A stretch of DNA of 64,000 bases, taken from NCBI RefSeq assembly GCF_003149375.1, contig NZ_QFWH01000001.1, forward strand, positions 212,753 to 276,752. Reading direction: 5' to 3'. Positions 1 through 64,000 of the stretch are shown here, piece by piece. The number at the start of each line of letters is the position of its first letter. Position 1 is the first letter of the stretch. Position numbers and translations under genes: made by a program. Below the pieces are notes generated by a model. That model saw only the letters and a program-made list of their open reading frames with translations. It had not been told where the DNA came from and did no database searches. This stretch comes from Vampirovibrio chlorellavorus. GTDB taxonomy: Bacteria > Cyanobacteriota > Vampirovibrionia > Vampirovibrionales > Vampirovibrionaceae.

Positions 1-32
1 GAACCGACCGGAGAAAACATCACCCGACGTAG

Positions 33-1154
33 TTAATAGTCCGATGAATCATCCGAGGGCAGGGACTTTCCAGCACCGCCAGCAGCACCCGCGCCTTTGC
101 CAGCGGGGGTAGCGGTAGCCGGTTGGACCGGCTTGGTAGATTTAAAGTTCACCTTGACGTTACCCACGGCGTCAAAGTTTTTGGGGTTGGTGGTAATGGT
201 GATTTTATCGGCGGTAATCACCCGACCCGGCTCGGTAATGGTGGGCCGCCCGGTCAGGAAAATACGATCCAGATCGTTGCCCTTGAGCTTAAAAGTAGCC
301 TTGGGGCCCACGGCCACATAGTCATCATAAATAATTTTGACATGGCCACTAGCGATCATAATGTCCGAGGACTTGTCGTACTGCTGATAGTCTGAAGTAA
401 TGATGACTTTGCGGGGTTTGGGTGCCGCCACCGGGCCAGCGGGCTTGGGGCTGGCCGCTTCTTCTTTCAGGTCAACGTTGGTGGTGACATTATGCTCGGC
501 AATCATGTTGCCCGAATCCACCATAACAGTAATCCGATCGCCGTTAATGACGCTATTTTCCTGCTTGATTTTAGCCCCGCCGGAAAAAATAACGCGCTCG
601 GCCTTGCCATCTGGCTTCATGCGCACGTTGGCCAGAGAACTAAAGGCCTGGGAGCCCTTGTAATCCACCTTGACGTTCCCGCTGGCGGAAACCACCTTGT
701 TTTTATTGTCAAACTCCTGCACATCCGAGCGAATCAGGAACGGATCGGCGGCCACCGTGGCGATGTGGGACACCACATTGCCCAAAGCCCCGTAGCGGTC
801 TTCCGCCAGATAAACTTTGATGATATCACCCACCACGCTATCTTCGCCCACGCTGGGCTTGATACGCTTAAAGGCGGGCCGGTTGAAGAAGTTGGCCACC
901 TGCGGCTTCCCCGCCTCGTCCATATCCACTTCGGCCCGGCTGCCGGTGATTTTCATATCCTGAAAGGCCACTGTGACCCGTCCACTCAGGATATATTTTT
1001 TACTTTCCAGATTGTAGGACTGCTTGTCAGCGGTCATACGGATGCTGCTGGTATCCGGGGTAATGGCGGAGGTGGCAGAGGAGGCCAGAATCCAGGGGGA
1101 TAACAGGGCCGCAAAAGCTACCACGGCAGCTCTTTTATATACAAAGTAATTCAT
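33..1154 (-). CDS. LptA/OstA-like secreted protein
   Basis: A 373-residue protein with an N-terminal signal peptide (hydrophobic stretch in residues 8-30, ending near an SSATSA segment). It then has repeated beta-strand units of the OstA/LptA type: recurrent patterns such as ISGRVTV, ASGNVKV, ASGHVKI and AVGNVKV, each followed by a segment about DRITV-like strands. LptA-family proteins form a periplasmic beta-jellyroll bridge for lipopolysaccharide transport. About four such units make this protein longer than the roughly 180-residue proteobacterial LptA. The tail is Ala/Gly/Ser-rich. An upstream TTG in frame would add eight residues, but the ATG at 1154 gives the better signal peptide. Assignment to the OstA fold is firm; the exact place in the Lpt pathway is inferred, supported by kdsA elsewhere in the window. 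Confidence 0.8.
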   Translation of the reverse strand: MNYFVYKRAAVVAFAALLSPWILASSATSAITPDTSSIRMTADKQSYNLESKKYILSGRVTVAFQDMKITGSRAEVDMDEAGKPQVANFFNRPAFKRIKPSVGEDSVVGDIIKVYLAEDRYGALGNVVSHIATVAADPFLIRSDVQEFDNKNKVVSASGNVKVDYKGSQAFSSLANVRMKPDGKAERVIFSGGAKIKQENSVINGDRITVMVDSGNMIAEHNVTTNVDLKEEAASPKPAGPVAAPKPRKVIITSDYQQYDKSSDIMIASGHVKIIYDDYVAVGPKATFKLKGNDLDRIFLTGRPTITEPGRVITADKITITTNPKNFDAVGNVKVNFKSTKPVQPATATPAGKGAGAAGGAGKSLPSDDSSDY

Positions 1155-1367
1155 AAACACCTGCAGGGGATTAACCAAAAGAAAAGGGCATTTCTATGGT
1201 ACGACTTTCTTCTCCACTATGATAGAACAAACCGCTCAATTTGAAAAAAGCAACCCAAGGCCCTCGGCACACGCAGGGCGTCCCGCGTCAAGCACCGGCC
1301 GATGAGGCTGTCCAAAGGGATAATGGGGCCAGTTCTGGCAAAAACCGCATGGCAAAAACCCGTATGT

Positions 1368-1373
1368 TAGAAT
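1368..1373 (+). promoter_or_regulatory. -10-like TAGAAT just before an ATG
   Basis: TAGAAT lies 7 bases before the ATG at 1381, and no Shine-Dalgarno sequence precedes that ATG. This spacing would give a nearly leaderless transcript. The upstream ATG at 1372 overlaps the hexamer and is less likely to be used. No convincing -35 box is visible. Confidence 0.35.
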
Positions 1374-1380
1374 GGAAACT

Positions 1381-2037
1381 ATGTTTTACAGTCTTCACAA
1401 GCAAAATAATACTGCCCTACTCCCGACCGCGACTGCCCAGGGCCACTCCCCCGAGGGGACTTTGGACAAGTGGCCCGCCAGCTATCTGGATGGGTTTCAC
1501 CCCGTGAACAGCAACCAATGGGAACTGGAAGTCGACGGCCTGGTTGAAAAACCCCAGCGATTTACCTTAAAAGACTTCGCCCAGTTTACCCGCATCCAGC
1601 AAAACCGGCGACTGGTGTTTGCCGACGGCTACACCTACCGGGATACCTGGGAAGGGTTTGTGGTGCAGGAATTGCTGCACCGGCTTGTCCCGCTACCGGA
1701 AGCGCAATACCTGAAACAAACCAATGCCTGCGGCCAGGTAGAGTACATTGCCCTGAAAGATTTATACGCGCAACGCGCCCTATTCTGCCTGCGGGTTCGG
1801 GGGAAAGGGCTACCAGCCACTCATGGCGGGCCACTGCGCCTGATGGTGTTTGACCGCTACGCCCACAAAGGCCTTGGGCAATTGACAAAACTGGAGCTAA
1901 TTGCCGAGAGCGGCGAAGGCCACTTTGCCAACAAGGGCTATCCTCCCGACGCTTTGATCCAGCCGGGAAGCTACTACGCCTGCGACCTCCAGCGGATGGA
2001 AACCATTCAGGCACCGGGCGAAGTATTGCAGTGGTAG
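1381..2037 (+). CDS. Molybdopterin-fold (sulfite-oxidase/MsrP-like) protein without the Mo-ligand Cys
   Basis: A 218-residue protein resembling the oxidoreductase molybdopterin-binding domain: an opening WELEVDGLVEKPQRFTLKDF, a central TWEGFVVQELL, and a GGPLRLMVFDRYAHKGLGQ segment that matches the family pattern around the cofactor pocket. Where the family has Cys in a C-V-E-G-W type motif, this protein has F-A-D-G-Y, so the thiolate ligand to molybdenum is missing. It has no signal peptide, unlike periplasmic MsrP. It may bind a cofactor differently, act without molybdenum, or be a non-catalytic relative. The start at 1381 is preferred because a -10-like hexamer overlaps the ATG at 1372. 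Fold assignment is moderately confident; activity is unknown. Confidence 0.65.
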   Translation: MFYSLHKQNNTALLPTATAQGHSPEGTLDKWPASYLDGFHPVNSNQWELEVDGLVEKPQRFTLKDFAQFTRIQQNRRLVFADGYTYRDTWEGFVVQELLHRLVPLPEAQYLKQTNACGQVEYIALKDLYAQRALFCLRVRGKGLPATHGGPLRLMVFDRYAHKGLGQLTKLELIAESGEGHFANKGYPPDALIQPGSYYACDLQRMETIQAPGEVLQW

Positions 2038-2198
2038 CCCACAGACTGGTCGGACAGCCTTCAGGCCGGTGGGCCCACCAAGCGGAAGCAGGGCACCCAC
2101 GCAGCAGACGACCGGAACGGAATCTTTGCCAACAGCCCCTTTAGGGAACCGAACAGCATTCATATCGTCCTTGCTCAGGGTTAGCACTTTGCAAAATG

Positions 2199-2204
2199 TA
2201 TAAT
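2199..2204 (+). promoter_or_regulatory. Candidate -10 TATAAT in the 2038-2341 gap
   Basis: The 304-base gap between the molybdopterin-fold gene and the next secreted-protein gene contains a perfect TATAAT about 140 bases before the start. No well-spaced -35 box is present. Otherwise I see only a short antisense open frame (2187 downward) that overlaps the upstream gene and lacks coding signals. Confidence 0.35.
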
Positions 2205-2341
2205 ATGCGATTGAGGCGTGTTAACTTTTACAAACTTTCATCCACCCTTCAGAAATTGGTCGCCATACCCTGGTTTTATTGGGATAATGTCTTATAGGGT
2301 TCTCATTGGCACAGGCCAGCAACAACAAGGCAAATCACACC

Positions 2342-3613
2342 ATGAAGCATCATAAGCCGTCGGCATCCTGGGCTTTTAGACAACAGCTGGCCATTGGGCT
2401 GGCAGTCACTGTTGCCGCAGGCACCCTTTCAGCAAGCCCTGTACAGGCCGCTGGCACCACTTCACGGGATTTTTTGCCCCCCATCGCAACCATTAACGCG
2501 CGTTTGGTGGAACAGGCCGTCACCAGCACTGATGACCCCCTGGAGCCGGTGGCATTATCCGCCGTGCAGACCCCGGTATTGCACGCCACCCCCAAGGTGG
2601 AAATGCTGGACACCGACCTGAGCGCCCAGATTAAAGCCACACAGGTGGAGAACCTGATAGAAATCCAGCGAAAAATCGACGAGGCCGATTTGGAATCCTT
2701 GTGGGAAGCCACCGTGGAAAAGAACCCGGTCATCCGGTTCTCTCTGGAAAAACTGGCCACCCCGGCTGATTTACAAAACAAGCAATCCAGCCGGTTTATG
2801 ACCAAAACCCTGAACATGCTCATATCCGGGGCCACCATGGTGCCAGCCATGCTGCCGGGAAGCGGCATGTACCAGAACATGGGCAGCATGGCCGTGGGTA
2901 ACGCCCTACAGAATCTGGTGAATGGTAAAACCCAGATCAACCCCAACAGCTTATCCGCCACGGAGCAAATTCAGCTGGCCGGACTGATCGATCAACTCAA
3001 GCTCCGGCTTATCCACAATTACCAGGATTACAAGAACACCTTGCAAAATCTGGCTCAAAGCCACGCCATTACCACCAAAAACAACCTGTTGTACTCCAAA
3101 GCGCTGGCCTCCAAGAATGATTTGGCCATTATGGCGGCAGGGTCCGCCTATTATCAGTCTCTGCTGAGTGAAACCGCCTTGCGGCAAAAGGCCAAGCTAA
3201 ACCGGCTACAACTGGAGCGACTGGCTGGCCCGGAAGCGGTCCAGCGACTGGAGTTGGCCGTACACGTGCCAGAGTCCGCAGCCACAGCCCTAAGCACCCC
3301 GACCATTGAACCGGCCAGCCTGAACATAAAAGAACTGAAGCGTGAGGAATTCATTGGCCCCTCTCCCATGGAAAGCGTGCTGCAAAGCAGCACAGCCAAA
3401 ACCGGCGAGCTTATTGGCCCCGAACTACCGCCAGCCAAAGTGCGCATGCCCAAGCAAAACACCCGTAAAAAACCACAAAACAACGAACCGCTCCAGCCCA
3501 TGGAAATTGGGCCACAACTCAATGAAAGTGACGCCCATCACACGCTGGAACTCCCCAAGGCCATTTCGCTGATTGAGGATCACGCCCAAACAGGAGAGAT
3601 TGGACTGCAATGA
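2342..3613 (+). CDS. Secreted helical protein, degenerate OEP/TolC-like, paralog 1
   Basis: A 423-residue protein with a clear signal peptide (hydrophobic ALAV/VAAGT region ending at SPVQAAG). A LESLWEATVEKNPVIRFSLEKL segment recalls the first helix of outer-membrane efflux proteins. A small-residue-rich stretch with Gly and Met follows, then long amphipathic helices around LIDQLKLRLIHNYQDYKNTLQNL. The C-terminal 110 residues are Pro/Lys-rich and look disordered. It shares the LWEA-VE-IR-EKL pattern and the helix order with the next gene, so the two are tandem paralogs. It lacks obvious beta-barrel strands of TolC. A TTG at 2306 could extend it, but the ATG at 2342 gives a standard signal peptide. 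Function unknown. Confidence 0.75.
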   Translation: MKHHKPSASWAFRQQLAIGLAVTVAAGTLSASPVQAAGTTSRDFLPPIATINARLVEQAVTSTDDPLEPVALSAVQTPVLHATPKVEMLDTDLSAQIKATQVENLIEIQRKIDEADLESLWEATVEKNPVIRFSLEKLATPADLQNKQSSRFMTKTLNMLISGATMVPAMLPGSGMYQNMGSMAVGNALQNLVNGKTQINPNSLSATEQIQLAGLIDQLKLRLIHNYQDYKNTLQNLAQSHAITTKNNLLYSKALASKNDLAIMAAGSAYYQSLLSETALRQKAKLNRLQLERLAGPEAVQRLELAVHVPESAATALSTPTIEPASLNIKELKREEFIGPSPMESVLQSSTAKTGELIGPELPPAKVRMPKQNTRKKPQNNEPLQPMEIGPQLNESDAHHTLELPKAISLIEDHAQTGEIGLQ

Positions 3614-4560
3614 ACGGGCACCCAGCCTCACAACCCAAACACTGGCTCATTCACAGCCTGCTCCTGTTGTGCCTGACACAGGGCAACATTGTACAAGCCG
3701 CCAAACCCGCACAGCCTGAAGCCAAGAAAACCACGGCCTCTCCCACCGGCAGCGCGGCGGCCAATAAACCCAAGCCCGCCTCCCATCGAAAAGAGCCCAA
3801 ACCGGTTATTGATGAGGAAACCCATAAAAGCATTACAGAAGCGGCACTGAAACTGGATCAGGAAGTCCGCAAGCAGATGAATCAAACGGCGGACTCGATT
3901 CAGCGAGAAGATCAGGGTATTTACAATGAAGTGCGGGATGATGAAGAGTTGGCCCTGACCGATATTGGCATGCTGTGGGAAGCCGCCGTGGAACGCAGCG
4001 GAACCATTCGCTACGCCATAGAAAAACTCTCTCGCCGAGATGCCACCGGTAAACCCGTGGAAGCCGATAACTTCTCCAAACGCATGATCGGCAGTCTGGT
4101 ACACCTGGGCGGCGTGGCAGGCAGCATGTGGACCGGCACTCCCGCCGGACTGATTGGCTCAGGTATGATTCAGGACATGATGGCCGGGAACCCTTCCGAC
4201 TCCGCACTGTCCAGAGTAACCGACGCCGACATGGTCATTTTGGCCAAAGAGGTCGAGGAATTACAAAGCCAGCTCATCACCCTATATTACAACTATAAAC
4301 ACGCCAAGGAGCGCTTGGCACTGGCCAAAGAGGCTGAGCAGATGATTGAAAAGCACGGCAATCAGGCCGAAAGCAGCAACAATACCACAGAGGCGCTCAA
4401 GCCACTCATGCAATCCCTTGTTGAATCGGCCAGACAGGAAGTGCAAACCGCGGAACAAAATTACAACAGCAGCCGGGTGGCCCTCAGCGGACTCGTCGGC
4501 CCTGCCGCCATTTCTGCCTTGGAGCAGACTTCAAAAAAGAGTGCAAGCACCAAACTGTAA
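3610..4560 (+). CDS. Secreted helical protein, degenerate OEP/TolC-like, paralog 2
   Basis: A 316-residue protein whose ATG overlaps the stop of the preceding gene by four bases (ATGA), so the pair is probably translationally coupled. The signal peptide is LIHSLLLLCLTQGNIVQAA. A Lys/Pro/Ala-rich linker follows, then an IGMLWEAAVERSGTIRYAIEKL segment nearly matching the upstream paralog. A Gly/Met-rich patch and two long helices come next. The last one, ESARQEVQTAEQNYNSSRVA, followed by LSGLVG, resembles the closing helix of an OEP repeat. It is short for TolC (about 450 residues) and seems to hold a single repeat. A periplasmic or envelope-associated coiled-coil role is plausible; function is not known. 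Confidence 0.75.
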   Translation: MNGHPASQPKHWLIHSLLLLCLTQGNIVQAAKPAQPEAKKTTASPTGSAAANKPKPASHRKEPKPVIDEETHKSITEAALKLDQEVRKQMNQTADSIQREDQGIYNEVRDDEELALTDIGMLWEAAVERSGTIRYAIEKLSRRDATGKPVEADNFSKRMIGSLVHLGGVAGSMWTGTPAGLIGSGMIQDMMAGNPSDSALSRVTDADMVILAKEVEELQSQLITLYYNYKHAKERLALAKEAEQMIEKHGNQAESSNNTTEALKPLMQSLVESARQEVQTAEQNYNSSRVALSGLVGPAAISALEQTSKKSASTKL

Positions 4561-4589
4561 GCTCACAAAACCAGAATCAACCAGAATAC

Positions 4590-4617
4590 AAAAAGAGGTC
4601 AATACTGACCTCTTTTT
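4590..4617. terminator. Bidirectional rho-independent terminator
   Basis: A perfect 12-bp inverted repeat (AAAAAGAGGTCA / TGACCTCTTTTT) with an ATAC loop. It is A-rich on one side and T-rich on the other, so it can stop transcription from both the secreted paralog pair (plus) and rpsP (minus), which converge here. Confidence 0.9.
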
Positions 4618-4651
4618 AAATTATTCAAAAACCACCTGAGAATGCGACAGC

Positions 4652-4969
4652 TTACTCAGCAGCGGCTGCTTTGGCCTTCTCGGCGGCTTTCTTGGAGAGC
4701 TTGTCACGCTTGACCACTTCCAGCTTGATCAGGTTGCCATTGTCATCGGCTTTCTCGATCAGCTTTTTAGCGGTGTCGCTGGGTTGAGCGCCTTTACGGA
4801 TCCAGTCCATAGCGGCTTGCTTGTCCAGTTTCAACTCTTTGGAGATTGGATTGTAATACCCCAACTCAGACAAAGGCGCGCCATCCCGGCGATTACGAAT
4901 ATCAGTAACCACAATCCGGTAGAAGGGACGGTGTTTGCGACCCTGACGCTTCAAACGAATCTTAACCAT
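4652..4969 (-). CDS. rpsP: 30S ribosomal protein S16
   Basis: A 105-residue protein of the small ribosomal subunit. The N-terminus [20 protein letters not shown] and the following D-RNRRDG and LGYYNP motifs are diagnostic of S16. The C-terminal 25 residues are Lys/Ala-rich, a common extension. An AGGAG Shine-Dalgarno lies about ten bases before the ATG. It sits downstream of the respiratory cluster on the same strand with a 74-base gap, and may have its own promoter. Confidence 0.97.
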
Positions 4970-5043
4970 AAATCGGGGAATCTCCTAGTTATACACGTGG
5001 ACACACTATTTAAGGTACATTTGTAGCACAAAGATGTTTTGAG

Positions 5044-5508
5044 TTACAAGCGACTTTTTCTTTGGTTGCGCAGGGCATTCAGAAACACCAGATTTCCAAT
5101 GGCCACATAGGTCAGGAACAGAATGGAAATGGTGTTGATCATCCAGGTATTGTGACCGTCGCTGATAAATCCAGCAGTCCAGGCGTGGCCGTTCTCAGCG
5201 GTCACCAAACCATAAATGGACAACAGCAGCATGTAAGCCCCCAGCAAGTGAGGAACCAGACACACAATGGCCACCGCCACCAGAAACTCAACAATCAACA
5301 ACAAGCCATAACCACCCCAAACCACATCCGATGCGCTGAAGTAGTTGTGCATCATGCCGGACAGGGTCAGTGGAATGGCGTTCATTAACAGAAAACAAGA
5401 AGCTGGCAAAATGATGGGCCAAAACTCCTTGAAAAACCACGAAAAACGACCGCCAGCGGTACTGACGTCAAAATGATGCTCTTCGGGATGCTCCGGGTGA
5501 TTAGACAT
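5044..5508 (-). CDS. Four-TM membrane protein at the end of the respiratory cluster
   Basis: A 154-residue integral membrane protein. It has a His/Glu-rich cytoplasmic-looking N-terminus (HPEHPEEHHF) and four hydrophobic segments at about residues 30-50, 60-82, 84-103 and 122-142. I do not recognise a family. AGGAGAGA precedes the ATG at 5508; an upstream in-frame TTG is less likely. It closes the run of tightly packed minus-strand genes, only 15 bases after the 36-residue peptide gene, so it may be an accessory or assembly subunit of the quinol-oxidising complex. That role is inferred only from position. Confidence 0.7.
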   Translation of the reverse strand: MSNHPEHPEEHHFDVSTAGGRFSWFFKEFWPIILPASCFLLMNAIPLTLSGMMHNYFSASDVVWGGYGLLLIVEFLVAVAIVCLVPHLLGAYMLLLSIYGLVTAENGHAWTAGFISDGHNTWMINTISILFLTYVAIGNLVFLNALRNQRKSRL

Positions 5509-5523
5509 GATCAATCTCTCCTA

Positions 5524-5634
5524 CTAACTCTCTGCAATAATACCAAAGCTAGCGATCAATAGTATTAGGGCAAAGTAGAAGAGATAAAACCAAACGTATT
5601 TGATAAATAGAGAAATATCCTTGCGATCTTCCAT
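5524..5634 (-). CDS. 36-residue single-TM peptide
   Basis: A very short frame: a charged start MEDRKDISLF, then one hydrophobic helix (about residues 9-33, rich in Phe, Leu, Ile and Tyr), and a short AES end. A strong AGAGGAAGAG Shine-Dalgarno lies 7 bases before the ATG. The gene starts 18 bases after the stop of the FlpD-type gene and ends 15 bases before the next gene, matching the spacing of the rest of the cluster. Tiny one-helix subunits are normal in cytochrome bc, b6f and cbb3 complexes, so a structural subunit is a reasonable guess. Confidence 0.6.
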   Translation of the reverse strand: MEDRKDISLFIKYVWFYLFYFALILLIASFGIIAES

Positions 5635-5652
5635 TTCAATCTCTTCCTCTGG

Positions 5653-6081
5653 CTACTTGGCGGCCTTGGCGGTGGACTTTACTTCCGGGGCGGGTAAAGA
5701 CTTGCAGTCCTCCACAAACTGCCCCACCAGCTCGCTCAGCTTGTCATACTCAACTGCCGATAGCCAGTAGCCTTGCACCCGACGCTTATCCACGCTGGGC
5801 TTTAACTTGGGCATGCGTTTGCCAATCAGGCGATCCCGGCAAAACTTGTTACCTTCGCGGTAGTGGCAATCGCCCATACGACAACCCAGGGCAAAAGTAC
5901 CGTTGGCACCGTTCTTGAGGGCCGTTTCCAGCATAACCGGTTGAATCTGGCCGCTGCAAGGAACGCGGATGATTTTGACAGATGGATGATCCAGCATGTT
6001 GCCTTCATCGTCCAGGTGACCTTTAAAGTCCACGCTCCGCTCGCAGACCAGGCCAATCAATTTGGGATTCTCAGTAGTCAT
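5653..6081 (-). CDS. MvhD/FlpD-type iron-sulfur protein
   Basis: A 142-residue protein of the methyl-viologen-reducing hydrogenase delta-subunit family. Diagnostic motifs are IRVPCSGQIQP, then FALGCRMGDCHYREGN and FCRDRL. Cysteines are in PCSG, GCRMGDC and the FC position, with one more near the N-terminus (VCERS). In known systems these proteins carry a [2Fe-2S] cluster and pass electrons between a hydrogenase or flavoprotein and HdrA-like bifurcating subunits. Here no hydrogenase or HdrA is nearby. The gene directly follows the cytochrome b-ferredoxin fusion, 14 bases away. It therefore probably takes electrons from, or gives them to, that ferredoxin domain (inference). Confidence 0.85.
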   Translation of the reverse strand: MTTENPKLIGLVCERSVDFKGHLDDEGNMLDHPSVKIIRVPCSGQIQPVMLETALKNGANGTFALGCRMGDCHYREGNKFCRDRLIGKRMPKLKPSVDKRRVQGYWLSAVEYDKLSELVGQFVEDCKSLPAPEVKSTAKAAK

Positions 6082-6095
6082 CAGCGATTTCCTTA

Positions 6096-7244
6096 TTAAG
6101 AAACTGTCAGAGCGGCTTCAATCTCAGCCAGTACATTGTTGGTATCCCGGCGGGGAATTTCAATGGCCTTGAAGGCACAAGCGCCTACACACAGACCACA
6201 ATTCGCGCAGCGTCCCGGATCCACAACAGCCAACCGCTTGAAGCGGGTGCCATCATTGCCACGATCCACCATCTCGATGGCCTCATAGGGGCAATCATTG
6301 TAGCAGAGCGAGCAACCTGTACAGTTTTCACGGGTAACCACAGCAAATTGATCGCGCAGTGCTTTCTTTTGCAGGTAAGGCAGAATCAACAAGCCCACCG
6401 GCACCGCAATCACCAGCAACACAACCAGCAAGGGAGCCACGTTGTGAGCCGCAAGATATTGAGGCCAGGCGTACAGCAGGTCAAAGTAGACATTCGGACT
6501 GACCGCCGTGAGCAAGGGAGCGGCTGCGGGATCCGACATGTTGGTCAGAACACCCAGCTCCACCGGGAAAGCGGCGGAAAACAGGAACAACACACCGGAC
6601 AACATGACCACCAGCGCCAAAGGCGGTTCGGAAACCGGGCGGGTAATGCGCAGGTAATGCAGCCACAACATGAACATCATAAACAGCGGAATACCCAGGT
6701 GCAGGAACATCATGCGGGTCAGGGTATAGTCGGTAATCATCTTGCCAGCCATCAAGGCTTCAGCCAAAGCGGCTCCCACAAACGGGGTTTTACCCACCAG
6801 GTTGAAAGTCATGTTGGCCAAAGTCACAGCCTCCTGATCCCAGATCAGAAGATAGCCGCTCAAACCCACGATGAATGTGATAATCAGCAATACCACGCCG
6901 GTTACCCAGGGGACGATCCGGTATTCCCGGTAACGATCAGTGAACCATACCCGAAACATGTGCAAAATCACAAAAATCATCATGCCATCGCTGGCATAAC
7001 GGTGGATGGAGCGGAACAAGTTACCAAACGGCAACTCGTAGGTAATGTAGCGAACGGACGCATAGGCAGTCGCCAGCGTGGGCTGGTAGTAGGCAAACAA
7101 CAGCAAACCGGAAATAAACAGGGCCCAGATAAAAAAGTTGGGCAAAGCCCCGTGATAGTAAAAAGGATTGTACTTTTGAGAAAAAAGTTTGTTTAAACCT
7201 CTCTCAAGCCAAAGTGTGGCATTCTGTAATGGTTCGGTGTACAC
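6096..7244 (-). CDS. Cytochrome b (two-haem) fused to a 2x[4Fe-4S] ferredoxin domain
   Basis: A 382-residue fusion. Residues 1-200 form a cytochrome b6-like four-helix core with all four haem ligands: H81 and H95 in helix B, H182 and H196 in helix D, both pairs 14 apart. Residues 205-293 resemble a shortened subunit IV, with PNVY (250-253) where quinol-oxidising enzymes have PEWY. Residues 308-363 hold two CxxCxxCxxxC motifs (ENCTGCSLCYNDCPYEAIEM and CANCGLCVGACAFKAIEI). The GTG at 7244 is preferred because AAAAGGAG lies 8 bases before it; an earlier in-frame GTG at 7265 has no such site. It is probably a second haem subunit passing electrons between quinone and iron-sulfur clusters on the cytoplasmic side. 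Confidence 0.88.
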   Translation of the reverse strand: MYTEPLQNATLWLERGLNKLFSQKYNPFYYHGALPNFFIWALFISGLLLFAYYQPTLATAYASVRYITYELPFGNLFRSIHRYASDGMMIFVILHMFRVWFTDRYREYRIVPWVTGVVLLIITFIVGLSGYLLIWDQEAVTLANMTFNLVGKTPFVGAALAEALMAGKMITDYTLTRMMFLHLGIPLFMMFMLWLHYLRITRPVSEPPLALVVMLSGVLFLFSAAFPVELGVLTNMSDPAAAPLLTAVSPNVYFDLLYAWPQYLAAHNVAPLLVVLLVIAVPVGLLILPYLQKKALRDQFAVVTRENCTGCSLCYNDCPYEAIEMVDRGNDGTRFKRLAVVDPGRCANCGLCVGACAFKAIEIPRRDTNNVLAEIEAALTVS

Positions 7245-7267
7245 GGGCTTAACTCCTTTTAGCACGT

Positions 7268-7579
7268 CTATTGCTTGTTTTTAGGCTCATCCAACGCAGT
7301 AGAAATCTCTTCCTGCGCACCTAGCAAAATATAAGAAATACTAACGGCGAATAACACTACCCCGATAGCAAGGCTGTACTGCTGCAAACCGGGCTTGATC
7401 ACAGCTTCAAACTGCTTGGAAATAGCCAGCGGATTCAGGATCTCCTGAGGATGCCCGCCAACCAGGGTGACCAGCCAGACACTGCCTTCAGCGTTAAACA
7501 TGACCCATAACCCGAACAATGAGGCAACGGCAATCAGCAGAGCGAGAAAATCTCTCCAATTGTTTTTTGATGAATTCAT
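7268..7579 (-). CDS. Two-TM small membrane protein
   Basis: A 103-residue protein with hydrophobic segments at about residues 10-28 and 68-87, joined by a loop with a conserved-looking GGHPQEILNPLAISKQFE stretch. The C-terminus is charged. The ATG overlaps the stop of the upstream 109-residue gene by four bases. No family recognised. Its place between the two cytochrome b genes suggests a subunit of the complex. Confidence 0.7.
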   Translation of the reverse strand: MNSSKNNWRDFLALLIAVASLFGLWVMFNAEGSVWLVTLVGGHPQEILNPLAISKQFEAVIKPGLQQYSLAIGVVLFAVSISYILLGAQEEISTALDEPKNKQ

Positions 7580-7905
7580 TGATTCTTTCCTTTTTTCTCA
7601 GAAGTGATTCTCAGTAAGAAACCTTTCCGAATCATCCAATCAAATAACTTTACCGGTTTTTGCACGTTACCCTTGTGCTTTTCCTGAACGTAGCTGTCGT
7701 AAGCCAGAATGCCAATGGACTGAAACAGAAGCACCATCACCAGCAACCACAAGCCAGCGTTTGGCCAGGTGGGTTCCAGGGTAAAGATTCTAAAGGTCTG
7801 AAAGCCCAGCGATGCGATGAAGGTAGCCAAAAGAAAGAAGAACCACCAAGCCATCCTGTTCAAAGGCTTCTGACCTAAATCATACTCCTGCGACAACCGA
7901 GGCAT
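7576..7905 (-). CDS. Two-TM small membrane protein
   Basis: A 109-residue protein beginning MPRLSQEYDLGQKPLNRMAW, with hydrophobic segments at about residues 18-38 and 46-66 and a basic C-terminal half. An open frame continues upstream into the cytochrome b gene, but the ATG at 7905 lies one base after that gene's stop and gives a compact protein. It is translationally linked downstream by an ATGA overlap. No family recognised; likely an accessory subunit of the bc-type complex by position. Confidence 0.7.
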   Translation of the reverse strand: MPRLSQEYDLGQKPLNRMAWWFFFLLATFIASLGFQTFRIFTLEPTWPNAGLWLLVMVLLFQSIGILAYDSYVQEKHKGNVQKPVKLFDWMIRKGFLLRITSEKKGKNQ

Positions 7906-7906
7906 C

Positions 7907-9409
7907 TTAGGCACGGACTCCTTCGGGTTGCAAAGCGCCCAAGCGGGCTTCACGCTGAGCCCGGTCAATCCAGAACAGGAAACCGGCAACCAGCATTTGA
8001 ACCACGGCAAAGCCAAACCACAACAAGCTCCAGTACAGATTGGAGAAGTTGATGGTAACAGAAGCACCCTGGAACATCATGGCAAACCAGGCCTCCAGGC
8101 TATGGCCGCCAAAAGCGCCCGCCAACTTGGTGTTTTCCACTACCAAATGCCAGAAGATGAGATAAAAAGTACTGGTCACCAGGTTAAAGAGAACCCACAC
8201 CGTCATTGGCAAACGCTGCTTGTACATGGCCCAGTGCCAGAACTGGCCAATGGTGATCATGCCAATCAGGTGCGCGAACCAGTAAGGGGGATCCGTTTCA
8301 ATGTTGGCCATGTTGGCGATGATAAGCATGGAGAAAACCACAAACTCAATCGCCGCCATAATGCCAATGGTGGTGAACAAGGGACGCTTCAGCCAGTTTC
8401 TCTCGGGACCAAAATCCAGGAAGGTCAACCCAATGGTCACAAAGGGAATACCCAGAGTCCAGATGGTGGCCCAATAAGGGTCCATGTACTTCAGCAGCTG
8501 GTACAGGGCCAAAAAGTACCAGTCAGACAGAATAGGCAAGGGAGTCACCTCCGGGTTGGCCCGTGTGCCAGATTCCGCTGGGAAGATAATGGCAGTGAAC
8601 ACCAGCATGGCAATCACCAAAATAACCAGCGGCTTCTTCAGGTTAATGCGCTTCAAGCGGTTTTTATAGAAATAGATTTCTGAAACAACCAGCAAAATCA
8701 GGGATAAGGCGAAGTGCAGGGAGTAGAAGCGGGTCATGGTGGCCTGACCAATGGAACTACCGCCCATCAAAATCTGCGAGGTACTGAATCCCTGGTGCGT
8801 GATATTTCCCACCAACTGGGTGACCGCACCAATCATGTTGGGGATCAGCCAGGAGTTTTTATAGTTCGCAAAATCCCACGGCCAGGCCCAGTTCGCTGGC
8901 GTGATATCCAGGTAGGTTGGGAAGGTGGCAAAAACCTTGGTCGCCCAGAAGGCACGCTGGTTCCAGATGAGCAGGTAACCACTCAAACCGGAGTACATGG
9001 CAATTACCAACAACAAAATACCCAAAATAAAGGTCAGTTCACCCTTGTTTTTGTATTCGGCGGTAAACCACATACGATAGACCCGCAAAGTGGCCGCGAT
9101 GATCATGGCGTCTCCACTGTACTTGTGCATCCCCCGCAGGATGGAACCCAGGGCGTTGTGAGACAACAAATCCACCGAGTTATAGGCCTGAGCGGTGGTT
9201 GGCAAATACAAGGAAACCAGAATGACACCGGAAATGAGGACCAGCACCCAGCACAGATAATAGAGCCCACCCAGCTGATACCAGGGAGACTCCGACTGCA
9301 GATCCACCTTGGTTTCGTCGAACAAATCAATCTTCTGTACACGCTCCATGACCCAATTATAGGCCTGGGCAGGAAGCTGTCTGGGATCAAACGTATTCGT
9401 GGCTACCAT
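7907..9409 (-). CDS. Large cytochrome b/subunit IV fusion lacking haem bH ligands
   Basis: A 500-residue membrane protein with fused cytochrome b6-type and subunit IV-type parts and about four further C-terminal helices. Haem bL histidines H95 and H232 are present (RGMHKYSGD and RFYSLHFALS). The positions 14 residues further on, which bind haem bH, are R109 and Y246. The quinol-oxidation motif is SDWY (295-298), an acidic PEWY variant. So the protein appears to carry one b haem, at the side facing the Rieske protein. It abuts the Rieske gene, whose stop immediately precedes its ATG. Family membership is certain; loss of haem bH is read directly from the ligand positions and its consequence is inferred. 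Confidence 0.9.
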   Translation of the reverse strand: MVATNTFDPRQLPAQAYNWVMERVQKIDLFDETKVDLQSESPWYQLGGLYYLCWVLVLISGVILVSLYLPTTAQAYNSVDLLSHNALGSILRGMHKYSGDAMIIAATLRVYRMWFTAEYKNKGELTFILGILLLVIAMYSGLSGYLLIWNQRAFWATKVFATFPTYLDITPANWAWPWDFANYKNSWLIPNMIGAVTQLVGNITHQGFSTSQILMGGSSIGQATMTRFYSLHFALSLILLVVSEIYFYKNRLKRINLKKPLVILVIAMLVFTAIIFPAESGTRANPEVTPLPILSDWYFLALYQLLKYMDPYWATIWTLGIPFVTIGLTFLDFGPERNWLKRPLFTTIGIMAAIEFVVFSMLIIANMANIETDPPYWFAHLIGMITIGQFWHWAMYKQRLPMTVWVLFNLVTSTFYLIFWHLVVENTKLAGAFGGHSLEAWFAMMFQGASVTINFSNLYWSLLWFGFAVVQMLVAGFLFWIDRAQREARLGALQPEGVRA

Positions 9410-10060
9410 TTACGCAATACCTCCCGCTTCTAGTGCGGTAATAACAAGCTTGGAACCTTGCATGTCATACTGAAAATGACGCGGCGGACGGGGTGCAGGA
9501 CCGCTTACCACTTTTCCGGCCAGCAATTGACCGCTGACTTCCTGAGATTGCAGCGGATCATAAACGCTCAAGTGGCAGGGGCAAGCAAACATTGGATTCT
9601 TGGCGGATGGATAGTTGTATGCCGCTGCCTCGGCCGGATCCGGCAAGAAGTTGAACACGCAACCCATGTGGGGACAAATCCGACTGACCACAATAAAGTC
9701 AGGTTTACCGTCCTTGTCTTCCGGCAAGCGAACTACAAAGCCGGGGATTTTACTGGCCTGAAAGTGCTTAAAAGTATACTCTTTGCTCTGCTGGCTGAAA
9801 GTAAACGGCTGATAAGACCAGGGGGTAGGGAACATGGACAAATCAAACTCCACGCTTCTCTCAGCCTTAGGCATATCCGGTTGCTTGACCAAACCGGAAA
9901 TACCGTGCCAATCCGTCGGTTTGCCTTTAAAGTCCCAGGAGGTGGTTTTCAAAGGGCCTGAAGACGGGCGCAAATAGCGGAACAACGGAGAGACAAAAAG
10001 AGCCAGAGCGCCTAAAACGGGGATACTGACAATAATTTTTAAAAAATCTCGTCGGTTCAT
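9410..10060 (-). CDS. Rieske [2Fe-2S] protein of the bc-type complex
   Basis: A 216-residue protein. The N-terminus MNRRDFLK followed by a hydrophobic helix is a Tat-type signal anchor, as usual for Rieske subunits. Cluster ligands are C129/H131 and C160/H163 in CPHMGC and CPCHLSVYDP, with C134 and C162 placed for the stabilising disulfide. The AGGAGGGG Shine-Dalgarno lies about 10 bases before the ATG at 10060. A longer frame starting at 10141 runs inside the upstream cytochrome c gene and is rejected. It accepts an electron from quinol at the SDWY site of the adjacent cytochrome b and passes it to the cytochrome c. Confidence 0.95.
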   Translation of the reverse strand: MNRRDFLKIIVSIPVLGALALFVSPLFRYLRPSSGPLKTTSWDFKGKPTDWHGISGLVKQPDMPKAERSVEFDLSMFPTPWSYQPFTFSQQSKEYTFKHFQASKIPGFVVRLPEDKDGKPDFIVVSRICPHMGCVFNFLPDPAEAAAYNYPSAKNPMFACPCHLSVYDPLQSQEVSGQLLAGKVVSGPAPRPPRHFQYDMQGSKLVITALEAGGIA

Positions 10061-10061
10061 T

Positions 10062-11207
10062 TTAGATAGCCCCTCCTTGCTTCTCGTTCTTTGAGGCAGA
10101 TCCCTCCCGAACCACGGAATCAGCAGGCACGGGACCAACATGCGTCATCCCACCCGTGATGGGATCGGCAGGCATAATGTGATAACGGACCCCTTTGTTG
10201 GGCGCGTTATTCTGCATGGCTTCCGTCCAGGGGCGGTTGGTGGGCAACGGCGCACAAGACTGAATAACACCCAGGCCTGGGGGAGGATTTTTAGCCTCTG
10301 GCAGATCCGGGTTCAAATCGTTGTCGTAGGCCCAGGCACGCACATAACGAACCAGATTGGTCAACAGTTTTTCATCAAAGACAAAGGTGGGCTTACCCGT
10401 TTCTTTGTCCAGGTTTACATCCCCATACCAGGCGGGCATGGCGGAAGGATAAATCCCTTCACACAAGTACTTCAGCAATTGGGCGTCCGTTCGGTTGTAA
10501 ACACGACTGTATTGCTGGAAGTTGGCCGGAGCAGGCTGTAAGTTCTTGAGTTGAGGCGCATCGTGCAGCTCATGGTTACCCGTTTTGCCCGTATGCAAGA
10601 AGCCATCGCCCTGCCCTTTGGAACCGTGGCAAACAGCACAGTTTCCACCGAAAATGCCCGCCAGATCCTGCTTGGGGTCCGGAGACTTCATGTCTCCCGC
10701 ACCCGCCAGGTAACGAGCATAAAAAATAGCAGACCAGCGCTCATCGGCATTCAGGACATTTCTGAAAGCCGGATGTCCCTTGGGAAGCAATTTCTTGCGT
10801 TCCGGCGTGAGCAGCTCGGGCACCAGTTCACCATGCTGATTCACCAGTTGCTTGACTTCACCACGCGTCAGGAAGCGATACATATCAATCGGTGTGGTGT
10901 ACGCCAGATCCACTTTCACCTTTTGGGTTTGCCAGAAAGAAGTGGCGTGGCATTTAACGCAATGCTGCTGGAAAACCTCCCGGCCTTTCATTAAGGAAGG
11001 CGGCTTGGAAGGGAAGGCGAAGTCCTCGGCGCTCATCTGTTGATTGAACACAGGTTGAGCGGCAATGGTGGCTTTACCCAAACTCGCCTTGTCTGGAGCG
11101 TTACCGCATCCACTCAATAAAACAGTGGAGGTGATGGCTGCAACCAAGGCCAATGCCGATAGTGGCGGTCGCTTTTTGAAAGTCTGCATTTTAAACGAGA
11201 AGTCCAT
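10062..11207 (-). CDS. Dihaem cytochrome c lipoprotein
   Basis: A 381-residue protein with a lipoprotein signal (hydrophobic region ending LLSGC, lipidated Cys at 34). It has two c-type haem motifs, CVKCH at 83-87 and CAVCH at 190-194, each starting a cytochrome c domain. A long Pro-rich tail follows. Length and arrangement suit a membrane-tethered electron carrier replacing cytochrome c1. It lies between the cbb3-type oxidase genes and the Rieske/cytochrome b genes, so it probably connects the two complexes. An alternative ATG at 11189 would shorten the leader by six residues. Confidence 0.92.
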   Translation of the reverse strand: MDFSFKMQTFKKRPPLSALALVAAITSTVLLSGCGNAPDKASLGKATIAAQPVFNQQMSAEDFAFPSKPPSLMKGREVFQQHCVKCHATSFWQTQKVKVDLAYTTPIDMYRFLTRGEVKQLVNQHGELVPELLTPERKKLLPKGHPAFRNVLNADERWSAIFYARYLAGAGDMKSPDPKQDLAGIFGGNCAVCHGSKGQGDGFLHTGKTGNHELHDAPQLKNLQPAPANFQQYSRVYNRTDAQLLKYLCEGIYPSAMPAWYGDVNLDKETGKPTFVFDEKLLTNLVRYVRAWAYDNDLNPDLPEAKNPPPGLGVIQSCAPLPTNRPWTEAMQNNAPNKGVRYHIMPADPITGGMTHVGPVPADSVVREGSASKNEKQGGAI

Positions 11208-11225
11208 TTAATATAGCCTTTTTGC

Positions 11226-11402
11226 TTAATATCCAAAAAACTGAATCCATGAAATGGAGGCCCAGCCTACAATCAGGATGAAAAATAACCATAAAAACCA
11301 GGGAACCTTATGCTCACCAACTTCAAATTCATCATAAGGCTTGGGCAAAGCCGCCTCGTTGAGGTTGGCTGGTTGTCCGCTTGTATTGCTCTCTTCAGAC
11401 AT
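11226..11402 (-). CDS. CcoP N-terminal anchor-like membrane peptide
   Basis: A 58-residue protein. A polar N-terminal half leads to YDEFEVGEHKVPWFLWLFFI, then one transmembrane helix ending WIQFFGY. The pattern (short acidic segment, a Pro-Trp, then a Trp/Phe-rich helix) resembles the N-terminal membrane anchor of CcoP, the third cbb3 oxidase subunit, but no haem domain follows. The CcoP-like haem domain seems instead to be fused to CcoO two genes upstream. It sits between ccoS and the cytochrome c gene. The homology call is by eye on a short sequence. Confidence 0.6.
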   Translation of the reverse strand: MSEESNTSGQPANLNEAALPKPYDEFEVGEHKVPWFLWLFFILIVGWASISWIQFFGY

Positions 11403-11422
11403 AAAGAAAAACTCCGCTCCGA

Positions 11423-11590
11423 TTAATCATCTTGCAGCATGCGAAACTTGGAATCTTCCAGATTATCCAGCTTGCCATTTCGAGAAGCCCAAAACATGGC
11501 CGCAAACGCTATCAGGAAAAACAGGCCGCAAATGGCAAAAGCTGCGATATAACCAGGTCCGATACCACCAGAAAGACAGGATGGGCACAT
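11423..11590 (-). CDS. ccoS: cbb3 oxidase maturation protein CcoS-like
   Basis: A 55-residue protein with one transmembrane helix and a C-terminal NGKLDNLEDSKFRMLQDD that matches the CcoS/FixS signature (G-Q-F-D-D-L-E-x3-R-I-L-x-D-D). CcoS is needed to assemble the b haems and CuB of cbb3 oxidases. The N-terminus is unusual: MCPSCLSGG supplies a CxxC pair not expected in CcoS. It starts two bases after the stop of the ccoO/P fusion gene. Confidence 0.8.
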   Translation of the reverse strand: MCPSCLSGGIGPGYIAAFAICGLFFLIAFAAMFWASRNGKLDNLEDSKFRMLQDD

Positions 11591-11592
11591 AA

Positions 11593-12633
11593 TTAATGTC
11601 TTCCGCCTCCAAGTTGCTCAGGATACTCGTCCTTGATTTCCGTCAGCCGAGAAATCTGCTCGTAGTTTTTCGACATGACATCCGGCTGATCCAACTGAGA
11701 ATAGTTTACAACTTCCACCTCGGAAGATGGGGTAGCGGCATTCACCGGCAAGGTTTTGATGAAAGCCACCAGATACGCCAGCTGCTGCTCGCTCAAACTA
11801 CGTCCCCAACGGGGCATCCGGGTTCCGGTTACCCCTTCTTTCAAGCGCCAGTAGTAAAGGGCATCGGTGTAACCCTTGTAGAAAGGCCGAGTCAGGTTGG
11901 CGGGCTTTTTAATCATAGAGGAACTGACTGGACCATTACCCCGACCGGTGACACCGTGACACTGGGCGCAGTTTTGCATGTAAATACCACGACCGGAGTT
12001 GGCGATGGCCGAGTTGTTGGTGTCGACGTTCTTGGAAATACGCTTCCACTCATCCCGCATTTCCTGAGGGGCTTCCAGCCAGGTCAAAGGACCCTGGGCC
12101 GGAGCGGCAGCATGGCCACCCGCCGCGGATTCATGGGTCGGCTTTTTACGACGACGGGCTGCCAATTCACGCTCTTTGCCCAGCGTCTGCAAATAAGCCA
12201 CCAGATCCTTCATTTCGCTGTCTTTCAGGTAGCTGAAAGAAGGCATCAGGGAACCGGGTTTCACGGAACGGGGTTGAACGTGGTGCGCCCAATGCCAGGC
12301 ATCCGGGTATTTCCCCCCGATGTTGGACAAATCCGGGCCAGTCCGCTCGGTACCCAACAGGTGAGGGGTCTCGTTCAGGTAGTCACCCGCCTGAACCATC
12401 TCACCCATTTCACGATCCTGGTAGCGGACAAACTGGGTATGGCAATACACGCAGCCTTCCCGCTTATAAATTTCCCGACCCCGCCATTCACTGGCCGTAT
12501 AGATGTGTGATGCGGCCGTGGCTTCCGGCTGGAAGGTGGTGGCTGGCAAAATGGCCGTGACAAAAATGATGGTCAGAAAGATCAGGGCCACAAAGACAGC
12601 GGCAATCAGGTAGTTAAGAATTCGAGGTTGCAT
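11593..12633 (-). CDS. ccoO: CcoO fused to a monohaem CcoP-like cytochrome c domain
   Basis: A 346-residue protein. Residues 8-30 form the membrane anchor. Residues 51-150 are a CcoO domain with CVYCH at 61-65, RTGPDLSNIGGKYPDAWHWAH and an axial-ligand candidate M130. After a basic, His/Ala-rich linker, residues 205-297 form a second cytochrome c domain with CAQCH at 222-226 and M273. Canonical cbb3 oxidases have separate CcoO (one haem) and CcoP (two haems) subunits; here a single chain seems to supply two haems. It delivers electrons from cytochrome c to CcoN. Confidence 0.9.
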   Translation of the reverse strand: MQPRILNYLIAAVFVALIFLTIIFVTAILPATTFQPEATAASHIYTASEWRGREIYKREGCVYCHTQFVRYQDREMGEMVQAGDYLNETPHLLGTERTGPDLSNIGGKYPDAWHWAHHVQPRSVKPGSLMPSFSYLKDSEMKDLVAYLQTLGKERELAARRRKKPTHESAAGGHAAAPAQGPLTWLEAPQEMRDEWKRISKNVDTNNSAIANSGRGIYMQNCAQCHGVTGRGNGPVSSSMIKKPANLTRPFYKGYTDALYYWRLKEGVTGTRMPRWGRSLSEQQLAYLVAFIKTLPVNAATPSSEVEVVNYSQLDQPDVMSKNYEQISRLTEIKDEYPEQLGGGRH

Positions 12634-12668
12634 AGTCGTCTTTTCCTTAAATAGTCCTTGCGTTCGCC

Positions 12669-14075
12669 CTATACGTAAGCGATTCCGGTCGGAGACTCCG
12701 GCAGCGGCTCAGCCGATTTGGAGAAGACCGTTTTGTAAATATTAAGCATGTACAGCACCTGACCGGCAATCAACAGGAAGCCGGACACTGTCCGCACGAT
12801 GAAGTAAGGCACCATTTCCATCACCCACTGATCGTAGGGCAGGGTAAAGTGCCAGCCAGCAGCCTGAATCAGACCGGCAATGGTCAGAGACAGCATCATC
12901 ACAATCCAGCCGATAAAGCTGAGCCAGAAGTGCCAGATGGCCAAAGAACGACTGTAGATTTTGCGGCCCGTGATTTTGGGAATAATGAAGTAGGAAGCCG
13001 CAAACACAATGAAAGAGAAGGTGGCCAGCAGGGCCAGGTGAGCGTGACCCACTACCCAGTTGGAAAAGTGCAGGTACCAGTTAATAGACCGGGTGGCCTG
13101 AAAAGGCCCCTGCATACAGGTTAGCAAATAAGCCAAACCGGCAGCCATGGCAAACCGCATGGGAATGTGATCCGCCATCAGGTGCCACTTGCCTTTCAGG
13201 GTCATAAAGAAGTTGACCTGCACGGTTAACACCGGAATCAACAAGAAGACACTGGAAATAACGGCAATGGCCTTCAACCACTCCGGAACGGGAGATTGTA
13301 GAATGTGGTGCGTCCCGGTGGGCGCATAGAACATCCCGATAGTCCAGAAGCCGATCATGGACAAGGTGTGACTGTAGAGCGGGTTGCCGGAAAAACGGGG
13401 CAACAGGTAATAAAGAATACCCACACCACCCACGGTAAACCACATCCCCAGAATGTTGTGCCCATAAAACCAACCGGCAATGGCATCATTCAGACCCGTA
13501 AACTGCACAAAAGCCCGGTTACCAATCACGTACACGATGGGGAACCAGAAGAGCGCACCCATGAAGTACCACAGGCTGACATACCACTTCTTCTCGGTGC
13601 CGGTGAAAATGGTCATATAAACGTTCAAACCAACCAGCAACAGGGCACCCAGCACCAACCAGTCAAACGGCCCGTTCAGCTCGGCATATTCCCTGCCTTC
13701 GGTGTAACCATTCAGGATGCTGTAGACCCCAACGAACACCGTCAAATTCCAGAGAAAGAGGGTAATGTTTCCCAGACGTTCAGACCATAAACTCTTGCGA
13801 CCCGCCAAAACCGGCACGATGTAATACATGCAAGAAACATATCCCATGGACAACCAGCCAATCAGCACCGTGTTAATGTGCGCTGGACGCAAACGCCCGA
13901 AAGCCAGTTGAGGAATCCCGTGGATCAAATCCGGACTATACATCAACAGTGATGCAATCAGGCCGAATAACATGCCAAACACCAGGTAGAATATGGCACA
14001 AATCAAGAAGTTTCGGCTGGCACTAAAGGGCTCGTCACTAAATACGGCGCGCCATAGGTTGGTAAGGGCTTGCAT
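12669..14075 (-). CDS. ccoN: cbb3-type cytochrome c oxidase subunit I
   Basis: A 468-residue, roughly 12-helix catalytic subunit that reduces O2 to water and pumps protons. Visible ligands are H66 and H346 for low-spin haem b, H344 for high-spin haem b3, and H206, H256 and H257 for CuB. Y250 matches the Tyr cross-linked to a CuB His in cbb3 enzymes. Motifs RPAHINTVLIGW, GHNILGMWFT, PTGTHHIL and VVGHAHLALL are typical. It opens the long minus-strand respiratory cluster. GGAG lies about 13 bases before the ATG. Confidence 0.95.
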   Translation of the reverse strand: MQALTNLWRAVFSDEPFSASRNFLICAIFYLVFGMLFGLIASLLMYSPDLIHGIPQLAFGRLRPAHINTVLIGWLSMGYVSCMYYIVPVLAGRKSLWSERLGNITLFLWNLTVFVGVYSILNGYTEGREYAELNGPFDWLVLGALLLVGLNVYMTIFTGTEKKWYVSLWYFMGALFWFPIVYVIGNRAFVQFTGLNDAIAGWFYGHNILGMWFTVGGVGILYYLLPRFSGNPLYSHTLSMIGFWTIGMFYAPTGTHHILQSPVPEWLKAIAVISSVFLLIPVLTVQVNFFMTLKGKWHLMADHIPMRFAMAAGLAYLLTCMQGPFQATRSINWYLHFSNWVVGHAHLALLATFSFIVFAASYFIIPKITGRKIYSRSLAIWHFWLSFIGWIVMMLSLTIAGLIQAAGWHFTLPYDQWVMEMVPYFIVRTVSGFLLIAGQVLYMLNIYKTVFSKSAEPLPESPTGIAYV

Positions 14076-14391
14076 AGACTTGGTTTTTCTCCAGGATAAG
14101 GCTTACGAGGGGATCAATTTGATACCTTTAATATTCCATCAATAATATAAACACGGGGAAATCAAGTGGAATATGCGGAAACACATACGCCGATCGACTC
14201 CAGACCCAAGTTCAATCCAGAACAACATACCAAAAAAATTAAAAGTATTCCCGGATCAGATCCGCACACGGGGGATTCCCCCATTTTAAAAGCAGCAAAG
14301 GCCCAAGAGAAACGCCTTGTGGAGATGGCACACCCTGAGGCAAGAGTACCTTCCCTCACCTGCCGGTCAACAAATGGGCTATAATGGCCCT
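14076..14391. promoter_or_regulatory. Divergent intergenic region with a palindrome upstream of ccoN
   Basis: This 316-base region separates ccoN (minus) from the oppD-like gene (plus). It holds a near-palindrome at 14111-14125 (GGATCAATTTGATAC core, TCAA-T-TTGA), 36-50 bases before the ccoN ATG, in a suitable place for an operator. The half-sites resemble FNR half-sites, but their order and spacing do not match a TTGAT-N4-ATCAA box. The middle part is AT-rich with no gene seen. Confidence 0.3.
14380..14385 (+). promoter_or_regulatory. -10-like TATAAT six bases before the oppD-like ATG
   Basis: A perfect TATAAT ends six bases before the ATG at 14392, and there is no Shine-Dalgarno sequence. 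If used, it would give a leaderless mRNA. No clear -35 box. Confidence 0.4.
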
Positions 14392-15396
14392 ATGGTTTCA
14401 ACACCCTTACTTTCAATCCAGAATTTGTCGGTCACCTTTCCCACCGACGACGGCCCGGCTTACGCCGTGAATCATTTATCGCTGGCGTTGGAGCCGGGCA
14501 AAGTGCTTGGGGTGGTGGGCGAATCCGGCTGCGGCAAAAGCATGACCAGTATGGCCATTCTGCGCCTGATCCCCCGGCCCGGTAGGATTGCCGAGGGTAG
14601 CATCCACTTCAACGGACAAAATTTGCTGGATCTCAACAACGAGCAGATGCGCCAAATTCGGGGAGCCCAAATCGCCCTCATCCCACAAGATCCGCTGACC
14701 TCCCTGAACCCGGTGTACACCATTGGCGAGCAGATTACGGAGATTCTGACCCTGCATCAAGGTCTAAATCAGAGGGACGCCCAACGTAAAGCCACTGAAC
14801 TGCTGGATATGGTGCGCATCCCCAACAGCAAAGATCGGTTAAATGATTACCCCCACCAGTTTTCAGGGGGTATGCGCCAGCGAGTGATGATTGCCATGGC
14901 CCTCAGCTGCACACCCTCCCTGCTGATCGCCGATGAACCGACCACAGCCCTGGATGTGACCGTGCAAGCCCAGATTCTGGAGCTGCTTCGGGACATCCGT
15001 AAAGAACACCAGACCGCCATTTTGCTGATTACCCACGATCTGGGGGTGGTGGCCGAAATGTGCGATGAAGTGGCCGTTATGTACGCCGGTCGGGTGGTGG
15101 AAAAAGCCAGCGCCTACGATTTGTTTAAAGATCCCAAGCACCCTTACACCTTGGGCTTGCTGAATTCTCTACCCACCATGACCCGCAGCCGACTGGAACC
15201 CATTGAGGGCCAACCGCCTTCCATCACCGAAATGCCGCCCGGTTGCAGTTTTGAACCCCGCTGCCACAAACGCCTGCCGGTGTGCCCCTCCCGCTTTCCT
15301 CAGGAAGCCCAACTGAGCGATTCTCACTCCGTGAGCTGCTATCTGTATCCGGGGAGCTTTTACCCGGAGCAGCTCAGTAGCCAAGTCAGCAGCTAG
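14392..15396 (+). CDS. Oligopeptide/dipeptide ABC transporter ATP-binding protein (OppD/DppD type)
   Basis: A 334-residue ATPase. Walker A is [11 protein letters not shown], the signature is FSGGMRQRV, and Walker B is [14 protein letters not shown]-terminal [16 protein letters not shown] segment carries the cysteines typical of the oligopeptide family extension. It would power import of peptides or nickel together with permease and binding proteins, none of which are adjacent, so it is an isolated component here. Frames upstream of 14392 lack family similarity. Its TAG stop shares bases with the TAG of the converging cdd gene (palindromic CTAG at 15393-15396). Confidence 0.92.
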
Positions 15397-15812
15397 CGCT
15401 GAAAGGCAGGTCCAAAGGCCTCTGGCAGCAATTCTGCCATGGATAAAATCCGCAACTGCCCGTTGCTTTCATCCGTCAGGATCACCGGGGTATGCGGCGA
15501 TAAAAATTCCGCCAGGACTTGCCGACACGCCCCACAGGGCGTCACCGAACCGTGGGGACGCCGACTGGCCCACACGGCAATGGCCTGAAAATCCCGATGC
15601 CCTTCACTTACCGCCTTGACCACAGCGGTTCGCTCCGCGCACAGGGTGAGCCCGAAGCTGGCGTTTTCCACGTTCACGCCAGTAAAAAGTACTCCACTGG
15701 TGGTCAATAAAGCTGCCCCTACCGGAAAATCGCTATAGGGGGCATAGGCATTCTCCGCAGCTGCCTGCGCGGCATTCAGAAGTGACCGGGTTTGCTCAAC
15801 GGAAATGGCCAT
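15393..15812 (-). CDS. cdd: Cytidine deaminase
   Basis: A 139-residue enzyme deaminating cytidine and deoxycytidine to uridine forms in pyrimidine salvage. Zinc and catalytic motifs are CAERTAV (Cys and the proton-shuttling Glu) and PCGACRQVL (two Cys). NVENASFGL and PYSDFPVGAAL are also characteristic. Length fits the small tetrameric class. It converges on the oppD-like gene with overlapping stop codons. Confidence 0.95.
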   Translation of the reverse strand: MAISVEQTRSLLNAAQAAAENAYAPYSDFPVGAALLTTSGVLFTGVNVENASFGLTLCAERTAVVKAVSEGHRDFQAIAVWASRRPHGSVTPCGACRQVLAEFLSPHTPVILTDESNGQLRILSMAELLPEAFGPAFQR

Positions 15813-15833
15813 TCACACCCTGCTTTCCACCCT

Positions 15834-17060
15834 CTAATTCAGGAAACCACGCAAATATTGAACGGCCCGATCCAGTTGCGGGTCCCGCTGGGCCAGATAA
15901 TCGGCCTCGGTGAAAGGCACCTTGATATCAGGCTCAATGCCCTTTTTGTTGATATCGGTGCCATTGGGGGTCAGATACTTGGAAATGGTGATATTAATGC
16001 CGCTGTTGTTCATCAACGGATTCACCTTTTGCACCAGCCCCTTGCCAAAGGATTGAGAGCCAATGAGCGTGGCCCGATGATTGTCCTTGAGGGCGCCCGC
16101 CAGAATTTCGCTGGCGCTGGCACTGCCGCCGTCAATCAGCACCACCAGTGGTTTGGCGTTAATAGTGCCAGGATGCGCCTCAAAAGAGCGCCGATCATGC
16201 TCCCGGTTCACAATGAAAACGATCTTGCCCTGATCCATCAGCATATCGGCCGCCTCAACGGCATTGGAGAACAAACCACCGTAATTCCCCCGCAAGTCCA
16301 GAACCAGGGCCTGCTTGGAGGATAACTGCTGCAGCGCTTCTTTCATCTCATCCAGCATGGTTTCGCTGATGAACGAACTAAGCCGCAAGTAACCAATGCG
16401 CGGATCGTTCAACGGTTTGGTAAAGACCGATTTAATCTTGATCTCATCCCGCTGAATGCGCTTGGACAACTCCGCTTTGCCCCGCTTGATGCTCAGGGTG
16501 ACAAAGGTGCCTTTCTCTCCCCGAATCTGATCCGCGGCGTCTTCCACGCTCATCCCGGCGGTTTCCTTGCCGTTAATGTGCGTAATCTGATCCTTGGGCA
16601 TTAATCCGGCCCGCTGGGCCGGGGTATCATCAATGGTGGCCAACACCAGCAATTTATTGTCCCGCTTGGAAATTTGAATCCCCACCCCGTATAGACGAGA
16701 GTCAATGCTCATGCTCTGCTCGCTCATGTCCCGCGGTTGCAGGAAACGGGTGTATTCATCGTTCAGGCTGGCCACCATGGTGCCAATGGCCACATAGGCA
16801 TCCTGCACGTCCCTGAGTTTCCCCCGATAACGATAACGCCAACTGGCCCAATCCTGACCATTGAAGGTGCCATCGACGTACTCCTCCTGAACTGTCCGCC
16901 AGGCTTCTTCATACAGCTGATCGGCCAGCTGGGCCTGATCGCTTTGCAAGGTTGACACGAATACCGAAGCCGGATTGGAAGACTGGCCGTTACAACCGGA
17001 CAGCAAAATCGTACTGAGCCACAACAGGCCCAAGAAGGTGAAGATCCCTCGCCGTGACAT
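15834..17060 (-). CDS. S41 (CtpA-type) C-terminal processing protease, lipoprotein
   Basis: A 408-residue secreted protease. The signal MSRRGIFTFLGLLWLSTILL ends at the lipobox LSGC, so it is probably lipid-anchored. A PDZ domain lies around GVGIQISKRDNKLLV to ADQIRGEKG. The catalytic Ser is in GGSASASEILAGAL and the Lys in GSQSFGKGLVQ. It ends with YLTPNGTDINKKGIEPDI, normal for the family. An upstream ATG at 17108 would add 16 residues ahead of the signal. It is a paralog of the gene at 31781-33094, with near-identical order of motifs. Confidence 0.9.
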   Translation of the reverse strand: MSRRGIFTFLGLLWLSTILLSGCNGQSSNPASVFVSTLQSDQAQLADQLYEEAWRTVQEEYVDGTFNGQDWASWRYRYRGKLRDVQDAYVAIGTMVASLNDEYTRFLQPRDMSEQSMSIDSRLYGVGIQISKRDNKLLVLATIDDTPAQRAGLMPKDQITHINGKETAGMSVEDAADQIRGEKGTFVTLSIKRGKAELSKRIQRDEIKIKSVFTKPLNDPRIGYLRLSSFISETMLDEMKEALQQLSSKQALVLDLRGNYGGLFSNAVEAADMLMDQGKIVFIVNREHDRRSFEAHPGTINAKPLVVLIDGGSASASEILAGALKDNHRATLIGSQSFGKGLVQKVNPLMNNSGINITISKYLTPNGTDINKKGIEPDIKVPFTEADYLAQRDPQLDRAVQYLRGFLN

Positions 17061-17136
17061 AACGGCAGGGATCTTCAAAGCACAGGATAGAGAACTGAAA
17101 ATATTCATTTGTCTCTAGTAAGCGGAACAGACTGAA

Positions 17137-18141
17137 TTAATGAGACATATCCTCTGGATTGCCCATTTTTCCGCCCGACGTGTTGGAAAGAATGAACAGG
17201 TCGATGATTTCAGACAGTTCGTTCGCTTTACCTTGATAGTACTTGATGTCGGTTTCCAGTTTACGGATAACCGTTTTGTACTCTTCAATCTTCTTGATGT
17301 TGGCCCGAACGGCGTCCAACATTTCCGATTGCGCCGATTGCGCTTCAGACAGCACGTCTTCCATGGAGATGCCCATGGCTTCCATGGTCAGGCGAATGAT
17401 TTGGGCACCGGTTTGCTTGGTCACCCCTTCCGGCAGTTCATTAACCAACCGAATCAGGGTCTTTACGTTCCCGCTAAATTCGGTATCCACTTCCTGAGGA
17501 ATAGCCTCCTGAGCGAAGTGCTGAGCAGCGGAAAAAGACTGCTGTTGCGGCACGGATTGAAAATGTGCGCGTTCAAACCCCAGATCTGGTGCCAAAGGCG
17601 AGGTGTGTACTTCCTCTTCACCAAATGAAATAGGGGCTTTCGATAAATCCTTGTAACCTGAAAGGTCAGCCATACGTCCTCCCGAAATTGAGCTATCCGA
17701 CTTCACATTATTTGCCTGAGATGTAGAGGAAGGAACTTCGGCTGAAAAGAGAGCCTCCGTTTGTGCATCAGGCACCATACCTCTCATCGTTAGTGTATCA
17801 TCAAATTCTTGTTTAGAGACTCCTCTGTCTGGTGTCACCTCAATGGCGGCGTGTTTCTTCACCGCTTCCATTTGCAGCTCCAAACGCTGCTTGCTTTCCA
17901 GCAATTCCGCAGAAAGCGGGCTATCGAGATCTTTCTCTGGCAGATCCTTCTCTCTAGCCTTGTGGGGAGCCCGCTCCGGTAAAAATCCGGAAGATCGACC
18001 CTGAAAAGTCCTGACGGACTCCACCGGCTTCTCGGGACGAGAAGAACCACTCTCGGTCGAAGAGACCGACGTACGTAATGCCTCAAAAAGCTTTTGCTTT
18101 AAAAGAGACGTGGTACCGGTTGTATGATCAGAATCACTCAT
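17137..18141 (-). CDS. Uncharacterised protein with disordered N-half and coiled-coil C-half
   Basis: A 334-residue protein without signal peptide or membrane segment. Residues 1-200 are rich in Ser, Glu, Pro and Gln and look disordered. Residues 220-320 are predicted helical: NVKTLIRLVNELPEGVTKQT is followed by a helix with AMGISMEDVL and a long coiled coil around RANIKKIEEYKTVIRKLETD. No family recognised. A scaffold or adaptor protein is possible; nothing nearby indicates a pathway. A 160-base spacer separates it from divergent nagA. Confidence 0.7.
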   Translation of the reverse strand: MSDSDHTTGTTSLLKQKLFEALRTSVSSTESGSSRPEKPVESVRTFQGRSSGFLPERAPHKAREKDLPEKDLDSPLSAELLESKQRLELQMEAVKKHAAIEVTPDRGVSKQEFDDTLTMRGMVPDAQTEALFSAEVPSSTSQANNVKSDSSISGGRMADLSGYKDLSKAPISFGEEEVHTSPLAPDLGFERAHFQSVPQQQSFSAAQHFAQEAIPQEVDTEFSGNVKTLIRLVNELPEGVTKQTGAQIIRLTMEAMGISMEDVLSEAQSAQSEMLDAVRANIKKIEEYKTVIRKLETDIKYYQGKANELSEIIDLFILSNTSGGKMGNPEDMSH

Positions 18142-18289
18142 ATCTTTATTATCCGTCCCCGCAGGGAGTGTGGCAAGTACAGGCTTGAAAGCAGACCTGA
18201 AAACCCTTTAAACGGTGGAATTTCAGCAATAAGCCTTGACAAGCGCAGAGCAATCTGAACAAAACAGGCTTCATTGTCAGAAAAACTGT

Positions 18290-18295
18290 TAGAAT
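18290..18295 (+). promoter_or_regulatory. -10-like TAGAAT seven bases before the nagA ATG
   Basis: TAGAAT ends seven bases before the ATG at 18303, again without a Shine-Dalgarno sequence. A second ATG at 18321 would leave a short leader. A TTGACA at 18236-18241 is too far away to act as its -35 box. Confidence 0.35.
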
Positions 18296-18302
18296 ACCTT
18301 CT

Positions 18303-19508
18303 ATGATGGATAATGCCACGATGAAAATAATAACGGGTGCCACGCTGGTTCACCCGGATGGGCGGCAAACGGACAGTACACTGCTGATAGAGGGCAACCG
18401 GATTCGCAGTATCAGCCAGGAGGTTCCTGGTTCCCTGTTGCTGAATCAGGAAAACGTGGAGGTCTTCTCCGGGTCAGGCTGCTACCTGACCCCCGGATTG
18501 ATAGAACTGCACTTCAACGGGGCCCTGGGCTGCAATTTAAACCAGACCAGCATTCGTGAAGTGCAGACGCTATTAACCCAGCTACCCGCCTTTGGCATTA
18601 CCAGTGTTGTATTTACCGTCATTACCGGGGCCCTGACCGACATGGTGGCCGCCGTCCATACCCTGGAAGAAGTCATCCACCACAAAACCCCCTTTCATTG
18701 CCGCCCGCTGGGCCTTCATATGGAAGGGCCCTTCATCAACCCCGCTTTCCGGGGCACCCATCCTCAAGCGGACGTTCGACCCGCCACCCCCGATGATTTA
18801 AACATTCTGCTATCCCCGCACACCAAAATGATTACGCTGGCCCCGGAGGTGGGCAATAACCTGGACTTTATCCGGGAATTAAGCCAGCGGGGGATTCAGG
18901 TTTCCATTGGACACAGCAACGCCACCCATGCCCAGGTCATGCAGGCCTTTCAGCAAGGGGCCAACAGTGTGACCCATCTATACAACGCCATGCGCCCCTT
19001 CCATCACCGGGAGCCGGGCATTATGGCGGCAGCCTTGTGTGACGATAACGTCTTCGTGCAATTTATCAGTGACGGGGCCCATGTCCACCCGGCGGCCATC
19101 CAGATGATTTTAAAGTCAAAACCGCAAAACCGGATTTTGTTAACCAGCGACGCCAGCCCCCTAGCCGGACTCAGCGATGGCAGCCGTGGCAATTTCTCCC
19201 AGCAGACCGTGACCGTGCGGGGCAATCAGGTAATTAATCAGGAAGGGGGCCTGGCCGGAAGCGGCAAACTGGTGAATGATTGCCTGAAAAATCTGGTCAA
19301 TTGGCAATTGTGCGACTTTGGCAGCGCCGTCCAGATGGCCTCCCTGAATCTGGCCCGGTTTTTAAATGAAGACAGCATCGGCAAACTGGAGCCCGGTTGT
19401 TTGGCCGATATGGTGCTTTGGAACAAAGACACGCTGGAAGTGGAAACCACCTTTATTAACGGAGAAGTGGCCTACCAGCGGAATGCCAGCGTGGCCCGTT
19501 CGGCTTAG
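18303..19508 (+). CDS. nagA: N-acetylglucosamine-6-phosphate deacetylase
   Basis: A 401-residue amidohydrolase-superfamily enzyme that removes acetate from GlcNAc-6-phosphate in amino-sugar catabolism and cell-wall recycling. Family motifs are LTPGLIELHFNGALG, LHMEGPFINPAFRGTH (metal-ligand Glu), IGHSNATH (His), VTHLYNAM (His) and LLTSDA (catalytic Asp). The end TFINGEVAY fits. No nagB or transporter is adjacent. The start could also be the ATG at 18321, which begins with the usual MKIITGATLV. Confidence 0.93.
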   Translation: MMDNATMKIITGATLVHPDGRQTDSTLLIEGNRIRSISQEVPGSLLLNQENVEVFSGSGCYLTPGLIELHFNGALGCNLNQTSIREVQTLLTQLPAFGITSVVFTVITGALTDMVAAVHTLEEVIHHKTPFHCRPLGLHMEGPFINPAFRGTHPQADVRPATPDDLNILLSPHTKMITLAPEVGNNLDFIRELSQRGIQVSIGHSNATHAQVMQAFQQGANSVTHLYNAMRPFHHREPGIMAAALCDDNVFVQFISDGAHVHPAAIQMILKSKPQNRILLTSDASPLAGLSDGSRGNFSQQTVTVRGNQVINQEGGLAGSGKLVNDCLKNLVNWQLCDFGSAVQMASLNLARFLNEDSIGKLEPGCLADMVLWNKDTLEVETTFINGEVAYQRNASVARSA

Positions 19509-19602
19509 TAACCCGCTCAGCTTAATTGATTTCGGGATCATCCCATACCGCACCTTTGAGGCATGACACGCTCATTTTGCCCTACTTTTCAAGTTTCAAT
19601 CT

Positions 19603-19722
19603 GTCATTCCCGCGGAGGCGGGAATCCACGCTGCCTTTCACGTTGGATTGATTTACTTCTCTCTTTTGACTGCTGGATCTGCTTTTCTCCGCTCAGTGGA
19701 TTCCCACTTTCGTGGGAATGAC
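19603..19722. repeat. REPIN-like pair of inverted palindromic repeats
   Basis: Two REP-like palindromes in opposite orientation, about 60 bases apart. The left one (19603-19633) contains GTCATTCCCGCGGAGGCGGG then AATCCAC. The right one (19694-19722) is the reverse complement of GTCATTCCCACGAAAGTGGG then AATCCAC. Each is itself a hairpin (CATTCCC / GGGAATC). The 120-base arrangement matches REPINs, non-autonomous elements mobilised by RAYT transposases; no RAYT gene is in this window. It lies between nagA and queC. Confidence 0.75.
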
Positions 19723-19802
19723 AAACAACACGGCAGAGGGTGATTTTTATGGTTTATGGCGCAGTGAATCGCTTGGCGATCCAACGCCGTCAATTTAGCG
19801 TA

Positions 19803-19838
19803 ACAAAAGCGCGGGTTTTATTGAAAAGCCAAACCCGC
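19803..19838 (-). terminator. Terminator at the end of queC
   Basis: Inverted repeat GCGGGTTT (19811-19818) / AAACCCGC (19831-19838), followed on the minus strand by GCTTTTGTT. It overlaps the last codons of queC. The loop is 12 bases and the T-run is short, so efficiency is uncertain. Confidence 0.5.
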
Positions 19839-20555
19839 CGCTTTGCCGGTCTGGGCTTGCAGTTGACGCTGGGCATTTTGTACCCGAATACAAGAGGGAC
19901 ACTGTCCGCACTGGATTTCAGCATCCTCGTAGCAACTCCACACCCATTCAAACGGAACATTCAGGGCCAATCCCCGTTCCATAATTTCCGTTTTATTCAG
20001 GTGAACCAAAGGGGTTTGCACCTGCACCCCATTCAGGGTGGAAAAAGCGAATACCTCGCTCATCTTCTGGCGAAAGGCCTCCGTATTGTCCGGGAAATCA
20101 ACGCCCTCCTCGGCATTGGCCCCAAAAACAACCGAATCCGCATTGAACGCTTCCGCATAGCAGGCAGCGATATTCAAAAACAAGCCGTTGCGATTGGGCA
20201 CCCACACCCGGTTCACATCAAACAACTCGGCATCCGTGAGAGGCTGAGCCAACGATATTCCCTTATCCTCCAAAACCTGTTTCGGAGTCAGGGCTTGGGG
20301 CAGCAAATCCGACAACCAGGGCAAGGGGACAATATGATGGGTCAGCCCATAATGCCGGGCAATGGCCCTAGTTGCTTTTAGTTCCCGGGCGGCGGCCCGT
20401 TGGCCGTAATCAAAGGTTAAAACACAGGCCACCGGCTGCCGGATTAAAACATCGGCCAACGCCACGGTGGAATCCAGGCCACCGGACAGCAGAACCACCG
20501 CACGATTGGCAGGAGACGAAGCGCTAGAGGCAGAGAATGAAGAAGATGCAGGCAT
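19818..20555 (-). CDS. queC: 7-cyano-7-deazaguanine synthase
   Basis: A 245-residue ATP-dependent enzyme that converts 7-carboxy-7-deazaguanine to preQ0 for queuosine biosynthesis. The PP-loop is VVLLSGGLDSTVALA. The zinc site is SCY plus CGQCPSCIRVQ near the C-terminus. VWVPNRNGLFLNIAACYAEA and FGANAEEGVDFPDNT are also diagnostic. An earlier in-frame start at 20618 lacks family similarity; the ATG at 20555 follows a GAGG sequence. No other queuosine genes are in the window. Confidence 0.95.
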   Translation of the reverse strand: MPASSSFSASSASSPANRAVVLLSGGLDSTVALADVLIRQPVACVLTFDYGQRAAARELKATRAIARHYGLTHHIVPLPWLSDLLPQALTPKQVLEDKGISLAQPLTDAELFDVNRVWVPNRNGLFLNIAACYAEAFNADSVVFGANAEEGVDFPDNTEAFRQKMSEVFAFSTLNGVQVQTPLVHLNKTEIMERGLALNVPFEWVWSCYEDAEIQCGQCPSCIRVQNAQRQLQAQTGKAAGLAFQ

Positions 20556-20678
20556 ACAGGAAACCTCGCTGGGTATGGAAATCGTGCTTGCAACATAACA
20601 CACTCCATCCAGCCACACATGCCAGAAATCAATCAGACGCCCCCGAACGCCGAAAAACAGCCGCCTTGGCGCCTTTCT

Positions 20679-21674
20679 TCAGGGAATATACCCTTCCATC
20701 TCTTCCCGCAAAAAGCGCGGTAAATTCTCCTGACTCAGCAATTCCCGAATAAATGATTCTCCAGCCAGCTTATACAAAGCGTATACGGCAGCCTTGGCCA
20801 CTTCGTCATTCTCATCCAAAACACACTGCTTAAGCGGTTCAATACAGTCTTCATCCCCAATTTGGCCCAAAGCCTCCACAGCAGCAAGACGAATAGAGGG
20901 CGCTTCATCCTTCAATGCGCTCAGCAAACTAGAAGATGCCTTGCGATGGGGTTGACCAATCCGGCCCACTGCCTCAATAATCTGCTCCTTCAGGAAATTG
21001 AACTTATCCCGAATCCCCCGCTTGGATTCCAGCACATCGATCAATGGCTCAATGGCCCGAATATCGCCTAGCATACCCAACGCCTTCACCGCGGATTCCT
21101 TGAGATACACCGACTTTTCCCGATCATCCGCTAAGATATCAATCAGGGGCTTTACGGCATAATCATCGCCCAGACGCCCCAAACTTTCAGCCACAGCCAA
21201 ACGCAATCTATAATTCTCATCCCGGTTGTTTAATACGCTCATCAGGGGAATAATGGCCCGGTTATCACCAATTTTTCCCAATGCCTGGGCGGCGCTACAC
21301 CGCAAACGCATGCTATCGTCGCCCCCGACAAAGCTCGGAGAGCCCGTCTGGTCATAAATCTGTATGTGCGTGGCCAGCAGCGCATCAATGAGTACCGGCA
21401 CGGCATCTTCCGCCTTAATGCGACTCAGGACGCTCATGGCCTGAATGATAATGCGCACCTCGGTCTCTTGCCGCACACATTCCAGCAAGCATAATACCCC
21501 CGCCTCCATGGGCTCCTTCAACAACAAATCACCCAGCGATGAAATGGCCCGCAAACGGTGTTCGACCCCGTGACTGTCTCTGGCCTCAATCATCCCCATT
21601 AGCTCATAGATTTTTTGGGGAATAGCGTCCATTTGGCTCCGGATTAAACGTGTCTTCTGAGACCAATGTACCAT
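20679..21674 (-). CDS. HEAT-repeat protein
   Basis: A 331-residue all-helical repeat protein with no signal or membrane segment. At least six HEAT/PBS-lyase-type repeats are visible, with recurring A-ALG-IGD-AI-PLI motifs (AAQALGKIGDNRAIIPLM, AESLGRLGDDYAVKPLID, AVKALGMLGDIRAIEPLID, AVEALGQIGDEDCIEPLK). Such proteins act as binding scaffolds; in Cyanobacteria some are bilin lyases, but no phycobiliprotein context exists here. An alternative ATG at 21632 has a closer GGAG. Partner unknown. Confidence 0.85.
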   Translation of the reverse strand: MVHWSQKTRLIRSQMDAIPQKIYELMGMIEARDSHGVEHRLRAISSLGDLLLKEPMEAGVLCLLECVRQETEVRIIIQAMSVLSRIKAEDAVPVLIDALLATHIQIYDQTGSPSFVGGDDSMRLRCSAAQALGKIGDNRAIIPLMSVLNNRDENYRLRLAVAESLGRLGDDYAVKPLIDILADDREKSVYLKESAVKALGMLGDIRAIEPLIDVLESKRGIRDKFNFLKEQIIEAVGRIGQPHRKASSSLLSALKDEAPSIRLAAVEALGQIGDEDCIEPLKQCVLDENDEVAKAAVYALYKLAGESFIRELLSQENLPRFLREEMEGYIP

Positions 21675-22089
21675 TTTTTCAGCAGACAAACGCGCAGCCC
21701 TCTACAAACATTTTCTCTCCCAGCGGCGCGACGCCAGATTGACAGCGGTTCATGGCAAGTACACCTTGTAAAACGTGGCCATTCTAACAAAAACAACAGC
21801 AGGCATGAAGCCGATTGTTTCAAAATTTAAAAAACAAGAAAAACCCTCCTCAAAAAAACCTGCCTATGCAAAAACATATTAAAATTTCAAGAAGCTAATC
21901 AGATTTGCATACGCACAGAGAATCCTTGAAGAATTGTAAACCAGTCGAAATCATCCATTCCAAGCCTCTTCCAAACCCTGTTGGAGTCCGTTCGAGATTA
22001 ATTTTTGTAAACAAAATCTTGCTCGATTGTTTATAATTTCAAAACGTGGAAAACAGATCAGTTTTGTGGGATAGGGTAGAGGAGTTAGC
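21675..22089. other. AT-rich intergenic region
   Basis: A 415-base gap between divergent genes. It is AT-rich with poly-A tracts (around 21820-21860). It contains TATAAT at 22032-22037, a possible -10 for the 75-residue gene, without a well-spaced -35 box. No RNA gene or further coding region seen. Confidence 0.5.
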
Positions 22090-22317
22090 GTGAGTACAAT
22101 TGATCCATTTGAGACCGATAGCATCGTTGTAGGCACCTTCAAGCGCTGGAGTGCCTCAGCGGTGGAATGCTACAGTCGCAAAGCCAATTGCGACGGGTGT
22201 TACTATCAAAACTTCTTTTCCAGTCGGCCTTACGGCTGCAAAATGAACCTGGCCGTGGAGCAATTACTGGAAAGTATTGGCGAACCCAGCGCCAGCATGG
22301 TCAGCAAATTCTCCTGA
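22090..22317 (+). CDS. Small four-cysteine protein
   Basis: A 75-residue protein starting with GTG, preceded by a strong GAGGAG Shine-Dalgarno. Four cysteines are at 27, 34, 37 and 50 in a compact block (ECYSRKANCDGCYYQNFFSS, then RPYGCKM), surrounded by aromatic residues. The spacing C-x6-C-x2-C-x12-C suits a zinc or iron-sulfur site. A KRWSASAVEC lead-in and a helical C-terminus (NLAVEQLLESIGEP) could form a small nucleic-acid-binding fold, but I do not recognise the family with confidence. A strong terminator follows 30 bases after the stop, so it is probably a monocistronic transcript. Confidence 0.75.
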   Translation: MSTIDPFETDSIVVGTFKRWSASAVECYSRKANCDGCYYQNFFSSRPYGCKMNLAVEQLLESIGEPSASMVSKFS

Positions 22318-22346
22318 AAAACGAAAACCCGGGGAACAGTGAAAAT

Positions 22347-22381
22347 AAAAAGGCCGATCCGTTCAAGCGATCGGCTTTTTT
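22347..22381 (+). terminator. Rho-independent terminator
   Basis: Stem GCCGATC / GATCGGC with A-tract before (AAAAAG) and T-tract after (TTTTTT), loop of nine bases. It ends the four-cysteine protein transcript. Confidence 0.88.
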
Positions 22382-22468
22382 ATGTGTTTTCCGGGAGAGC
22401 CGCTTGCGGCAAATTGGGATCTGGGGCAAGATATGAAAATTCACCCCTAGCCAACCGAGGTTTTCCCC

Positions 22469-22966
22469 ATGTCCAACAACTTGCCCATTATGCCCTTTAT
22501 CGTGGCCATTTTACTGCTGTTGCCAATTCGTCTGGGCGTTCCCAGCCTGAAAAAACTGGCCTTCACCTTGTGGTTGGTCGGTGGCATCATTCTGTTCAGC
22601 CGTGGCACCAGTTTTCTGGCAGAGTCCCCCGCCATCCACAACATCCCTTTACTGGCTGGTTTGGTGGCCGTGGCCCTGGCCATTGGCTTTGGCAAAGGCA
22701 AGTTTGTCCTTGCAAAAACGTCCCTGAAAAATATTGAGCGACTGAACCAGTTTAACCAACCACAAAGACCCATTAACGTTTACAGCCTGCGCAGCTGGAT
22801 TATGATCGCCCTGATGGTCTCTATCAGCGTGGCCCTCAATGTTTTCCAGGTGCAAAACATTGTGCGGGGGCCGATTAACCTGGGGATCGGTTTTGCCCTG
22901 ATTATCAGCAGCCTGGCCTACCTCAAATCATTCAGCGAGAGTAAAGCCGCTGCCGTTTCCAACTAG
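22469..22966 (+). CDS. Uncharacterised five-TM membrane protein
   Basis: A 165-residue hydrophobic protein. Segments at about residues 5-23, 31-48, 58-76, 109-127 and 134-152 are membrane-spanning candidates, with a basic loop (KLTSLKNIERLNQFNQ region) between the third and fourth. A GAGG lies about eight bases before the ATG. No recognised family or operon partner; the ArsC-like gene converges two bases after its stop. Confidence 0.75.
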   Translation: MSNNLPIMPFIVAILLLLPIRLGVPSLKKLAFTLWLVGGIILFSRGTSFLAESPAIHNIPLLAGLVAVALAIGFGKGKFVLAKTSLKNIERLNQFNQPQRPINVYSLRSWIMIALMVSISVALNVFQVQNIVRGPINLGIGFALIISSLAYLKSFSESKAAAVSN

Positions 22967-22967
22967 G

Positions 22968-23318
22968 CTAGCTCTTTAAAAACGCTTTGAGTTGATCAAG
23001 CTCAAAGCCTTGCATCATCTGCCCTTGCTCGTTGATTAGCACCGGGCGCTTGATTAAATTCGGATCCTGCAACATCAGGGCAATGGCCGCTTGCTTGTCC
23101 GGCACATTTTTCCCCAGATTTTGGGCTTTATAAATGGCGCTGCGACTGTTCAAACTGGCCTTCACGTCCGTCTCGTTCACCAGCCTCTCCAGTTCCACCT
23201 TGCTGGGTGGATGGGTTTCAATAGGCAGTTCCTCAAACGCAATCTGATGCTCCTCCAGAAAGGCCTTGGCCTTTTGGCAGGTTACGCACGTTTTTTTACC
23301 GTAAAAGCGCAGTCTCAT
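22968..23318 (-). CDS. ArsC/Spx-family thioredoxin-fold protein
   Basis: A 116-residue protein starting MRLRFYGKKTCVTCQKAKAF, with a CxxC redox motif in the usual N-terminal position. SRSAIYK, DPNLIKRPVLI and a GFELDQL-like end match the ArsC/Spx/YffB family. It lacks clear arsenate-binding arginine context, so arsenate reductase, Spx-like regulator or another thiol function are all possible. The ATG at 23318 follows AAGGGGA; a longer frame from 23348 has no such site. Confidence 0.85.
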   Translation of the reverse strand: MRLRFYGKKTCVTCQKAKAFLEEHQIAFEELPIETHPPSKVELERLVNETDVKASLNSRSAIYKAQNLGKNVPDKQAAIALMLQDPNLIKRPVLINEQGQMMQGFELDQLKAFLKS

Positions 23319-23406
23319 CCGTCCATCCCCTTCTAACTTTCTGTTCATGATAAGGCAAGGCAGCCTTGTCGTTTATCAAATATAGCCAACCCGGCGAAAT
23401 CAAATC

Positions 23407-24111
23407 TTATTTCTGGCCCCACACCAGCAAAGAGCCAATCTGGGTGCGAAAATCCACCACATCCTGCCAACGCTCGTAGCCCCAACCCGGCTTAAAGTTG
23501 GCTTGCTCCTCTGGGGTCAGGGGAGTGGGGTTCAACAACCGATCGGCCTGCACCGACTGAAACCCCGCCTGCCTCAGCAGGGCCATATACTCTTGCTGGG
23601 CATACAGGTGCATGGGAATTTCCACCAAATCGGCCCAACAATGGGAATAAGGATTCTCCTGATAGAAATCCACCATCAGCCAAACCGTGGCCCCGGGCCG
23701 GGCCACCCGGTAAAACTCATCCAGAGCCATCCGGGGATCGGGCATATAATACAGCGCCTCGACCGATAACAGACAATCCATGGATTCATCGGCAAAAGGC
23801 AGGCACTCCGCCTGAGAGACCTGAAACTGGCTATTCACCGGGTTCTGTGGATTCTGGCAGGCCTGCTCAATCATACGGGGGGCCACATCCACCCCGAACG
23901 CCCGACCCTGGGGAGCCACCCGACGAGCCATTTCCCGCACGGCATAGCCATTACCACACCCCACATCCAGACACGTTTGGCCCGGCGCCAACTGCATCCG
24001 GCCCAAAATCTGGGAGACCATAGGCCAGTGCCCACGGGCCATGGATTCATCACGGCCCGCAGCGGCCCATTCATCAAATAACAGCGCGGCTGGATTCATG
24101 GGGGTCATCAT
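23407..24111 (-). CDS. Class I SAM-dependent methyltransferase
   Basis: A 234-residue cytosolic enzyme. Motif I is CLDVGCGNGYAVREMA, followed by an acidic strand end GVDVAPRMI, and the post-motifs CLPFADESMDCLLSVEALYY and FYRVARPGATVWLMVDF. These match the UbiE/type-11 methyltransferase group. The substrate cannot be told from sequence. It follows the rhodanese gene on the same strand, but a terminator lies between them. Confidence 0.85.
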   Translation of the reverse strand: MMTPMNPAALLFDEWAAAGRDESMARGHWPMVSQILGRMQLAPGQTCLDVGCGNGYAVREMARRVAPQGRAFGVDVAPRMIEQACQNPQNPVNSQFQVSQAECLPFADESMDCLLSVEALYYMPDPRMALDEFYRVARPGATVWLMVDFYQENPYSHCWADLVEIPMHLYAQQEYMALLRQAGFQSVQADRLLNPTPLTPEEQANFKPGWGYERWQDVVDFRTQIGSLLVWGQK

Positions 24112-24145
24112 TGAAACCTGGGGATTGAGCGGGGAATGAGAGCGG

Positions 24146-24172
24146 GAAAACCGTTAGTCACAAACTAACGGT
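24146..24172 (-). terminator. Terminator after the rhodanese gene
   Basis: Nine-bp perfect inverted repeat ACCGTTAGT / ACTAACGGT with a five-base loop, followed on the minus strand by TTTTCC. It overlaps the stop codon of the rhodanese gene. Confidence 0.7.
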
Positions 24173-24551
24173 CATATTCCAGCGTGGGGTAGGGTTTTTC
24201 TTTCCATTGCTTGTAGCCTCCTTGCAGAGAGTATACATCGCGGTAGCCCATTTGCTGCAATACATCGGCAGCAAGGGCCGAACGGCCACCACCCCCACAG
24301 TAGGTCACGATGGTGCGATTCTTATCGGGAGCGGTATCTTCAATTTCCAGCTCCAAGACCCCCCGGGGGACGTTGGTGGAGTTTTCAATACGGGAATGGG
24401 CATGATCATTAGCTTCCCGTACATCCACCAGTATCATGTCCTTGCCTTGGGCAATCCACTGACGCAACTCGTTCTGCGTCACTTCCCGAATGCGGGTCTT
24501 GGCATCGGCCACAAAATCATGCCAGGTTTTAGCGGACTGGGTTTGGGTCAT
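24165..24551 (-). CDS. Single-domain rhodanese-like sulfurtransferase
   Basis: A 128-residue protein with a rhodanese fold: ILVDVREANDHAHSRIENS, VPRGVLELEI and the active-site loop YCGGGGRSALAADVLQQMGY, where the Cys would carry a persulfide. VYSLQGGYKQWKE closes the domain. GlpE/PspE-type proteins of this size move sulfane sulfur in diverse pathways. AAGGAGGG precedes the ATG. No sulfur-metabolism neighbours. Confidence 0.9.
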   Translation of the reverse strand: MTQTQSAKTWHDFVADAKTRIREVTQNELRQWIAQGKDMILVDVREANDHAHSRIENSTNVPRGVLELEIEDTAPDKNRTIVTYCGGGGRSALAADVLQQMGYRDVYSLQGGYKQWKEKPYPTLEYDR

Positions 24552-24723
24552 GAGCTTTCCCTCCTTGCCATTGATTATTTATACGTCTATTGACTCTATT
24601 TTACAGCGAAGGACGGCGGACTCCCATAAGTAAACCGGCTAATTTCCAACTAAAAACACCCTGTAAAGCAACAGCCACTAAACCAATCGGCTCAGTGGCT
24701 GGCTTAGAAATACAAAACAGGCT

Positions 24724-25155
24724 CTAGCGGATAAAGAGTTCCAGGTTGAAATATCCCAGGTGGGTGTCTCCGCTCCACAGTTCATAGAGAATCTCGATGA
24801 TGCCGCCTTCGGGAGTCAGGGCATAGTCCAGTTTCTTTGTGAAATTGCGGCAAACCAGAGAAGCGCCCCCGTAAAAATACTGGCTGGCGTACCATTCATT
24901 GGCCGAAAAGGTCTGGCGGCTATGCACATCCCCGATTTTGACCACCGAAACGGTATTTTTAGAGACCTTAATGGTGGTGGTGACCTTTTTTTCCCGCAAC
25001 ATGGTGTCAAAAGCCAGTATGTAGGTATCTTTATCCACCTGATACAGCGAACCCAGCGCTTCTTCCTCGATTTCCAGCGGATCATACCCGTTCACGGACT
25101 GGGTGTGGCAGATGTCCACCATCACCATTTTCTTGATTTTTTTCACGTCACTCAT
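24724..25155 (-). CDS. DUF1934-like calycin-fold protein
   Basis: A 143-residue protein rich in beta strands (YQVDKDTYILAFDTML, TTTIKVSKNTVSVVKIGDVHS, YASQYFYGGASLVCRNF, GGIIEILYELWSGDTHLGYF). The order and spacing resemble the DUF1934 calycin-like family, whose function is not established. A longer frame from 25185 exists, but the ATG at 25155 is the more natural start. Moderate confidence in the family. Confidence 0.65.
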   Translation of the reverse strand: MSDVKKIKKMVMVDICHTQSVNGYDPLEIEEEALGSLYQVDKDTYILAFDTMLREKKVTTTIKVSKNTVSVVKIGDVHSRQTFSANEWYASQYFYGGASLVCRNFTKKLDYALTPEGGIIEILYELWSGDTHLGYFNLELFIR

Positions 25156-25275
25156 CGCACACTCACCTGACTTTTTCCACGTCAACGGTTACCCGCCACA
25201 ACCCTATCGACCAAAAGGCCGAAGACTTGAGCGCTTCTCTTCAAATCTTTACGTCTCTTTTTGACTTGCGCCTAT

Positions 25276-25782
25276 TTACTTGTGATAAGGTTCGCCTCGC
25301 CGGATTTTAAAGGCCCGGTACAATTGCTCCAGCAAGATCAGTCTAACCATGGGGTGGGGAAAGGTCATTTTGGACAGTGACACTGTCCAGTGACAGGCCT
25401 GTAAAACCGATGGATGCAAGCCCAGTGGCCCTCCCACAATGAATATAATAGGCCGGGTGTCGTTGCCGGGAATACCTCCGTTTGAAGGATTTGCCCCCAA
25501 GCGCTCAAAAAAAGCTGTAGAAAACTGCTCCGACGTCAACGATTCCCCCCGTTCAGACAGGGCAATAGCGTACGCCGCTTTCTCCAAATAGGGCAGGATG
25601 CGACGGGCTTCCCCCAACATGACCTGCTCCTCGGTGCGGGAGGGCAATATGGCCTCATCCGGCACTTCTACAACGGACACGTTGGCGTAGGCCTTCAGCC
25701 GCTTTAAATAGTCAACCAGGCCGGGCTGAAGGTAGGAGAATCCGCCTTTCATGCGGCCCACCACAATCATTTGAATGTTCAT
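25276..25782 (-). CDS. rlmH: 23S rRNA (pseudouridine-1915 N3)-methyltransferase
   Basis: A 168-residue SPOUT-class enzyme that methylates pseudouridine 1915 in helix 69 of 23S rRNA. Motifs FIVGGPLGL and SLSKMTFPHPMVRLILLEQL, and the invariant C-terminal RGEPYHK, are decisive. MNIQMIVVGRMK is the normal N-terminus, so the ATG at 25782 is used instead of the earlier one at 25809. Confidence 0.96.
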   Translation of the reverse strand: MNIQMIVVGRMKGGFSYLQPGLVDYLKRLKAYANVSVVEVPDEAILPSRTEEQVMLGEARRILPYLEKAAYAIALSERGESLTSEQFSTAFFERLGANPSNGGIPGNDTRPIIFIVGGPLGLHPSVLQACHWTVSLSKMTFPHPMVRLILLEQLYRAFKIRRGEPYHK

Positions 25783-25879
25783 ATTAAAAACGCTCTGCGC
25801 TGCTTTCATTTGAAACCGGTTGTCAAGCCGGTTATGCTGTATTTACCGTTTAAACATCCAACAAGGAGCCGGATTGATC

Positions 25880-27238
25880 ATGGTGGATATTCTCCCCTTT
25901 CGTGGTTTGCGTTACAACCTGCCCAAACTGGCCCAGGAAGGGGCCTCGCTGAATAGCGTGGCTACCCCGCCCTATGACGTGATCAATGACGCCCAACAGG
26001 CCGCTTTTTACGCCAAGCACCCGGCCAACTTCGTGCGGGTGGATCTCAACCAGAAAACCGCCGAAGATTCGGAGCAGAATACCCCCTACACCCGGGCCGC
26101 TCAATGTATTCAGCAATGGGAGGCGGAAGAAACTCTCATCCCGGAAGGACAGCCAGCCATCTACGCCTACTCTCAAAGTTGGCAGGAAGCGGGACAAACC
26201 ATTGAGCGCAAAGGCCTGATCGCCCTGCTTAAGCTGGAAACCTTTGAAAGCGGCAAAGTACTACCCCATGAATACACTCTAAAAGGCCCCAAGCAGGATC
26301 GTATCCAGCTGATGCGTAGTACCCTGTGCAATTTGAGCCAGGTCTTTATGATTTACAGCGATCCCCAGCGCACCATGGAAAGCCTGCTCTACAGTCAATC
26401 CAACCCACAAGACTGGGCCAGCGCCACGGACGCCGATGGGGTCATCCACCAGTTCAGGCCGGTCACCGATGCGGCAGTCATTGAAAAGCTACAGGCTTTA
26501 TTCAAAGAAAAAACCCTGCTGATTGCCGATGGCCACCACCGCTACGAAACCGCCCTGGCCTACCAGCAAGAGGTGCGGGAGCAAGTAAAGCAAGCCACCG
26601 GACAAGAGCCGCCGGAGGGAAGCCTGTTGTCTGATTACGCCATGATTTTCCTGACCAATATGGACGATGCGGGCTTAAAGGTGTATCCCACCCACCGCAT
26701 TTTGTACCAATGGCCTCAAGGCTGGGATCAGACCCGCTTTGAAGCCGAATTGTTCCAGAAATACGAGCGGGTCAGCGCGGATGAAACCTTCAGCTACCGG
26801 CAACCCGGCACCAACGCGTTAATCAAACTGCGCCTAAAGCCCGAGGCTACCCCAGCCCTGCCACCGCTGCTGGATACCTTTGATGCGGCCTTGCTGGAAG
26901 AGACCGTGTTTAAAGGCATTTTCAACAGCACCGGGGAAGCGTTGAAACAAGGGCATTTGCTGGGCTTTTACCGCAACGAGGATGAGATTGAAGCCCTGTG
27001 GCGTGACGGTAAAACGGTGGGCGGCTTTTTCCTGGCGGCCCCCTCGGTCAAACTGGTGCATCAAATTTGCGAAAGCGGCCATCGCATGCCCCAAAAGTCC
27101 ACCTACTTCTACCCAAAAATCCTGAGTGGATTGGTGATTTACCCCTACCGAACCTTTCTCAACAGCCAGCGGCACGCCTTAAGTGGGATTCAATCCATTC
27201 AAAACCTGCCAGCGGCCCATAAGCTGACCACTGTGTGA
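25880..27238 (+). CDS. DUF1015 family protein
   Basis: A 452-residue protein. The opening VDILPFRGLRYN and VATPPYDVIND, the central LIADGHHRYETALAYQ, and the end MPQKSTYFYPKILSGLVIYP are hallmarks of DUF1015. The family belongs to the ParB/sulfiredoxin-like kinase group that includes an archaeal free-serine kinase (SerK); bacterial members are mostly uncharacterised. AAGGAG lies 11 bases before the ATG at 25880, and a TTG at 25874 has closer spacing. No linked serine or cysteine genes in the window. Confidence 0.88.
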   Translation: MVDILPFRGLRYNLPKLAQEGASLNSVATPPYDVINDAQQAAFYAKHPANFVRVDLNQKTAEDSEQNTPYTRAAQCIQQWEAEETLIPEGQPAIYAYSQSWQEAGQTIERKGLIALLKLETFESGKVLPHEYTLKGPKQDRIQLMRSTLCNLSQVFMIYSDPQRTMESLLYSQSNPQDWASATDADGVIHQFRPVTDAAVIEKLQALFKEKTLLIADGHHRYETALAYQQEVREQVKQATGQEPPEGSLLSDYAMIFLTNMDDAGLKVYPTHRILYQWPQGWDQTRFEAELFQKYERVSADETFSYRQPGTNALIKLRLKPEATPALPPLLDTFDAALLEETVFKGIFNSTGEALKQGHLLGFYRNEDEIEALWRDGKTVGGFFLAAPSVKLVHQICESGHRMPQKSTYFYPKILSGLVIYPYRTFLNSQRHALSGIQSIQNLPAAHKLTTV

Positions 27239-27273
27239 AACGGAAGTTAGCAGGTGACACGGGCGGAAGCAGC

Positions 27274-28206
27274 CTACTCCCGACGTTGAAACACGTCCTG
27301 ATACCCGGTTTTTTTGAGTAAACCGTGGGCATCCCTGCCATACCCCATCATCGACAGCTGATAAGGCTGCCCCACGGTTTCAATGACCTCAGCGGTTTTT
27401 TGCAGCAGCTGAACTATCCATCGGGTATAGGCCTGAAGCCCTGCGTCCGTTTGAATGTCAAAGCCCTGCCCTGCGGCGACTGTGGCCATTAATTCACGGT
27501 CCGCTTTTGAAAAGATAAGAGTATCTGCGGGCAGGGCCTTGTTTTGCACCTTGGCAAACAAACTCCTGAGATCGAATTTCAGGTTTTCCGACTGGTTAAC
27601 CCACTGCCCCTGAGCGTCCTTGACGCCTTCCCGGATTCCTTCCCGGGCAAAATAACTCAACCCTTCGGCCAATATTTCCGGCTGCTGATAAAGTAGTGAA
27701 AAAAAGAGGAGCGCACCCACCGTGGCAGTGCTGCGCTGCAAACAGTTCTTATCTTTCGCCCTGTTTTGTATGGCAGGCAACAGATCGAGGTCTGCCCACC
27801 CGGAAGACTGTTTCTCCCATGCCGGGTAATTGGAATGCGCAATGAGCCTGGCGTTGGACACGTTACCCTCCCTTCTCAGGCCTTCCGCCTGCCGAAGCAG
27901 CCGGGTTCCCAGTAATACCAGAGATCGCAAGGCCTCGTTGGGGTCTTCCGTCAGCTTTAAATAGGGATGAAACGTGGCCTGCAGGGCCTGAATGGACTGC
28001 CGGGGAATGGGGTTGCGCACCGCCTGAGGATTGGGATTAAGCAAACCATTGGTAATAACCAGCCGTTTGCCCCCGGAAGGCACAACCCCCTGATGCTTTC
28101 GTCCTCCCAGAAAGCCGGATCGGGCTTGTCTTTTTGGGCTTAACGAATCCGTCTCGGCAATCGATGGCCCCATCCCGGAATTTTTAAAAGAAACAGCCAA
28201 AACCAT
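27274..28206 (-). CDS. Uncharacterised helical protein
   Basis: A 310-residue protein without signal peptide or clear membrane spans. The N-terminal 70 residues are rich in Ser, Gly, Arg and Pro. The rest is predicted helical, with patches such as NEALRSLVLLGTRLLRQAEG and VGALLFFSLLYQQPEILAEG. I recognise no family. It converges with the DUF1015 gene and is upstream of a divergent small membrane protein. Proteins of this style are common lineage-specific hypotheticals. Confidence 0.6.
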   Translation of the reverse strand: MVLAVSFKNSGMGPSIAETDSLSPKRQARSGFLGGRKHQGVVPSGGKRLVITNGLLNPNPQAVRNPIPRQSIQALQATFHPYLKLTEDPNEALRSLVLLGTRLLRQAEGLRREGNVSNARLIAHSNYPAWEKQSSGWADLDLLPAIQNRAKDKNCLQRSTATVGALLFFSLLYQQPEILAEGLSYFAREGIREGVKDAQGQWVNQSENLKFDLRSLFAKVQNKALPADTLIFSKADRELMATVAAGQGFDIQTDAGLQAYTRWIVQLLQKTAEVIETVGQPYQLSMMGYGRDAHGLLKKTGYQDVFQRRE

Positions 28207-28436
28207 TGGCAAATCCTCCCCACTCAAAAATAACCATGTAACACTTGAACCAAAAAGAAATGAAACCCAAATTACTTAATCACACCCAATCGGTTTGAAC
28301 AATTTTTTGTAGGCAATTTAAGCACAAACAATACAAAAATGGGAACGGGCTGAATATTGAGACTTGCATCCGGGCAACCGTCTTTTCTAAGATGGAAGTA
28401 GCCAACCTCAAAAAAACTTTTACGGAGCGCCCCCCG

Positions 28437-28664
28437 ATGACTTCCCAAAAATCTCTTTCAGATATTGAAAAACACCGCCGTTCGCAACTTTACGCCCGAC
28501 TGACCTACGTGGGTATCATTCTGGTATTTGTCAGCCTTTGCGCCGTGGCCGTACTGGTGACCATGAGCAACGAAGCCAAACGGGAAGGCTTCCGCCCCAT
28601 TGAAGTGAGCAAGCCCATTTCCTTCTTTGACTACAGCTACGTCAAGAAAGACAAAAAGCCCTAA
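28437..28664 (+). CDS. Small single-TM protein
   Basis: A 75-residue protein. A polar N-terminus (TSQKSLSDIEKHRRSQ) is followed by one hydrophobic helix at about residues 22-43, then a basic C-terminal half with SFFDYSYVKK. GGAG lies nine bases before the ATG at 28437; an in-frame ATG at 28392 lacks such a site. The arrangement suggests an inner-membrane anchor with a short exterior segment. No family recognised. Confidence 0.6.
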   Translation: MTSQKSLSDIEKHRRSQLYARLTYVGIILVFVSLCAVAVLVTMSNEAKREGFRPIEVSKPISFFDYSYVKKDKKP

Positions 28665-28854
28665 ACACCAAGGTAAGATTGCCAGCGCAACACGTTTTCT
28701 AACTGTTTGAGTACAGCGAGTTAAAGTCCTGAGCCTGGAAGCATTCCCGGAAGCTGTTCCGTGGTTTGTCTGTGCTGCACGCAGTTTTAGAAAACCTGTT
28801 ATGCAGGCAGCCTGACCCAAGTTGATTTATGAAAGTGGATTTATAAAAGTCGAT

Positions 28855-29799
28855 TTATGAGCGTTTTCCCCGGCCGGAAGCCTGCTTGGGTTTCTGCATG
28901 AGGAAGACGTACTCGTGCTTGAAGATGTAAAAGCCACCCACCAGGGCCCGATAGCGCCACAGGTTACTCATACGGCCCTTGGCTTTCTCGTTGCCGCTGA
29001 TGTTTTTGACAATGATGCTCTTGGTTTTAAAACCCACCCGGTTCATGCGCTCCATGCACAGAAAGCCCAAGGGGATGAGTTCTCCAGCGGCGTACTTGTC
29101 GCCAATCACCAAACCCGCAAAACGCCCCGGCGCCAGCATGTCGTAACCCAGCTCGCAGACCTGCTCGAACATGTCCAGAAAAGCCTCCGTGCTGTCGGCG
29201 TTGGATAAATCCTGCTCCGAGTCGGAAAAGCGGATAATATCGGCATAAGGCGGGTGCAGAAACAGAAACTGGGCCTGCTCCTGCTCAAAGTGCTTCAGGC
29301 TGCGTTGAATGGCCTTACCCGTCCAGCTTTGATTGGCACTATCCCCATTAATAATCTGAACCTGCTCGCTTTTGCCCTGTTCTTCCAGCTTTTGGCGCAC
29401 ATAGTTGGCCATATCAGCCTTTAACTCCACCCCAACCGCCTTGCGGCCCAAATTAACCGCCTCAATGGCTGAGGTGCCAGAGCCTAAAAACAAATCCAGA
29501 ATCACATCCCCCTGCTTGGTGTAGCGGGTGAGCAACTGGGTGAGGATTTGGGGCACGCAATTGCCATGATAATCCAGCTGGTGACCATTCTGGCGCTCCC
29601 GCCCGTTGATCATCCACAGGCTGCCGGTTTCCACGTCTTCATACTCCCGCCAGCGGTTGACATCAATGTCACTGTAGGGCAAGACCTTGGCCGGGGGCTC
29701 CACCCCCACGGGCTCCATGGAAATGGACTGGGCCGCCGCCGCTTGGGAGACCCGTTTTTTGGAGCCGGTTGGCTTTTTTGGAGGACGCGCTTTGCTCAT
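28855..29799 (-). CDS. N4/N6 site-specific DNA methyltransferase, solitary
   Basis: A 314-residue DNA methyltransferase. The SAM-binding motif is ILDLFLGSGTSAIEAV (about 100-115), followed by GVELKADM. The catalytic motif is LHPPYADIIRFS (181-192), an HPPY variant of DPPY. GNCVPQILTQLLTRYTKQGD before motif I and LWRYRALVGGFYIFKHEYVF near the end are typical of one N4/N6 subfamily. No restriction endonuclease or specificity gene is adjacent, so it looks like an orphan enzyme. The recognition sequence cannot be deduced. Confidence 0.88.
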   Translation of the reverse strand: MSKARPPKKPTGSKKRVSQAAAAQSISMEPVGVEPPAKVLPYSDIDVNRWREYEDVETGSLWMINGRERQNGHQLDYHGNCVPQILTQLLTRYTKQGDVILDLFLGSGTSAIEAVNLGRKAVGVELKADMANYVRQKLEEQGKSEQVQIINGDSANQSWTGKAIQRSLKHFEQEQAQFLFLHPPYADIIRFSDSEQDLSNADSTEAFLDMFEQVCELGYDMLAPGRFAGLVIGDKYAAGELIPLGFLCMERMNRVGFKTKSIIVKNISGNEKAKGRMSNLWRYRALVGGFYIFKHEYVFLMQKPKQASGRGKRS

Positions 29800-29910
29800 G
29801 CTCTCATCCTATAGGCACCGACCCGTGAACCACGTCCTTTAAACAGAGGTAATTCACAGCGCTCTGGAAAGTTGAGTTAAAAGGCCGCATGCAAACACTG
29901 GCCTCTGGCT

Positions 29911-29938
29911 TTGCGTTGCAAGCAAAGCGATCTACAAT
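29911..29938 (+). promoter_or_regulatory. Candidate ribF promoter
   Basis: TTGCGT (29911-29916) and TACAAT (29933-29938) separated by 16 bases, about 30 bases before the chosen ribF ATG. This is the best -35/-10 pair seen near a start in this stretch. Confidence 0.45.
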
Positions 29939-29969
29939 ACAATCAGATCCCAAACTTGGCTTTGGCTGT

Positions 29970-30968
29970 ATGCAAGTCCACCGCTCCATCGATGATATTT
30001 CCCTGCCCCAGTCGGCTTGTGCCCTGGGCATGTTTGACGGGGTGCATGTGGGACATGTCATGGTGCTGGAAAACGCTTTAAGAGAAGCCCGCCTGTTTAA
30101 GGTGCCCAGCGTGGTGGTCAGTTTTGCCAATCATCCCCAATTTTTAATCAGCAAAACCCCCACCCAGTTGCTCTCTACCCTGCAAGAACGGCTGGCCCGC
30201 TTTGAGGCCATGGGCTTTGATCACGCCCTGATTCTGGATTTTGACGACTGGCTGAAAAATTTAAGCGCAGACGCCTTCATCGAGCTCATTTTAATGCGGC
30301 ATTTGGGAGTCAAAAGCGTGACGGTGGGCTATGACCATCGGTTTGGCAAGAACCGGGCCGGGGATAGCGACCTGCTGAAGCGGTTTGGTCAAAGCCACGG
30401 CTTTTCCGTGCAGGTGATTGATCCGGTACGCACCGAAACCACCCTGCCGGAAGGGGGCGGACAAATTGTCAGCAGCACCCTGATTCGCAAATTGCTAGCC
30501 TATGGCGATGTGGAACTGGCCAATACCCTGTTGGGACAGCATTACCACATCAGCGGTACGGTAGAAGGCGGCCTGCAACGCGGACGAAAACTGGGTTTCC
30601 CCACGGCCAATTTAAGCATTGAAGCCCATCGACTCATCCCCGGGAGTGGCACTTACGCCGGATACGCCACCTTGAATGGGGTGACTTACCCTGCGGTTTG
30701 CAATATTGGCGTTTGTCCGACCTTTGACGATCCGGTGGGCAAGCGGGTGGAAGTGCATTTACTGGACTACACCCAAGCAGACTTCTACGGCCACACCCTG
30801 ACCATGCGCTTTACCCACAAGCTGAGAGATGAGCAAAAATTCCCGAATATTCAGGCCCTGATTGCCCACATTCAGGCCGATTGCCAACAGGCCCGGCAAC
30901 ACTGGACCGATCATTTGGCCGCCGTTGATTCTTCCTGCGCCAAACCGACCCCTCAACAGCTCCAATAA
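29970..30968 (+). CDS. ribF: Bifunctional riboflavin kinase/FAD synthetase
   Basis: A 332-residue enzyme that makes FMN from riboflavin and FAD from FMN. The N-terminal adenylyltransferase domain has LGMFDGVHVGH. The C-terminal kinase domain has RGRKLGFPTANLSIEAH and GTYAGYATLNGVTYPAVCNI. An earlier ATG at 29889 would put 27 atypical residues in front and lies ahead of the candidate promoter; MQVHRSIDDI at 29970 matches the normal family start. Confidence 0.94.
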   Translation: MQVHRSIDDISLPQSACALGMFDGVHVGHVMVLENALREARLFKVPSVVVSFANHPQFLISKTPTQLLSTLQERLARFEAMGFDHALILDFDDWLKNLSADAFIELILMRHLGVKSVTVGYDHRFGKNRAGDSDLLKRFGQSHGFSVQVIDPVRTETTLPEGGGQIVSSTLIRKLLAYGDVELANTLLGQHYHISGTVEGGLQRGRKLGFPTANLSIEAHRLIPGSGTYAGYATLNGVTYPAVCNIGVCPTFDDPVGKRVEVHLLDYTQADFYGHTLTMRFTHKLRDEQKFPNIQALIAHIQADCQQARQHWTDHLAAVDSSCAKPTPQQLQ

Positions 30969-31010
30969 AGCATCTCTCACCCTCTTCTAAGTCAGAAACG
31001 ATGTTTTCGT

Positions 31011-31760
31011 ATGCAAGTACTCATTGAAGAATCCAAAAAACTACGCAGGGCCTCTGCCTGCATTCGGGATGGAGGCACCATTCACGTAAAGTTGCCTCGT
31101 CACTGGCCCCGGCACCTCAAGCACAGCGTCACTCAGGAGTTGGTGGAACGGCTGCAAAAAAAGGACGCCAAGGAGCGGGCCTTATTGGATAAAGCAACTC
31201 AGCAGGAAACCGTCACCCTTGCGGACAATGAGGCCCTGACCGCCTTTGTGCAGGCCATTAACGCCGAGACCTTTCAGGTGCCGTTGGGGAAAGTACAAAT
31301 CGGTACGGCCAAGTACAACCATTTGGCCCAGGTCAATTTAAAGACCAAAACCATGACCGTGTCCCGGTATTGCCTGAATCAGGCCCCCAAAGAGGCCTTG
31401 CGCTATCTCATTGTTCATGAGCTGGCCCATTACTTTGAATCCGGGCATGGGCCCCGTTTTTGGGCCTTGGTGGCAAAGCATATGCCGGATTACCGGACGC
31501 AATCCCGCATTATGAAAGCCTTTCACCATCAGGCGGTCATCCAGGAGGACGCTTCCGGCACAATGCCCGAAGCGCCTGCGGGAAAGGCCAGTTACGCCAG
31601 CTCGCCCAAGCGGCCCGCTTTAACTCCCACACGCCCTCCAACGCCCCAGCCTGCCCCGGTGAAAGCGCCTCAAAAAAACAAGACCCCAAAAGACAAAACC
31701 GGGTTGTTACCCGGCTTTGTCAAACAGTTATTACTCTGGGGCGAAGGCTTTAAAGGCTAG
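31011..31760 (+). CDS. YgjP-type zinc metallopeptidase-like protein
   Basis: A 249-residue protein of the YgjP/SprT-like metal-dependent hydrolase family. The zinc motif is LIVHELAHYFESGHGPRFW, with a third-ligand His in GHGPRFW. The preceding segment (VSRYCLNQAPKEALRYLIVH) is typical. Residues 185-225 form a Pro/Ala/Lys-rich linker, and a short hydrophobic end (LLPGFVKQLLLWG) follows, which is not usual in the family. Substrate unknown. Confidence 0.85.
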   Translation: MQVLIEESKKLRRASACIRDGGTIHVKLPRHWPRHLKHSVTQELVERLQKKDAKERALLDKATQQETVTLADNEALTAFVQAINAETFQVPLGKVQIGTAKYNHLAQVNLKTKTMTVSRYCLNQAPKEALRYLIVHELAHYFESGHGPRFWALVAKHMPDYRTQSRIMKAFHHQAVIQEDASGTMPEAPAGKASYASSPKRPALTPTRPPTPQPAPVKAPQKNKTPKDKTGLLPGFVKQLLLWGEGFKG

Positions 31761-31780
31761 GCCACCGAAAGCGGGATCGA

Positions 31781-33094
31781 TCACTGGGCAGACGGCTGCA
31801 CTTTGGGCAAAGCGGTGCTTTCCTTCTTGCTATCCCCTGCAGTCACTGGCGATTTGGCCTGAGCCTTGGCCAGAATTTGCTGGTTAATAATGTCTTTCAC
31901 CGTTTTACCTTTGACCATTTCCTCAACCACGCCAATTGCTTTTTGCAATTGCGGATCTTTCTTGGCCTTGGCATCCTCTTCGGTTAATTCCACCGCAATA
32001 TCAGGTTCAATGCCCTTTTTGTTGATATCGGTATCGTTGGGGGTGAGATACCGTTGGGTGGTGATGTTCACCCCGGAGCCGCCCGGCAACTGGTTGATCT
32101 CCTGAACCAACCCTTTCCCGAAGCTGCGCTCGCCAATCAGCACGGCCCGTTTGTTGTCTTTCAAGGCCCCGCTCAAAATTTCGCTGGCACTGGCGCTGCC
32201 GCCGTTAATCAGGACTACCAAGGGCTTATTGGTCAGAACAGAAGGGCTGGAGTAGCGCACTTCCTTGTACCCGTCCCGATCCACAGTGCTGACGATAGAG
32301 CCCTCTTCCAGGAAAAAGTCGGCAATACGAATGGCATTGGATAGCAGTCCACCCGGATTGGAACGTAAATCCAGAATATAGCCGCTCTTGTCCCCTTGGT
32401 CTTTCATTGCGTTTTGCACTTCCTGGGCGGCGTTGCTGCTCAGGAAAGTGGAGAGCTTGATGTAGCCGATGTTATGGGGAATGCTGACACTGAAGGGATT
32501 GTCCAGCGACACCGATTTCAGCTTGATTTCATCCCGCATGATGTCGTAGTACTTGGCGGCTTTATCATCCCGCTTAATCAGCAAGCGCACCTTGGTGCCC
32601 TTTTCCCCTCGAATCAAATCGGCGGCGTCTTTCACCGAAATACCCTTGGTATTTTTACCGTCAATTTCCAGAATCTCGTCATTGGCCTTCAGACCGGCTT
32701 TATCGGCAGGAGTTTCATCGATGGGCGCAATGACCACCAGTTTGTCATCGCGCAGACCGATTTGAATACCAATGCCAAACAGGGTGGCCTTAATGGAGCG
32801 GCCTTCCTCGGCGAATTCATCCTTGTCCAGAAAGCGGGTGTAGCGATCGTTCAGGCTGGCCAGCATGGTTTCAATGGCCACGTTGGCATCGGCCTCGTCC
32901 TTAATCTGGCTATCAAAGCGATGACGCCAAATGCGCCAATCCTGCCCGTTTTTATCCTCATTCACAAACCGGGCGTTAATCAGTTTCCAGACCTCATCGT
33001 AAAGGGACTGGGGCGTGTAAGCAAAACCGGACTGGATGGTGGTAACCATGGCCAGCGGAATAAGCAGGGCACCAAATAGCTTGTTTCTCTTCAT
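31781..33094 (-). CDS. S41 (CtpA-type) C-terminal processing protease
   Basis: A 437-residue secreted protease. The signal peptide is MKRNKLFGALLIPLAMVTTI up to GFAY. A PDZ domain spans about residues 90-170 (ATLFGIGIQIGLRDDKLVV to DLIRGEKGTKV). The catalytic Ser is in GGSASASEILSGAL and the Lys in GERSFGKGLVQ; DLRSNPGGLL matches the family. The C-terminal 50 residues are Lys/Ala/Ser-rich. It is a paralog of the lipoprotein protease at 15834-17060, and differs by being soluble in the periplasm. Confidence 0.92.
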   Translation of the reverse strand: MKRNKLFGALLIPLAMVTTIQSGFAYTPQSLYDEVWKLINARFVNEDKNGQDWRIWRHRFDSQIKDEADANVAIETMLASLNDRYTRFLDKDEFAEEGRSIKATLFGIGIQIGLRDDKLVVIAPIDETPADKAGLKANDEILEIDGKNTKGISVKDAADLIRGEKGTKVRLLIKRDDKAAKYYDIMRDEIKLKSVSLDNPFSVSIPHNIGYIKLSTFLSSNAAQEVQNAMKDQGDKSGYILDLRSNPGGLLSNAIRIADFFLEEGSIVSTVDRDGYKEVRYSSPSVLTNKPLVVLINGGSASASEILSGALKDNKRAVLIGERSFGKGLVQEINQLPGGSGVNITTQRYLTPNDTDINKKGIEPDIAVELTEEDAKAKKDPQLQKAIGVVEEMVKGKTVKDIINQQILAKAQAKSPVTAGDSKKESTALPKVQPSAQ

Positions 33095-33201
33095 TGACGT
33101 TCCATCCAGGTTGCTGGGCTTGTGACAACACGCCCAATTAAAGCCACGTAACACTTATTATAAACAATTTCCGGGAGCTTTGCCGAGCCTCTTGCGGGAA
33201 T

Positions 33202-33257
33202 GCCTCGGGAGGCCCGGGACTGGCAGACTCAAAATCCCAAGCCCGCGGGCTCGATCC
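33202..33257 (+). pseudogene. Degenerate tRNA-Leu(CAA)-like sequence
   Basis: The stretch begins GCCTCGGGAGGC and continues GGGACTGGCAGAC then TCAAAATCC, close to the acceptor, D-arm and CAA anticodon loop of bacterial tRNA-Leu. About six to nine bases of the anticodon stem appear deleted between two GAC repeats. A T-loop-like CTCGATCC follows. The 3' acceptor strand (expected CCGAGGC) is absent. It cannot fold as an active tRNA and may be a tRNA remnant. The match is by eye. Confidence 0.3.
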
Positions 33258-33342
33258 TATTGACTCAAACAGTCATGCAAACTGTTGGGAAAAGACGTGG
33301 GCGGACATCGATTGGTTCCCTCCCCTGTCCGTGATTCTAAAA

Positions 33343-33717
33343 TTACTTCAAACTACCCACCGATACCTGAATGCGATCCACGGTTAAGCCCGTTTGGGCT
33401 TTATAGCCGTTCAGGGCATTCAGCAAGACCGGAATATGAAAGGTCAGTTCCGAGGCCAAGGCCGCATTGGCCACTTTGACAAACAGAACCGTTTGATAGC
33501 CTTGCTTCCGCAAGCGCACGGCCCGGGTATTCTGACCCAGGGTGGCCCCGGCCAACTGGCTGACCTGCTGCGGCCACAAGGCCAGCAAGGCCATTTCATT
33601 CACCTTTTTATCCAGCTCCAGATTTTGGCAAATCTGGGGCAACACCTCGGAGAAAGCGGCCAATGAGCCCACCCGCGTGGGCTTTTTGCGATAGGTGGAG
33701 CGGGGTGGCTCGTTCAT
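33343..33717 (-). CDS. DUF721/DciA-like protein
   Basis: A 124-residue protein of the DUF721 family: LELDKKVNEMALLALWPQQV, then GYQTVLFVKVANAALASELTFH, and a short beta-rich end. DciA members of this family load the replicative helicase in bacteria lacking DnaC, and the gene often sits next to recF. Its ATG overlaps the recF stop by four bases. Helicase loading here is inferred from family and context. Confidence 0.82.
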   Translation of the reverse strand: MNEPPRSTYRKKPTRVGSLAAFSEVLPQICQNLELDKKVNEMALLALWPQQVSQLAGATLGQNTRAVRLRKQGYQTVLFVKVANAALASELTFHIPVLLNALNGYKAQTGLTVDRIQVSVGSLK

Positions 33718-34931
33718 GGGGAAACCTCCATTTGCGTGGATGTACGCCGCAGGGACACCGTGCCCTGAATGACGGTAAACGCGGCCAACTCAGCGTCCGC
33801 GTCCGAATGACTCCCCGTTTCCCGTTCCAGCAAAGTCTGCCAGGAAGAGGTAGGGTGGGTGGTGGTAATAAAGACCTGGCTGTCCGGGTGAATATGCTCC
33901 ACCAGCAAGCGTTGCCGATCCGGGTCCAGCTCGGCCATCACATCGTCCAGCAACAACACGGGGGGGTCCTGCAACTTGGCGGTCAGGCATTTCAATTCGG
34001 TCAGTTTCAAGGCCAACACAATGCTGCGTTGCTGCCCCTGACTACCATAGGCATCGGCGGGCAGGCCATCCAGATAAAAGTCAATATCATCCCGATGCGG
34101 CCCCACCAGACAAGTCCCTCGCCGCAGCTCTTCCGGCATGCGCAGGGCCAGCAACTGGGCCAAACCGGCCTCAATGACGGAAACATCCGGCAAGCCTGCA
34201 GGAACGGCTTGTTTCAAGGCTTCCTCCCCTAGCACGGCGCTTTGATAGCGCAAGGTCAACGCTTCCCGGGCATCGCTCAGTTCCAGATAGGCCAGGGCAA
34301 CCAAGTCCTCAATCATGACCAGATACTGCTGCCGGGACGCAATGACTTTGGCAGCCGTGGCGGCCAATTGGACATTCCAGGCGCTGAGATGCTCTCTGGA
34401 AATTTGCTCCGGCGGGCTTTTGAGGAGTCGATTCTTCTGCTGGCGCACCTTCTGGTACTCCGCCAGATAGATCAGATGCCGTTTATCGTACTGCACAATG
34501 GCCGCATCCAGCCAGCGGCGGCGATCTTCCGGTGTTCCCCGCAATAACAGCAAATCCGGCAAGAAAAAGAACACACTGGGCAAATGTCCGAGCATTTCCG
34601 ATCGACTGCGCAGGGGACTGGCGTTGATTTTAAAGGTGGTTTTCAGCCGCTCGTCATCCAGCTTGATTTGCACTTCGGCCTGCAATCGGCCTTCGTAATG
34701 ATGATTGGCCAGTTGAGCCTGAAGGGTGGCAAACGATTGCCCGGTGCGTATCAGTTCCCGATCGGTGCTGGTACGGTGGGAACGGGCGTTGCTCAGGAAG
34801 TACAGGGCTTCCAGCAGGTTGGTTTTCCCTTGCCCGTTATTCCCCAGAAAAATATTTTTTCGGGGGGAGAAGGTCACGCTGAGTTCCGAATAATTCCGAA
34901 AATTGACCAGATGCAGGGTTTGAACACGCAT
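33714..34931 (-). CDS. recF: DNA replication and repair protein RecF
   Basis: A 405-residue SMC-like ATPase that helps load RecA at single-strand gaps. Walker A is GNNGQGKTNLLEALYFL. The signature region is YGSQGQQRSIVLALKLTEL, and Walker B is PPVLLLDDVMAELD. The N-terminus MRVQTLHLVNFRNYSEL is normal. It lies 50 bases after dnaN on the same strand, the classic dnaN-recF order. Confidence 0.96.
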   Translation of the reverse strand: MRVQTLHLVNFRNYSELSVTFSPRKNIFLGNNGQGKTNLLEALYFLSNARSHRTSTDRELIRTGQSFATLQAQLANHHYEGRLQAEVQIKLDDERLKTTFKINASPLRSRSEMLGHLPSVFFFLPDLLLLRGTPEDRRRWLDAAIVQYDKRHLIYLAEYQKVRQQKNRLLKSPPEQISREHLSAWNVQLAATAAKVIASRQQYLVMIEDLVALAYLELSDAREALTLRYQSAVLGEEALKQAVPAGLPDVSVIEAGLAQLLALRMPEELRRGTCLVGPHRDDIDFYLDGLPADAYGSQGQQRSIVLALKLTELKCLTAKLQDPPVLLLDDVMAELDPDRQRLLVEHIHPDSQVFITTTHPTSSWQTLLERETGSHSDADAELAAFTVIQGTVSLRRTSTQMEVSP

Positions 34932-34981
34932 GACTCATCTCTCTCACAGGAAAAGAAAATCCCTGTCTGGGATTTCGGCCT

Positions 34982-36109
34982 TTATTTGACCTGTACCGGC
35001 ATGACCAGACACAGATACCCATTTTCTTCCTTGCCCCGGAAGATGGTGGGCGACAAGGGGCCATTGGTTTCCATGCGCACATCATCGGACTCAATCACCT
35101 TCAGGGCATCGATCACGTATTTGTAGTTAAAGGCGATGTTCAGGGCATCCCCGTCGTACAGCACTTCCAGCGTATCCTTGGAGTCGCCCACATCCGGAGT
35201 CTGAGCGGCCAGACTCATGTTGTTCCTGTCCAGAGATAGTTTGACGATATGAGTGCGCTCGTTGGCCATAACGGCCGTCCGCTCCAGAGAATCAATGAAG
35301 GCTTTCTTGTTGGCGAAGGCCACGATTTTATTGTCCACCGGAATGAGCTGGTTGTACTTGGGATACTGACCATCCAGCAAGCGGGACAACACGTAAAACC
35401 GGGGGGTGCGGAAGGCAATTTGCCCGTCCTGAATGGCCAAACGAACCGGCTGGGCGCTGATATCGGAAGCGCATAACTTCAGAAACTCTTGCAAGGCCTT
35501 GGCCGGAATAATGGCGGATACGTTCATTTGAGGGGTTACGCCCCCTTCAGAGACCGTTTCAATCCGCCGGGCCAGACGAGAGCCATCGGTAGCGGCCATT
35601 TCCAGTCCACTTTCATTCAACTGAAAAAAGACACCGCCCAGAACGTTGTTGGCGTCATAACTGGCGGCGGCAAAGGCGGTCTGGTTGATGGCCCGGATAA
35701 AAGCCTTGCCATCTACTTCCAAGTAGCCTTGTTCATCAATCTGCCTTATCACGGGGAACTCATCGGCGGGCAGGGTGCGCATGTCAAACAAGGCGGTTCC
35801 GCACTGAATACGGGCCGTTTGCACGGCCTCTTCAATTTCAAACTCAATTTCGCGGCCCGTGGGTAGTTTGCTGAGGATCTCCGCCAGTTTTTTGGCCGAT
35901 AACGTGGTTCGGCCTTCCTCCAGCACTTTGGCCGGAATGGTGGTTTGAATGCCAAAATCCAGATCGGTGGCCGAGAGTTTGAGCGTGTCCGGGCCAACGC
36001 TTTCAATGAGAATATTGGACAGAATGGGCTGGATAACACGGGTAGCCGTGGCCCGTTGCACGGCGGACACAGCCTGATGGATATCTTCACGTTGAACGGC
36101 AAATTTCAT
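34982..36109 (-). CDS. dnaN: DNA polymerase III beta subunit (sliding clamp)
   Basis: A 375-residue clamp of three similar domains. The N-terminus MKFAVQREDIHQAVSAVQRA and ATDLDFGIQTTIPA are typical, and the end YLCLVMPVQVK matches the conserved C-terminal M-P-x-R/Q-x type tail. It is the first gene next to the large GATC-rich intergenic region and reads away from it, a common position beside oriC. No dnaA is in the window. Confidence 0.97.
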   Translation of the reverse strand: MKFAVQREDIHQAVSAVQRATATRVIQPILSNILIESVGPDTLKLSATDLDFGIQTTIPAKVLEEGRTTLSAKKLAEILSKLPTGREIEFEIEEAVQTARIQCGTALFDMRTLPADEFPVIRQIDEQGYLEVDGKAFIRAINQTAFAAASYDANNVLGGVFFQLNESGLEMAATDGSRLARRIETVSEGGVTPQMNVSAIIPAKALQEFLKLCASDISAQPVRLAIQDGQIAFRTPRFYVLSRLLDGQYPKYNQLIPVDNKIVAFANKKAFIDSLERTAVMANERTHIVKLSLDRNNMSLAAQTPDVGDSKDTLEVLYDGDALNIAFNYKYVIDALKVIESDDVRMETNGPLSPTIFRGKEENGYLCLVMPVQVK

Positions 36110-36176
36110 GATCCGGGATCTCCTTACTGTCCATTTCGTTTACTCATTCAACTATAGAGTACACATTTGCGGTAGC

Positions 36177-36760
36177 GATCTTCAAGCCAATCTCCCGATC
36201 TTTTTACAAGCTGTTCCAGAGGCAAGTTTTGATCGTTCCTGATCGTGATCGTTTTTTATAAATTAGATCCATCATCGTACTTAGAGCGACCTAAAACCTG
36301 TAGAAAACTCTCTGATAATGTTGATATGCTTGGTTCTTGGGTTGTTGAAAACTTGTCGAGATCCTGTTGAGGTTGTTGAAAGTTTCTGACAGATCCGGGT
36401 TTTGAACAGCACTTGATCACTTCTTCAATCGATCGCTTCAACAGGTTTTAAACAGATCAGGGTGTGTAAAGTAGCGCTCTTTATTACGAATTGATCCCGA
36501 ATATTGCGGATTGTGATCCGGTGGCGGGCCTTTCGGTGGATCGTCATGCCGGTTTTGACGATCGGCTTTGGGGAAAGGCTTTGAAGCGAAGGGGTTTCGA
36601 TCTGGGAGAGCTGCAAAAGGCCTTACGGCGATCGGAAAGCTGTAGCTGGTCTTGGCGAAGCATCTGCTGGCGATCGGGATGCGGCTTTGAGAAGGCCCCC
36701 AGAGAACGGAGAAGGGATCAAAACGGTTGGCACCACAAGGGCAGTCCGGGCAGAGGGATC
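36177..36760. other. Candidate chromosomal replication origin (GATC- and DnaA-box-like cluster)
   Basis: This non-coding region holds 20 GATC sites in 584 bases (36177 to 36757), over ten times the density estimated for nearby genes. DnaA-box-like 9-mers of the form YTTTCAACA are present: TTTTCTACA (minus, 36299-36307), TTTTCAACA (minus, 36343-36351), CTTTCAACA (minus, 36374-36382), TTTTGAACA (plus, 36400-36408) and GCTTCAACA (plus, 36435-36443). An AT-rich tract (36251-36265) could serve as an unwinding element. It adjoins dnaN and lies between oppositely directed gene blocks. Confidence 0.65.
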
Positions 36761-36932
36761 GTAAAGCGGGAACACTAATAAAAAAGGGGTACCAAGCGGC
36801 GCTGTGCGCCGACAAGGTTTAAAGTCCCAGGCGGTGGTGGGTGGATGGGTTTGAAGGCCTGAACCAGTCGCTATCGTCCAAATCGTTCAATTTGGATTTG
36901 AGGTCAGACTATCGGGCTATTTGATCCTGATT
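36761..36932. other. Intergenic hairpins between the oriC candidate and kdsA
   Basis: It contains two hairpins: CGGCGC / GCGCCG with a TGT loop near 36797-36812, and TCCAAAT / ATTTGGA at 36877-36896 with a six-base loop. Neither has a T-tract. No gene is seen. Either could be the end of kdsA transcription or part of an unrecognised RNA. Confidence 0.3.
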
Positions 36933-37775
36933 TTAAACTTCCTGCAACGCTTCAGAAAGGTGGTAAGGGCCTTCCTGCTGCACCAGGGCCCGGATTTTCA
37001 TACAGGTTTGCAGCATGGGTTCCACCCAATGCAGGGGCAACATGTTGCTGGCGTCGCTTAACCCCTTTTCAGGCTGGGGGTGGGTTTCAAAGAACAAGCC
37101 GTTACAGCCAACCGCCACGGCGGCTTTGGCCAGTAAGGGGGCGTACTCCCGATTCCCCCCAGTGGTTTCTCCGGCTCCACCGGGTAGCTGCACGCTGTGA
37201 GTGGCGTCCAAAATAATGGGCAAATCCAGCGATTGCACCATGGGGATGGCCCGCATGTCCACCACCAGGTTATTGTAGCCAAAGGTGCTGCCCCGTTCGG
37301 TAATGTAGACCTGCTGGTTACCCATGCTTTTAACCTTGTGGGCGGCGTGGCGAATGTCCAGCGGGGCCAAAAATTGCCCTTTTTTGATGTTTACCGGGAT
37401 GGGGGTCCTACCGGCTTCCAGCAACAAATCGGTCTGGCGGCATAAAAACGCCGGAATCTGTATCATATCCACAACTTCCGCCACGGGAGCCACTTCATGG
37501 GGCCAATGCACATCGGTCAAGATGGAGACGCCCACGCTCTCCTTGATTTCTTTCAGGATCTGAAGGCCTTCTTCCAGCCCCGGCCCTCGGTAGGAGTTGA
37601 TGGAAGAGCGATTGGCCTTGTCATAGGAGCTTTTAAAGTAAAATTTGACTTCGGGAAACTGGGCCATGATGGCTTTGAGTTGACGGGCGGTCTCAAAATT
37701 GACCTCGCCCCGGTTATTTTCAAGAATGCAAGGGCCAGCGATGACGATGAATTGGGATTTGAGGGGATTGGACAT
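36933..37775 (-). CDS. kdsA: 3-deoxy-D-manno-octulosonate 8-phosphate synthase
   Basis: A 280-residue enzyme that condenses phosphoenolpyruvate and arabinose 5-phosphate to Kdo-8-phosphate for lipopolysaccharide inner core. Motifs are VIAGPCILENN, KSSYDKANRSSINSYRGPG, LTDVHWP, IQIPAFLCRQTDLL and LDATHSVQLPGG. The Cys in AGPC indicates the metal-dependent type. The ATG at 37775 (MSNPLKSQ) matches the usual length; upstream ATGs at 37787, 37796 and 37841 are possible. It implies an LPS-type outer membrane. Its promoter region is shared with divergent dprA. Confidence 0.95.
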   Translation of the reverse strand: MSNPLKSQFIVIAGPCILENNRGEVNFETARQLKAIMAQFPEVKFYFKSSYDKANRSSINSYRGPGLEEGLQILKEIKESVGVSILTDVHWPHEVAPVAEVVDMIQIPAFLCRQTDLLLEAGRTPIPVNIKKGQFLAPLDIRHAAHKVKSMGNQQVYITERGSTFGYNNLVVDMRAIPMVQSLDLPIILDATHSVQLPGGAGETTGGNREYAPLLAKAAVAVGCNGLFFETHPQPEKGLSDASNMLPLHWVEPMLQTCMKIRALVQQEGPYHLSEALQEV

Positions 37776-37910
37776 GGGGAGTTTCATCCTGTGCATTGGG
37801 GAATTTTGCCTTATCAAACCATTTTTCGGGGGATGCTTCAAGCGGACTGGCTGGCAAGGGAAGTAAAACCGAAGATTTTACCCTGTGGCGAACAGTCGTC
37901 TTTTGCCACC

Positions 37911-39077
37911 ATGAGGGGTATGAGTTTGATACCGCCCACTGAAATACCCTCTATAACCTCTGTTCCCCAAGCGCCTTACCCGGACGCTGTTTACTTGCGC
38001 GCTTTGTTAGAGGTGGATGGGCTGGGAAACTTGTCTATTCTGAAGTTACTACGGGCCTTTGAATCTCCGGAAGCCCTGTGGAATGCTCCCGAGGCCCAGT
38101 TGGCACTTCACTTGGGGGCCAGTAAGTTGGCCGCTTTTTTAAAACGCAGGGATGAGGGATTACCCATCACACTGCATCAGCGGGAGCGTTCCGAGGGTAT
38201 TCAGGCCGTTGCCATTACTGAGAAAGCCTATCCAGCCTTGTTGAAAGAAATTTATAACCCCCCGGTCTTGTTGTATGTCAAAGGGAGGCTGGAAGCCTTT
38301 TCCGGGAGGTGTCTGGCGTTTGTGGGCACCCGTAAATCCAGTGAATACGGGCGAAAAGTGACTGGAAAACTGATTCAGGAATTGCGATCGACTGGAGTGG
38401 CCATTGTTAGTGGACTGGCTGCCGGGATTGATACCTGTGCCCATTGGCAGGCCATCCAGTGTAGTTTGCCCACGGTGGCTGTGTTTGGGTGCGGGCTGGA
38501 TATTTTGTACCCGGCGTCCAACCGGATGCTGGCTCAGGAAATACTGGAGGCGGGCGGGGCCTGGGTCAGTGAATACCCACCCGGTACCCAGCCCACCCGG
38601 TATTCCTTTCCCCAACGGAACCGCATTGTGGCCGGGCTGTGTCAGGGCATTGTGGTGGTGGAAGGCGATATCAAAAGCGGGGCGCTGATCACGGCCCGTT
38701 TAGCTGCCGAAGAGGGACGTTCTGTGTATGCCGTACCCGGAAATATTTTTAGTTCCGGGAGCCAGGGGCCTCATGAGCTGCTCAAAACAGGGGCCACGCT
38801 TGTTAATAAAGGCTCAGAGTTGTTGACTGATTTGGGCTGGGATACTCCACACACCGATGGAATGATGAGGCACAGTCAACCGCAAGTAGCCAGTTTGCCG
38901 GAGTTGTCCGAAGAAGAGGGGCGATTATTACAAGCCATTGCTTATGATCCCATGGGCATTGATGATTTACCGAGGGCAACCGGATACGCTTCTGCTAAAA
39001 TCAATGAGCTTTTAACTCTGTTGGAGTTGGAAGGCTTGATTGTTTTGTTGCCGGGGGCTAAAGTTTGTCGCAAGTAG
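37911..39077 (+). CDS. dprA: DNA processing protein DprA
   Basis: A 388-residue RecA loader used in natural transformation. The Rossmann-like core has FVGTRKSSEYGRKVT, SGLAAGIDTCAHWQA, FGCGLDILYP, and SFPQRNRIVAGLCQGIVVVE. A C-terminal winged-helix-like domain (LSEEEGRLLQAIAYDPMGID to LEGLIVLLPG) is present. The start could be 37911 or 37920; neither has a good Shine-Dalgarno. The open frame continues upstream through kdsA antisense but has no coding similarity there. Presence of DprA is compatible with competence, though no com genes are in the window. Confidence 0.93.
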   Translation: MRGMSLIPPTEIPSITSVPQAPYPDAVYLRALLEVDGLGNLSILKLLRAFESPEALWNAPEAQLALHLGASKLAAFLKRRDEGLPITLHQRERSEGIQAVAITEKAYPALLKEIYNPPVLLYVKGRLEAFSGRCLAFVGTRKSSEYGRKVTGKLIQELRSTGVAIVSGLAAGIDTCAHWQAIQCSLPTVAVFGCGLDILYPASNRMLAQEILEAGGAWVSEYPPGTQPTRYSFPQRNRIVAGLCQGIVVVEGDIKSGALITARLAAEEGRSVYAVPGNIFSSGSQGPHELLKTGATLVNKGSELLTDLGWDTPHTDGMMRHSQPQVASLPELSEEEGRLLQAIAYDPMGIDDLPRATGYASAKINELLTLLELEGLIVLLPGAKVCRK

Positions 39078-39118
39078 AGATTCTGGAAAAAAGCGGAACA
39101 GCCAAAGGGGCAGGTACC

Positions 39119-42058
39119 ATGAAGACCCTGGTGTTGATTGACGGTCATTCGCTGGCCTATCGCATGCATTTTGCCCTGGAGCGCACCAATATGCGCACCT
39201 CCGAGGGGACGCCCAGTTGGGCCGTGTATGGGTTTTTCAACAACCTGTTTGCTTTGCTCAAAAAAATCAAGCCGGATGCCATCGCCGTTTCTTTCGATGT
39301 CAGCCGGATAACTTTCCGCAACGAGCTTTACCCAGAATATAAAGCCCATCGCGATTCCATGCCCGATGAAATGCGCGCACAAATGGACTTAATCCGCCGG
39401 GGGGTGGAGCTATTGGGCATCCCCATATACGAGAAGCAAGGTTTTGAGGCTGATGATGTGATCGGCACCCTGGCTTGTAAAGCCGCCCGGGAAGGCTTTT
39501 GGGTGCAAATCCTGACCGGGGATCAGGATGCCTTTCAGTTGGTGGATGATTTAGATCCCGCCAACCCGGCCAAAGCCCACGCCGGGAAGATTGAAGTCTT
39601 GATTCCGGCCCGCATGCCCCGTGAGGAGATGAAAACCTACGATCGGCAAGGGGTGTTTGAGAAGTGGGGCATTTACCCGGAGCAGGTGATTGATTTTAAG
39701 GCCCTCAAGGGAGACACCTCCGATAATATTCCCGGTGTACCCGGCATTGGCGATAAAACGGCGGTCAAGCTGCTGACGGAATACCAGACCTTGGAGAATT
39801 TATACCAGCACATTGAGGAATTGCCTGCCAATAAGCTGCGGGAAAAGCTGGAAACCTACAAAGATCAGGCTTTTTTAAGCCAGCAATTGGCTACCATTAA
39901 CCGGGAAGTGCCACTGTCCGTGGTCTGGGAGGATTGCCATCTGGTGATCCCCGATTTGGAAGCCTTGACTGCCTTTTTGGAGAAAATGGAATTTAAATCG
40001 ATTCTCAAGCAAGCCCCGGTTTTGTTTGGATCATTTTTGATGGAAACCCAATCAGGAGCGCTGTCCGAGTCCACAGACTCAGTCTTGGATGCAGCGGATT
40101 CACCCGGGAGGGAGGAGGTTTCCTCGCTAGCCAGCCTTCAAGTGCAGCCCATGCGGGTGGATCATACCATTGTGACCCGACTGGAGCACTTGAGTGCGCT
40201 CATCCAGCAGATTGAGCAAGCCCAGGTGTTTGCTCTGGATTTGGAAACCACCGGCCTGGATGTACACACGGCCCAATTGGCCGGGGTCGCCATATCCGTG
40301 TGGGACGCCTTTGAGCGTTTTGAGCGGCCCGCCCAGAACCAATTGGCGTTGTCCGATTATCCGGCGGCCTTTCCAGCGCTGCGCCTGAAGGAAAACTTAC
40401 CTGAAGCGTCTATTGCCAATTTTTACATTCCCATTCGAGCGGAAGGGTTGGAAACATCGCTTACCGAAACACAGATTCTAGAAGCCTTGCGCCCGGTCTT
40501 AACCAGTGAGTCGGTGGTGAAACTGGTTCATAACGCCAAGTTTGAGTGCAATATTTTCAGGCAATTAGAAATCCCTTTACGGGGCTTGGTATTTGACACC
40601 ATGATTGCCAGCTACGTGCAGAACCCCGACCGGCGGCACGGCTTAAAAGCGCTGGCGGAAGAGGTGTTGGGCCAGTCCATGACCGAGATTAGGGAGCTGA
40701 TTGGCACCGGCAAGAAGGAAAAGTTGTTTTCCGAGGTGCCGGTGGAGCTGGCGGCGGCTTACGCCAGTTGTGACGGTTACGCCACCATAGCCCTGGCTCG
40801 GTACTTTTTGGAGCGGCTGGATGAGCAACAATGGACGCTGTTTTATGAAATTGAAATGCCCCTGGCCCATGTATTGGCAGATGTGGAGTGGACGGGCGTT
40901 TCTCTGGATACGGCCTACCTGAAAAAGCTGAGTGATGAATTGGCGGAGCGCTTGCAAATCCTGGAACGGGAGGTTTGTGATCTGGCGGGCGGGGACTTTA
41001 ACCTGAATTCCCCCAAGCAGGTGGCCGAAGTCCTGTTTGACAAAATGGGCATTGCCCCCACCCGTAAAACCAAGGGAAAAACCGGCTACAGCACCGATGT
41101 GAAGGTGCTGGAATTACTGGCCGATGAGCATGAGATAGTGCGCAAGCTGCTGGAGTATCGACAGCTGTTCAAGCTGAAATCGACCTACATCGATGCCTTA
41201 CCGGCTCTGGTCAACCCGAAAACCCATCGTCTGCATACGAGCTTTAACCAAACGGTGACGGCCACCGGGCGCTTGTCCAGTAGTAACCCCAATTTGCAGA
41301 ACATTCCCATTCGCACGGAGCTGGGCCGTCTGATTCGGCAGGCCTTTGTCCCACAGCAAGCCCAAGGCTGGTCGTTGTTGTCCGCCGATTATTCCCAGAT
41401 TGAGCTGCGCTTGCTGGCCCATTTTTCGGAAGATCCGCACTTGGTCAAGGCCTTCCAGCAAGGGGAAGACATTCACACGGCCACGGCCTCTCTGGTGTTC
41501 GGCTTGCCCCTTGATAAAGTCAGCAAAGAGCAGCGCTACCGAGCCAAAACGGTCAATTTTGGGGTGGTTTACGGACAATCGCCCTTTGGTTTGGCCCAGC
41601 AGCTTAAAATCCCCCAAAGCGAAGCGGCTCAATTCATTCAGCTTTACTTTTCCCGGTATGGCAAGGTCAAGCAGTGTATTGACGCCATCAAAGCGCAGGC
41701 CCACAAAACCGGGCAGGTGCAAACCATCTGCGGGCGCACCCGGGATCTCTCTCGAGACCTGCAAAGTAGCAACCGCAGTATCCGGGAATTCGCCGAGCGC
41801 GCCGCTTTCAATACCCCCTTGCAAGGGTCTGCCGCCGATTTGATGAAAGTGGCCATGATCCGCTTGCATCAGCAGCTTTTGTCGGAAGGCTTAAAGACTC
41901 GTATTATTCTGCAGGTTCACGATGAACTGGTGCTGGAAGTGCCGGATGCCGAACTGGAGCAGGTGAAGCGGTTGGTGCGTACTGCCATGGAGTTGGGACA
42001 GCCGTTGCATGTGCCTTTAGAGGTGGATGTCTATGTTGGCCCCAGTTGGATGGAGTAG
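39119..42058 (+). CDS. polA: DNA polymerase I
   Basis: A 979-residue polymerase with all three domains. The 5'-3' nuclease opens MKTLVLIDGHSLAYRMHF and has GVPGIGDKTAVKLL. The 3'-5' proofreading domain is intact in its acidic motif (FALDLETTGLD at about 379-389) and HNAKFECNIF. The polymerase domain has TGRLSSSNPNLQNIPIR, SADYSQIELRLLAHFSED, KTVNFGVVYGQSPFGLAQQL and QVHDELVLEVP. AAAGGGGCAGG precedes the ATG at 39119. A 19-residue in-frame extension is unlikely. It follows dprA by 41 bases. Confidence 0.97.
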   Translation: MKTLVLIDGHSLAYRMHFALERTNMRTSEGTPSWAVYGFFNNLFALLKKIKPDAIAVSFDVSRITFRNELYPEYKAHRDSMPDEMRAQMDLIRRGVELLGIPIYEKQGFEADDVIGTLACKAAREGFWVQILTGDQDAFQLVDDLDPANPAKAHAGKIEVLIPARMPREEMKTYDRQGVFEKWGIYPEQVIDFKALKGDTSDNIPGVPGIGDKTAVKLLTEYQTLENLYQHIEELPANKLREKLETYKDQAFLSQQLATINREVPLSVVWEDCHLVIPDLEALTAFLEKMEFKSILKQAPVLFGSFLMETQSGALSESTDSVLDAADSPGREEVSSLASLQVQPMRVDHTIVTRLEHLSALIQQIEQAQVFALDLETTGLDVHTAQLAGVAISVWDAFERFERPAQNQLALSDYPAAFPALRLKENLPEASIANFYIPIRAEGLETSLTETQILEALRPVLTSESVVKLVHNAKFECNIFRQLEIPLRGLVFDTMIASYVQNPDRRHGLKALAEEVLGQSMTEIRELIGTGKKEKLFSEVPVELAAAYASCDGYATIALARYFLERLDEQQWTLFYEIEMPLAHVLADVEWTGVSLDTAYLKKLSDELAERLQILEREVCDLAGGDFNLNSPKQVAEVLFDKMGIAPTRKTKGKTGYSTDVKVLELLADEHEIVRKLLEYRQLFKLKSTYIDALPALVNPKTHRLHTSFNQTVTATGRLSSSNPNLQNIPIRTELGRLIRQAFVPQQAQGWSLLSADYSQIELRLLAHFSEDPHLVKAFQQGEDIHTATASLVFGLPLDKVSKEQRYRAKTVNFGVVYGQSPFGLAQQLKIPQSEAAQFIQLYFSRYGKVKQCIDAIKAQAHKTGQVQTICGRTRDLSRDLQSSNRSIREFAERAAFNTPLQGSAADLMKVAMIRLHQQLLSEGLKTRIILQVHDELVLEVPDAELEQVKRLVRTAMELGQPLHVPLEVDVYVGPSWME

Positions 42059-42119
42059 AATGGGAAATGAGTGGTCGCGGTGTTTTCGTGGACTGCTGGC
42101 AGTGTTGTTGTGAGGCCCC

Positions 42120-43061
42120 ATGCTAAAGCACGTTACCCTGGTTCAGAATCTGAGTACCGATCCCCAGAGCGTTTACGCCAATCAGGTGCTGGAATATTTA
42201 ACCCATCACGGGGTGCATGTTTCCCATTTGCAGGTGTTGGGCAAGGATTGCCCGGTAGTACCTCCGGCGGCGGCCCACCCCGATTTGGTCATTGTGTTGG
42301 GCGGCGATGGCACTTTTTTAAGGGCGGCCCGCAAGTTTGTCAGCGAGAATGTGCCACTGGTGGGTATTAACACCGGTGCTTTGGGCTTTTTAACCCACAT
42401 TGAGGCTGACAAGATTCCGTTTTACCTGGATCTGCTCATTCAGGGCAAATACAGCCTGGAGTCCCGCATGATGCTTTCCATTGAAAATTGCGGGGAAGCG
42501 GGAGGTGATGTCACCGCCTTGCAAGAAGAGCTGGCCCTGAATGATGTGGTGGTGAAAAACGCCAACCCCAGCCAGTTATGCCGGTTGCATTTGCATGTCA
42601 ACAATACGCCCGTGGCCGTTTACGATTCCGATGGACTGATTTTGTCTACCCCCAGTGGCACCACGGCCTATACCATGGCCGCAGGCGGCCCGGTGATTTC
42701 TCCGGAAGTGGACGCCATTTCCATTACCCCCATTTGTCCCCATAGTTTTTCCGCCAAGGCGGTGGTGGTGCCTTTTAACAAGGAATTTAAAATCCAGTCG
42801 GATGCCAAAAATCAGGACGTGGTCTACGCCCTGGATGGTCTGGAATGCGGTGTGCTGAAGCCGGGAGAATCTCTGGTGGTGGTTCGGGCGGCCATTCCCT
42901 TCCAGATGGTGAATTTTGAACAGAGCGAAAATGACTTTTACTCCCTGCTCAAGCGTAAGTTGCAGTGGTCGATGAATCCTCGCTGGCAATCTCAGGAGGC
43001 CCGAGCCGGAGCGCAGGTTTATACGGAGCATCCGCCGCAGCAAAGTTCTCCCTCAGTCTGA
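42120..43061 (+). CDS. nadK: NAD kinase
   Basis: A 313-residue kinase that makes NADP from NAD. The phosphate-binding motif is VIVLGGDGTFLRAAR; GINTGALGFLTHIE, a SDGLILSTPSGTTAYTMAAGG block and ISITPICPHSF complete the pattern. GTGAGG precedes the ATG. The C-terminal 30 residues after the beta-sandwich (after LLKRKLQW) are a low-complexity tail. It lies between polA and recN on the plus strand; cyanobacterial and other genomes often pair nadK with recN. Confidence 0.95.
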   Translation: MLKHVTLVQNLSTDPQSVYANQVLEYLTHHGVHVSHLQVLGKDCPVVPPAAAHPDLVIVLGGDGTFLRAARKFVSENVPLVGINTGALGFLTHIEADKIPFYLDLLIQGKYSLESRMMLSIENCGEAGGDVTALQEELALNDVVVKNANPSQLCRLHLHVNNTPVAVYDSDGLILSTPSGTTAYTMAAGGPVISPEVDAISITPICPHSFSAKAVVVPFNKEFKIQSDAKNQDVVYALDGLECGVLKPGESLVVVRAAIPFQMVNFEQSENDFYSLLKRKLQWSMNPRWQSQEARAGAQVYTEHPPQQSSPSV

Positions 43062-43132
43062 TTTTTTTCAGTCTGATTCTAATTTTTTTAGGCCTGATAT
43101 TTTGGCCAACATTGGTTGAGACCCCTTTCGTT

Positions 43133-44890
43133 ATGCTCAAACAGCTTCAAATTCGAAATATCGCCATTGTGGAAACCGTATCGGTTTCCTTTGACAAGGG
43201 CTTTACGGTCATTACCGGCGAAAGTGGCTCCGGGAAAAGCATTTTGCTGGATGCCATTGCCTTGGCCTTTGGAGCCAAAGCCTCTCCCCGGGAAATTTTA
43301 CGGGCGGGCACCCAGCGGGGACACGTTGAATTGCTGTTTGACATCACCGCCTTGCAGGATTCTCAGCCGTTGCGTGACTTTCTGGAGGCCCAAGGGGTTT
43401 CCTTGCTGCCGGATGAAACCGAGATTTTACTGTCTCGGGAATTTACCCCCGGGGGGAGTCGATCCCGCATCAATGGCACGCCGGTGACCCGGGATGTTCT
43501 GGAGGCCTTGCGGCCCTGGGTGATTGATTTGCACGGTCAGCATGAGTTGACCAGTCTGTTCCAGCGAGACAAGCAGCGGGCCTATTTGGACGCCTTCGGG
43601 GATGCCAGCCATCGGGCTTTAAAGCGACAGGTGGCCCGAGCCTACGATGAATGGGCCACGCTCAATCGCCAATTGGACACGCTGATGAAAAACCGGCAGG
43701 ATATTGAGCGCCAGCGGGATTTTTTGATGTTCCAGTTGCAAGAATTGCAAGAGGCCCGCTTGGAAGATGATCAGGAGGATGTGAAAACCCGGCAGGAACT
43801 GGAAATTTTGAGTCATGCGGAGCGTCTGATTCGAATATCAGAGCAAGGGGCCAATCTGCTCACCGAAGGAGACGCTCAAACCCCCGCTGTGCTGGATCAG
43901 TTATCGCTTCTGCAAAAAAAATTATCGGAGGGGGCTGTTTACGATCCGGCGTTGCAGACGCTTTCGACGCAACTGGATGGGGTTTATGCCGAATTGCAGG
44001 CTGTGGCCAGTGAATTGAGCCGCTATGCGGATCGGGTGGAAGTACAACCGGAAAGCATCGGGCAGCTTTCAGACCGTTTGGATACATTGGAAAAGTTAAA
44101 GCGCAAGTATGGCCATACCCTGGCAGAGGTGATAGAGCGGCGGGATAGCTTGGCCGAGGAGCTGGATTTTCTGGAGTCGGGCGAGCAGAATTTTCAGGCC
44201 TTGGAAGCGACCATAGCGGAAAAGCAAACCGATTTACAGCAGGTCAGTCAGCAGTTGAGTGAGGCTCGTCGACATCTGGCTGAATCGCTCAAGCAGCGCT
44301 TGCTGGAACAATTGCAGGTATTGGCCATGCCCGGGGTGTCGTTTGACATTGACTTCCTGCCTGTTTCCTACAGCCGGGAAGGGCTGGAGGAATTGGAGTT
44401 CCTGTTTTCGGCCAACCCGGGGGAACCCTTGCGCTCTTTGGCCAAAGTGGCCAGTGGGGGGGAACTTTCTCGGTTTTTGCTGGCCATGAAAGTGTTAACC
44501 GCCGGTGCGGATGGCTTATTGACCCTGGTGTTTGATGAGATTGACAGTGGTATTAGCGGCCCCACGGCCAAAACCGTGGCGGAGAAACTGGCAGCCCTGT
44601 CTAAAGCCATTCAGGTGATTGCCATTACCCACCAGCCCATGATTGCGGCCATGGGACGCCAGCATTTCCATGTGGAAAAGCAGGTCTTGCAACAAAAAGA
44701 CGGTTCGGAAACCGTGCAGGTACTGGTTCACGTTCTGGCTGGGGATGATGCGCAGCGCGTTCAGGTGCTGAGTCGTTTGGTGAGTGGCATGGACAGCGGG
44801 GATGACGCCGTGGAGAAGTTCATTCGTCGTTTGCAGACCGATGCCGATCAGTTTTATCGGCAAATGGAAGGCTATACGACTGTAGGTTAG
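43133..44890 (+). CDS. recN: DNA repair protein RecN
   Basis: A 585-residue SMC-like ATPase for double-strand break repair. It starts MLKQLQIRNIAIVETVSVSF, with Walker A GESGSGKSILLDAIALAFG, long coiled-coil segments, ASGGELSRFLLAMKVL as signature and LVFDEIDSGISGPTA as Walker B, then ITHQPMIAAMG. The frame is open 56 codons upstream, overlapping nadK, but the ATG at 43133 gives the normal N-terminus. Confidence 0.96.
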   Translation: MLKQLQIRNIAIVETVSVSFDKGFTVITGESGSGKSILLDAIALAFGAKASPREILRAGTQRGHVELLFDITALQDSQPLRDFLEAQGVSLLPDETEILLSREFTPGGSRSRINGTPVTRDVLEALRPWVIDLHGQHELTSLFQRDKQRAYLDAFGDASHRALKRQVARAYDEWATLNRQLDTLMKNRQDIERQRDFLMFQLQELQEARLEDDQEDVKTRQELEILSHAERLIRISEQGANLLTEGDAQTPAVLDQLSLLQKKLSEGAVYDPALQTLSTQLDGVYAELQAVASELSRYADRVEVQPESIGQLSDRLDTLEKLKRKYGHTLAEVIERRDSLAEELDFLESGEQNFQALEATIAEKQTDLQQVSQQLSEARRHLAESLKQRLLEQLQVLAMPGVSFDIDFLPVSYSREGLEELEFLFSANPGEPLRSLAKVASGGELSRFLLAMKVLTAGADGLLTLVFDEIDSGISGPTAKTVAEKLAALSKAIQVIAITHQPMIAAMGRQHFHVEKQVLQQKDGSETVQVLVHVLAGDDAQRVQVLSRLVSGMDSGDDAVEKFIRRLQTDADQFYRQMEGYTTVG

Positions 44891-44906
44891 GTTTTTTGGG
44901 TACCCT

Positions 44907-44953
44907 AAAAGCCCTTGGCGGCAGGCTGGGTGGCGATACCTCCAAAGGGCTTT
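44907..44953. terminator. Inverted repeat after recN
   Basis: AAAGCCCTT (44908-44916) pairs with AAGGGCTTT (44945-44953), with a 28-base GC-rich loop. No T-tract follows, so it is a weak terminator candidate between recN and the converging 139-residue frame. Confidence 0.4.
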
Positions 44954-44981
44954 CAGGGATGGTTGATTGTACTGGCCCGAA

Positions 44982-45401
44982 TTATCGGGGCGGCGGTGGG
45001 CCTTGAGGAGGCGGGCCCATGGGGGGCGGGAATGGCGGCATGGGTGGATATCCAACCCCACGGCCACTGTAAATCAGCCCTTGCATGAAATTAACATCTT
45101 CAAATAACGAATTGGTATAGGCGTTGTTGGTCAGGCCATGGGCGTTCAAGCCATCAAAACTGGGTCCATACGGAAATGCGGCCTGAATGCCGGGAGGGCC
45201 CGGATACGGTGGAATACCTCCACCCGGCGGCGGTGGATAACTTCCCGGTGGTGGAAATCCCGGGTAGCCGGGGCCACCCCAAAGCGGTTGAACCATAATA
45301 CTGTCCCCCAATTGTGTCCCTTTAGGAGCTTTCTGATAAAGCCCTGTCCCTTGTATTTGCATAAAAACAACAGGGAGTGATTTTTTGTTATATAAAGTCA
45401 T
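44982..45401 (-). CDS. Proline/glycine-rich protein
   Basis: A 139-residue frame whose sequence is biased: two PPPG/GYPP-rich tracts (about 40-72 and 119-139) flank an Asn-containing central part (FDGLNAHGLTNNAYTNSLFE). It has no signal peptide or membrane helix. An internal ATG at 45362 would give 126 residues. Neither start has a good Shine-Dalgarno. Low-complexity Pro/Gly proteins are often surface or scaffold components, but a chance open frame in GC-rich repeats is possible. Confidence 0.5.
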   Translation of the reverse strand: MTLYNKKSLPVVFMQIQGTGLYQKAPKGTQLGDSIMVQPLWGGPGYPGFPPPGSYPPPPGGGIPPYPGPPGIQAAFPYGPSFDGLNAHGLTNNAYTNSLFEDVNFMQGLIYSGRGVGYPPMPPFPPPMGPPPQGPPPPR

Positions 45402-45493
45402 GTCTATTTTTTAAATCTGAATAAAAATTAAAGATTTTTGAGGGTGGTGCCGATAGGGTTTCCAAGTGCGACGGAATAGCAAAGGGATCGTGC

Positions 45494-46396
45494 ATGGGGT
45501 CGGCTTCACTGTTAAGAGTCACCAAAGGTCTGCCAACGGCGGCCTTGTGCTGCCTGATGGCTTGGGCACTGGCGGTTCAGGCAGAGCCTTACGCAGAGTC
45601 TAACAAGGATCGAGCCGCTACGACAGGCGGTTACCTTCTGCCGGATTATGCCCGAGGGGTGCAGGCGTTCCGCTCGGGGGACTATCATCGGGCTGAGGAT
45701 TATTTTCGTCGGGCATTGCAAGCTGACAGTAGCAATGCCAATGCCCACTACTACCTGGGCTTGACCCTGGACAAGCTGGGTCACCTCTCCGAAGCCCTGT
45801 ATGAGTATGAGTTTGTCATTCGTCAGGGTCGGGAAGCGCGCCTGGTGCATTACGCCCATGAGCGGGTGAATGCCCTGGCTGCTGCTATCAGTGTTCAGGA
45901 GTCTTCCCGTACGGCTCCATCCCCCACGTTGCAGTCTGTGTCCTACGCTCCCGTCACGACATCCGCCTTTCAGCAAGTCAGCAGTCCATTGCAGGAGCCG
46001 ATCAAGGTTCTGTTAAAAGATACCCACAACGCCCTGATTGTGGATGCCGTCCTGTATGAGGGCAGGCAACAGAGTAGCGGCGCCTTTATCATCGATACGG
46101 GCGCAACATACACTTCCATTTCCCAGCAAATGGCTGAGCAACTGGGGTTGAATCTGGCAAATTGTGAAAAGGTACTGATCACCACTGCCAACGGGCGCAT
46201 TGAGGTGCCCAAAATCACCATTGAGCGCTTGCAAGTTAATGGTCTGGAGGCCCGTAACGTGGAAGCCACGGTCATACCGGTGCGGGCAGGTTCCAGTTTT
46301 TCCGGCTTGTTGGGTCTCAGTTTTATGCGCCAGTTTGTGGTGACCATTGACCCGCAGGCGGGGCACCTGATTTTTCAGCAGAACCGGTTGTTCTAG
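45494..46396 (+). CDS. Secreted TPR protein with a retropepsin-like aspartic protease domain
   Basis: A 300-residue protein. A signal peptide (ALCCLMAWALAVQA) is followed by two TPR units (ARGVQAFRSGDYHRAEDYFR and NAHYYLGLTLDKLGHLSEAL). After a Ser/Pro/Thr-rich linker, residues 170-300 form a single-lobe aspartyl protease: GAFIIDTGATYTSIS carries the D-T-G active site at 201-203, and SGLLGLSFMRQFVVTID is the typical closing segment. Such clan AA domains act as dimers. AAAGGGA precedes the ATG. Substrate unknown. Confidence 0.85.
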   Translation: MGSASLLRVTKGLPTAALCCLMAWALAVQAEPYAESNKDRAATTGGYLLPDYARGVQAFRSGDYHRAEDYFRRALQADSSNANAHYYLGLTLDKLGHLSEALYEYEFVIRQGREARLVHYAHERVNALAAAISVQESSRTAPSPTLQSVSYAPVTTSAFQQVSSPLQEPIKVLLKDTHNALIVDAVLYEGRQQSSGAFIIDTGATYTSISQQMAEQLGLNLANCEKVLITTANGRIEVPKITIERLQVNGLEARNVEATVIPVRAGSSFSGLLGLSFMRQFVVTIDPQAGHLIFQQNRLF

Positions 46397-46577
46397 CGGG
46401 GTTTTTGAAGCCCCGGGTGGGCCGTTCGATTGGCCTTTGGGGCAAGGGGGAAAAGGCCACAGACCAGACCGGAAATAGCCAAACCGGTACACCGCTTGAC
46501 TTTGCCCTGTCCAGCGGAGCAGCATGAAAGTTTAAACCCTGATGCCGCCTTGGATAGGTGGAATCTGGTTTTTTATC

Positions 46578-46583
46578 TATAAT
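46578..46583 (+). promoter_or_regulatory. Candidate -10 TATAAT before the aminotransferase gene
   Basis: A perfect TATAAT about 30 bases before the ATG at 46614; no well-spaced -35 box. The transcript would carry a short leader. Confidence 0.4.
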
Positions 46584-46613
46584 AAAATTGTCACGAATAA
46601 GGATCGTTTTGGT

Positions 46614-47825
46614 ATGTCCACGCCCCCTAGCACCGCTCACAGTCAGCTAAAGTCTCCGGCCAATCGCCTGAGTAAGCTGCCCACCTATGTTTTTGCTGAA
46701 CTGGATGAGTTGAAAGCGGCGGCGCGGAATCGGGGCGCGGATCTGATTGACCTGGGTATGGGCAACCCCGACCAGCCCACACCCGAACCCATTATCAAAG
46801 CCATTCAGCAAGGGGTGGCCGATCCGGCCAACCACGGTTACCCTAATTTCAAAGGAAAACCTGAGTTTCGAGAAGCCGTTGCTGCCTGGATGAAGCGCCG
46901 CTATAACGTGGACATTGACCCGGAAACCGAGGTTCAGCCCCTCATTGGCTCCAAAGAAGGTTTGGCTCACATTACCTTTGCCTACATTGATGCCGGGGAC
47001 TACAGCATTGTGCCCTCTCCCTACTACCCGGTTCACAGCCGGGCCACCTGGATTGCCGATGGGCATGTCCATCACGTGCCGCTGACCGCTGAAAATAATT
47101 TTCTGCCGGATTTGGACAGCATCCCGGAAGAAGTGGCCCAAAAGGCCAAGCTGTTTTTTGTGAGTTATCCCAATAACCCCACCGCCGGGGTGGCCGATTT
47201 GGCTTTTTATGAAAAGCTGGTGGCCTATTGCCGCAAGTACAATATCGTTCTGGTCAGTGATTTGGCCTACGGGGAAATCACCTTTGACGACTTCCACCCG
47301 CCCAGTATTTTTAATGTGCCGGGCGCAAAGGATGTGGCCATTGAGTTTCACTCCTTCTCCAAAAACTTCAACATGGCCGGGTGGCGAGCCGGGTTTGCCG
47401 TGGGGAATCCGGAGATTGTGAAAGCCCTGTATTCGGTGAAAACAAACCTGGACTACGGCTTGGCCTCCGCCATTCAGGATGGCTGTATTTACGCTTTGAA
47501 CCACGGCGAAGAGTTTTTGCCCGGTCTGGTCAAAACCTATCAGGAGCGTCGGGATGTTCTGGTCAAAGGGTTCCGTGAATTGGGTTGGCAGGTGGAGCCC
47601 ACCAAGGCCACCATTTACATGTGGCTTCCCATTCCCAAGGCGTTCCCCGATTCCAAGGCCTGGTGCCGCCACCTGATTGATACCGCCGATGTGGTGATTA
47701 CCCCCGGAATTGCCTTTGGAGAGGCCGGGGATCGCTACTTCCGGGTGTCGTTGGTATCCCCCAAAGAAACTTTGCAGAAGGCCATTGACCGCTTGAAAGA
47801 GAAAGGCATCCGTTACCAGTCATGA
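46614..47825 (+). CDS. Class I/II aminotransferase (LL-diaminopimelate/alanine aminotransferase-like)
   Basis: A 403-residue PLP enzyme. [49 protein letters not shown] and [12 protein letters not shown] lead to the PLP lysine in [15 protein letters not shown], then [10 protein letters not shown] with the carboxylate Arg. The pattern fits the DapL/AlaC group, so it may act in lysine/peptidoglycan precursor synthesis or alanine metabolism. These cannot be separated by eye. The downstream epimerase gene starts within its stop codon (ATGA). Confidence 0.85.
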
Positions 47826-48826
47826 GCAATCCGTTTGCGGGAAAGACTTATTTGATCACCGGCGGAGCTGGGTTTATCGGTTCCCACTTGACCAAAGCCC
47901 TGCTGGATGCCGGGGCGGGTGTGATTGTGGTCGATGAGTTCAACGACTTTTATGATCCTGCCATTAAAGAAGCCAACGTGGCTCCTTTTTTGAATAATTC
48001 CCATTTTCGGTTGTACCGCAAGGACATTCGGGAATTTATCGGCCTGCGGGATATTTTTGAGCATCACGGGCGAGCCTTGCAAAGCGGTGGGATTATTCAC
48101 CTGGCCGCCCGGGCCGGAGTGCGTCCCTCCCTGAAAGAACCCCGTCTCTATCTGGATACCAACGTCACGGGCACTCTCAATCTGGCGGATCTGGCCCGTG
48201 AGTTCGGGGTGAAAAAGTTTGTATTCGCCTCTTCCAGCTCTGTTTACGGTGATTCCCCCGATCGGGTTCCCTTCCGGGAAGATCAGGATATCTCCAAGCC
48301 CATTTCCCCGTATGCCTCTACCAAGGCCATGGGAGAAAGCCTGCTGTACACCTACAGCCATTTGTACAAGTTGCAAGTGGTGGCCTTGCGCTTCTTTACC
48401 GTGTATGGGGCCGGGCAACGCCCGGATTTGGCCATTCACAAGTTTACCCGCCTGATTGATGAGGGCAAGCCGATTCCCGTGTTTGGAGATGGTTCCAGCC
48501 GTCGGGATTACACCTACATTGACGATATTATTCAGGGTGTGTTGGCCGCCACGGCTTACGATAAAACCCCGTATGAGATTTTCAATCTGGGAGAATCCCA
48601 AACTACCGAGTTGGGTACCCTGATTTCCCTGATTGAGCAATCACTGGGGAAAAAGGCCATCATTGATCGCCAACCCCGCCAGCCGGGAGATGTTTCGGTG
48701 ACTTTTGCCGATATTTCCAAGGCCCACCGGTTGTTGGGCTACAGCCCCAAGACCAAAATCCGGGATGGCATCCCCAAGTTTGTGGAGTGGTACAAACATT
48801 ACCGCAAAACGCCCACGATGGCTTAA
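47822..48826 (+). CDS. UDP-glucuronate 4-epimerase-like SDR protein
   Basis: A 334-residue extended short-chain dehydrogenase. The NAD site is [13 protein letters not shown], the catalytic pair is in [11 protein letters not shown] (YxxxK), and [20 protein letters not shown] with RVRPSL-like sequence matches UDP-glucuronate 4-epimerases. It would make UDP-galacturonate from the UDP-glucuronate supplied by ugd 200 bases downstream. [15 protein letters not shown] is typical of the family. It is overlapped by four bases with the aminotransferase gene, which is an odd pairing by function. Confidence 0.85.
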
Positions 48827-48899
48827 TGGATAGATACCCGCCTGATGGGGAAGATTTGTGCGGAGGCAATTTGTACCCGGCTATTGGTTTTTCACTCAA

Positions 48900-48935
48900 A
48901 GTAAGACCCAGCTGATCTTGTGTCGGTCTTTTTGC
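48900..48935 (+). terminator. Terminator after the epimerase gene
   Basis: Stem AAGACC / GGTCTT with a long loop, followed by TTTTTG. It separates the aminotransferase-epimerase unit from ugd. Confidence 0.5.
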
Positions 48936-48982
48936 TTTAGGGTCACACCAGTTTTTGAAGTAACAAGCCCGAAACCTTGCGC

Positions 48983-48988
48983 TAGAAT
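48983..48988 (+). promoter_or_regulatory. Candidate -10 TAGAAT before ugd
   Basis: TAGAAT about 40 bases before the GTG start of ugd, downstream of the terminator; -35 box unclear. Confidence 0.35.
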
Positions 48989-49029
48989 GAAAGAGCGTTT
49001 TTGTTCGTTTTAAAAATGGAGCCTCGCCC

Positions 49030-50388
49030 GTGAAAGTATGCGTTGTTGGAACCGGATATGTTGGCCTGGTGGCCGGAACCTGTCTGGCCGAAATGGGAAA
49101 CGATATTATCTGCGTGGATAACAACCCCGCCAAGATTGAAACCTTGCGTCTGGGGCAGGTTCCCATTTATGAGCCGGGTCTGGAGGAGCTGATTCGCTCC
49201 AACACCAAGGAAGGCCGCTTGTCCTTCACTACCGATTTGGATGAGGCCGTGCGCAAGTCCCTGATTTGCATTATTGCCGTGGGTACCCCAGAAAAAGCCG
49301 ATGGTTCCGCTGATTTGAGCGCTGTCTTTGGGGTGGCCCGTCAAATTGCCAAGGCCATGGATGGTTACCGGGTCATTGTGACCAAAAGTACCGTTCCTGT
49401 CGGCACTGCCGATCAAATTCGGGCCATTGTGGCGGAGACCACCACTCACGAGTTTTCCATCGTTTCCAACCCGGAGTTCCTGAAACAAGGGGCGGCTGTG
49501 GATGATTTCCTGAAGCCGGATCGGGTGGTTATTGGGGCCGACAATCAACGGGCCTTCGATATTATGCGGGAGCTGTACGGGCCCTTCCTGCGCACCGGCA
49601 ACCCCATTATCAACATGGACATCAAATCCGCCGAGATGACCAAGTACGCGGCCAACGCCTTTTTGGCCACCAAAATTTCCTTTATCAACGAAATGAGTAC
49701 CCTGTGCGAAAAAGTGGGCGCTGATATTTCCATGGTGCGCACCGGCATTTCCACCGATAGCCGCATTGGCCCGCAGTTCCTGTTCCCCGGCCTGGGCTAC
49801 GGCGGTTCCTGCTTCCCCAAGGATGTGAAGGCCCTGATTAAAACCGGTCAGGAAAATGGGCATCACATGAGCATTCTGGAAGCGGTGGATCAGAAAAACG
49901 ATCAGCAACGTCAGGATTTCATCGACAAAGTGCTGGCTTACTTTGAAGGGGATGTAAAAGGCAAAACCTTCGCCATGTGGGGTCTGGCTTTTAAGCCCCG
50001 AACCGATGACCTGCGGGAAGCGCCCAGCAAAACCATTATCGAAGCCTTGCTGGCCAAAGGGGCTAAGATCAAGGCCTTTGATCCCAAGGCTACCGATGTG
50101 GCCCGCCAGATTTTCGGTGAAAAGATTTCCTATACCGAAACCGCTTACGAGGCTTTAGAGGGGGTGGATGCCCTGCTACTGGTGACCGAGTGGAACGAGT
50201 TCCGCCGTCCCGACTTTGACAAGATGAAAACCCTGATGAAGCGGGCCGTTATTTTTGATGGCCGCAACCAGTATGAGATTGAGCGCATGGGTCGTCGGGG
50301 TTTTGAATACTACTGCGTGGGGCGTCCCGGTGTGGATGCCGCTGAAGTGGATGAATCAGAAACGCAACGGGAGCGGGCGGGCGTATGA
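49030..50388 (+). CDS. ugd: UDP-glucose 6-dehydrogenase
   Basis: A 452-residue enzyme oxidising UDP-glucose to UDP-glucuronate. The NAD site is [19 protein letters not shown], the catalytic Cys is in [14 protein letters not shown], and [20 protein letters not shown] is a family marker. It starts with GTG after a GGAG. It overlaps the next gene, the xylose synthase, by four bases (ATGA), so precursor and product enzymes are coupled. Confidence 0.96.
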
Positions 50389-51335
50389 AAAAGCGAATTC
50401 TGATTACGGGCGGAGCCGGCTTTATCGGCTCCCACCTCACGGAGCGGCTGCTGAAAGAGGGCCATGAGGTGCTTTGTCTGGATAATTTTTTTACCGGCAG
50501 CAAAGACAATATCTTGCACCTCCTGGATCACAAGTATCTGGAAATCATTCGGCACGATGTGATTGAACCCATTCTGCTTGAAGTGGATGAAATTTATAAT
50601 CTGGCCTGTCCGGCTTCCCCGGTGCATTACCAGTACAACCCGGTGAAAACGGTTAAAACCAATGTCATGGGCATGATCAACATGCTGGGTTTGGCCAAGC
50701 GCACCAAGGCCAAAATTTTTCAGGCCTCCACCTCGGAAGTGTACGGCGATCCGGAACAGCATCCCCAACAGGAAAGCTACTGGGGTCACGTCAATCCCAT
50801 TGGCATTCGCAGTTGCTACGATGAAGGCAAGCGTATTGCTGAAACCCTGTGCATGGATTATCACCGGCAGCACGGGTTGCGGGTCAAAATCGTGCGGATT
50901 TTCAACACCTACGGCCCCCGCATGGCCATTAACGATGGTCGGGTGGTCAGTAACTTTATTGTGCAAGCCCTGCAAAACAAGCCCATTACCGTTTACGGGG
51001 AAGGCCAGCAAACCCGCTCCTTCTGCTATGTGGATGACCTGGTGGAAGGCTTTATTCGCCTGATGGACAACACCCCGGACGATTATCCCGGCCCGGTGAA
51101 CATTGGCAATCCCGGTGAGTTCACCATTCTGGAACTGGCGGAAAAAGTCATTGCCCTGACCGGCTCCAGCTCTAAAATTGAGCGCTTGCCCTTGCCGCCG
51201 GATGATCCCACTCAGCGCCGCCCGGACATCACCATCGCCAAGGAAAAACTCGGTTGGGAACCCACCATTATGCTGGAAGCGGGCCTGAAAAAGACCATCG
51301 CCTACTTTGACGCCCAATTGAAAAAGCAGGGTTAG
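50385..51335 (+). CDS. UDP-glucuronate decarboxylase (UDP-xylose synthase)
   Basis: A 316-residue SDR enzyme. [50 protein letters not shown], the YxxxK in [13 protein letters not shown], and [10 protein letters not shown] with [14 protein letters not shown] identify the UXS family. It converts UDP-glucuronate to UDP-xylose. With ugd and the 4-epimerase it gives UDP-xylose and UDP-galacturonate for surface polysaccharide. The stop overlaps that of converging ruvX. Confidence 0.94.
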
Positions 51336-51802
51336 CGGTTCACCTGTTTTTTGACTTTCCCCATTTTCTTGCGATCCAGATAATCCTGCAAAATGCGCAT
51401 GGCGGCGGCTTGATCCACCTTGCCTTTGTGCCGCTCCCGAGAGCTTTGAATGCCCATATCCCGCAGGGATTGCTCGGCCATTTTAGAGGTCAGCCGCTCA
51501 TCCATAAAGGCCACCGGAAGGCCCAGCCCCTCGCTTAAGACGGCGCCCAATTCCCGGGCTTTTTGGGCGGAAACCCCTTCTTCCCCGCTCATGTGCAAGG
51601 GCAAGCCAATGATGATCTCTTTGACCTCATAGCGATCACAGACCGCCCGAAACTCAGGCAGCAGGTCTTTGCCCTCGTAATTGCTGATGGTCTCCAAGCC
51701 CACCGCGAAGTTGCCGAAGGGATCACTAATGGCCAAACCCAGGCGTTTTTCTCCGGGATCAATGCCCAAAACGCGGGGCGGCAGCAACTCGTCATCGCTC
51801 AT
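51332..51802 (-). CDS. ruvX: YqgF/RuvX-type RNase H-like nuclease
   Basis: A 156-residue protein. [41 protein letters not shown] and [16 protein letters not shown] match the family, including conserved acidic residues of an RNase H fold. It is implicated in pre-16S rRNA 5'-end maturation. The stop overlaps the UXS stop, and the upstream 574-residue gene ends 14 bases before its ATG. Confidence 0.93.
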
Positions 51803-51815
51803 GAGGGTCTTTTAC

Positions 51816-53540
51816 TCACGGTTCCAGCTCCCATGCCGTTAATACGGCATCTACCAAATGCTCAAAGGTGTCGCTGTTTTGAAGTTCCGGGCTGGTTTGG
51901 GCCCCTTGCTTCAGGCGCAACAGATCCTCTTCCACGCAGCGGCGCCCATAATGCTTGATAAAGCCATCCAGTTCCGATTCGATGCCGTGGTAGTTCACCA
52001 GCTTTTGCACCTCGGTGGCGGCCAGTCCAGCGAAGGTGCTGGCCTTTTGTTCCATCAACAGGTAGGCGGAATCGGCCAGCCGGTTGATCAAAATCTCTTT
52101 CCACTCGCTGTTTAACAGGCCGTGTACCATGGCTTCGGCCAGTTTATCCAGGGTGGCGATAAAGGCGGCTTCCAACTGCTTTAGTTTATGTTCTTTCTCG
52201 GCGTCATTGGCTTCGGCCATGGCGCGGGCGCAGACTTCCAGCACGTTTTCCAGAATGCTGGTCACCACCGGGTGATCGCCTTCCTCCAGAAACCAGGTGC
52301 TAAAGTCGGGATGCTGATAGAGGCTGACGCTGGCCTGATGCCAGTTGGGATTGGCCCACTGGGCGCTGTTAGAAATCAGGTCTATAGCGGGCAGGGCTAA
52401 CAGGGCCGGATCTTGCAACAAGACCTTCCAGCAAGTGTACTCATACGGAATCCGAAACTTTTGCTGGTGATTGATGGCTTCGGCGGCGTTTAATTTTTGC
52501 AGGCAGTAGGCCGCCGGGGTGTGGATTTTGGTGTTTTCCTCATGGAATTTTTCAATCAGTTTGTGGAAATCCGGCTTGGACAGCTCGTAAAAGCCAAAGC
52601 AGTCCATTACCCCATGCAGGTCGTTAATGGCCACGCTCATCATGCAGATGTCGCCGTTTTCCCGCTCCCGGCTGATGATGATGCCCTGATTGCCAATGCC
52701 GTCCGGGATGGTGGCATAGCATTGGTAAAGCTCGGTTTGAGCCACCAGTGGATGGATTTCGGTGGCTTCCAGTCGAGCCTCATCCAGTTTTTCGTCTCGA
52801 TACAAGCCCCCGATTTTCAGGGCGTTAATGGATTTTTTGATGACTTTCATCAATTTGGGGTCATCCGCAAACCAGTCCTGATGCTCAGCCAGAAACAGGG
52901 CCGCTTTTTTGGACCGGGTTTCGCCCAGCAGGGTTAACAGCAGTTCCTGGGTTTGATGCGGCGGGAGGGCCAAAAGCGCGGGTAAAAAAATGTTGAGCAG
53001 GTATTCCACCGGGTAGTCCGATTGTAGCGAGCTGATCAGGTTGCACTGCTCATCCACGGGCAGGGAAAAAATAAAGTCGATAAAATCAATCAGCGCTTCC
53101 GGGTTGCGGGTAGAAACCTCCAGCATCCGTTCAGTTTCCCGGTTGATCAGGCCGGCCGGATCGTCCAGATAATCCAGATACAGGTTGGGGTCGGTCTCAT
53201 CGCCCAGTTGCCGCAGAATGACGTTGGCGGCGTCCTTGACCTCATCGGTGCTTTTAGCGTTTTCTATGAGCGACCATAGCGGTTTTTGCAGGCTCTCAAT
53301 GCTGCCCAGTTCCATCAGCAACTCGGAAACAACCTGCATGCTGCAGGGGTTACCGGCTCGCTGTAACTCTTTTACCAGAATGCGCAGGACGGTTTCCCGG
53401 TCGGTGATGACTTGCAGGCGTCTGATTTGCTTGTTTTTATCCAGCCGGGACGCTTCATCCCAGGTGTTCAAAAAATCGATGACCGACAGCACTTCACTGC
53501 GGATAAAAAGTTTGGAGGTGGGGGGGGGCGATTGGTTCAT
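51816..53540 (-). CDS. Large uncharacterised HEAT-like protein
   Basis: A 574-residue, mostly helical protein without signal or TM segments. Residues 30-240 contain short repeats of helix pairs (RILVKELQRAGNPCSMQVV, PLWSLIENAKSTDEVKDAAN, LINRETERMLEVSTRNPEAL) that resemble HEAT/ARM repeats. The middle (IIISRERENGDICMMSVAIN to YCLQKLNAAEAINHQQ) may be a separate mixed fold. I recognise no family. It is co-directional with ruvX, 14 bases apart, suggesting co-transcription. Confidence 0.75.
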   Translation of the reverse strand: MNQSPPPTSKLFIRSEVLSVIDFLNTWDEASRLDKNKQIRRLQVITDRETVLRILVKELQRAGNPCSMQVVSELLMELGSIESLQKPLWSLIENAKSTDEVKDAANVILRQLGDETDPNLYLDYLDDPAGLINRETERMLEVSTRNPEALIDFIDFIFSLPVDEQCNLISSLQSDYPVEYLLNIFLPALLALPPHQTQELLLTLLGETRSKKAALFLAEHQDWFADDPKLMKVIKKSINALKIGGLYRDEKLDEARLEATEIHPLVAQTELYQCYATIPDGIGNQGIIISRERENGDICMMSVAINDLHGVMDCFGFYELSKPDFHKLIEKFHEENTKIHTPAAYCLQKLNAAEAINHQQKFRIPYEYTCWKVLLQDPALLALPAIDLISNSAQWANPNWHQASVSLYQHPDFSTWFLEEGDHPVVTSILENVLEVCARAMAEANDAEKEHKLKQLEAAFIATLDKLAEAMVHGLLNSEWKEILINRLADSAYLLMEQKASTFAGLAATEVQKLVNYHGIESELDGFIKHYGRRCVEEDLLRLKQGAQTSPELQNSDTFEHLVDAVLTAWELEP

Positions 53541-53689
53541 AATTCAAATTGTATTACATTACTGTCTCTAACCACCGCTTCCAATCGTGGTCAGGCCATC
53601 CGGGCAAGTCAGGGCCGGGACTGGTTTTTGTTAGGGAAGCGGTTATGATCGTGCTTGGTCAAGCCATGTAAGGCAGGAGAAAACCCGAC

Positions 53690-55033
53690 GTGTCCTTCAA
53701 AATGAATGCCGTAATTGCTTCGGTGGCCGCTGGCAGTATTGCTGATCAGCTGGGCTTGCTGCCCGGGGACGCCCTATTGGCTATCAATGGCTCCGATGCC
53801 CTGGAGGATATGTTTGACTATCAGTTTGAAGTCTCCGGTTCAGAATACCTTGAACTGCACGTTCGACACAACGACGGTTCAGAGGAGATTTATGAACTGG
53901 AGAAAGAAGCGGACGAGGATTTGGGGCTTGTTTTCACCTCGCCGGTGTTTACCCCCATTAAAACCTGCAATAACGCCTGCCCCTTCTGTTTTATCGATCA
54001 GCAACCTGCCGGACTGCGGGCCAGCCTGTATGTGAAGGATGATGATTACCGTCTGTCCTACTTTGCCAATACCTATATTACCTTAACCAATCTTACGGAG
54101 CGGGATCGGGAGCGCATTGCCCGCTTGCGGCCTGGCCCTTTGTATGTTTCGGTGCATTCTACCGTCCCGGAAGTGCGAGAGGTGGCCCTGAAAAACAAAA
54201 AGGGCGGCCACATCCTGAAGGAGCTTTCCTGGCTGAAAAGTCTGGAAGTGCCTTTTCATTGCCAAATTGTGGTCTGTCCCGGTTTGACGGATGGGGACAG
54301 CCTGCGCCAGTCGCTGGCCGATCTCTATACCTTGCGCCCGGAGGCCATGTCGGTGGCCGTGGTGCCGGTGGGCCTGACCCAATACCGGGAGCAGCTTTCG
54401 GAATTAACCCCCGTGGACAGCCAAAGCGCTTTGGGCGTCATTCAAATCGTGGATACGTTTAAGGCTCAGCATCCCGATGCGGCTGATTTTGTCTTTTTAT
54501 CCGATGAATTTTACTTTAAGGCGGGGCTCCCGCTGCCCTCCTATGCGGAATACGGCGAGTTTCCCCAGTTGGATGACGGGGTGGGAACGGCCCGCATGCT
54601 GCTGGAAGACTTTTTTAATCTGGAGAATGAGTTGCCTGCCAGGATTGCGGAACCCTTGAATGTACTGCTACTGACCGGCAAGCTGGGGGCCATGATTTTA
54701 CAGCCCATCGCCACCCGCCTGAACGCGGTGGAGGGCTTGTATGTGGATTTACTGGCGGTTAAAAGCCAGTTTTGGGGGGATTCGGTCGATGTGGCCGGTC
54801 TGGTCACCGGGCAGGATATTTTATCGACGCTTTCTCAAATGGATATTTCTGGCTACCGGGCCGCCATTATTCCTTCCGTCATGCTCAAACAATCCACGGA
54901 GGCCTTTTTGGATGGCAAAACGGTCAGCGAGCTTTCGCAAGCCTTGAACCTGCCGTTTTTGGTGGTGCAAGATCCTTACAGCGCCCGTGAATTGGTGGAT
55001 AAAATTTTTAATCAGCAACCCGTTACGGCCTAA
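53690..55033 (+). CDS. DUF512 radical SAM protein with PDZ domain
   Basis: A 447-residue protein. An N-terminal PDZ-like domain (residues 5-65, VAAGSIADQLGLLPGDALLAINGS) precedes a radical SAM motif CNNACPFCFID (CxxxCxxC). QQPAGLRASLYVKDDDYRLSYF, YITLTNLTERDRERI and the C-terminal DUF512 domain follow. The family is conserved in Cyanobacteria and Firmicutes; its reaction is not known to me. AGGAGA lies nine bases before the GTG start; an ATG at 53702 is a second choice. Confidence 0.92.
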   Translation: MSFKMNAVIASVAAGSIADQLGLLPGDALLAINGSDALEDMFDYQFEVSGSEYLELHVRHNDGSEEIYELEKEADEDLGLVFTSPVFTPIKTCNNACPFCFIDQQPAGLRASLYVKDDDYRLSYFANTYITLTNLTERDRERIARLRPGPLYVSVHSTVPEVREVALKNKKGGHILKELSWLKSLEVPFHCQIVVCPGLTDGDSLRQSLADLYTLRPEAMSVAVVPVGLTQYREQLSELTPVDSQSALGVIQIVDTFKAQHPDAADFVFLSDEFYFKAGLPLPSYAEYGEFPQLDDGVGTARMLLEDFFNLENELPARIAEPLNVLLLTGKLGAMILQPIATRLNAVEGLYVDLLAVKSQFWGDSVDVAGLVTGQDILSTLSQMDISGYRAAIIPSVMLKQSTEAFLDGKTVSELSQALNLPFLVVQDPYSARELVDKIFNQQPVTA

Positions 55034-55042
55034 TGGGTGGAC

Positions 55043-56356
55043 TCAGGTTAATTGCTGCAAGCGTTGCAGGGCTTTCATGGCGTTTTGGGGCTGGTTGGCC
55101 TCTACAAACAGGGATGCCAACTGCTGTAAACCGCTGATGTAGCGTGTTTTGTCCTTGGCTTGCCGGGCGGTTCGCAGGGATTGCTGGTAGGTATCAATGG
55201 CCTGGCTGTAATTTTGGGTTCGGCGGTATGCGGCCGCCAGATTGGCCTGAATGTCGCTTTGTACCGCGGGTGAAATGTTTTCCGTGGGTAACAGTTGGGC
55301 CGCCTTTTCCAGCGCCTGAATAGCCTGCGTGGTATCGCCCACTTTGAGGGCCACACTGCCCAAATCGTTCAGGGAATGCAGCAGCGTTCTGGAATCGCCG
55401 GTTTTCTCGTCCAGTGAAACCACTTGTTCGTAGTAGCCTTTGGCCTTTTGCAGATCCCCGTGATCTTCCAGCAGGGAGGCGGCTGCCTGCAGCGCATAGG
55501 ACTGCTTTTGGGGTAGTTGGGCCTGAGCGAAGCGATCGGCGGCCTGCTCGTAAGCGTTCAGGGCTTTTTGCCACTGCCCGCCTTGATCCAGAATTTTTCC
55601 TCTTAACCCCCAGACTTTGCCTTCCCAGTCTGGCTTGTTGCGTTCCTGAAGCAAGTCCAGGGCCGTTTGCAGCGTTTCATCAGCCTGCAGGAACTGTTGC
55701 TGGCTTTGCAGGGTTTTGGCCGTTTCAATCAGGGATTTCAGCTGTGTTTTGACACCGGTTGTTTCTGCTTTATCCGGTGGAACCATCGTTGGGTTCGTGT
55801 CTGGACCCGGATCGGGTGGCTGGGAGGGGGGGCGTTGGCTTGCGGTCTTGGGCGGGTTGACTTCTTCCGGGGCAATGTTGGCCTTGTAGTCAATGTCCTG
55901 CATCAGCAGGGCATCCACCCATTCCTTCACCACTTTGGAGGGCTGTCCCAAGGCCTTGCCGATGTACTGATCCAGGGTATTGGCCGCCGTGCGCAGGGTT
56001 TGCTTGATATATCCCACTTCGGGCTGTTCTTTGCCCGCTTGCAGGCGTACCACACCCAGATAGGTGGCCACTTCCTGTTGGGTAGTCTCATCCACCCCCA
56101 GGGCGGTCATGGTGTTGTTGAAGTCATGAATGACATCGTTCAGGGGAATTTTCTGAAACTGGCTGTGCTGGATGGCTTTTAGTCCAGAGCTGGATGATCC
56201 CGATTCTCGGGCTGCCCGCTGCTGCTCCGCCTGAGGTGGCTGCCAGCCGGAGGCCTTTTGTTCATCGGGGTTTACAGTGCCCGCATTGCCGTTGCCCGCG
56301 TTTTGCTGAGGACGCTGGTACGGGGTGATGAGTGGTGTATAAACACGGGATACCAT
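55043..56356 (-). CDS. TPR-repeat protein
   Basis: A 437-residue protein. The N-terminal 60 residues are Gln/Asn/Gly-rich. A helical block (about 70-160) precedes a Pro-rich linker, and residues 195-437 form about five TPR units (QFLQADETLQTALDLLQE, WQKALNAYEQAADRFAQAQ, LQKAKGYYEQVVSLDEK, TTQAIQALEKAAQLLP, YSQAIDTYQQSLRTARQAKD). No signal peptide. The frame extends to a TTG at 56410, but the ATG at 56356 has a GGGAG upstream. A protein-binding scaffold of unknown partner. Confidence 0.8.
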   Translation of the reverse strand: MVSRVYTPLITPYQRPQQNAGNGNAGTVNPDEQKASGWQPPQAEQQRAARESGSSSSGLKAIQHSQFQKIPLNDVIHDFNNTMTALGVDETTQQEVATYLGVVRLQAGKEQPEVGYIKQTLRTAANTLDQYIGKALGQPSKVVKEWVDALLMQDIDYKANIAPEEVNPPKTASQRPPSQPPDPGPDTNPTMVPPDKAETTGVKTQLKSLIETAKTLQSQQQFLQADETLQTALDLLQERNKPDWEGKVWGLRGKILDQGGQWQKALNAYEQAADRFAQAQLPQKQSYALQAAASLLEDHGDLQKAKGYYEQVVSLDEKTGDSRTLLHSLNDLGSVALKVGDTTQAIQALEKAAQLLPTENISPAVQSDIQANLAAAYRRTQNYSQAIDTYQQSLRTARQAKDKTRYISGLQQLASLFVEANQPQNAMKALQRLQQLT

Positions 56357-56624
56357 GGATGCTGACTGCTCCCACTGTCGAATGGAGGGCTTGGCCGCTG
56401 GAATGCTCAATCCGGGCTTTGGGCCCTATCCGTGGTTTCGGTGCGTTGGGATGAAACTCCAGAAAAGAATCGAAAAAATCCTGCGTTTGCAGGAGCTGTT
56501 CAAAGTGTATGTAGAAAATCGGGATTTGCAGTTTTAGGCGGGCCGCATTCAGGCGTTTCTTTTTGCACAGAACAGCAGGGCCCATGTCAGCCGTTTTTCC
56601 GTTTGAAACAGAGGGTTATATGAA

Positions 56625-57662
56625 TCAGGGCCGCCGGGCGAAAAGCTGTGCCGCTATCTGATGGGCGTTGCTTCGGGTGGGAGGTGGGCTGAAGCAGTCT
56701 CTCAGCTGAGGGGGGAGTTTGCTGTAATAAATGGACAGGCCATGGTGGTAGGTAAAGAACTTGAAAAAGTTAAATCCCAGATAGGAGGCTACCGTCAGGA
56801 CTTCCAGACCGAAGATGAGCGCCATATTGGCCTGGAAACTGGTAAAGTCGTGAACGTCCACGGCACTTAAAAGCCAGTACACTTCTCCCAAAATACCGAG
56901 CGTTAAAATCAGGTAAGCCGGAAACAGGACATACACATACGGGGAGGAAAAGGCAATGCGTCCGCAGCGCTGTAAAATCAGGGCGTTGGATAAATCGGGT
57001 TCGGTGACGGCAATGACGTCCCCAAACAGGGAAGTTAAAGTATTCCACAGGCTATTACAGACAGCAAACAGGGTGAACAACCCCAGCATCATAATCAGGA
57101 ACAGCTCAATGGTGAGCTGCATGGAAAGCCCAATAAAGGAAAGATCGCTGAAGGTATTAAACAGATACAGTTCGATGAGGCCCACAACAAAGGTGATAGT
57201 GCCCATGACAAGGGGGGGCAGACAAATGGCGGCCACCTGATAAATTTTCCACTGAATCAGGGCCGTCATGCCCTGATTGCTATCCGTTTGGTAATCCACA
57301 TGCAGGCTGTGGGGGCGAGGAAAAGCCCTGGCCCAGCTGGTGAAGTAAATGGACTTGATGCGCAGGAGCAACTGGAAGCCGCCCAGGAAGGACAGGATGG
57401 TAAAAGCGCCAAGTTTGATAAAAAAGTAGGACGGCAAATCCCCGAAGGTTGGCTCTTGTCCGGCTGCCACCATAATGCGCGCCCGAATCCACTCAAACAG
57501 CGGCACAATCAGGCTTTCGGCGGTCAAAATGACCAAGGGAGTCACCAGAAGCAATAAAACCAGCAGAGGAATCGCCTGAGGCGGAAGGATCAGATCGAAA
57601 ACTGATATCCCTGCCGCCGGGGATGGAGAGACCTCATAGCTGGTTTTATGGGTGTTGCTCAT
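56625..57662 (-). CDS. Uncharacterised multi-TM membrane protein
   Basis: A 345-residue protein with six or seven hydrophobic segments at about residues 30-52, 78-98, 143-168, 183-208, 245-268 and 280-300. Loops include TDSNQGMTALIQWKI and FTYHHGLSIYYSKLPPQLRD. The C-terminus is Pro/Arg-rich. No family recognised. GAGG precedes the ATG. It lies 20 bases before clpC's end on the same strand, so it is upstream in transcription order from nothing obvious; a regulatory or transport role cannot be assigned. Confidence 0.72.
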   Translation of the reverse strand: MSNTHKTSYEVSPSPAAGISVFDLILPPQAIPLLVLLLLVTPLVILTAESLIVPLFEWIRARIMVAAGQEPTFGDLPSYFFIKLGAFTILSFLGGFQLLLRIKSIYFTSWARAFPRPHSLHVDYQTDSNQGMTALIQWKIYQVAAICLPPLVMGTITFVVGLIELYLFNTFSDLSFIGLSMQLTIELFLIMMLGLFTLFAVCNSLWNTLTSLFGDVIAVTEPDLSNALILQRCGRIAFSSPYVYVLFPAYLILTLGILGEVYWLLSAVDVHDFTSFQANMALIFGLEVLTVASYLGFNFFKFFTYHHGLSIYYSKLPPQLRDCFSPPPTRSNAHQIAAQLFARRP

Positions 57663-57682
57663 CTGCCTCTGGCGTGATTAAG

Positions 57683-60151
57683 CTAAGCGGTTACCTGGGG
57701 AGAATCTGCTTTTTTAGCGGGTTTCTCATCGGTTTTCTCAAAAACGATTTCACCGTCTTTCAGGCTGGTAGAGATGTTATCGCCTTCTTTAAAGCGACCC
57801 AGCAGAATCTGTTCAGACAGTTCATCTTCCAGTTTCTTCTGAATGACCCGACGCAGGGGACGGGCACCGTAAGAGGGGCTGTAGCCCTCTTTGGCCAGTT
57901 CGTCCTTGACTTCATCCGGGACGGACAAGGTCATGCTTTGGGTGGCCAACCGCTTGATCAGATCCTGCAACATGATATCCACAATGTTGCGAATCTCTTC
58001 TTTGGTCAGCTGGTGGAAGATGATGGTGTCATCCAGACGGTTCAGGAACTCGGGACGGAACATTTTTTTCATTTCGTCCATCACGGTTTCCTTCATTTTT
58101 TCGTAGCGGGCCTTTTCATCGTCATCGCTGACCGAGAAGCCGAACGGCGACGGGTTTTCGATGCCCCGGGCCCCTACGTTACTGGTCATGATGATGATGG
58201 TGTTCTTGAAGTCCACGTTGCGGCCTTTGGAATCGGTCAGGCGACCATCATCCAGAATTTGCAGCAACAGGTTGAACACATCAGGGTGCGCTTTCTCGAT
58301 CTCATCAAACAGGATGACGGCATACGGCTTGCGACGCACCAGTTCGGTCAGTTGTCCGCCTTCGCTGTAGCCAACATACCCCGGAGGGGAACCGATCAGC
58401 TTGCTGACCGTGTGCCGCTCCATGTATTCGGACATATCCACCCGGATGATATTGTCCTGAGAGCCGAAGAAGTAATCGGCCAGGGCTTTGGCCAATTCGG
58501 TTTTTCCCACCCCGGTGGGGCCGCTGAAGATAAAGGAGCCAATGGGCCGATTGGGGTTTTTCAAACCGACACGGGCCCGACGGATGGCCTTGGAAATGGC
58601 GGTCACCGCGTCATGCTGGCCGATGACCCGCTCGTGCAGGGTGTCTTCCATTTTCAGCAGTTTTTCGGACTCGCTTTCGGTCAGCTTGGAGACAGGCACC
58701 CCAGTCCAGCTGGATACGATGTGAGCGATATGCTCGGCTGTGACCAGAATTTTCTTGTCTTCTTGTTGCTTTTTCCAGTCTTCGGCCATTTCCCGAATTT
58801 TTTCCCGCAGCTCCGCTTCCTTGTCCCGCAGGTCGCTGGCGGTTTCAAATTCCTGGTTGCGGATGGCCTGTTCTTTTTCCCGGATGATGCCTTTGAGATC
58901 TTTTTCCAGGGCTTTGCCTTCCGGTGGTAAGGCGCTGGATGACAGACGTACCCGGGAGCTGGCCTCATCGATCAGGTCGATGGCTTTATCGGGCAGGAAA
59001 CGATCGGCAATGTAGCGGGAAGACAACTTGGCAGCCGCCTCCAACGCTTCATCGGTGATGACCAGTTTGTGGTGCGCTTCGTATTTTTCCCGCAGCCCAC
59101 GCATGATCTCGATGGTTTCTTCCACGGACGGTTCTTCCACCATGACCGGCTGAAAACGACGCTCTAGCGCGGCGTCTTTTTCAATGTGCTTGCGGTACTC
59201 GCTGATGGTGGTGGCCCCGATGCACTGCAACTCCCCACGGGACAGGGCAGGCTTCAGGATGTTGGCGGCGTCAATGGCCCCTTCGGCGGCACCCGCCCCA
59301 ATCAGGGTGTGCAATTCATCAATGACCAGAATGATGTTGCCGGATTGGCGAATTTCATCCATGACCTTTTTCAGGCGCTCTTCAAACTCGCCCCGGTACT
59401 TGGTGCCCGCTACCAGCAAGCCGATATCCAACTGCACGATTTTTTTATCGTTCAGGATTTCGGGCACATCGCCGTTGACGATGCGTTGGGCCAGACCTTC
59501 GGCGATGGCGGTTTTACCCACGCCGGGTTCCCCGATGAGTACCGGGTTATTTTTGGAACGGCGGCCCAGAATTTGCACCACCCGTTCAATTTCCTTTTCA
59601 CGACCCACCACCGGATCCAGCCGCTGTTCCTGTGCGGATTGAGTCAGGTTGGTAGAAAATTCATCCAGCGTTGGGGTTTTGCTGCGTCCGGGGGTAGCGG
59701 TGGTGGCGGCGCCCCGGGTTTCGCCCAGCATACGGATGACGTTGCTTCTGACCTTGGTCAGATCCACGCCCAGATTTTCCAGTACCCGAGCGGCTACGCC
59801 TTCCCCTTCCCGGATCAGGCCCAGCAACAAGTGTTCGGTGCCAATGTAATTGTGTCCCAACTGCCGGGCTTCATCCCAGGACAGTTCTAAAACACGTTTG
59901 GCCCGTGGGGTAAACGGAATTTCAACGGCCACAAAACCGGAGCCTCGGCCAATGATCTTTTCGACTTCGGCGCGCGCTTCCTTCAGGTTAACGCCCATGC
60001 CTTTGAGGGTTTTGGCGGCAATGCCAGTCCCTTCACCAATCAGTCCCAGCAAAATTTGTTCGGTGCCCACAAAATTGTGGCCTAAGCGACGTGCTTCTTC
60101 CTGGGCCAACATGATGACTTTGATAGCTTTTTCTGTAAATCTTTCAAACAT
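57683..60151 (-). CDS. clpC: ATP-dependent Clp protease ATPase ClpC
   Basis: An 822-residue AAA+ unfoldase that feeds ClpP. Two N-terminal Clp repeats start with [19 protein letters not shown] and [12 protein letters not shown]. The first ATPase has [15 protein letters not shown]; a UVR motif ([20 protein letters not shown]) sits in the middle domain, and the second ATPase has [15 protein letters not shown]. The UVR motif marks ClpC rather than ClpA or ClpB. The ATG at 60151 follows GAGG; a frame from 60199 adds 16 atypical residues. Confidence 0.97.
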
Positions 60152-60364
60152 AGGCGCCTCAGATGCAAACCGATCTCTTTGTAAACATTTTAGTATCAAA
60201 TTGTAAAAGAGGCGACCGGCGGCAGGAAAACTCTCTCAAACGCACACGCTCCCCTCACTTCACCTTTCTAGTGTATCCTATCGGGGAAACCCGTACAAGA
60301 GCGTTAAAGCTCTAACATTCAGAATTTAATGTTTTTTTCAGGAATCAAGGGGGTTCGTGTACCG

Positions 60365-60613
60365 ATGGCATGTCCGAACTGTTCCGGTGAAACCCGGGAA
60401 ACCGACCGATATTGCGCTCATTGTGGCCAACGGTTGCCGCAAAAGTTAACGGAGCCCAGTCCAGAGTCAAAGTCAACGGCGGGATGGGCCACGCTGGGCT
60501 TAACCCTGCTGGGGAGCTTGGTTTTAACCCTGCTCTTGAGCTGGCTGTTTCACTTCCCGGTGTTTATATTGGCCGGATTTTTGCCGTTACTCTGGCGACG
60601 GAGGCGCCAATAA
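60365..60613 (+). CDS. Zinc-ribbon membrane protein
   Basis: An 82-residue protein. The N-terminus ACPNCSGETRETDRYCAHCG holds two CxxC pairs (a zinc ribbon), then a Glu/Pro/Ser linker, then a hydrophobic stretch of about 38 residues that may span the membrane twice, then RRRRQ. In other bacteria such proteins are of unknown function. Its 3' end overlaps the convergent pseudouridine synthase gene by 27 bases. An in-frame start at 60329 is less likely. Confidence 0.7.
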   Translation: MACPNCSGETRETDRYCAHCGQRLPQKLTEPSPESKSTAGWATLGLTLLGSLVLTLLLSWLFHFPVFILAGFLPLLWRRRRQ

Positions 60614-61306
60614 ACCGGAAAGCTCTGTGTCCGTCAGCGGACGAAGGTCCCCAGCGCCCAAGCCTTCAATTTGAACCGGCCCAAAGGACACCCGATGCAG
60701 GCTGAGAACCCGGTAACGCAGTTCAATCAGGGTGCGCCGGATTTGTCGATTAAACCCGGTGATCAGTTCCACCTGATACGTGGGTCGATGGCCGTTCAGG
60801 GGCTCCACCCGGGTCATTTTGGCCAGCTTGTTTTCCGGCATCAGCCGCACGCCCTCTTTAAGCTGTTGGATATCGCCCTCTTGAAGTGGACGATCCAGGG
60901 TGATTTCGTACACCTTGGGCAAGTGGAACCGGGGGTGGGTGACCTTGTAGATAAAATCCCCATCGTTGGAGACAATCAGCGCCCCGCTGCTATCCTGATC
61001 CAGTCGTCCTGCCGGGTCTACACTGCGCCACTCTGGCGGAATCAGCTCATAAAAACTTTTTTGGGTTTTGCCTGCTTTCCGGCTGGTGACGTAGCCCACC
61101 GGCTTGTGCAGCAGTAAATACACTTTGGGAGGCGATTGCAGGGGCTGGCCATTCACCGTGATCTGATCGGTTTCCAGGTTTACCTTGGTGCCCAGTTCCG
61201 TCACCACTTCCCCGTTGAGTTTTACTTTGCCCTGGGCAATCAGTTCATCGGCCTTGCGACGGGCACAGTAGCCACTGTCGGCAATGGCTTTATTCAGTCG
61301 AATCAT
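60587..61306 (-). CDS. RsuA/RluB-family pseudouridine synthase
   Basis: A 239-residue rRNA-modifying enzyme. An N-terminal S4 domain (IRLNKAIADSGYCARRKADE) is followed by the catalytic motif GRLDQDSSGALIVSNDGD with the active Asp. LLLHKPVGYVTSRK and TGFNRQIRRTL are family markers. It would convert a specific uridine in 16S or 23S rRNA to pseudouridine; RsuA and RluB cannot be told apart here. Confidence 0.94.
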   Translation of the reverse strand: MIRLNKAIADSGYCARRKADELIAQGKVKLNGEVVTELGTKVNLETDQITVNGQPLQSPPKVYLLLHKPVGYVTSRKAGKTQKSFYELIPPEWRSVDPAGRLDQDSSGALIVSNDGDFIYKVTHPRFHLPKVYEITLDRPLQEGDIQQLKEGVRLMPENKLAKMTRVEPLNGHRPTYQVELITGFNRQIRRTLIELRYRVLSLHRVSFGPVQIEGLGAGDLRPLTDTELSGLLAPPSPE

Positions 61307-61323
61307 GGGGGTGTTTGCTTCCT

Positions 61324-61836
61324 TTAGGCCGAGTGGGCCGTTGCTTTGCCCTGATGCAGGCGAACGTGCTGAAATAGGCCCAGCTGGCAGGAATCTTCAT
61401 GTACCACGGCGCAGCCCAATTCGTGGGCCAGACGCAAAGCGGCTTCATAATCAGACTGGGAATACAGAGGCCACTCGCCCCGAATTTCCCCCTGAGCCTG
61501 TATTTCCACCCGATCCACGTAAATGTGAAAAGTCCCCTGGGCATGCCCTTCCTGCAGGCGACTCAAGGCCCGTTGCATGGCCAATTCCGGGTGAATGTTC
61601 AGGCTGTTCATGGCCACTAGCACCCGAATCAGGGTGTCTTCCAGGGAAATCTGGGTGGTCATTAGTTGATCCGCGTCAAACGATTCCAGGGCGAAGCGGG
61701 CGCTTTCCAGCACTCGCCCAAGAGCCTCTCGGGAGGTGGTGGGCGAATTCTGGCGATGCAGGCTGGCCATGCGTTGGGCCTCTGTTAGAGACAGCTGCGC
61801 GTTTTGCGGTTTGGTTTTCAGTGAATTTGCAGACAT
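61324..61836 (-). CDS. Uncharacterised small protein
   Basis: A 170-residue protein. Residues 40-95 are helical (REALGRVLESARFALESFDA, then LEDTLIRVLVAMNSLNIHPE) and faintly recall all-alpha NTP-pyrophosphatase folds. A beta-containing segment (HIYVDRVEIQAQGEI) and a helix with DYEAALRLAHELGCAVVHED follow. No confident family. It sits 17 bases before the pseudouridine synthase gene on the same strand, suggesting co-transcription. Confidence 0.6.
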   Translation of the reverse strand: MSANSLKTKPQNAQLSLTEAQRMASLHRQNSPTTSREALGRVLESARFALESFDADQLMTTQISLEDTLIRVLVAMNSLNIHPELAMQRALSRLQEGHAQGTFHIYVDRVEIQAQGEIRGEWPLYSQSDYEAALRLAHELGCAVVHEDSCQLGLFQHVRLHQGKATAHSA

Positions 61837-61931
61837 CGTTTCATCACCATTGCAGCACGGGTTGCGGCATTGTTCCGGCTTTTATTGTAGCCGAAATCAA
61901 TGTGTGAACCTGCAATGTGAAGGGGTGTTGT

Positions 61932-63068
61932 TTACAGTTTGCCTTTCACGCTTTCTTTGGCGTATCCGGTCATTTCCACATAAGCCTGCCCTTGCAGGGG
62001 TTTTCCGGCCCGGCTGCCGCTGACGCTGGAACTGCCTTCCCAGTAAGCTACTTTGGTGGAACCGGCGGTGTAGAGTTCCTGATGGTCAAAGCTGGGGGTC
62101 ACTTTCAGCGCCAGCTTTTCCGAAGGCACTTCAATCCGCCAGCCCACCGGATAGGTTCCTTTGCTGGCCGGGCTGGTCCAGTATTGACCCGTTTCAATGA
62201 CTTTAAACTCGTTCAGGGTTAAATGGCGGCTATGTCCTTGGGCGTCCACCACGGTGCCGCTGGAATTGGGTTCAATGGAGCCGTCTTCTCGGCGCAGCAG
62301 GTAAAGCATCAGTTCGGTGTTGTCATTCAGCTGGATGCTAAACCAATCCCATCCGGTTTGTTCTCGACTGAGCTGGTTGCTGCCAAACTCATGATCCATC
62401 CAGGAGAGGCCCGTGACTGGCTCGGCCTTGCCATCGATGAACAGCAAACCCTCGGTTTTCAGTCGGGTCAGGGAATAGTAATGCGATGCGCAACCCACGC
62501 AAGCGGCCTTTTGGCTAACCCCGCCCTGTCCGTGAATGATCGGGGGTTTCAGGCTGGTCAGTAGCAAATGCGCCTCTTGCTTGCCATCCGGGGAGCTGGC
62601 CCGCAGCACCATGTGCTGGCCCAGCAGTTCGGCCCACCACAACTCGTTCCACACATAGTAACTGTCGCTGCGGGCTCCGGCCTGATTGAGCCCGGCCCGG
62701 TTCAGTTTTTCGTAATAGTGAAATGTCTTTTGGTTTTCATCGCTCAGGGCGAAGTGGGTGGCGTACAGGTTGTTGGTGTTCCAGGGAGAGCTGCTCTCGG
62801 AGCGAATTTGGGGATCGTTGCCAATGCGGAAGAATGTCAATTCATAGCCGTAGCGCTTGCCGGATTGGGTTTGCAGGTGGCCGGTGTAATACCACCATTC
62901 GGTTTTATACGCCTCATGAGAGGCGTGATCGCGGGGGAATTGATATTGATAACCCGGCAAGGCCGCTTTGTACTGAAAGGCCAAAGCCAGCGGTATCAAA
63001 AGCAATAAGCCCAACAGTGGCAGCCCCCAGCGGGGGATTTTTTTTAAAAATAATGGCAGGGAGATCAT
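61932..63068 (-). CDS. AttH/CrtC-like lipocalin-domain protein
   Basis: A 378-residue protein with an N-terminal signal anchor (GLPLLGLLLLIPLALAF). The FPRDHASHEAYKTEWWYYTG and YGYELTFFRIGN block is the hallmark of the AttH/carotenoid 1,2-hydratase (CrtC) lipocalin-like family. GLSWMDHEFGSNQLS and GWDWFSIQLND match further. No carotenoid genes are near, and the FtsX-type permease ends four bases upstream of its ATG. That pairing is typical of the AttEFGH-type arrangement, so an envelope-associated role is more likely than carotenoid hydration. Confidence 0.88.
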   Translation of the reverse strand: MISLPLFLKKIPRWGLPLLGLLLLIPLALAFQYKAALPGYQYQFPRDHASHEAYKTEWWYYTGHLQTQSGKRYGYELTFFRIGNDPQIRSESSSPWNTNNLYATHFALSDENQKTFHYYEKLNRAGLNQAGARSDSYYVWNELWWAELLGQHMVLRASSPDGKQEAHLLLTSLKPPIIHGQGGVSQKAACVGCASHYYSLTRLKTEGLLFIDGKAEPVTGLSWMDHEFGSNQLSREQTGWDWFSIQLNDNTELMLYLLRREDGSIEPNSSGTVVDAQGHSRHLTLNEFKVIETGQYWTSPASKGTYPVGWRIEVPSEKLALKVTPSFDHQELYTAGSTKVAYWEGSSSVSGSRAGKPLQGQAYVEMTGYAKESVKGKL

Positions 63069-63072
63069 GGGA

Positions 63073-64000
63073 TTACTCCGTTTTAATCACTTGGGGGGCA
63101 GGGGTTTGGGCGGCAATCCGGGCCGGGATGATGCCGGACACAATGGCGGTGATCATGACCAGACCAAAGGATTGCAGCAGGAAGAACCAGGGCAGTTCAA
63201 AGCGAATGGTCCACCCGAAGGACTGCTTGTTGATTACTTCTATCAGCAAAAACGACAGGGCCAATCCAACGGCCAGCCCGCTGGTGTTGCCAAAGAAGCC
63301 CAGCAGGCCCGCTTTGACCATTACAATTTTACCGATCTGGGCGTTGGTGGCCCCCAGATATTTCAGCAGGCCAAATTCCCGGCGGGCTTCCAGTACCAGG
63401 GCGAACAGGGCGTTCATCACCGCCAGCAAGGCCACGGCAATGGCAATCACATGCAAGGCGTACGTAATGGCAAAGGTGCGATCGAAAATGCGCAAGACGT
63501 TTTCCCGGAGTTCCTGATTACTGCGAATCTCCAGACGGCTTTTGCCTTGCAGCTTGGCGTGAATGGCCTGACGAACCGCTTCCGGGTCGGTATCCGGATT
63601 CAGGTAGACGGCCAGATTGCTGATGCGATTGTCTTGGTAAAAGCGGGCGTACCACTGCCGAGGCATCACAATGTAGCCCAAATCGCTGGAATAATCGTAA
63701 TAAACCCCTTGCACCCGGAATTTCCGAAGGCCGGTGGGGGTGGCCAGTTCAATCAGGCTGTTTTTGCCTACTTTGTTGCGGGTGGAAAAGGCCTCGGTGA
63801 CAATCACGGAGGGCTCGGCCATGACCCGCTTCAAGACAGCCTGAGGCGCTTCGTTGTCTAAAAATTGTAAATTCCCGTGTCGGGCCAAAACCTGAAATTG
63901 GCCCACCCCCAGGTTGGTGGGATTGCCGTGGTATTGAATGGGAAACTCATAAAAATCATCCACGGCGGCCACCCCCGGAATGGCCTGAATAACCGCCACC
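63073..64000 (-). CDS. FtsX/MacB-type ABC transporter permease, partial
   Basis: The C-terminal part (at least 308 residues) of a permease whose start lies beyond the right end of the window. A large extracytoplasmic domain is followed by FtsX-type helices: a TM around YALHVIAIAVALLAVMNALF, the cytoplasmic LEARREFGLLKYLGATNAQIGKI motif, and two further TMs ending in a Lys/Glu tail. It probably works with an ABC ATPase encoded further right, and with the AttH-like protein four bases downstream, in moving lipids or lipoproteins. Confidence 0.88.
   Translation of the reverse strand, partial: VAVIQAIPGVAAVDDFYEFPIQYHGNPTNLGVGQFQVLARHGNLQFLDNEAPQAVLKRVMAEPSVIVTEAFSTRNKVGKNSLIELATPTGLRKFRVQGVYYDYSSDLGYIVMPRQWYARFYQDNRISNLAVYLNPDTDPEAVRQAIHAKLQGKSRLEIRSNQELRENVLRIFDRTFAITYALHVIAIAVALLAVMNALFALVLEARREFGLLKYLGATNAQIGKIVMVKAGLLGFFGNTSGLAVGLALSFLLIEVINKQSFGWTIRFELPWFFLLQSFGLVMITAIVSGIIPARIAAQTPAPQVIKTE

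What the first reader, a model, noticed from the sequence alone, without database searches (positions are those of the whole stretch)
6096..9409. Two cytochrome b subunits with complementary loss of key sites
The 500-residue cytochrome b has haem bL histidines H95 and H232 but R109 and Y246 at the haem bH positions, and an acidic SDWY motif. The second cytochrome b (382 residues) has all four histidines (H81/H95/H182/H196) but PNVY instead of PEWY. In bc1 and b6f complexes one protein carries both b haems and the PEWY site. Here quinol oxidation and the path through haem bH may be divided between two proteins, with the second ending in iron-sulfur clusters. This could be a variant complex III that does not run a normal Q-cycle.
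Basis: partly seen in the sequence, partly recalled or inferred. Interest (0 to 1): 0.88.

Follow-up and report, generated by a model that had tools for sequence, protein, structure and literature searches.

The report
Complex III split between two cytochromes b
In this non-photosynthetic relative of cyanobacteria (Vampirovibrio), and in more than 100 genomes of three bacterial phyla, the core of respiratory complex III is divided between two different cytochrome b proteins, one keeping the quinol-oxidising site and the other the second haem plus an iron-sulfur exit to the cytoplasm, so the textbook Q-cycle cannot run inside either protein alone.

Summary
CytbA (500 aa, 7907-9409) keeps both haem-bL histidines, has R109/Y246 at the haem-bH positions, and has an SDWY Qo motif. 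CytbB (6096-7265) keeps all four histidines and ends in two [4Fe-4S] motifs. In 120 aligned CytbA sequences the bL histidines are invariant and position 109 is always R or K. All 105 loci with enough flank have CytbB plus an FlpD/MvhD [2Fe-2S] protein downstream. The order cytochrome c, Rieske, CytbA, CytbB, FlpD occurs in Vampirovibrionia, Sysuimicrobiota (CytbA in 38 of 43 genomes) and a few Armatimonadota. Qo elements are hyperconserved in CytbA and relaxed in CytbB. One correction: PNVY is not at the PEWY column of CytbB; FDLL is (family consensus xDWF). Best reading: an obligate CytbA/CytbB heterodimer with one Qo site, where the low-potential electron crosses bL(A) to bL(B) to bH(B) and can leave through Fe-S clusters to FlpD. 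It resembles a natural version of the laboratory 'cross-inactivated' cytochrome b dimer. Haem content, dimer composition and electron direction are untested. I found no description of it in the papers I could search.

The parts
7907..9409 (-). CytbA, 500 aa cytochrome b: Qo protomer. bL ligands H95 (9125-9127) and H232 (8714-8716); R109 (9083-9085) and Y246 (8672-8674) at the bH positions; SDWY (8516-8527)
6096..7265 (-). CytbB, 389 aa ORF (probably 382 aa, from a start 7 codons later at 7244): cytochrome b with both haem sites (H88, H102, H189, H203), six predicted TM helices, C-terminal 2x[4Fe-4S] domain (C315-C363)
5653..6081 (-). FlpD/MvhD-type iron-sulfur protein (PF02662), the only one in the genome; four invariant Cys (13, 42, 67, 72)
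9410..10141 (-). Rieske [2Fe-2S] protein (ORF; likely start at the M of MNRRDF, about 10060, by inspection); all cluster ligands conserved
10062..11207 (-). di-haem c-type cytochrome (two CXXCH; probable lipoprotein, LSGC), candidate electron acceptor from the Rieske protein
7576..7905 (-). small membrane protein sm1 (109 aa from MPRLSQ), between the two cytochromes b
7268..7579 (-). small membrane protein sm2 (103 aa, two TM segments)
11593..12633 (-). CcoO (cbb3 oxidase subunit II) fused to an extra C-terminal cytochrome c domain
12669..14075 (-). CcoN (cbb3 oxidase subunit I); the operon joins complexes III and IV
5044..5514 (-). 156 aa membrane protein, recognised only in the window's genus and one other genus of its family; membership in the complex uncertain

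Best explanation
A Rieske/cytochrome b complex whose membrane core is an obligate heterodimer. CytbA holds the single working Qo site and haem bL. Quinol (menaquinol is indicated by futalosine-pathway genes) is oxidised there; one electron goes to the Rieske protein, the di-haem cytochrome c and the cbb3 oxidase. The other cannot go up within CytbA, which has no haem bH. It passes from bL of CytbA to bL of CytbB, then to bH of CytbB on the cytoplasmic side. From there it most likely leaves through the two [4Fe-4S] clusters at the CytbB C-terminus and the [2Fe-2S] protein FlpD to a cytoplasmic acceptor, or partly to quinone at the N side. Shown by sequence: residue losses, conservation, constant gene pairing, co-inheritance, fold family and predicted topology. 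Inferred: haem content, heterodimer, bL-bL path, exit to FlpD and direction of flow.
For: Complementary loss is invariant: CytbA 120/120 without a bis-His bH site, CytbB with all four His (116-118 of 118, the rest truncated) and 8 Cys; a further 23 loci agree. 105/105 loci with sufficient flank have CytbB and FlpD downstream on the same strand. CytbA and CytbB are each one clade (100/98, 100/99) and their distance matrices agree (r 0.89, 0 of 2000 permutations as high). Mean column entropy, cd1 helix: A 0.39, B 1.59; ef/PEWY segment: A 0.55, B 2.05; averages over the core 1.26 and 1.58, so the Qo site is under strong constraint in A and relaxed in B. The CytbB C-terminal clusters and FlpD match adjacent parts of HdrA2 (571-642 and 645-772), a known electron relay. 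Six predicted TM helices and 12 K/R in the C-terminal part put the clusters on the cytoplasmic, bH side. Engineered dimers with a dead Qo in one half and no bH in the other turn over through bL-bL transfer (PMC4330944). The Rieske protein keeps Ser (118/118) and Tyr/Phe next to the cluster and menaquinone genes are present: a possibly high-potential Rieske with a low-potential quinone, the setting argued to give a very low bL in anammox complexes (PMC12954380).
Against: No joint structure could be modelled, so the heterodimer is unproven. CytbB keeps an acidic residue and often W at the PEWY column (xDWF), so its Qo site may not be dead. No flavoprotein or NAD(P)-binding subunit is conserved beside FlpD, and the genome shows a single CCG-domain protein and so no evident HdrABC set, so the acceptor is unknown. 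MvhD-type proteins usually pass electrons from a dehydrogenase, so flow could be inward. The mirror-tree signal would also arise from simple co-inheritance of an operon.
Confidence: 0.58

Rival explanations
1. Same heterodimer, but a Q-cycle still closes: the electron crosses bL(A) to bL(B) to bH(B) and reduces quinone at an N-side site of CytbB; the Fe-S/FlpD arm is an inlet or side branch.
For: CytbB keeps both haems; bL-bL plus Qi turnover works in engineered dimers (PMC4330944). CytbB has conserved N-side residues such as the HY(L/V)R(I/M)xRP stretch.
Against: Neither CytbA nor CytbB has the FxPxFxxKD-type segment at the start of helix E that canonical homologues in these phyla conserve. 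The Fe-S domain and FlpD are invariant.
Confidence: 0.2
2. Two separate machines in one operon: CytbA-Rieske-cytochrome c oxidises quinol without bifurcation, and CytbB-FlpD is a cytoplasmic donor:quinone reductase feeding the same pool.
For: MvhD proteins commonly relay electrons from dehydrogenases (general knowledge); the genome shows no NuoF, so another entry into the quinone pool could be useful.
Against: CytbA and CytbB are never apart at loci with enough flank (105/105) and their distances correlate. The CytbA Qo site is hyperconserved, yet its bL would have no electron outlet.
Confidence: 0.15
3. CytbA does bind a second N-side haem or other cofactor through non-histidine ligands (Lys/Arg and Tyr), so the loss is only apparent.
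For: Position 109 is always basic and 246 mostly Tyr; one Armatimonadota member has Lys and His.
Against: 246 can be F, L, M or W; Arg is not a usual haem ligand (general knowledge); no other conserved His is near.
Confidence: 0.05
4. Sequencing error, pseudogene or misassembly at the two positions.
For: None found.
Against: All aligned genomes agree, including an isolate genome of V. chlorellavorus (L114) and contigs over 1 Mb.
Confidence: 0.01

Closest known systems
Cytochrome bc1 / b6f (Rieske/cytochrome b) complexes
   Same: Homologous cytochrome b fold and bL site, Rieske protein, acidic Qo motif, c-type cytochrome, linked terminal oxidase.
   Different: Two non-identical cytochromes b; one lacks the bH ligands; the other carries an Fe-S domain and is followed by FlpD; no Cys at the haem c_n column of b6 in the window proteins.
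Engineered cross-inactivated cytochrome b fusions of Rhodobacter (PMC4330944)
   Same: One half with a working Qo and no bH, the other with bH and no Qo; only bL-bL connects them.
   Different: Man-made point mutants; here two old natural paralogues with an added Fe-S exit.
Anammox Rieske/cytochrome b complexes of Kuenenia proposed to reduce NAD(P) (PMC12954380)
   Same: Proposed use of the low-potential Qo electron outside the Q-cycle through Fe-S clusters on the cytoplasmic side.
   Different: Kuenenia was modelled as a cytochrome b homodimer with both haems and an FAD/NAD(P) subunit; here the cytochromes b are split and the chain ends in FlpD without a flavoprotein in the operon.
HdrA2 C-terminal ferredoxin plus MvhD/FlpD relay of methanogens
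   Same: CytbB Fe-S domain and FlpD match adjacent parts of HdrA2; FlpD aligns with solved MvhD chains.
   Different: No HdrA flavin domain; the relay is attached to a membrane cytochrome b.
'petB/petC next to C-type oxidase' of Melainabacteria (PMC6349859)
   Same: Probably the same locus in related genomes; annotated there as part of cytochrome b6f.
   Different: No mention of the missing bH ligands, of the second cytochrome b as a distinct type, or of FlpD in the passages read.

Membership tests
Canonical bc1/b6f complex | Rieske [2Fe-2S] protein with CxH/CxxH boxes | tested here: met
   All six ligands 118/118
Canonical bc1/b6f complex | One cytochrome b carrying both bis-His b haems and the Qo motif | tested here: not met
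   CytbA lacks bH ligands 120/120; CytbB Qo elements relaxed, motif xDWF/FDLL
Canonical bc1/b6f complex | Qo motif of PEWY type | tested here: met
   SDWY, an acidic variant, in CytbA 40/40 within the class; the wider scan was biased to SDW
Canonical bc1/b6f complex | N-side (Qi) quinone site | tested here: inconclusive
   Canonical FxPxFxxKD-type segment absent in both proteins; an alternative site is not excluded
Canonical bc1/b6f complex | Homodimer | not testable with these tools
   No multimer prediction available
Cytochrome b6f | Covalent haem c_n through Cys35 of b6 | tested here: not met
   Q (CytbA) and Y (CytbB) at that column in the window proteins
Anammox NAD(P)-reducing Rieske/cytb complex | FAD/NAD(P) oxidoreductase subunit in the complex | tested here: not met
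   No such conserved gene in the operon
Alternative complex III | ActB-type molybdopterin-fold subunit | tested here: not met
   None among the operon proteins scanned
FlpD/MvhD | PF02662 match with conserved Cys | tested here: met
   80.7 bits against cut-off 22.3; Cys 113-114 of 114
HdrABC-MvhD bifurcating system | HdrA/HdrB/HdrC present | tested here: not met
   FlpD unique; a single CCG-domain protein, not in the operon. HdrA itself was not searched for

The most novel reading that the evidence does not exclude
A natural obligate cytochrome b heterodimer that uses bL-bL transfer as its only path and bifurcates menaquinol electrons between oxygen (through the cbb3 oxidase) and a cytoplasmic low-potential carrier through FlpD: a complex III that makes reductant instead of running a Q-cycle.
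Probability: 0.35. Interest if true: 0.95.

Novelty: new variant of a known kind. Interest (0 to 1): 0.82.

Why it matters
Whether electrons physiologically cross between the two bL haems of a bc complex has been argued from engineered mutants (PMC4330944). A natural enzyme in which that step appears obligatory would make it directly testable. If the low-potential electron leaves to the cytoplasm, it would be a second, independent case for quinone bifurcation used to make reductant, after the proposal for anammox bacteria. It appears to be the only complex III of the window's Vampirovibrio genome and CytbA is present in nearly all sampled Sysuimicrobiota, so energy budgets that assume a Q-cycle for these lineages may need revision.

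Tried and rejected
Sequencing error or pseudogene: rejected. Another histidine taking over the bH role: the only other frequent His columns are 33, 205 and 371, none invariant and none in the helix B or D segments that hold the ligands. PNVY as the lost PEWY of CytbB: wrong column. Alternative complex III: no subunits. A flavoprotein partner for FlpD in the operon: no common downstream gene found. AlphaFold2 models with 13-row alignments gave only moderate confidence (pLDDT 62 and 68), so I used them for fold assignment only, not for distances. Literature searches for a heterodimeric cytochrome b or a Rieske complex with FlpD found nothing describing this; subscription papers, such as the 2017 Science paper on respiration in these lineages that I know of only from memory, could not be read.

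Full report
What was checked. The window lies in a 2.8 Mb Vampirovibrionia genome, in one genus with loci of 94-98% identical CytbA titled Vampirovibrio. On the minus strand it holds a gene run: CcoN, CcoO fused to a cytochrome c, a di-haem cytochrome c, a Rieske protein, CytbA (500 aa), two small membrane proteins, CytbB with a 2x[4Fe-4S] tail, and FlpD. phmmer alignments to solved cytochrome b6 put H95 and H232 of CytbA on the bL ligands and R109 and Y246 (or F247, because b6 has one extra residue in helix D) at the bH ligands. CytbB has all four.

It is not an accident. A class-wide genome search with the protein itself, not with a motif, found CytbA in families across Vampirovibrionia. In 40 aligned members H95 and H232 are 40/40, 109 is R or K, Y246 is 40/40 and SDWY is 40/40. 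A scan of one genome per species in GTDB added loci outside the class (its patterns WNQRAFW and PLPILSDW bias that set towards SDW, but not towards any residue at the bH positions). In the joint set of 120 rows, some of them the same species reached twice, no CytbA has a histidine at position 109 or 246. A set of 23 further loci, partly overlapping the earlier ones, agrees, with one exception on one side: an Armatimonadota member with K and H, still not bis-His. 38 of 43 genomes of the phylum that holds Candidatus Segetimicrobium (Sysuimicrobiota) carry CytbA, but only 3 of 251 sampled from Armatimonadota. As a control, 45 other cytochromes b of these phyla (cyanobacterial b6 and canonical PEWY or PDWY proteins) all keep both histidine pairs (one doubtful ORF, L223, left out).

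The pair is inseparable. All 105 CytbA loci with at least 3.5 kb downstream have both CytbB and FlpD there on the same strand. CytbB keeps its four histidines and eight cysteines, and FlpD its four cysteines, nearly without exception. In a tree of the b6-like domain CytbA and CytbB are each one clade, apart from canonical cytochrome b and b6, and the same split between Sysuimicrobiota and the others appears in both (the program warns that long branches meet between A and B, so their mutual order is not claimed). Distances correlate at r 0.89, no permutation of 2000 as high, which operon co-inheritance alone would also give.

Division of labour. Two segments form the Qo site: the cd1 helix and the ef loop with PEWY. 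In CytbA they are the most conserved parts examined (mean entropy 0.39 and 0.55 against 1.26 overall); in CytbB they are average or worse (1.59 and 2.05 against 1.58). CytbB has six TM helices (hydropathy together with the model) followed by a lysine- and arginine-rich tail, which puts its clusters on the cytoplasmic side next to bH. Its Fe-S tail and FlpD match neighbouring parts of HdrA2 and FlpD aligns with solved MvhD.

Mechanism. The simplest working arrangement is a CytbA/CytbB heterodimer: quinol oxidation at the CytbA Qo site, one electron to Rieske, the other by bL(A), bL(B), bH(B). The bL-bL step is known to be fast enough from engineered dimers in which one half lacks Qo and the other lacks bH (PMC4330944). 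The electron then either reduces quinone at the N side or leaves through the clusters to FlpD. I favour exit because the Fe-S path is invariant, the canonical helix-E KD segment near the N side is missing from both proteins, and the same use of the Qo electron has been proposed for anammox complexes with high-potential Rieske proteins (PMC12954380). Here the Rieske protein keeps the Ser and Tyr/Phe next to the cluster, which I know from other systems to raise its potential, and futalosine-pathway menaquinone genes are present. Against this, no cytoplasmic partner was found: FlpD is unique, NuoF is absent, a single CCG-domain protein exists elsewhere, and no gene next to FlpD is conserved.

Is it known? 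Papers on these organisms annotate a full respiratory chain, or petB and petC of b6f next to a C-type oxidase (PMC6349859; PMC4451040; PMC4040986), and the Sysuimicrobiota paper does not use the terms cytochrome b, Rieske or complex III (PMC11604079). Searches for a two-cytochrome-b or FlpD-containing Rieske complex found none. Only openly licensed papers could be searched, so priority is not established.

Limits. AlphaFold2 models were of moderate confidence and no multimer could be run. Haem content, assembly and direction of flow are inferences. Most genomes are metagenome-assembled, and some record titles (Bacillota, Armatimonadetes, Chloroflexi, Actinobacteria) disagree with where the genomes or sequences fall.

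Noticed in passing
L196 / L224 (genome G518, Armatimonadota): The most divergent CytbA has Lys and His at the two bH positions and ERIYSDWY at the Qo loop: possibly an intermediate form.
   Followed up: partly
L096-L099, L101-L103, L105-L108: Other members of the class carry a separate canonical cytochrome b with four His and PEWY, alone or beside the split complex; the window's genome seems to have only the split one.
   Followed up: partly
window CytbB residues 33-40 (7146-7169): NPFYYHGA: YYHGA is invariant in the 41 Vampirovibrionia CytbB aligned and lies at the column of the haem c_n Cys of b6, with His beside it; Sysuimicrobiota have Thr instead. An N-side cofactor or cluster contact is possible.
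   Followed up: no
L076-L089 and other Obscuribacterales loci: CytbA carries a C-terminal extension of roughly 100-200 residues, absent in the f3 family.
   Followed up: no
window 11593-12633: CcoO of the cbb3 oxidase is fused to an additional C-terminal cytochrome c domain.
   Followed up: no
G000 whole genome: No NuoF (PF01512) match, so complex I probably lacks its NADH module.
   Followed up: partly
window 2306-4560: Two adjacent secreted-looking proteins (435 and 316 aa) share a segment (LWEAAVE...IRxxxEKL) and look like paralogues; not identified.
   Followed up: no
L139, L148, L185, L188, L193: Record titles name Actinobacteria, Proteobacteria, Chloroflexi or Bacillota, but sequence or genome grouping places them in Vampirovibrionia or with Sysuimicrobiota: probably mislabelled metagenome bins.
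   Followed up: partly
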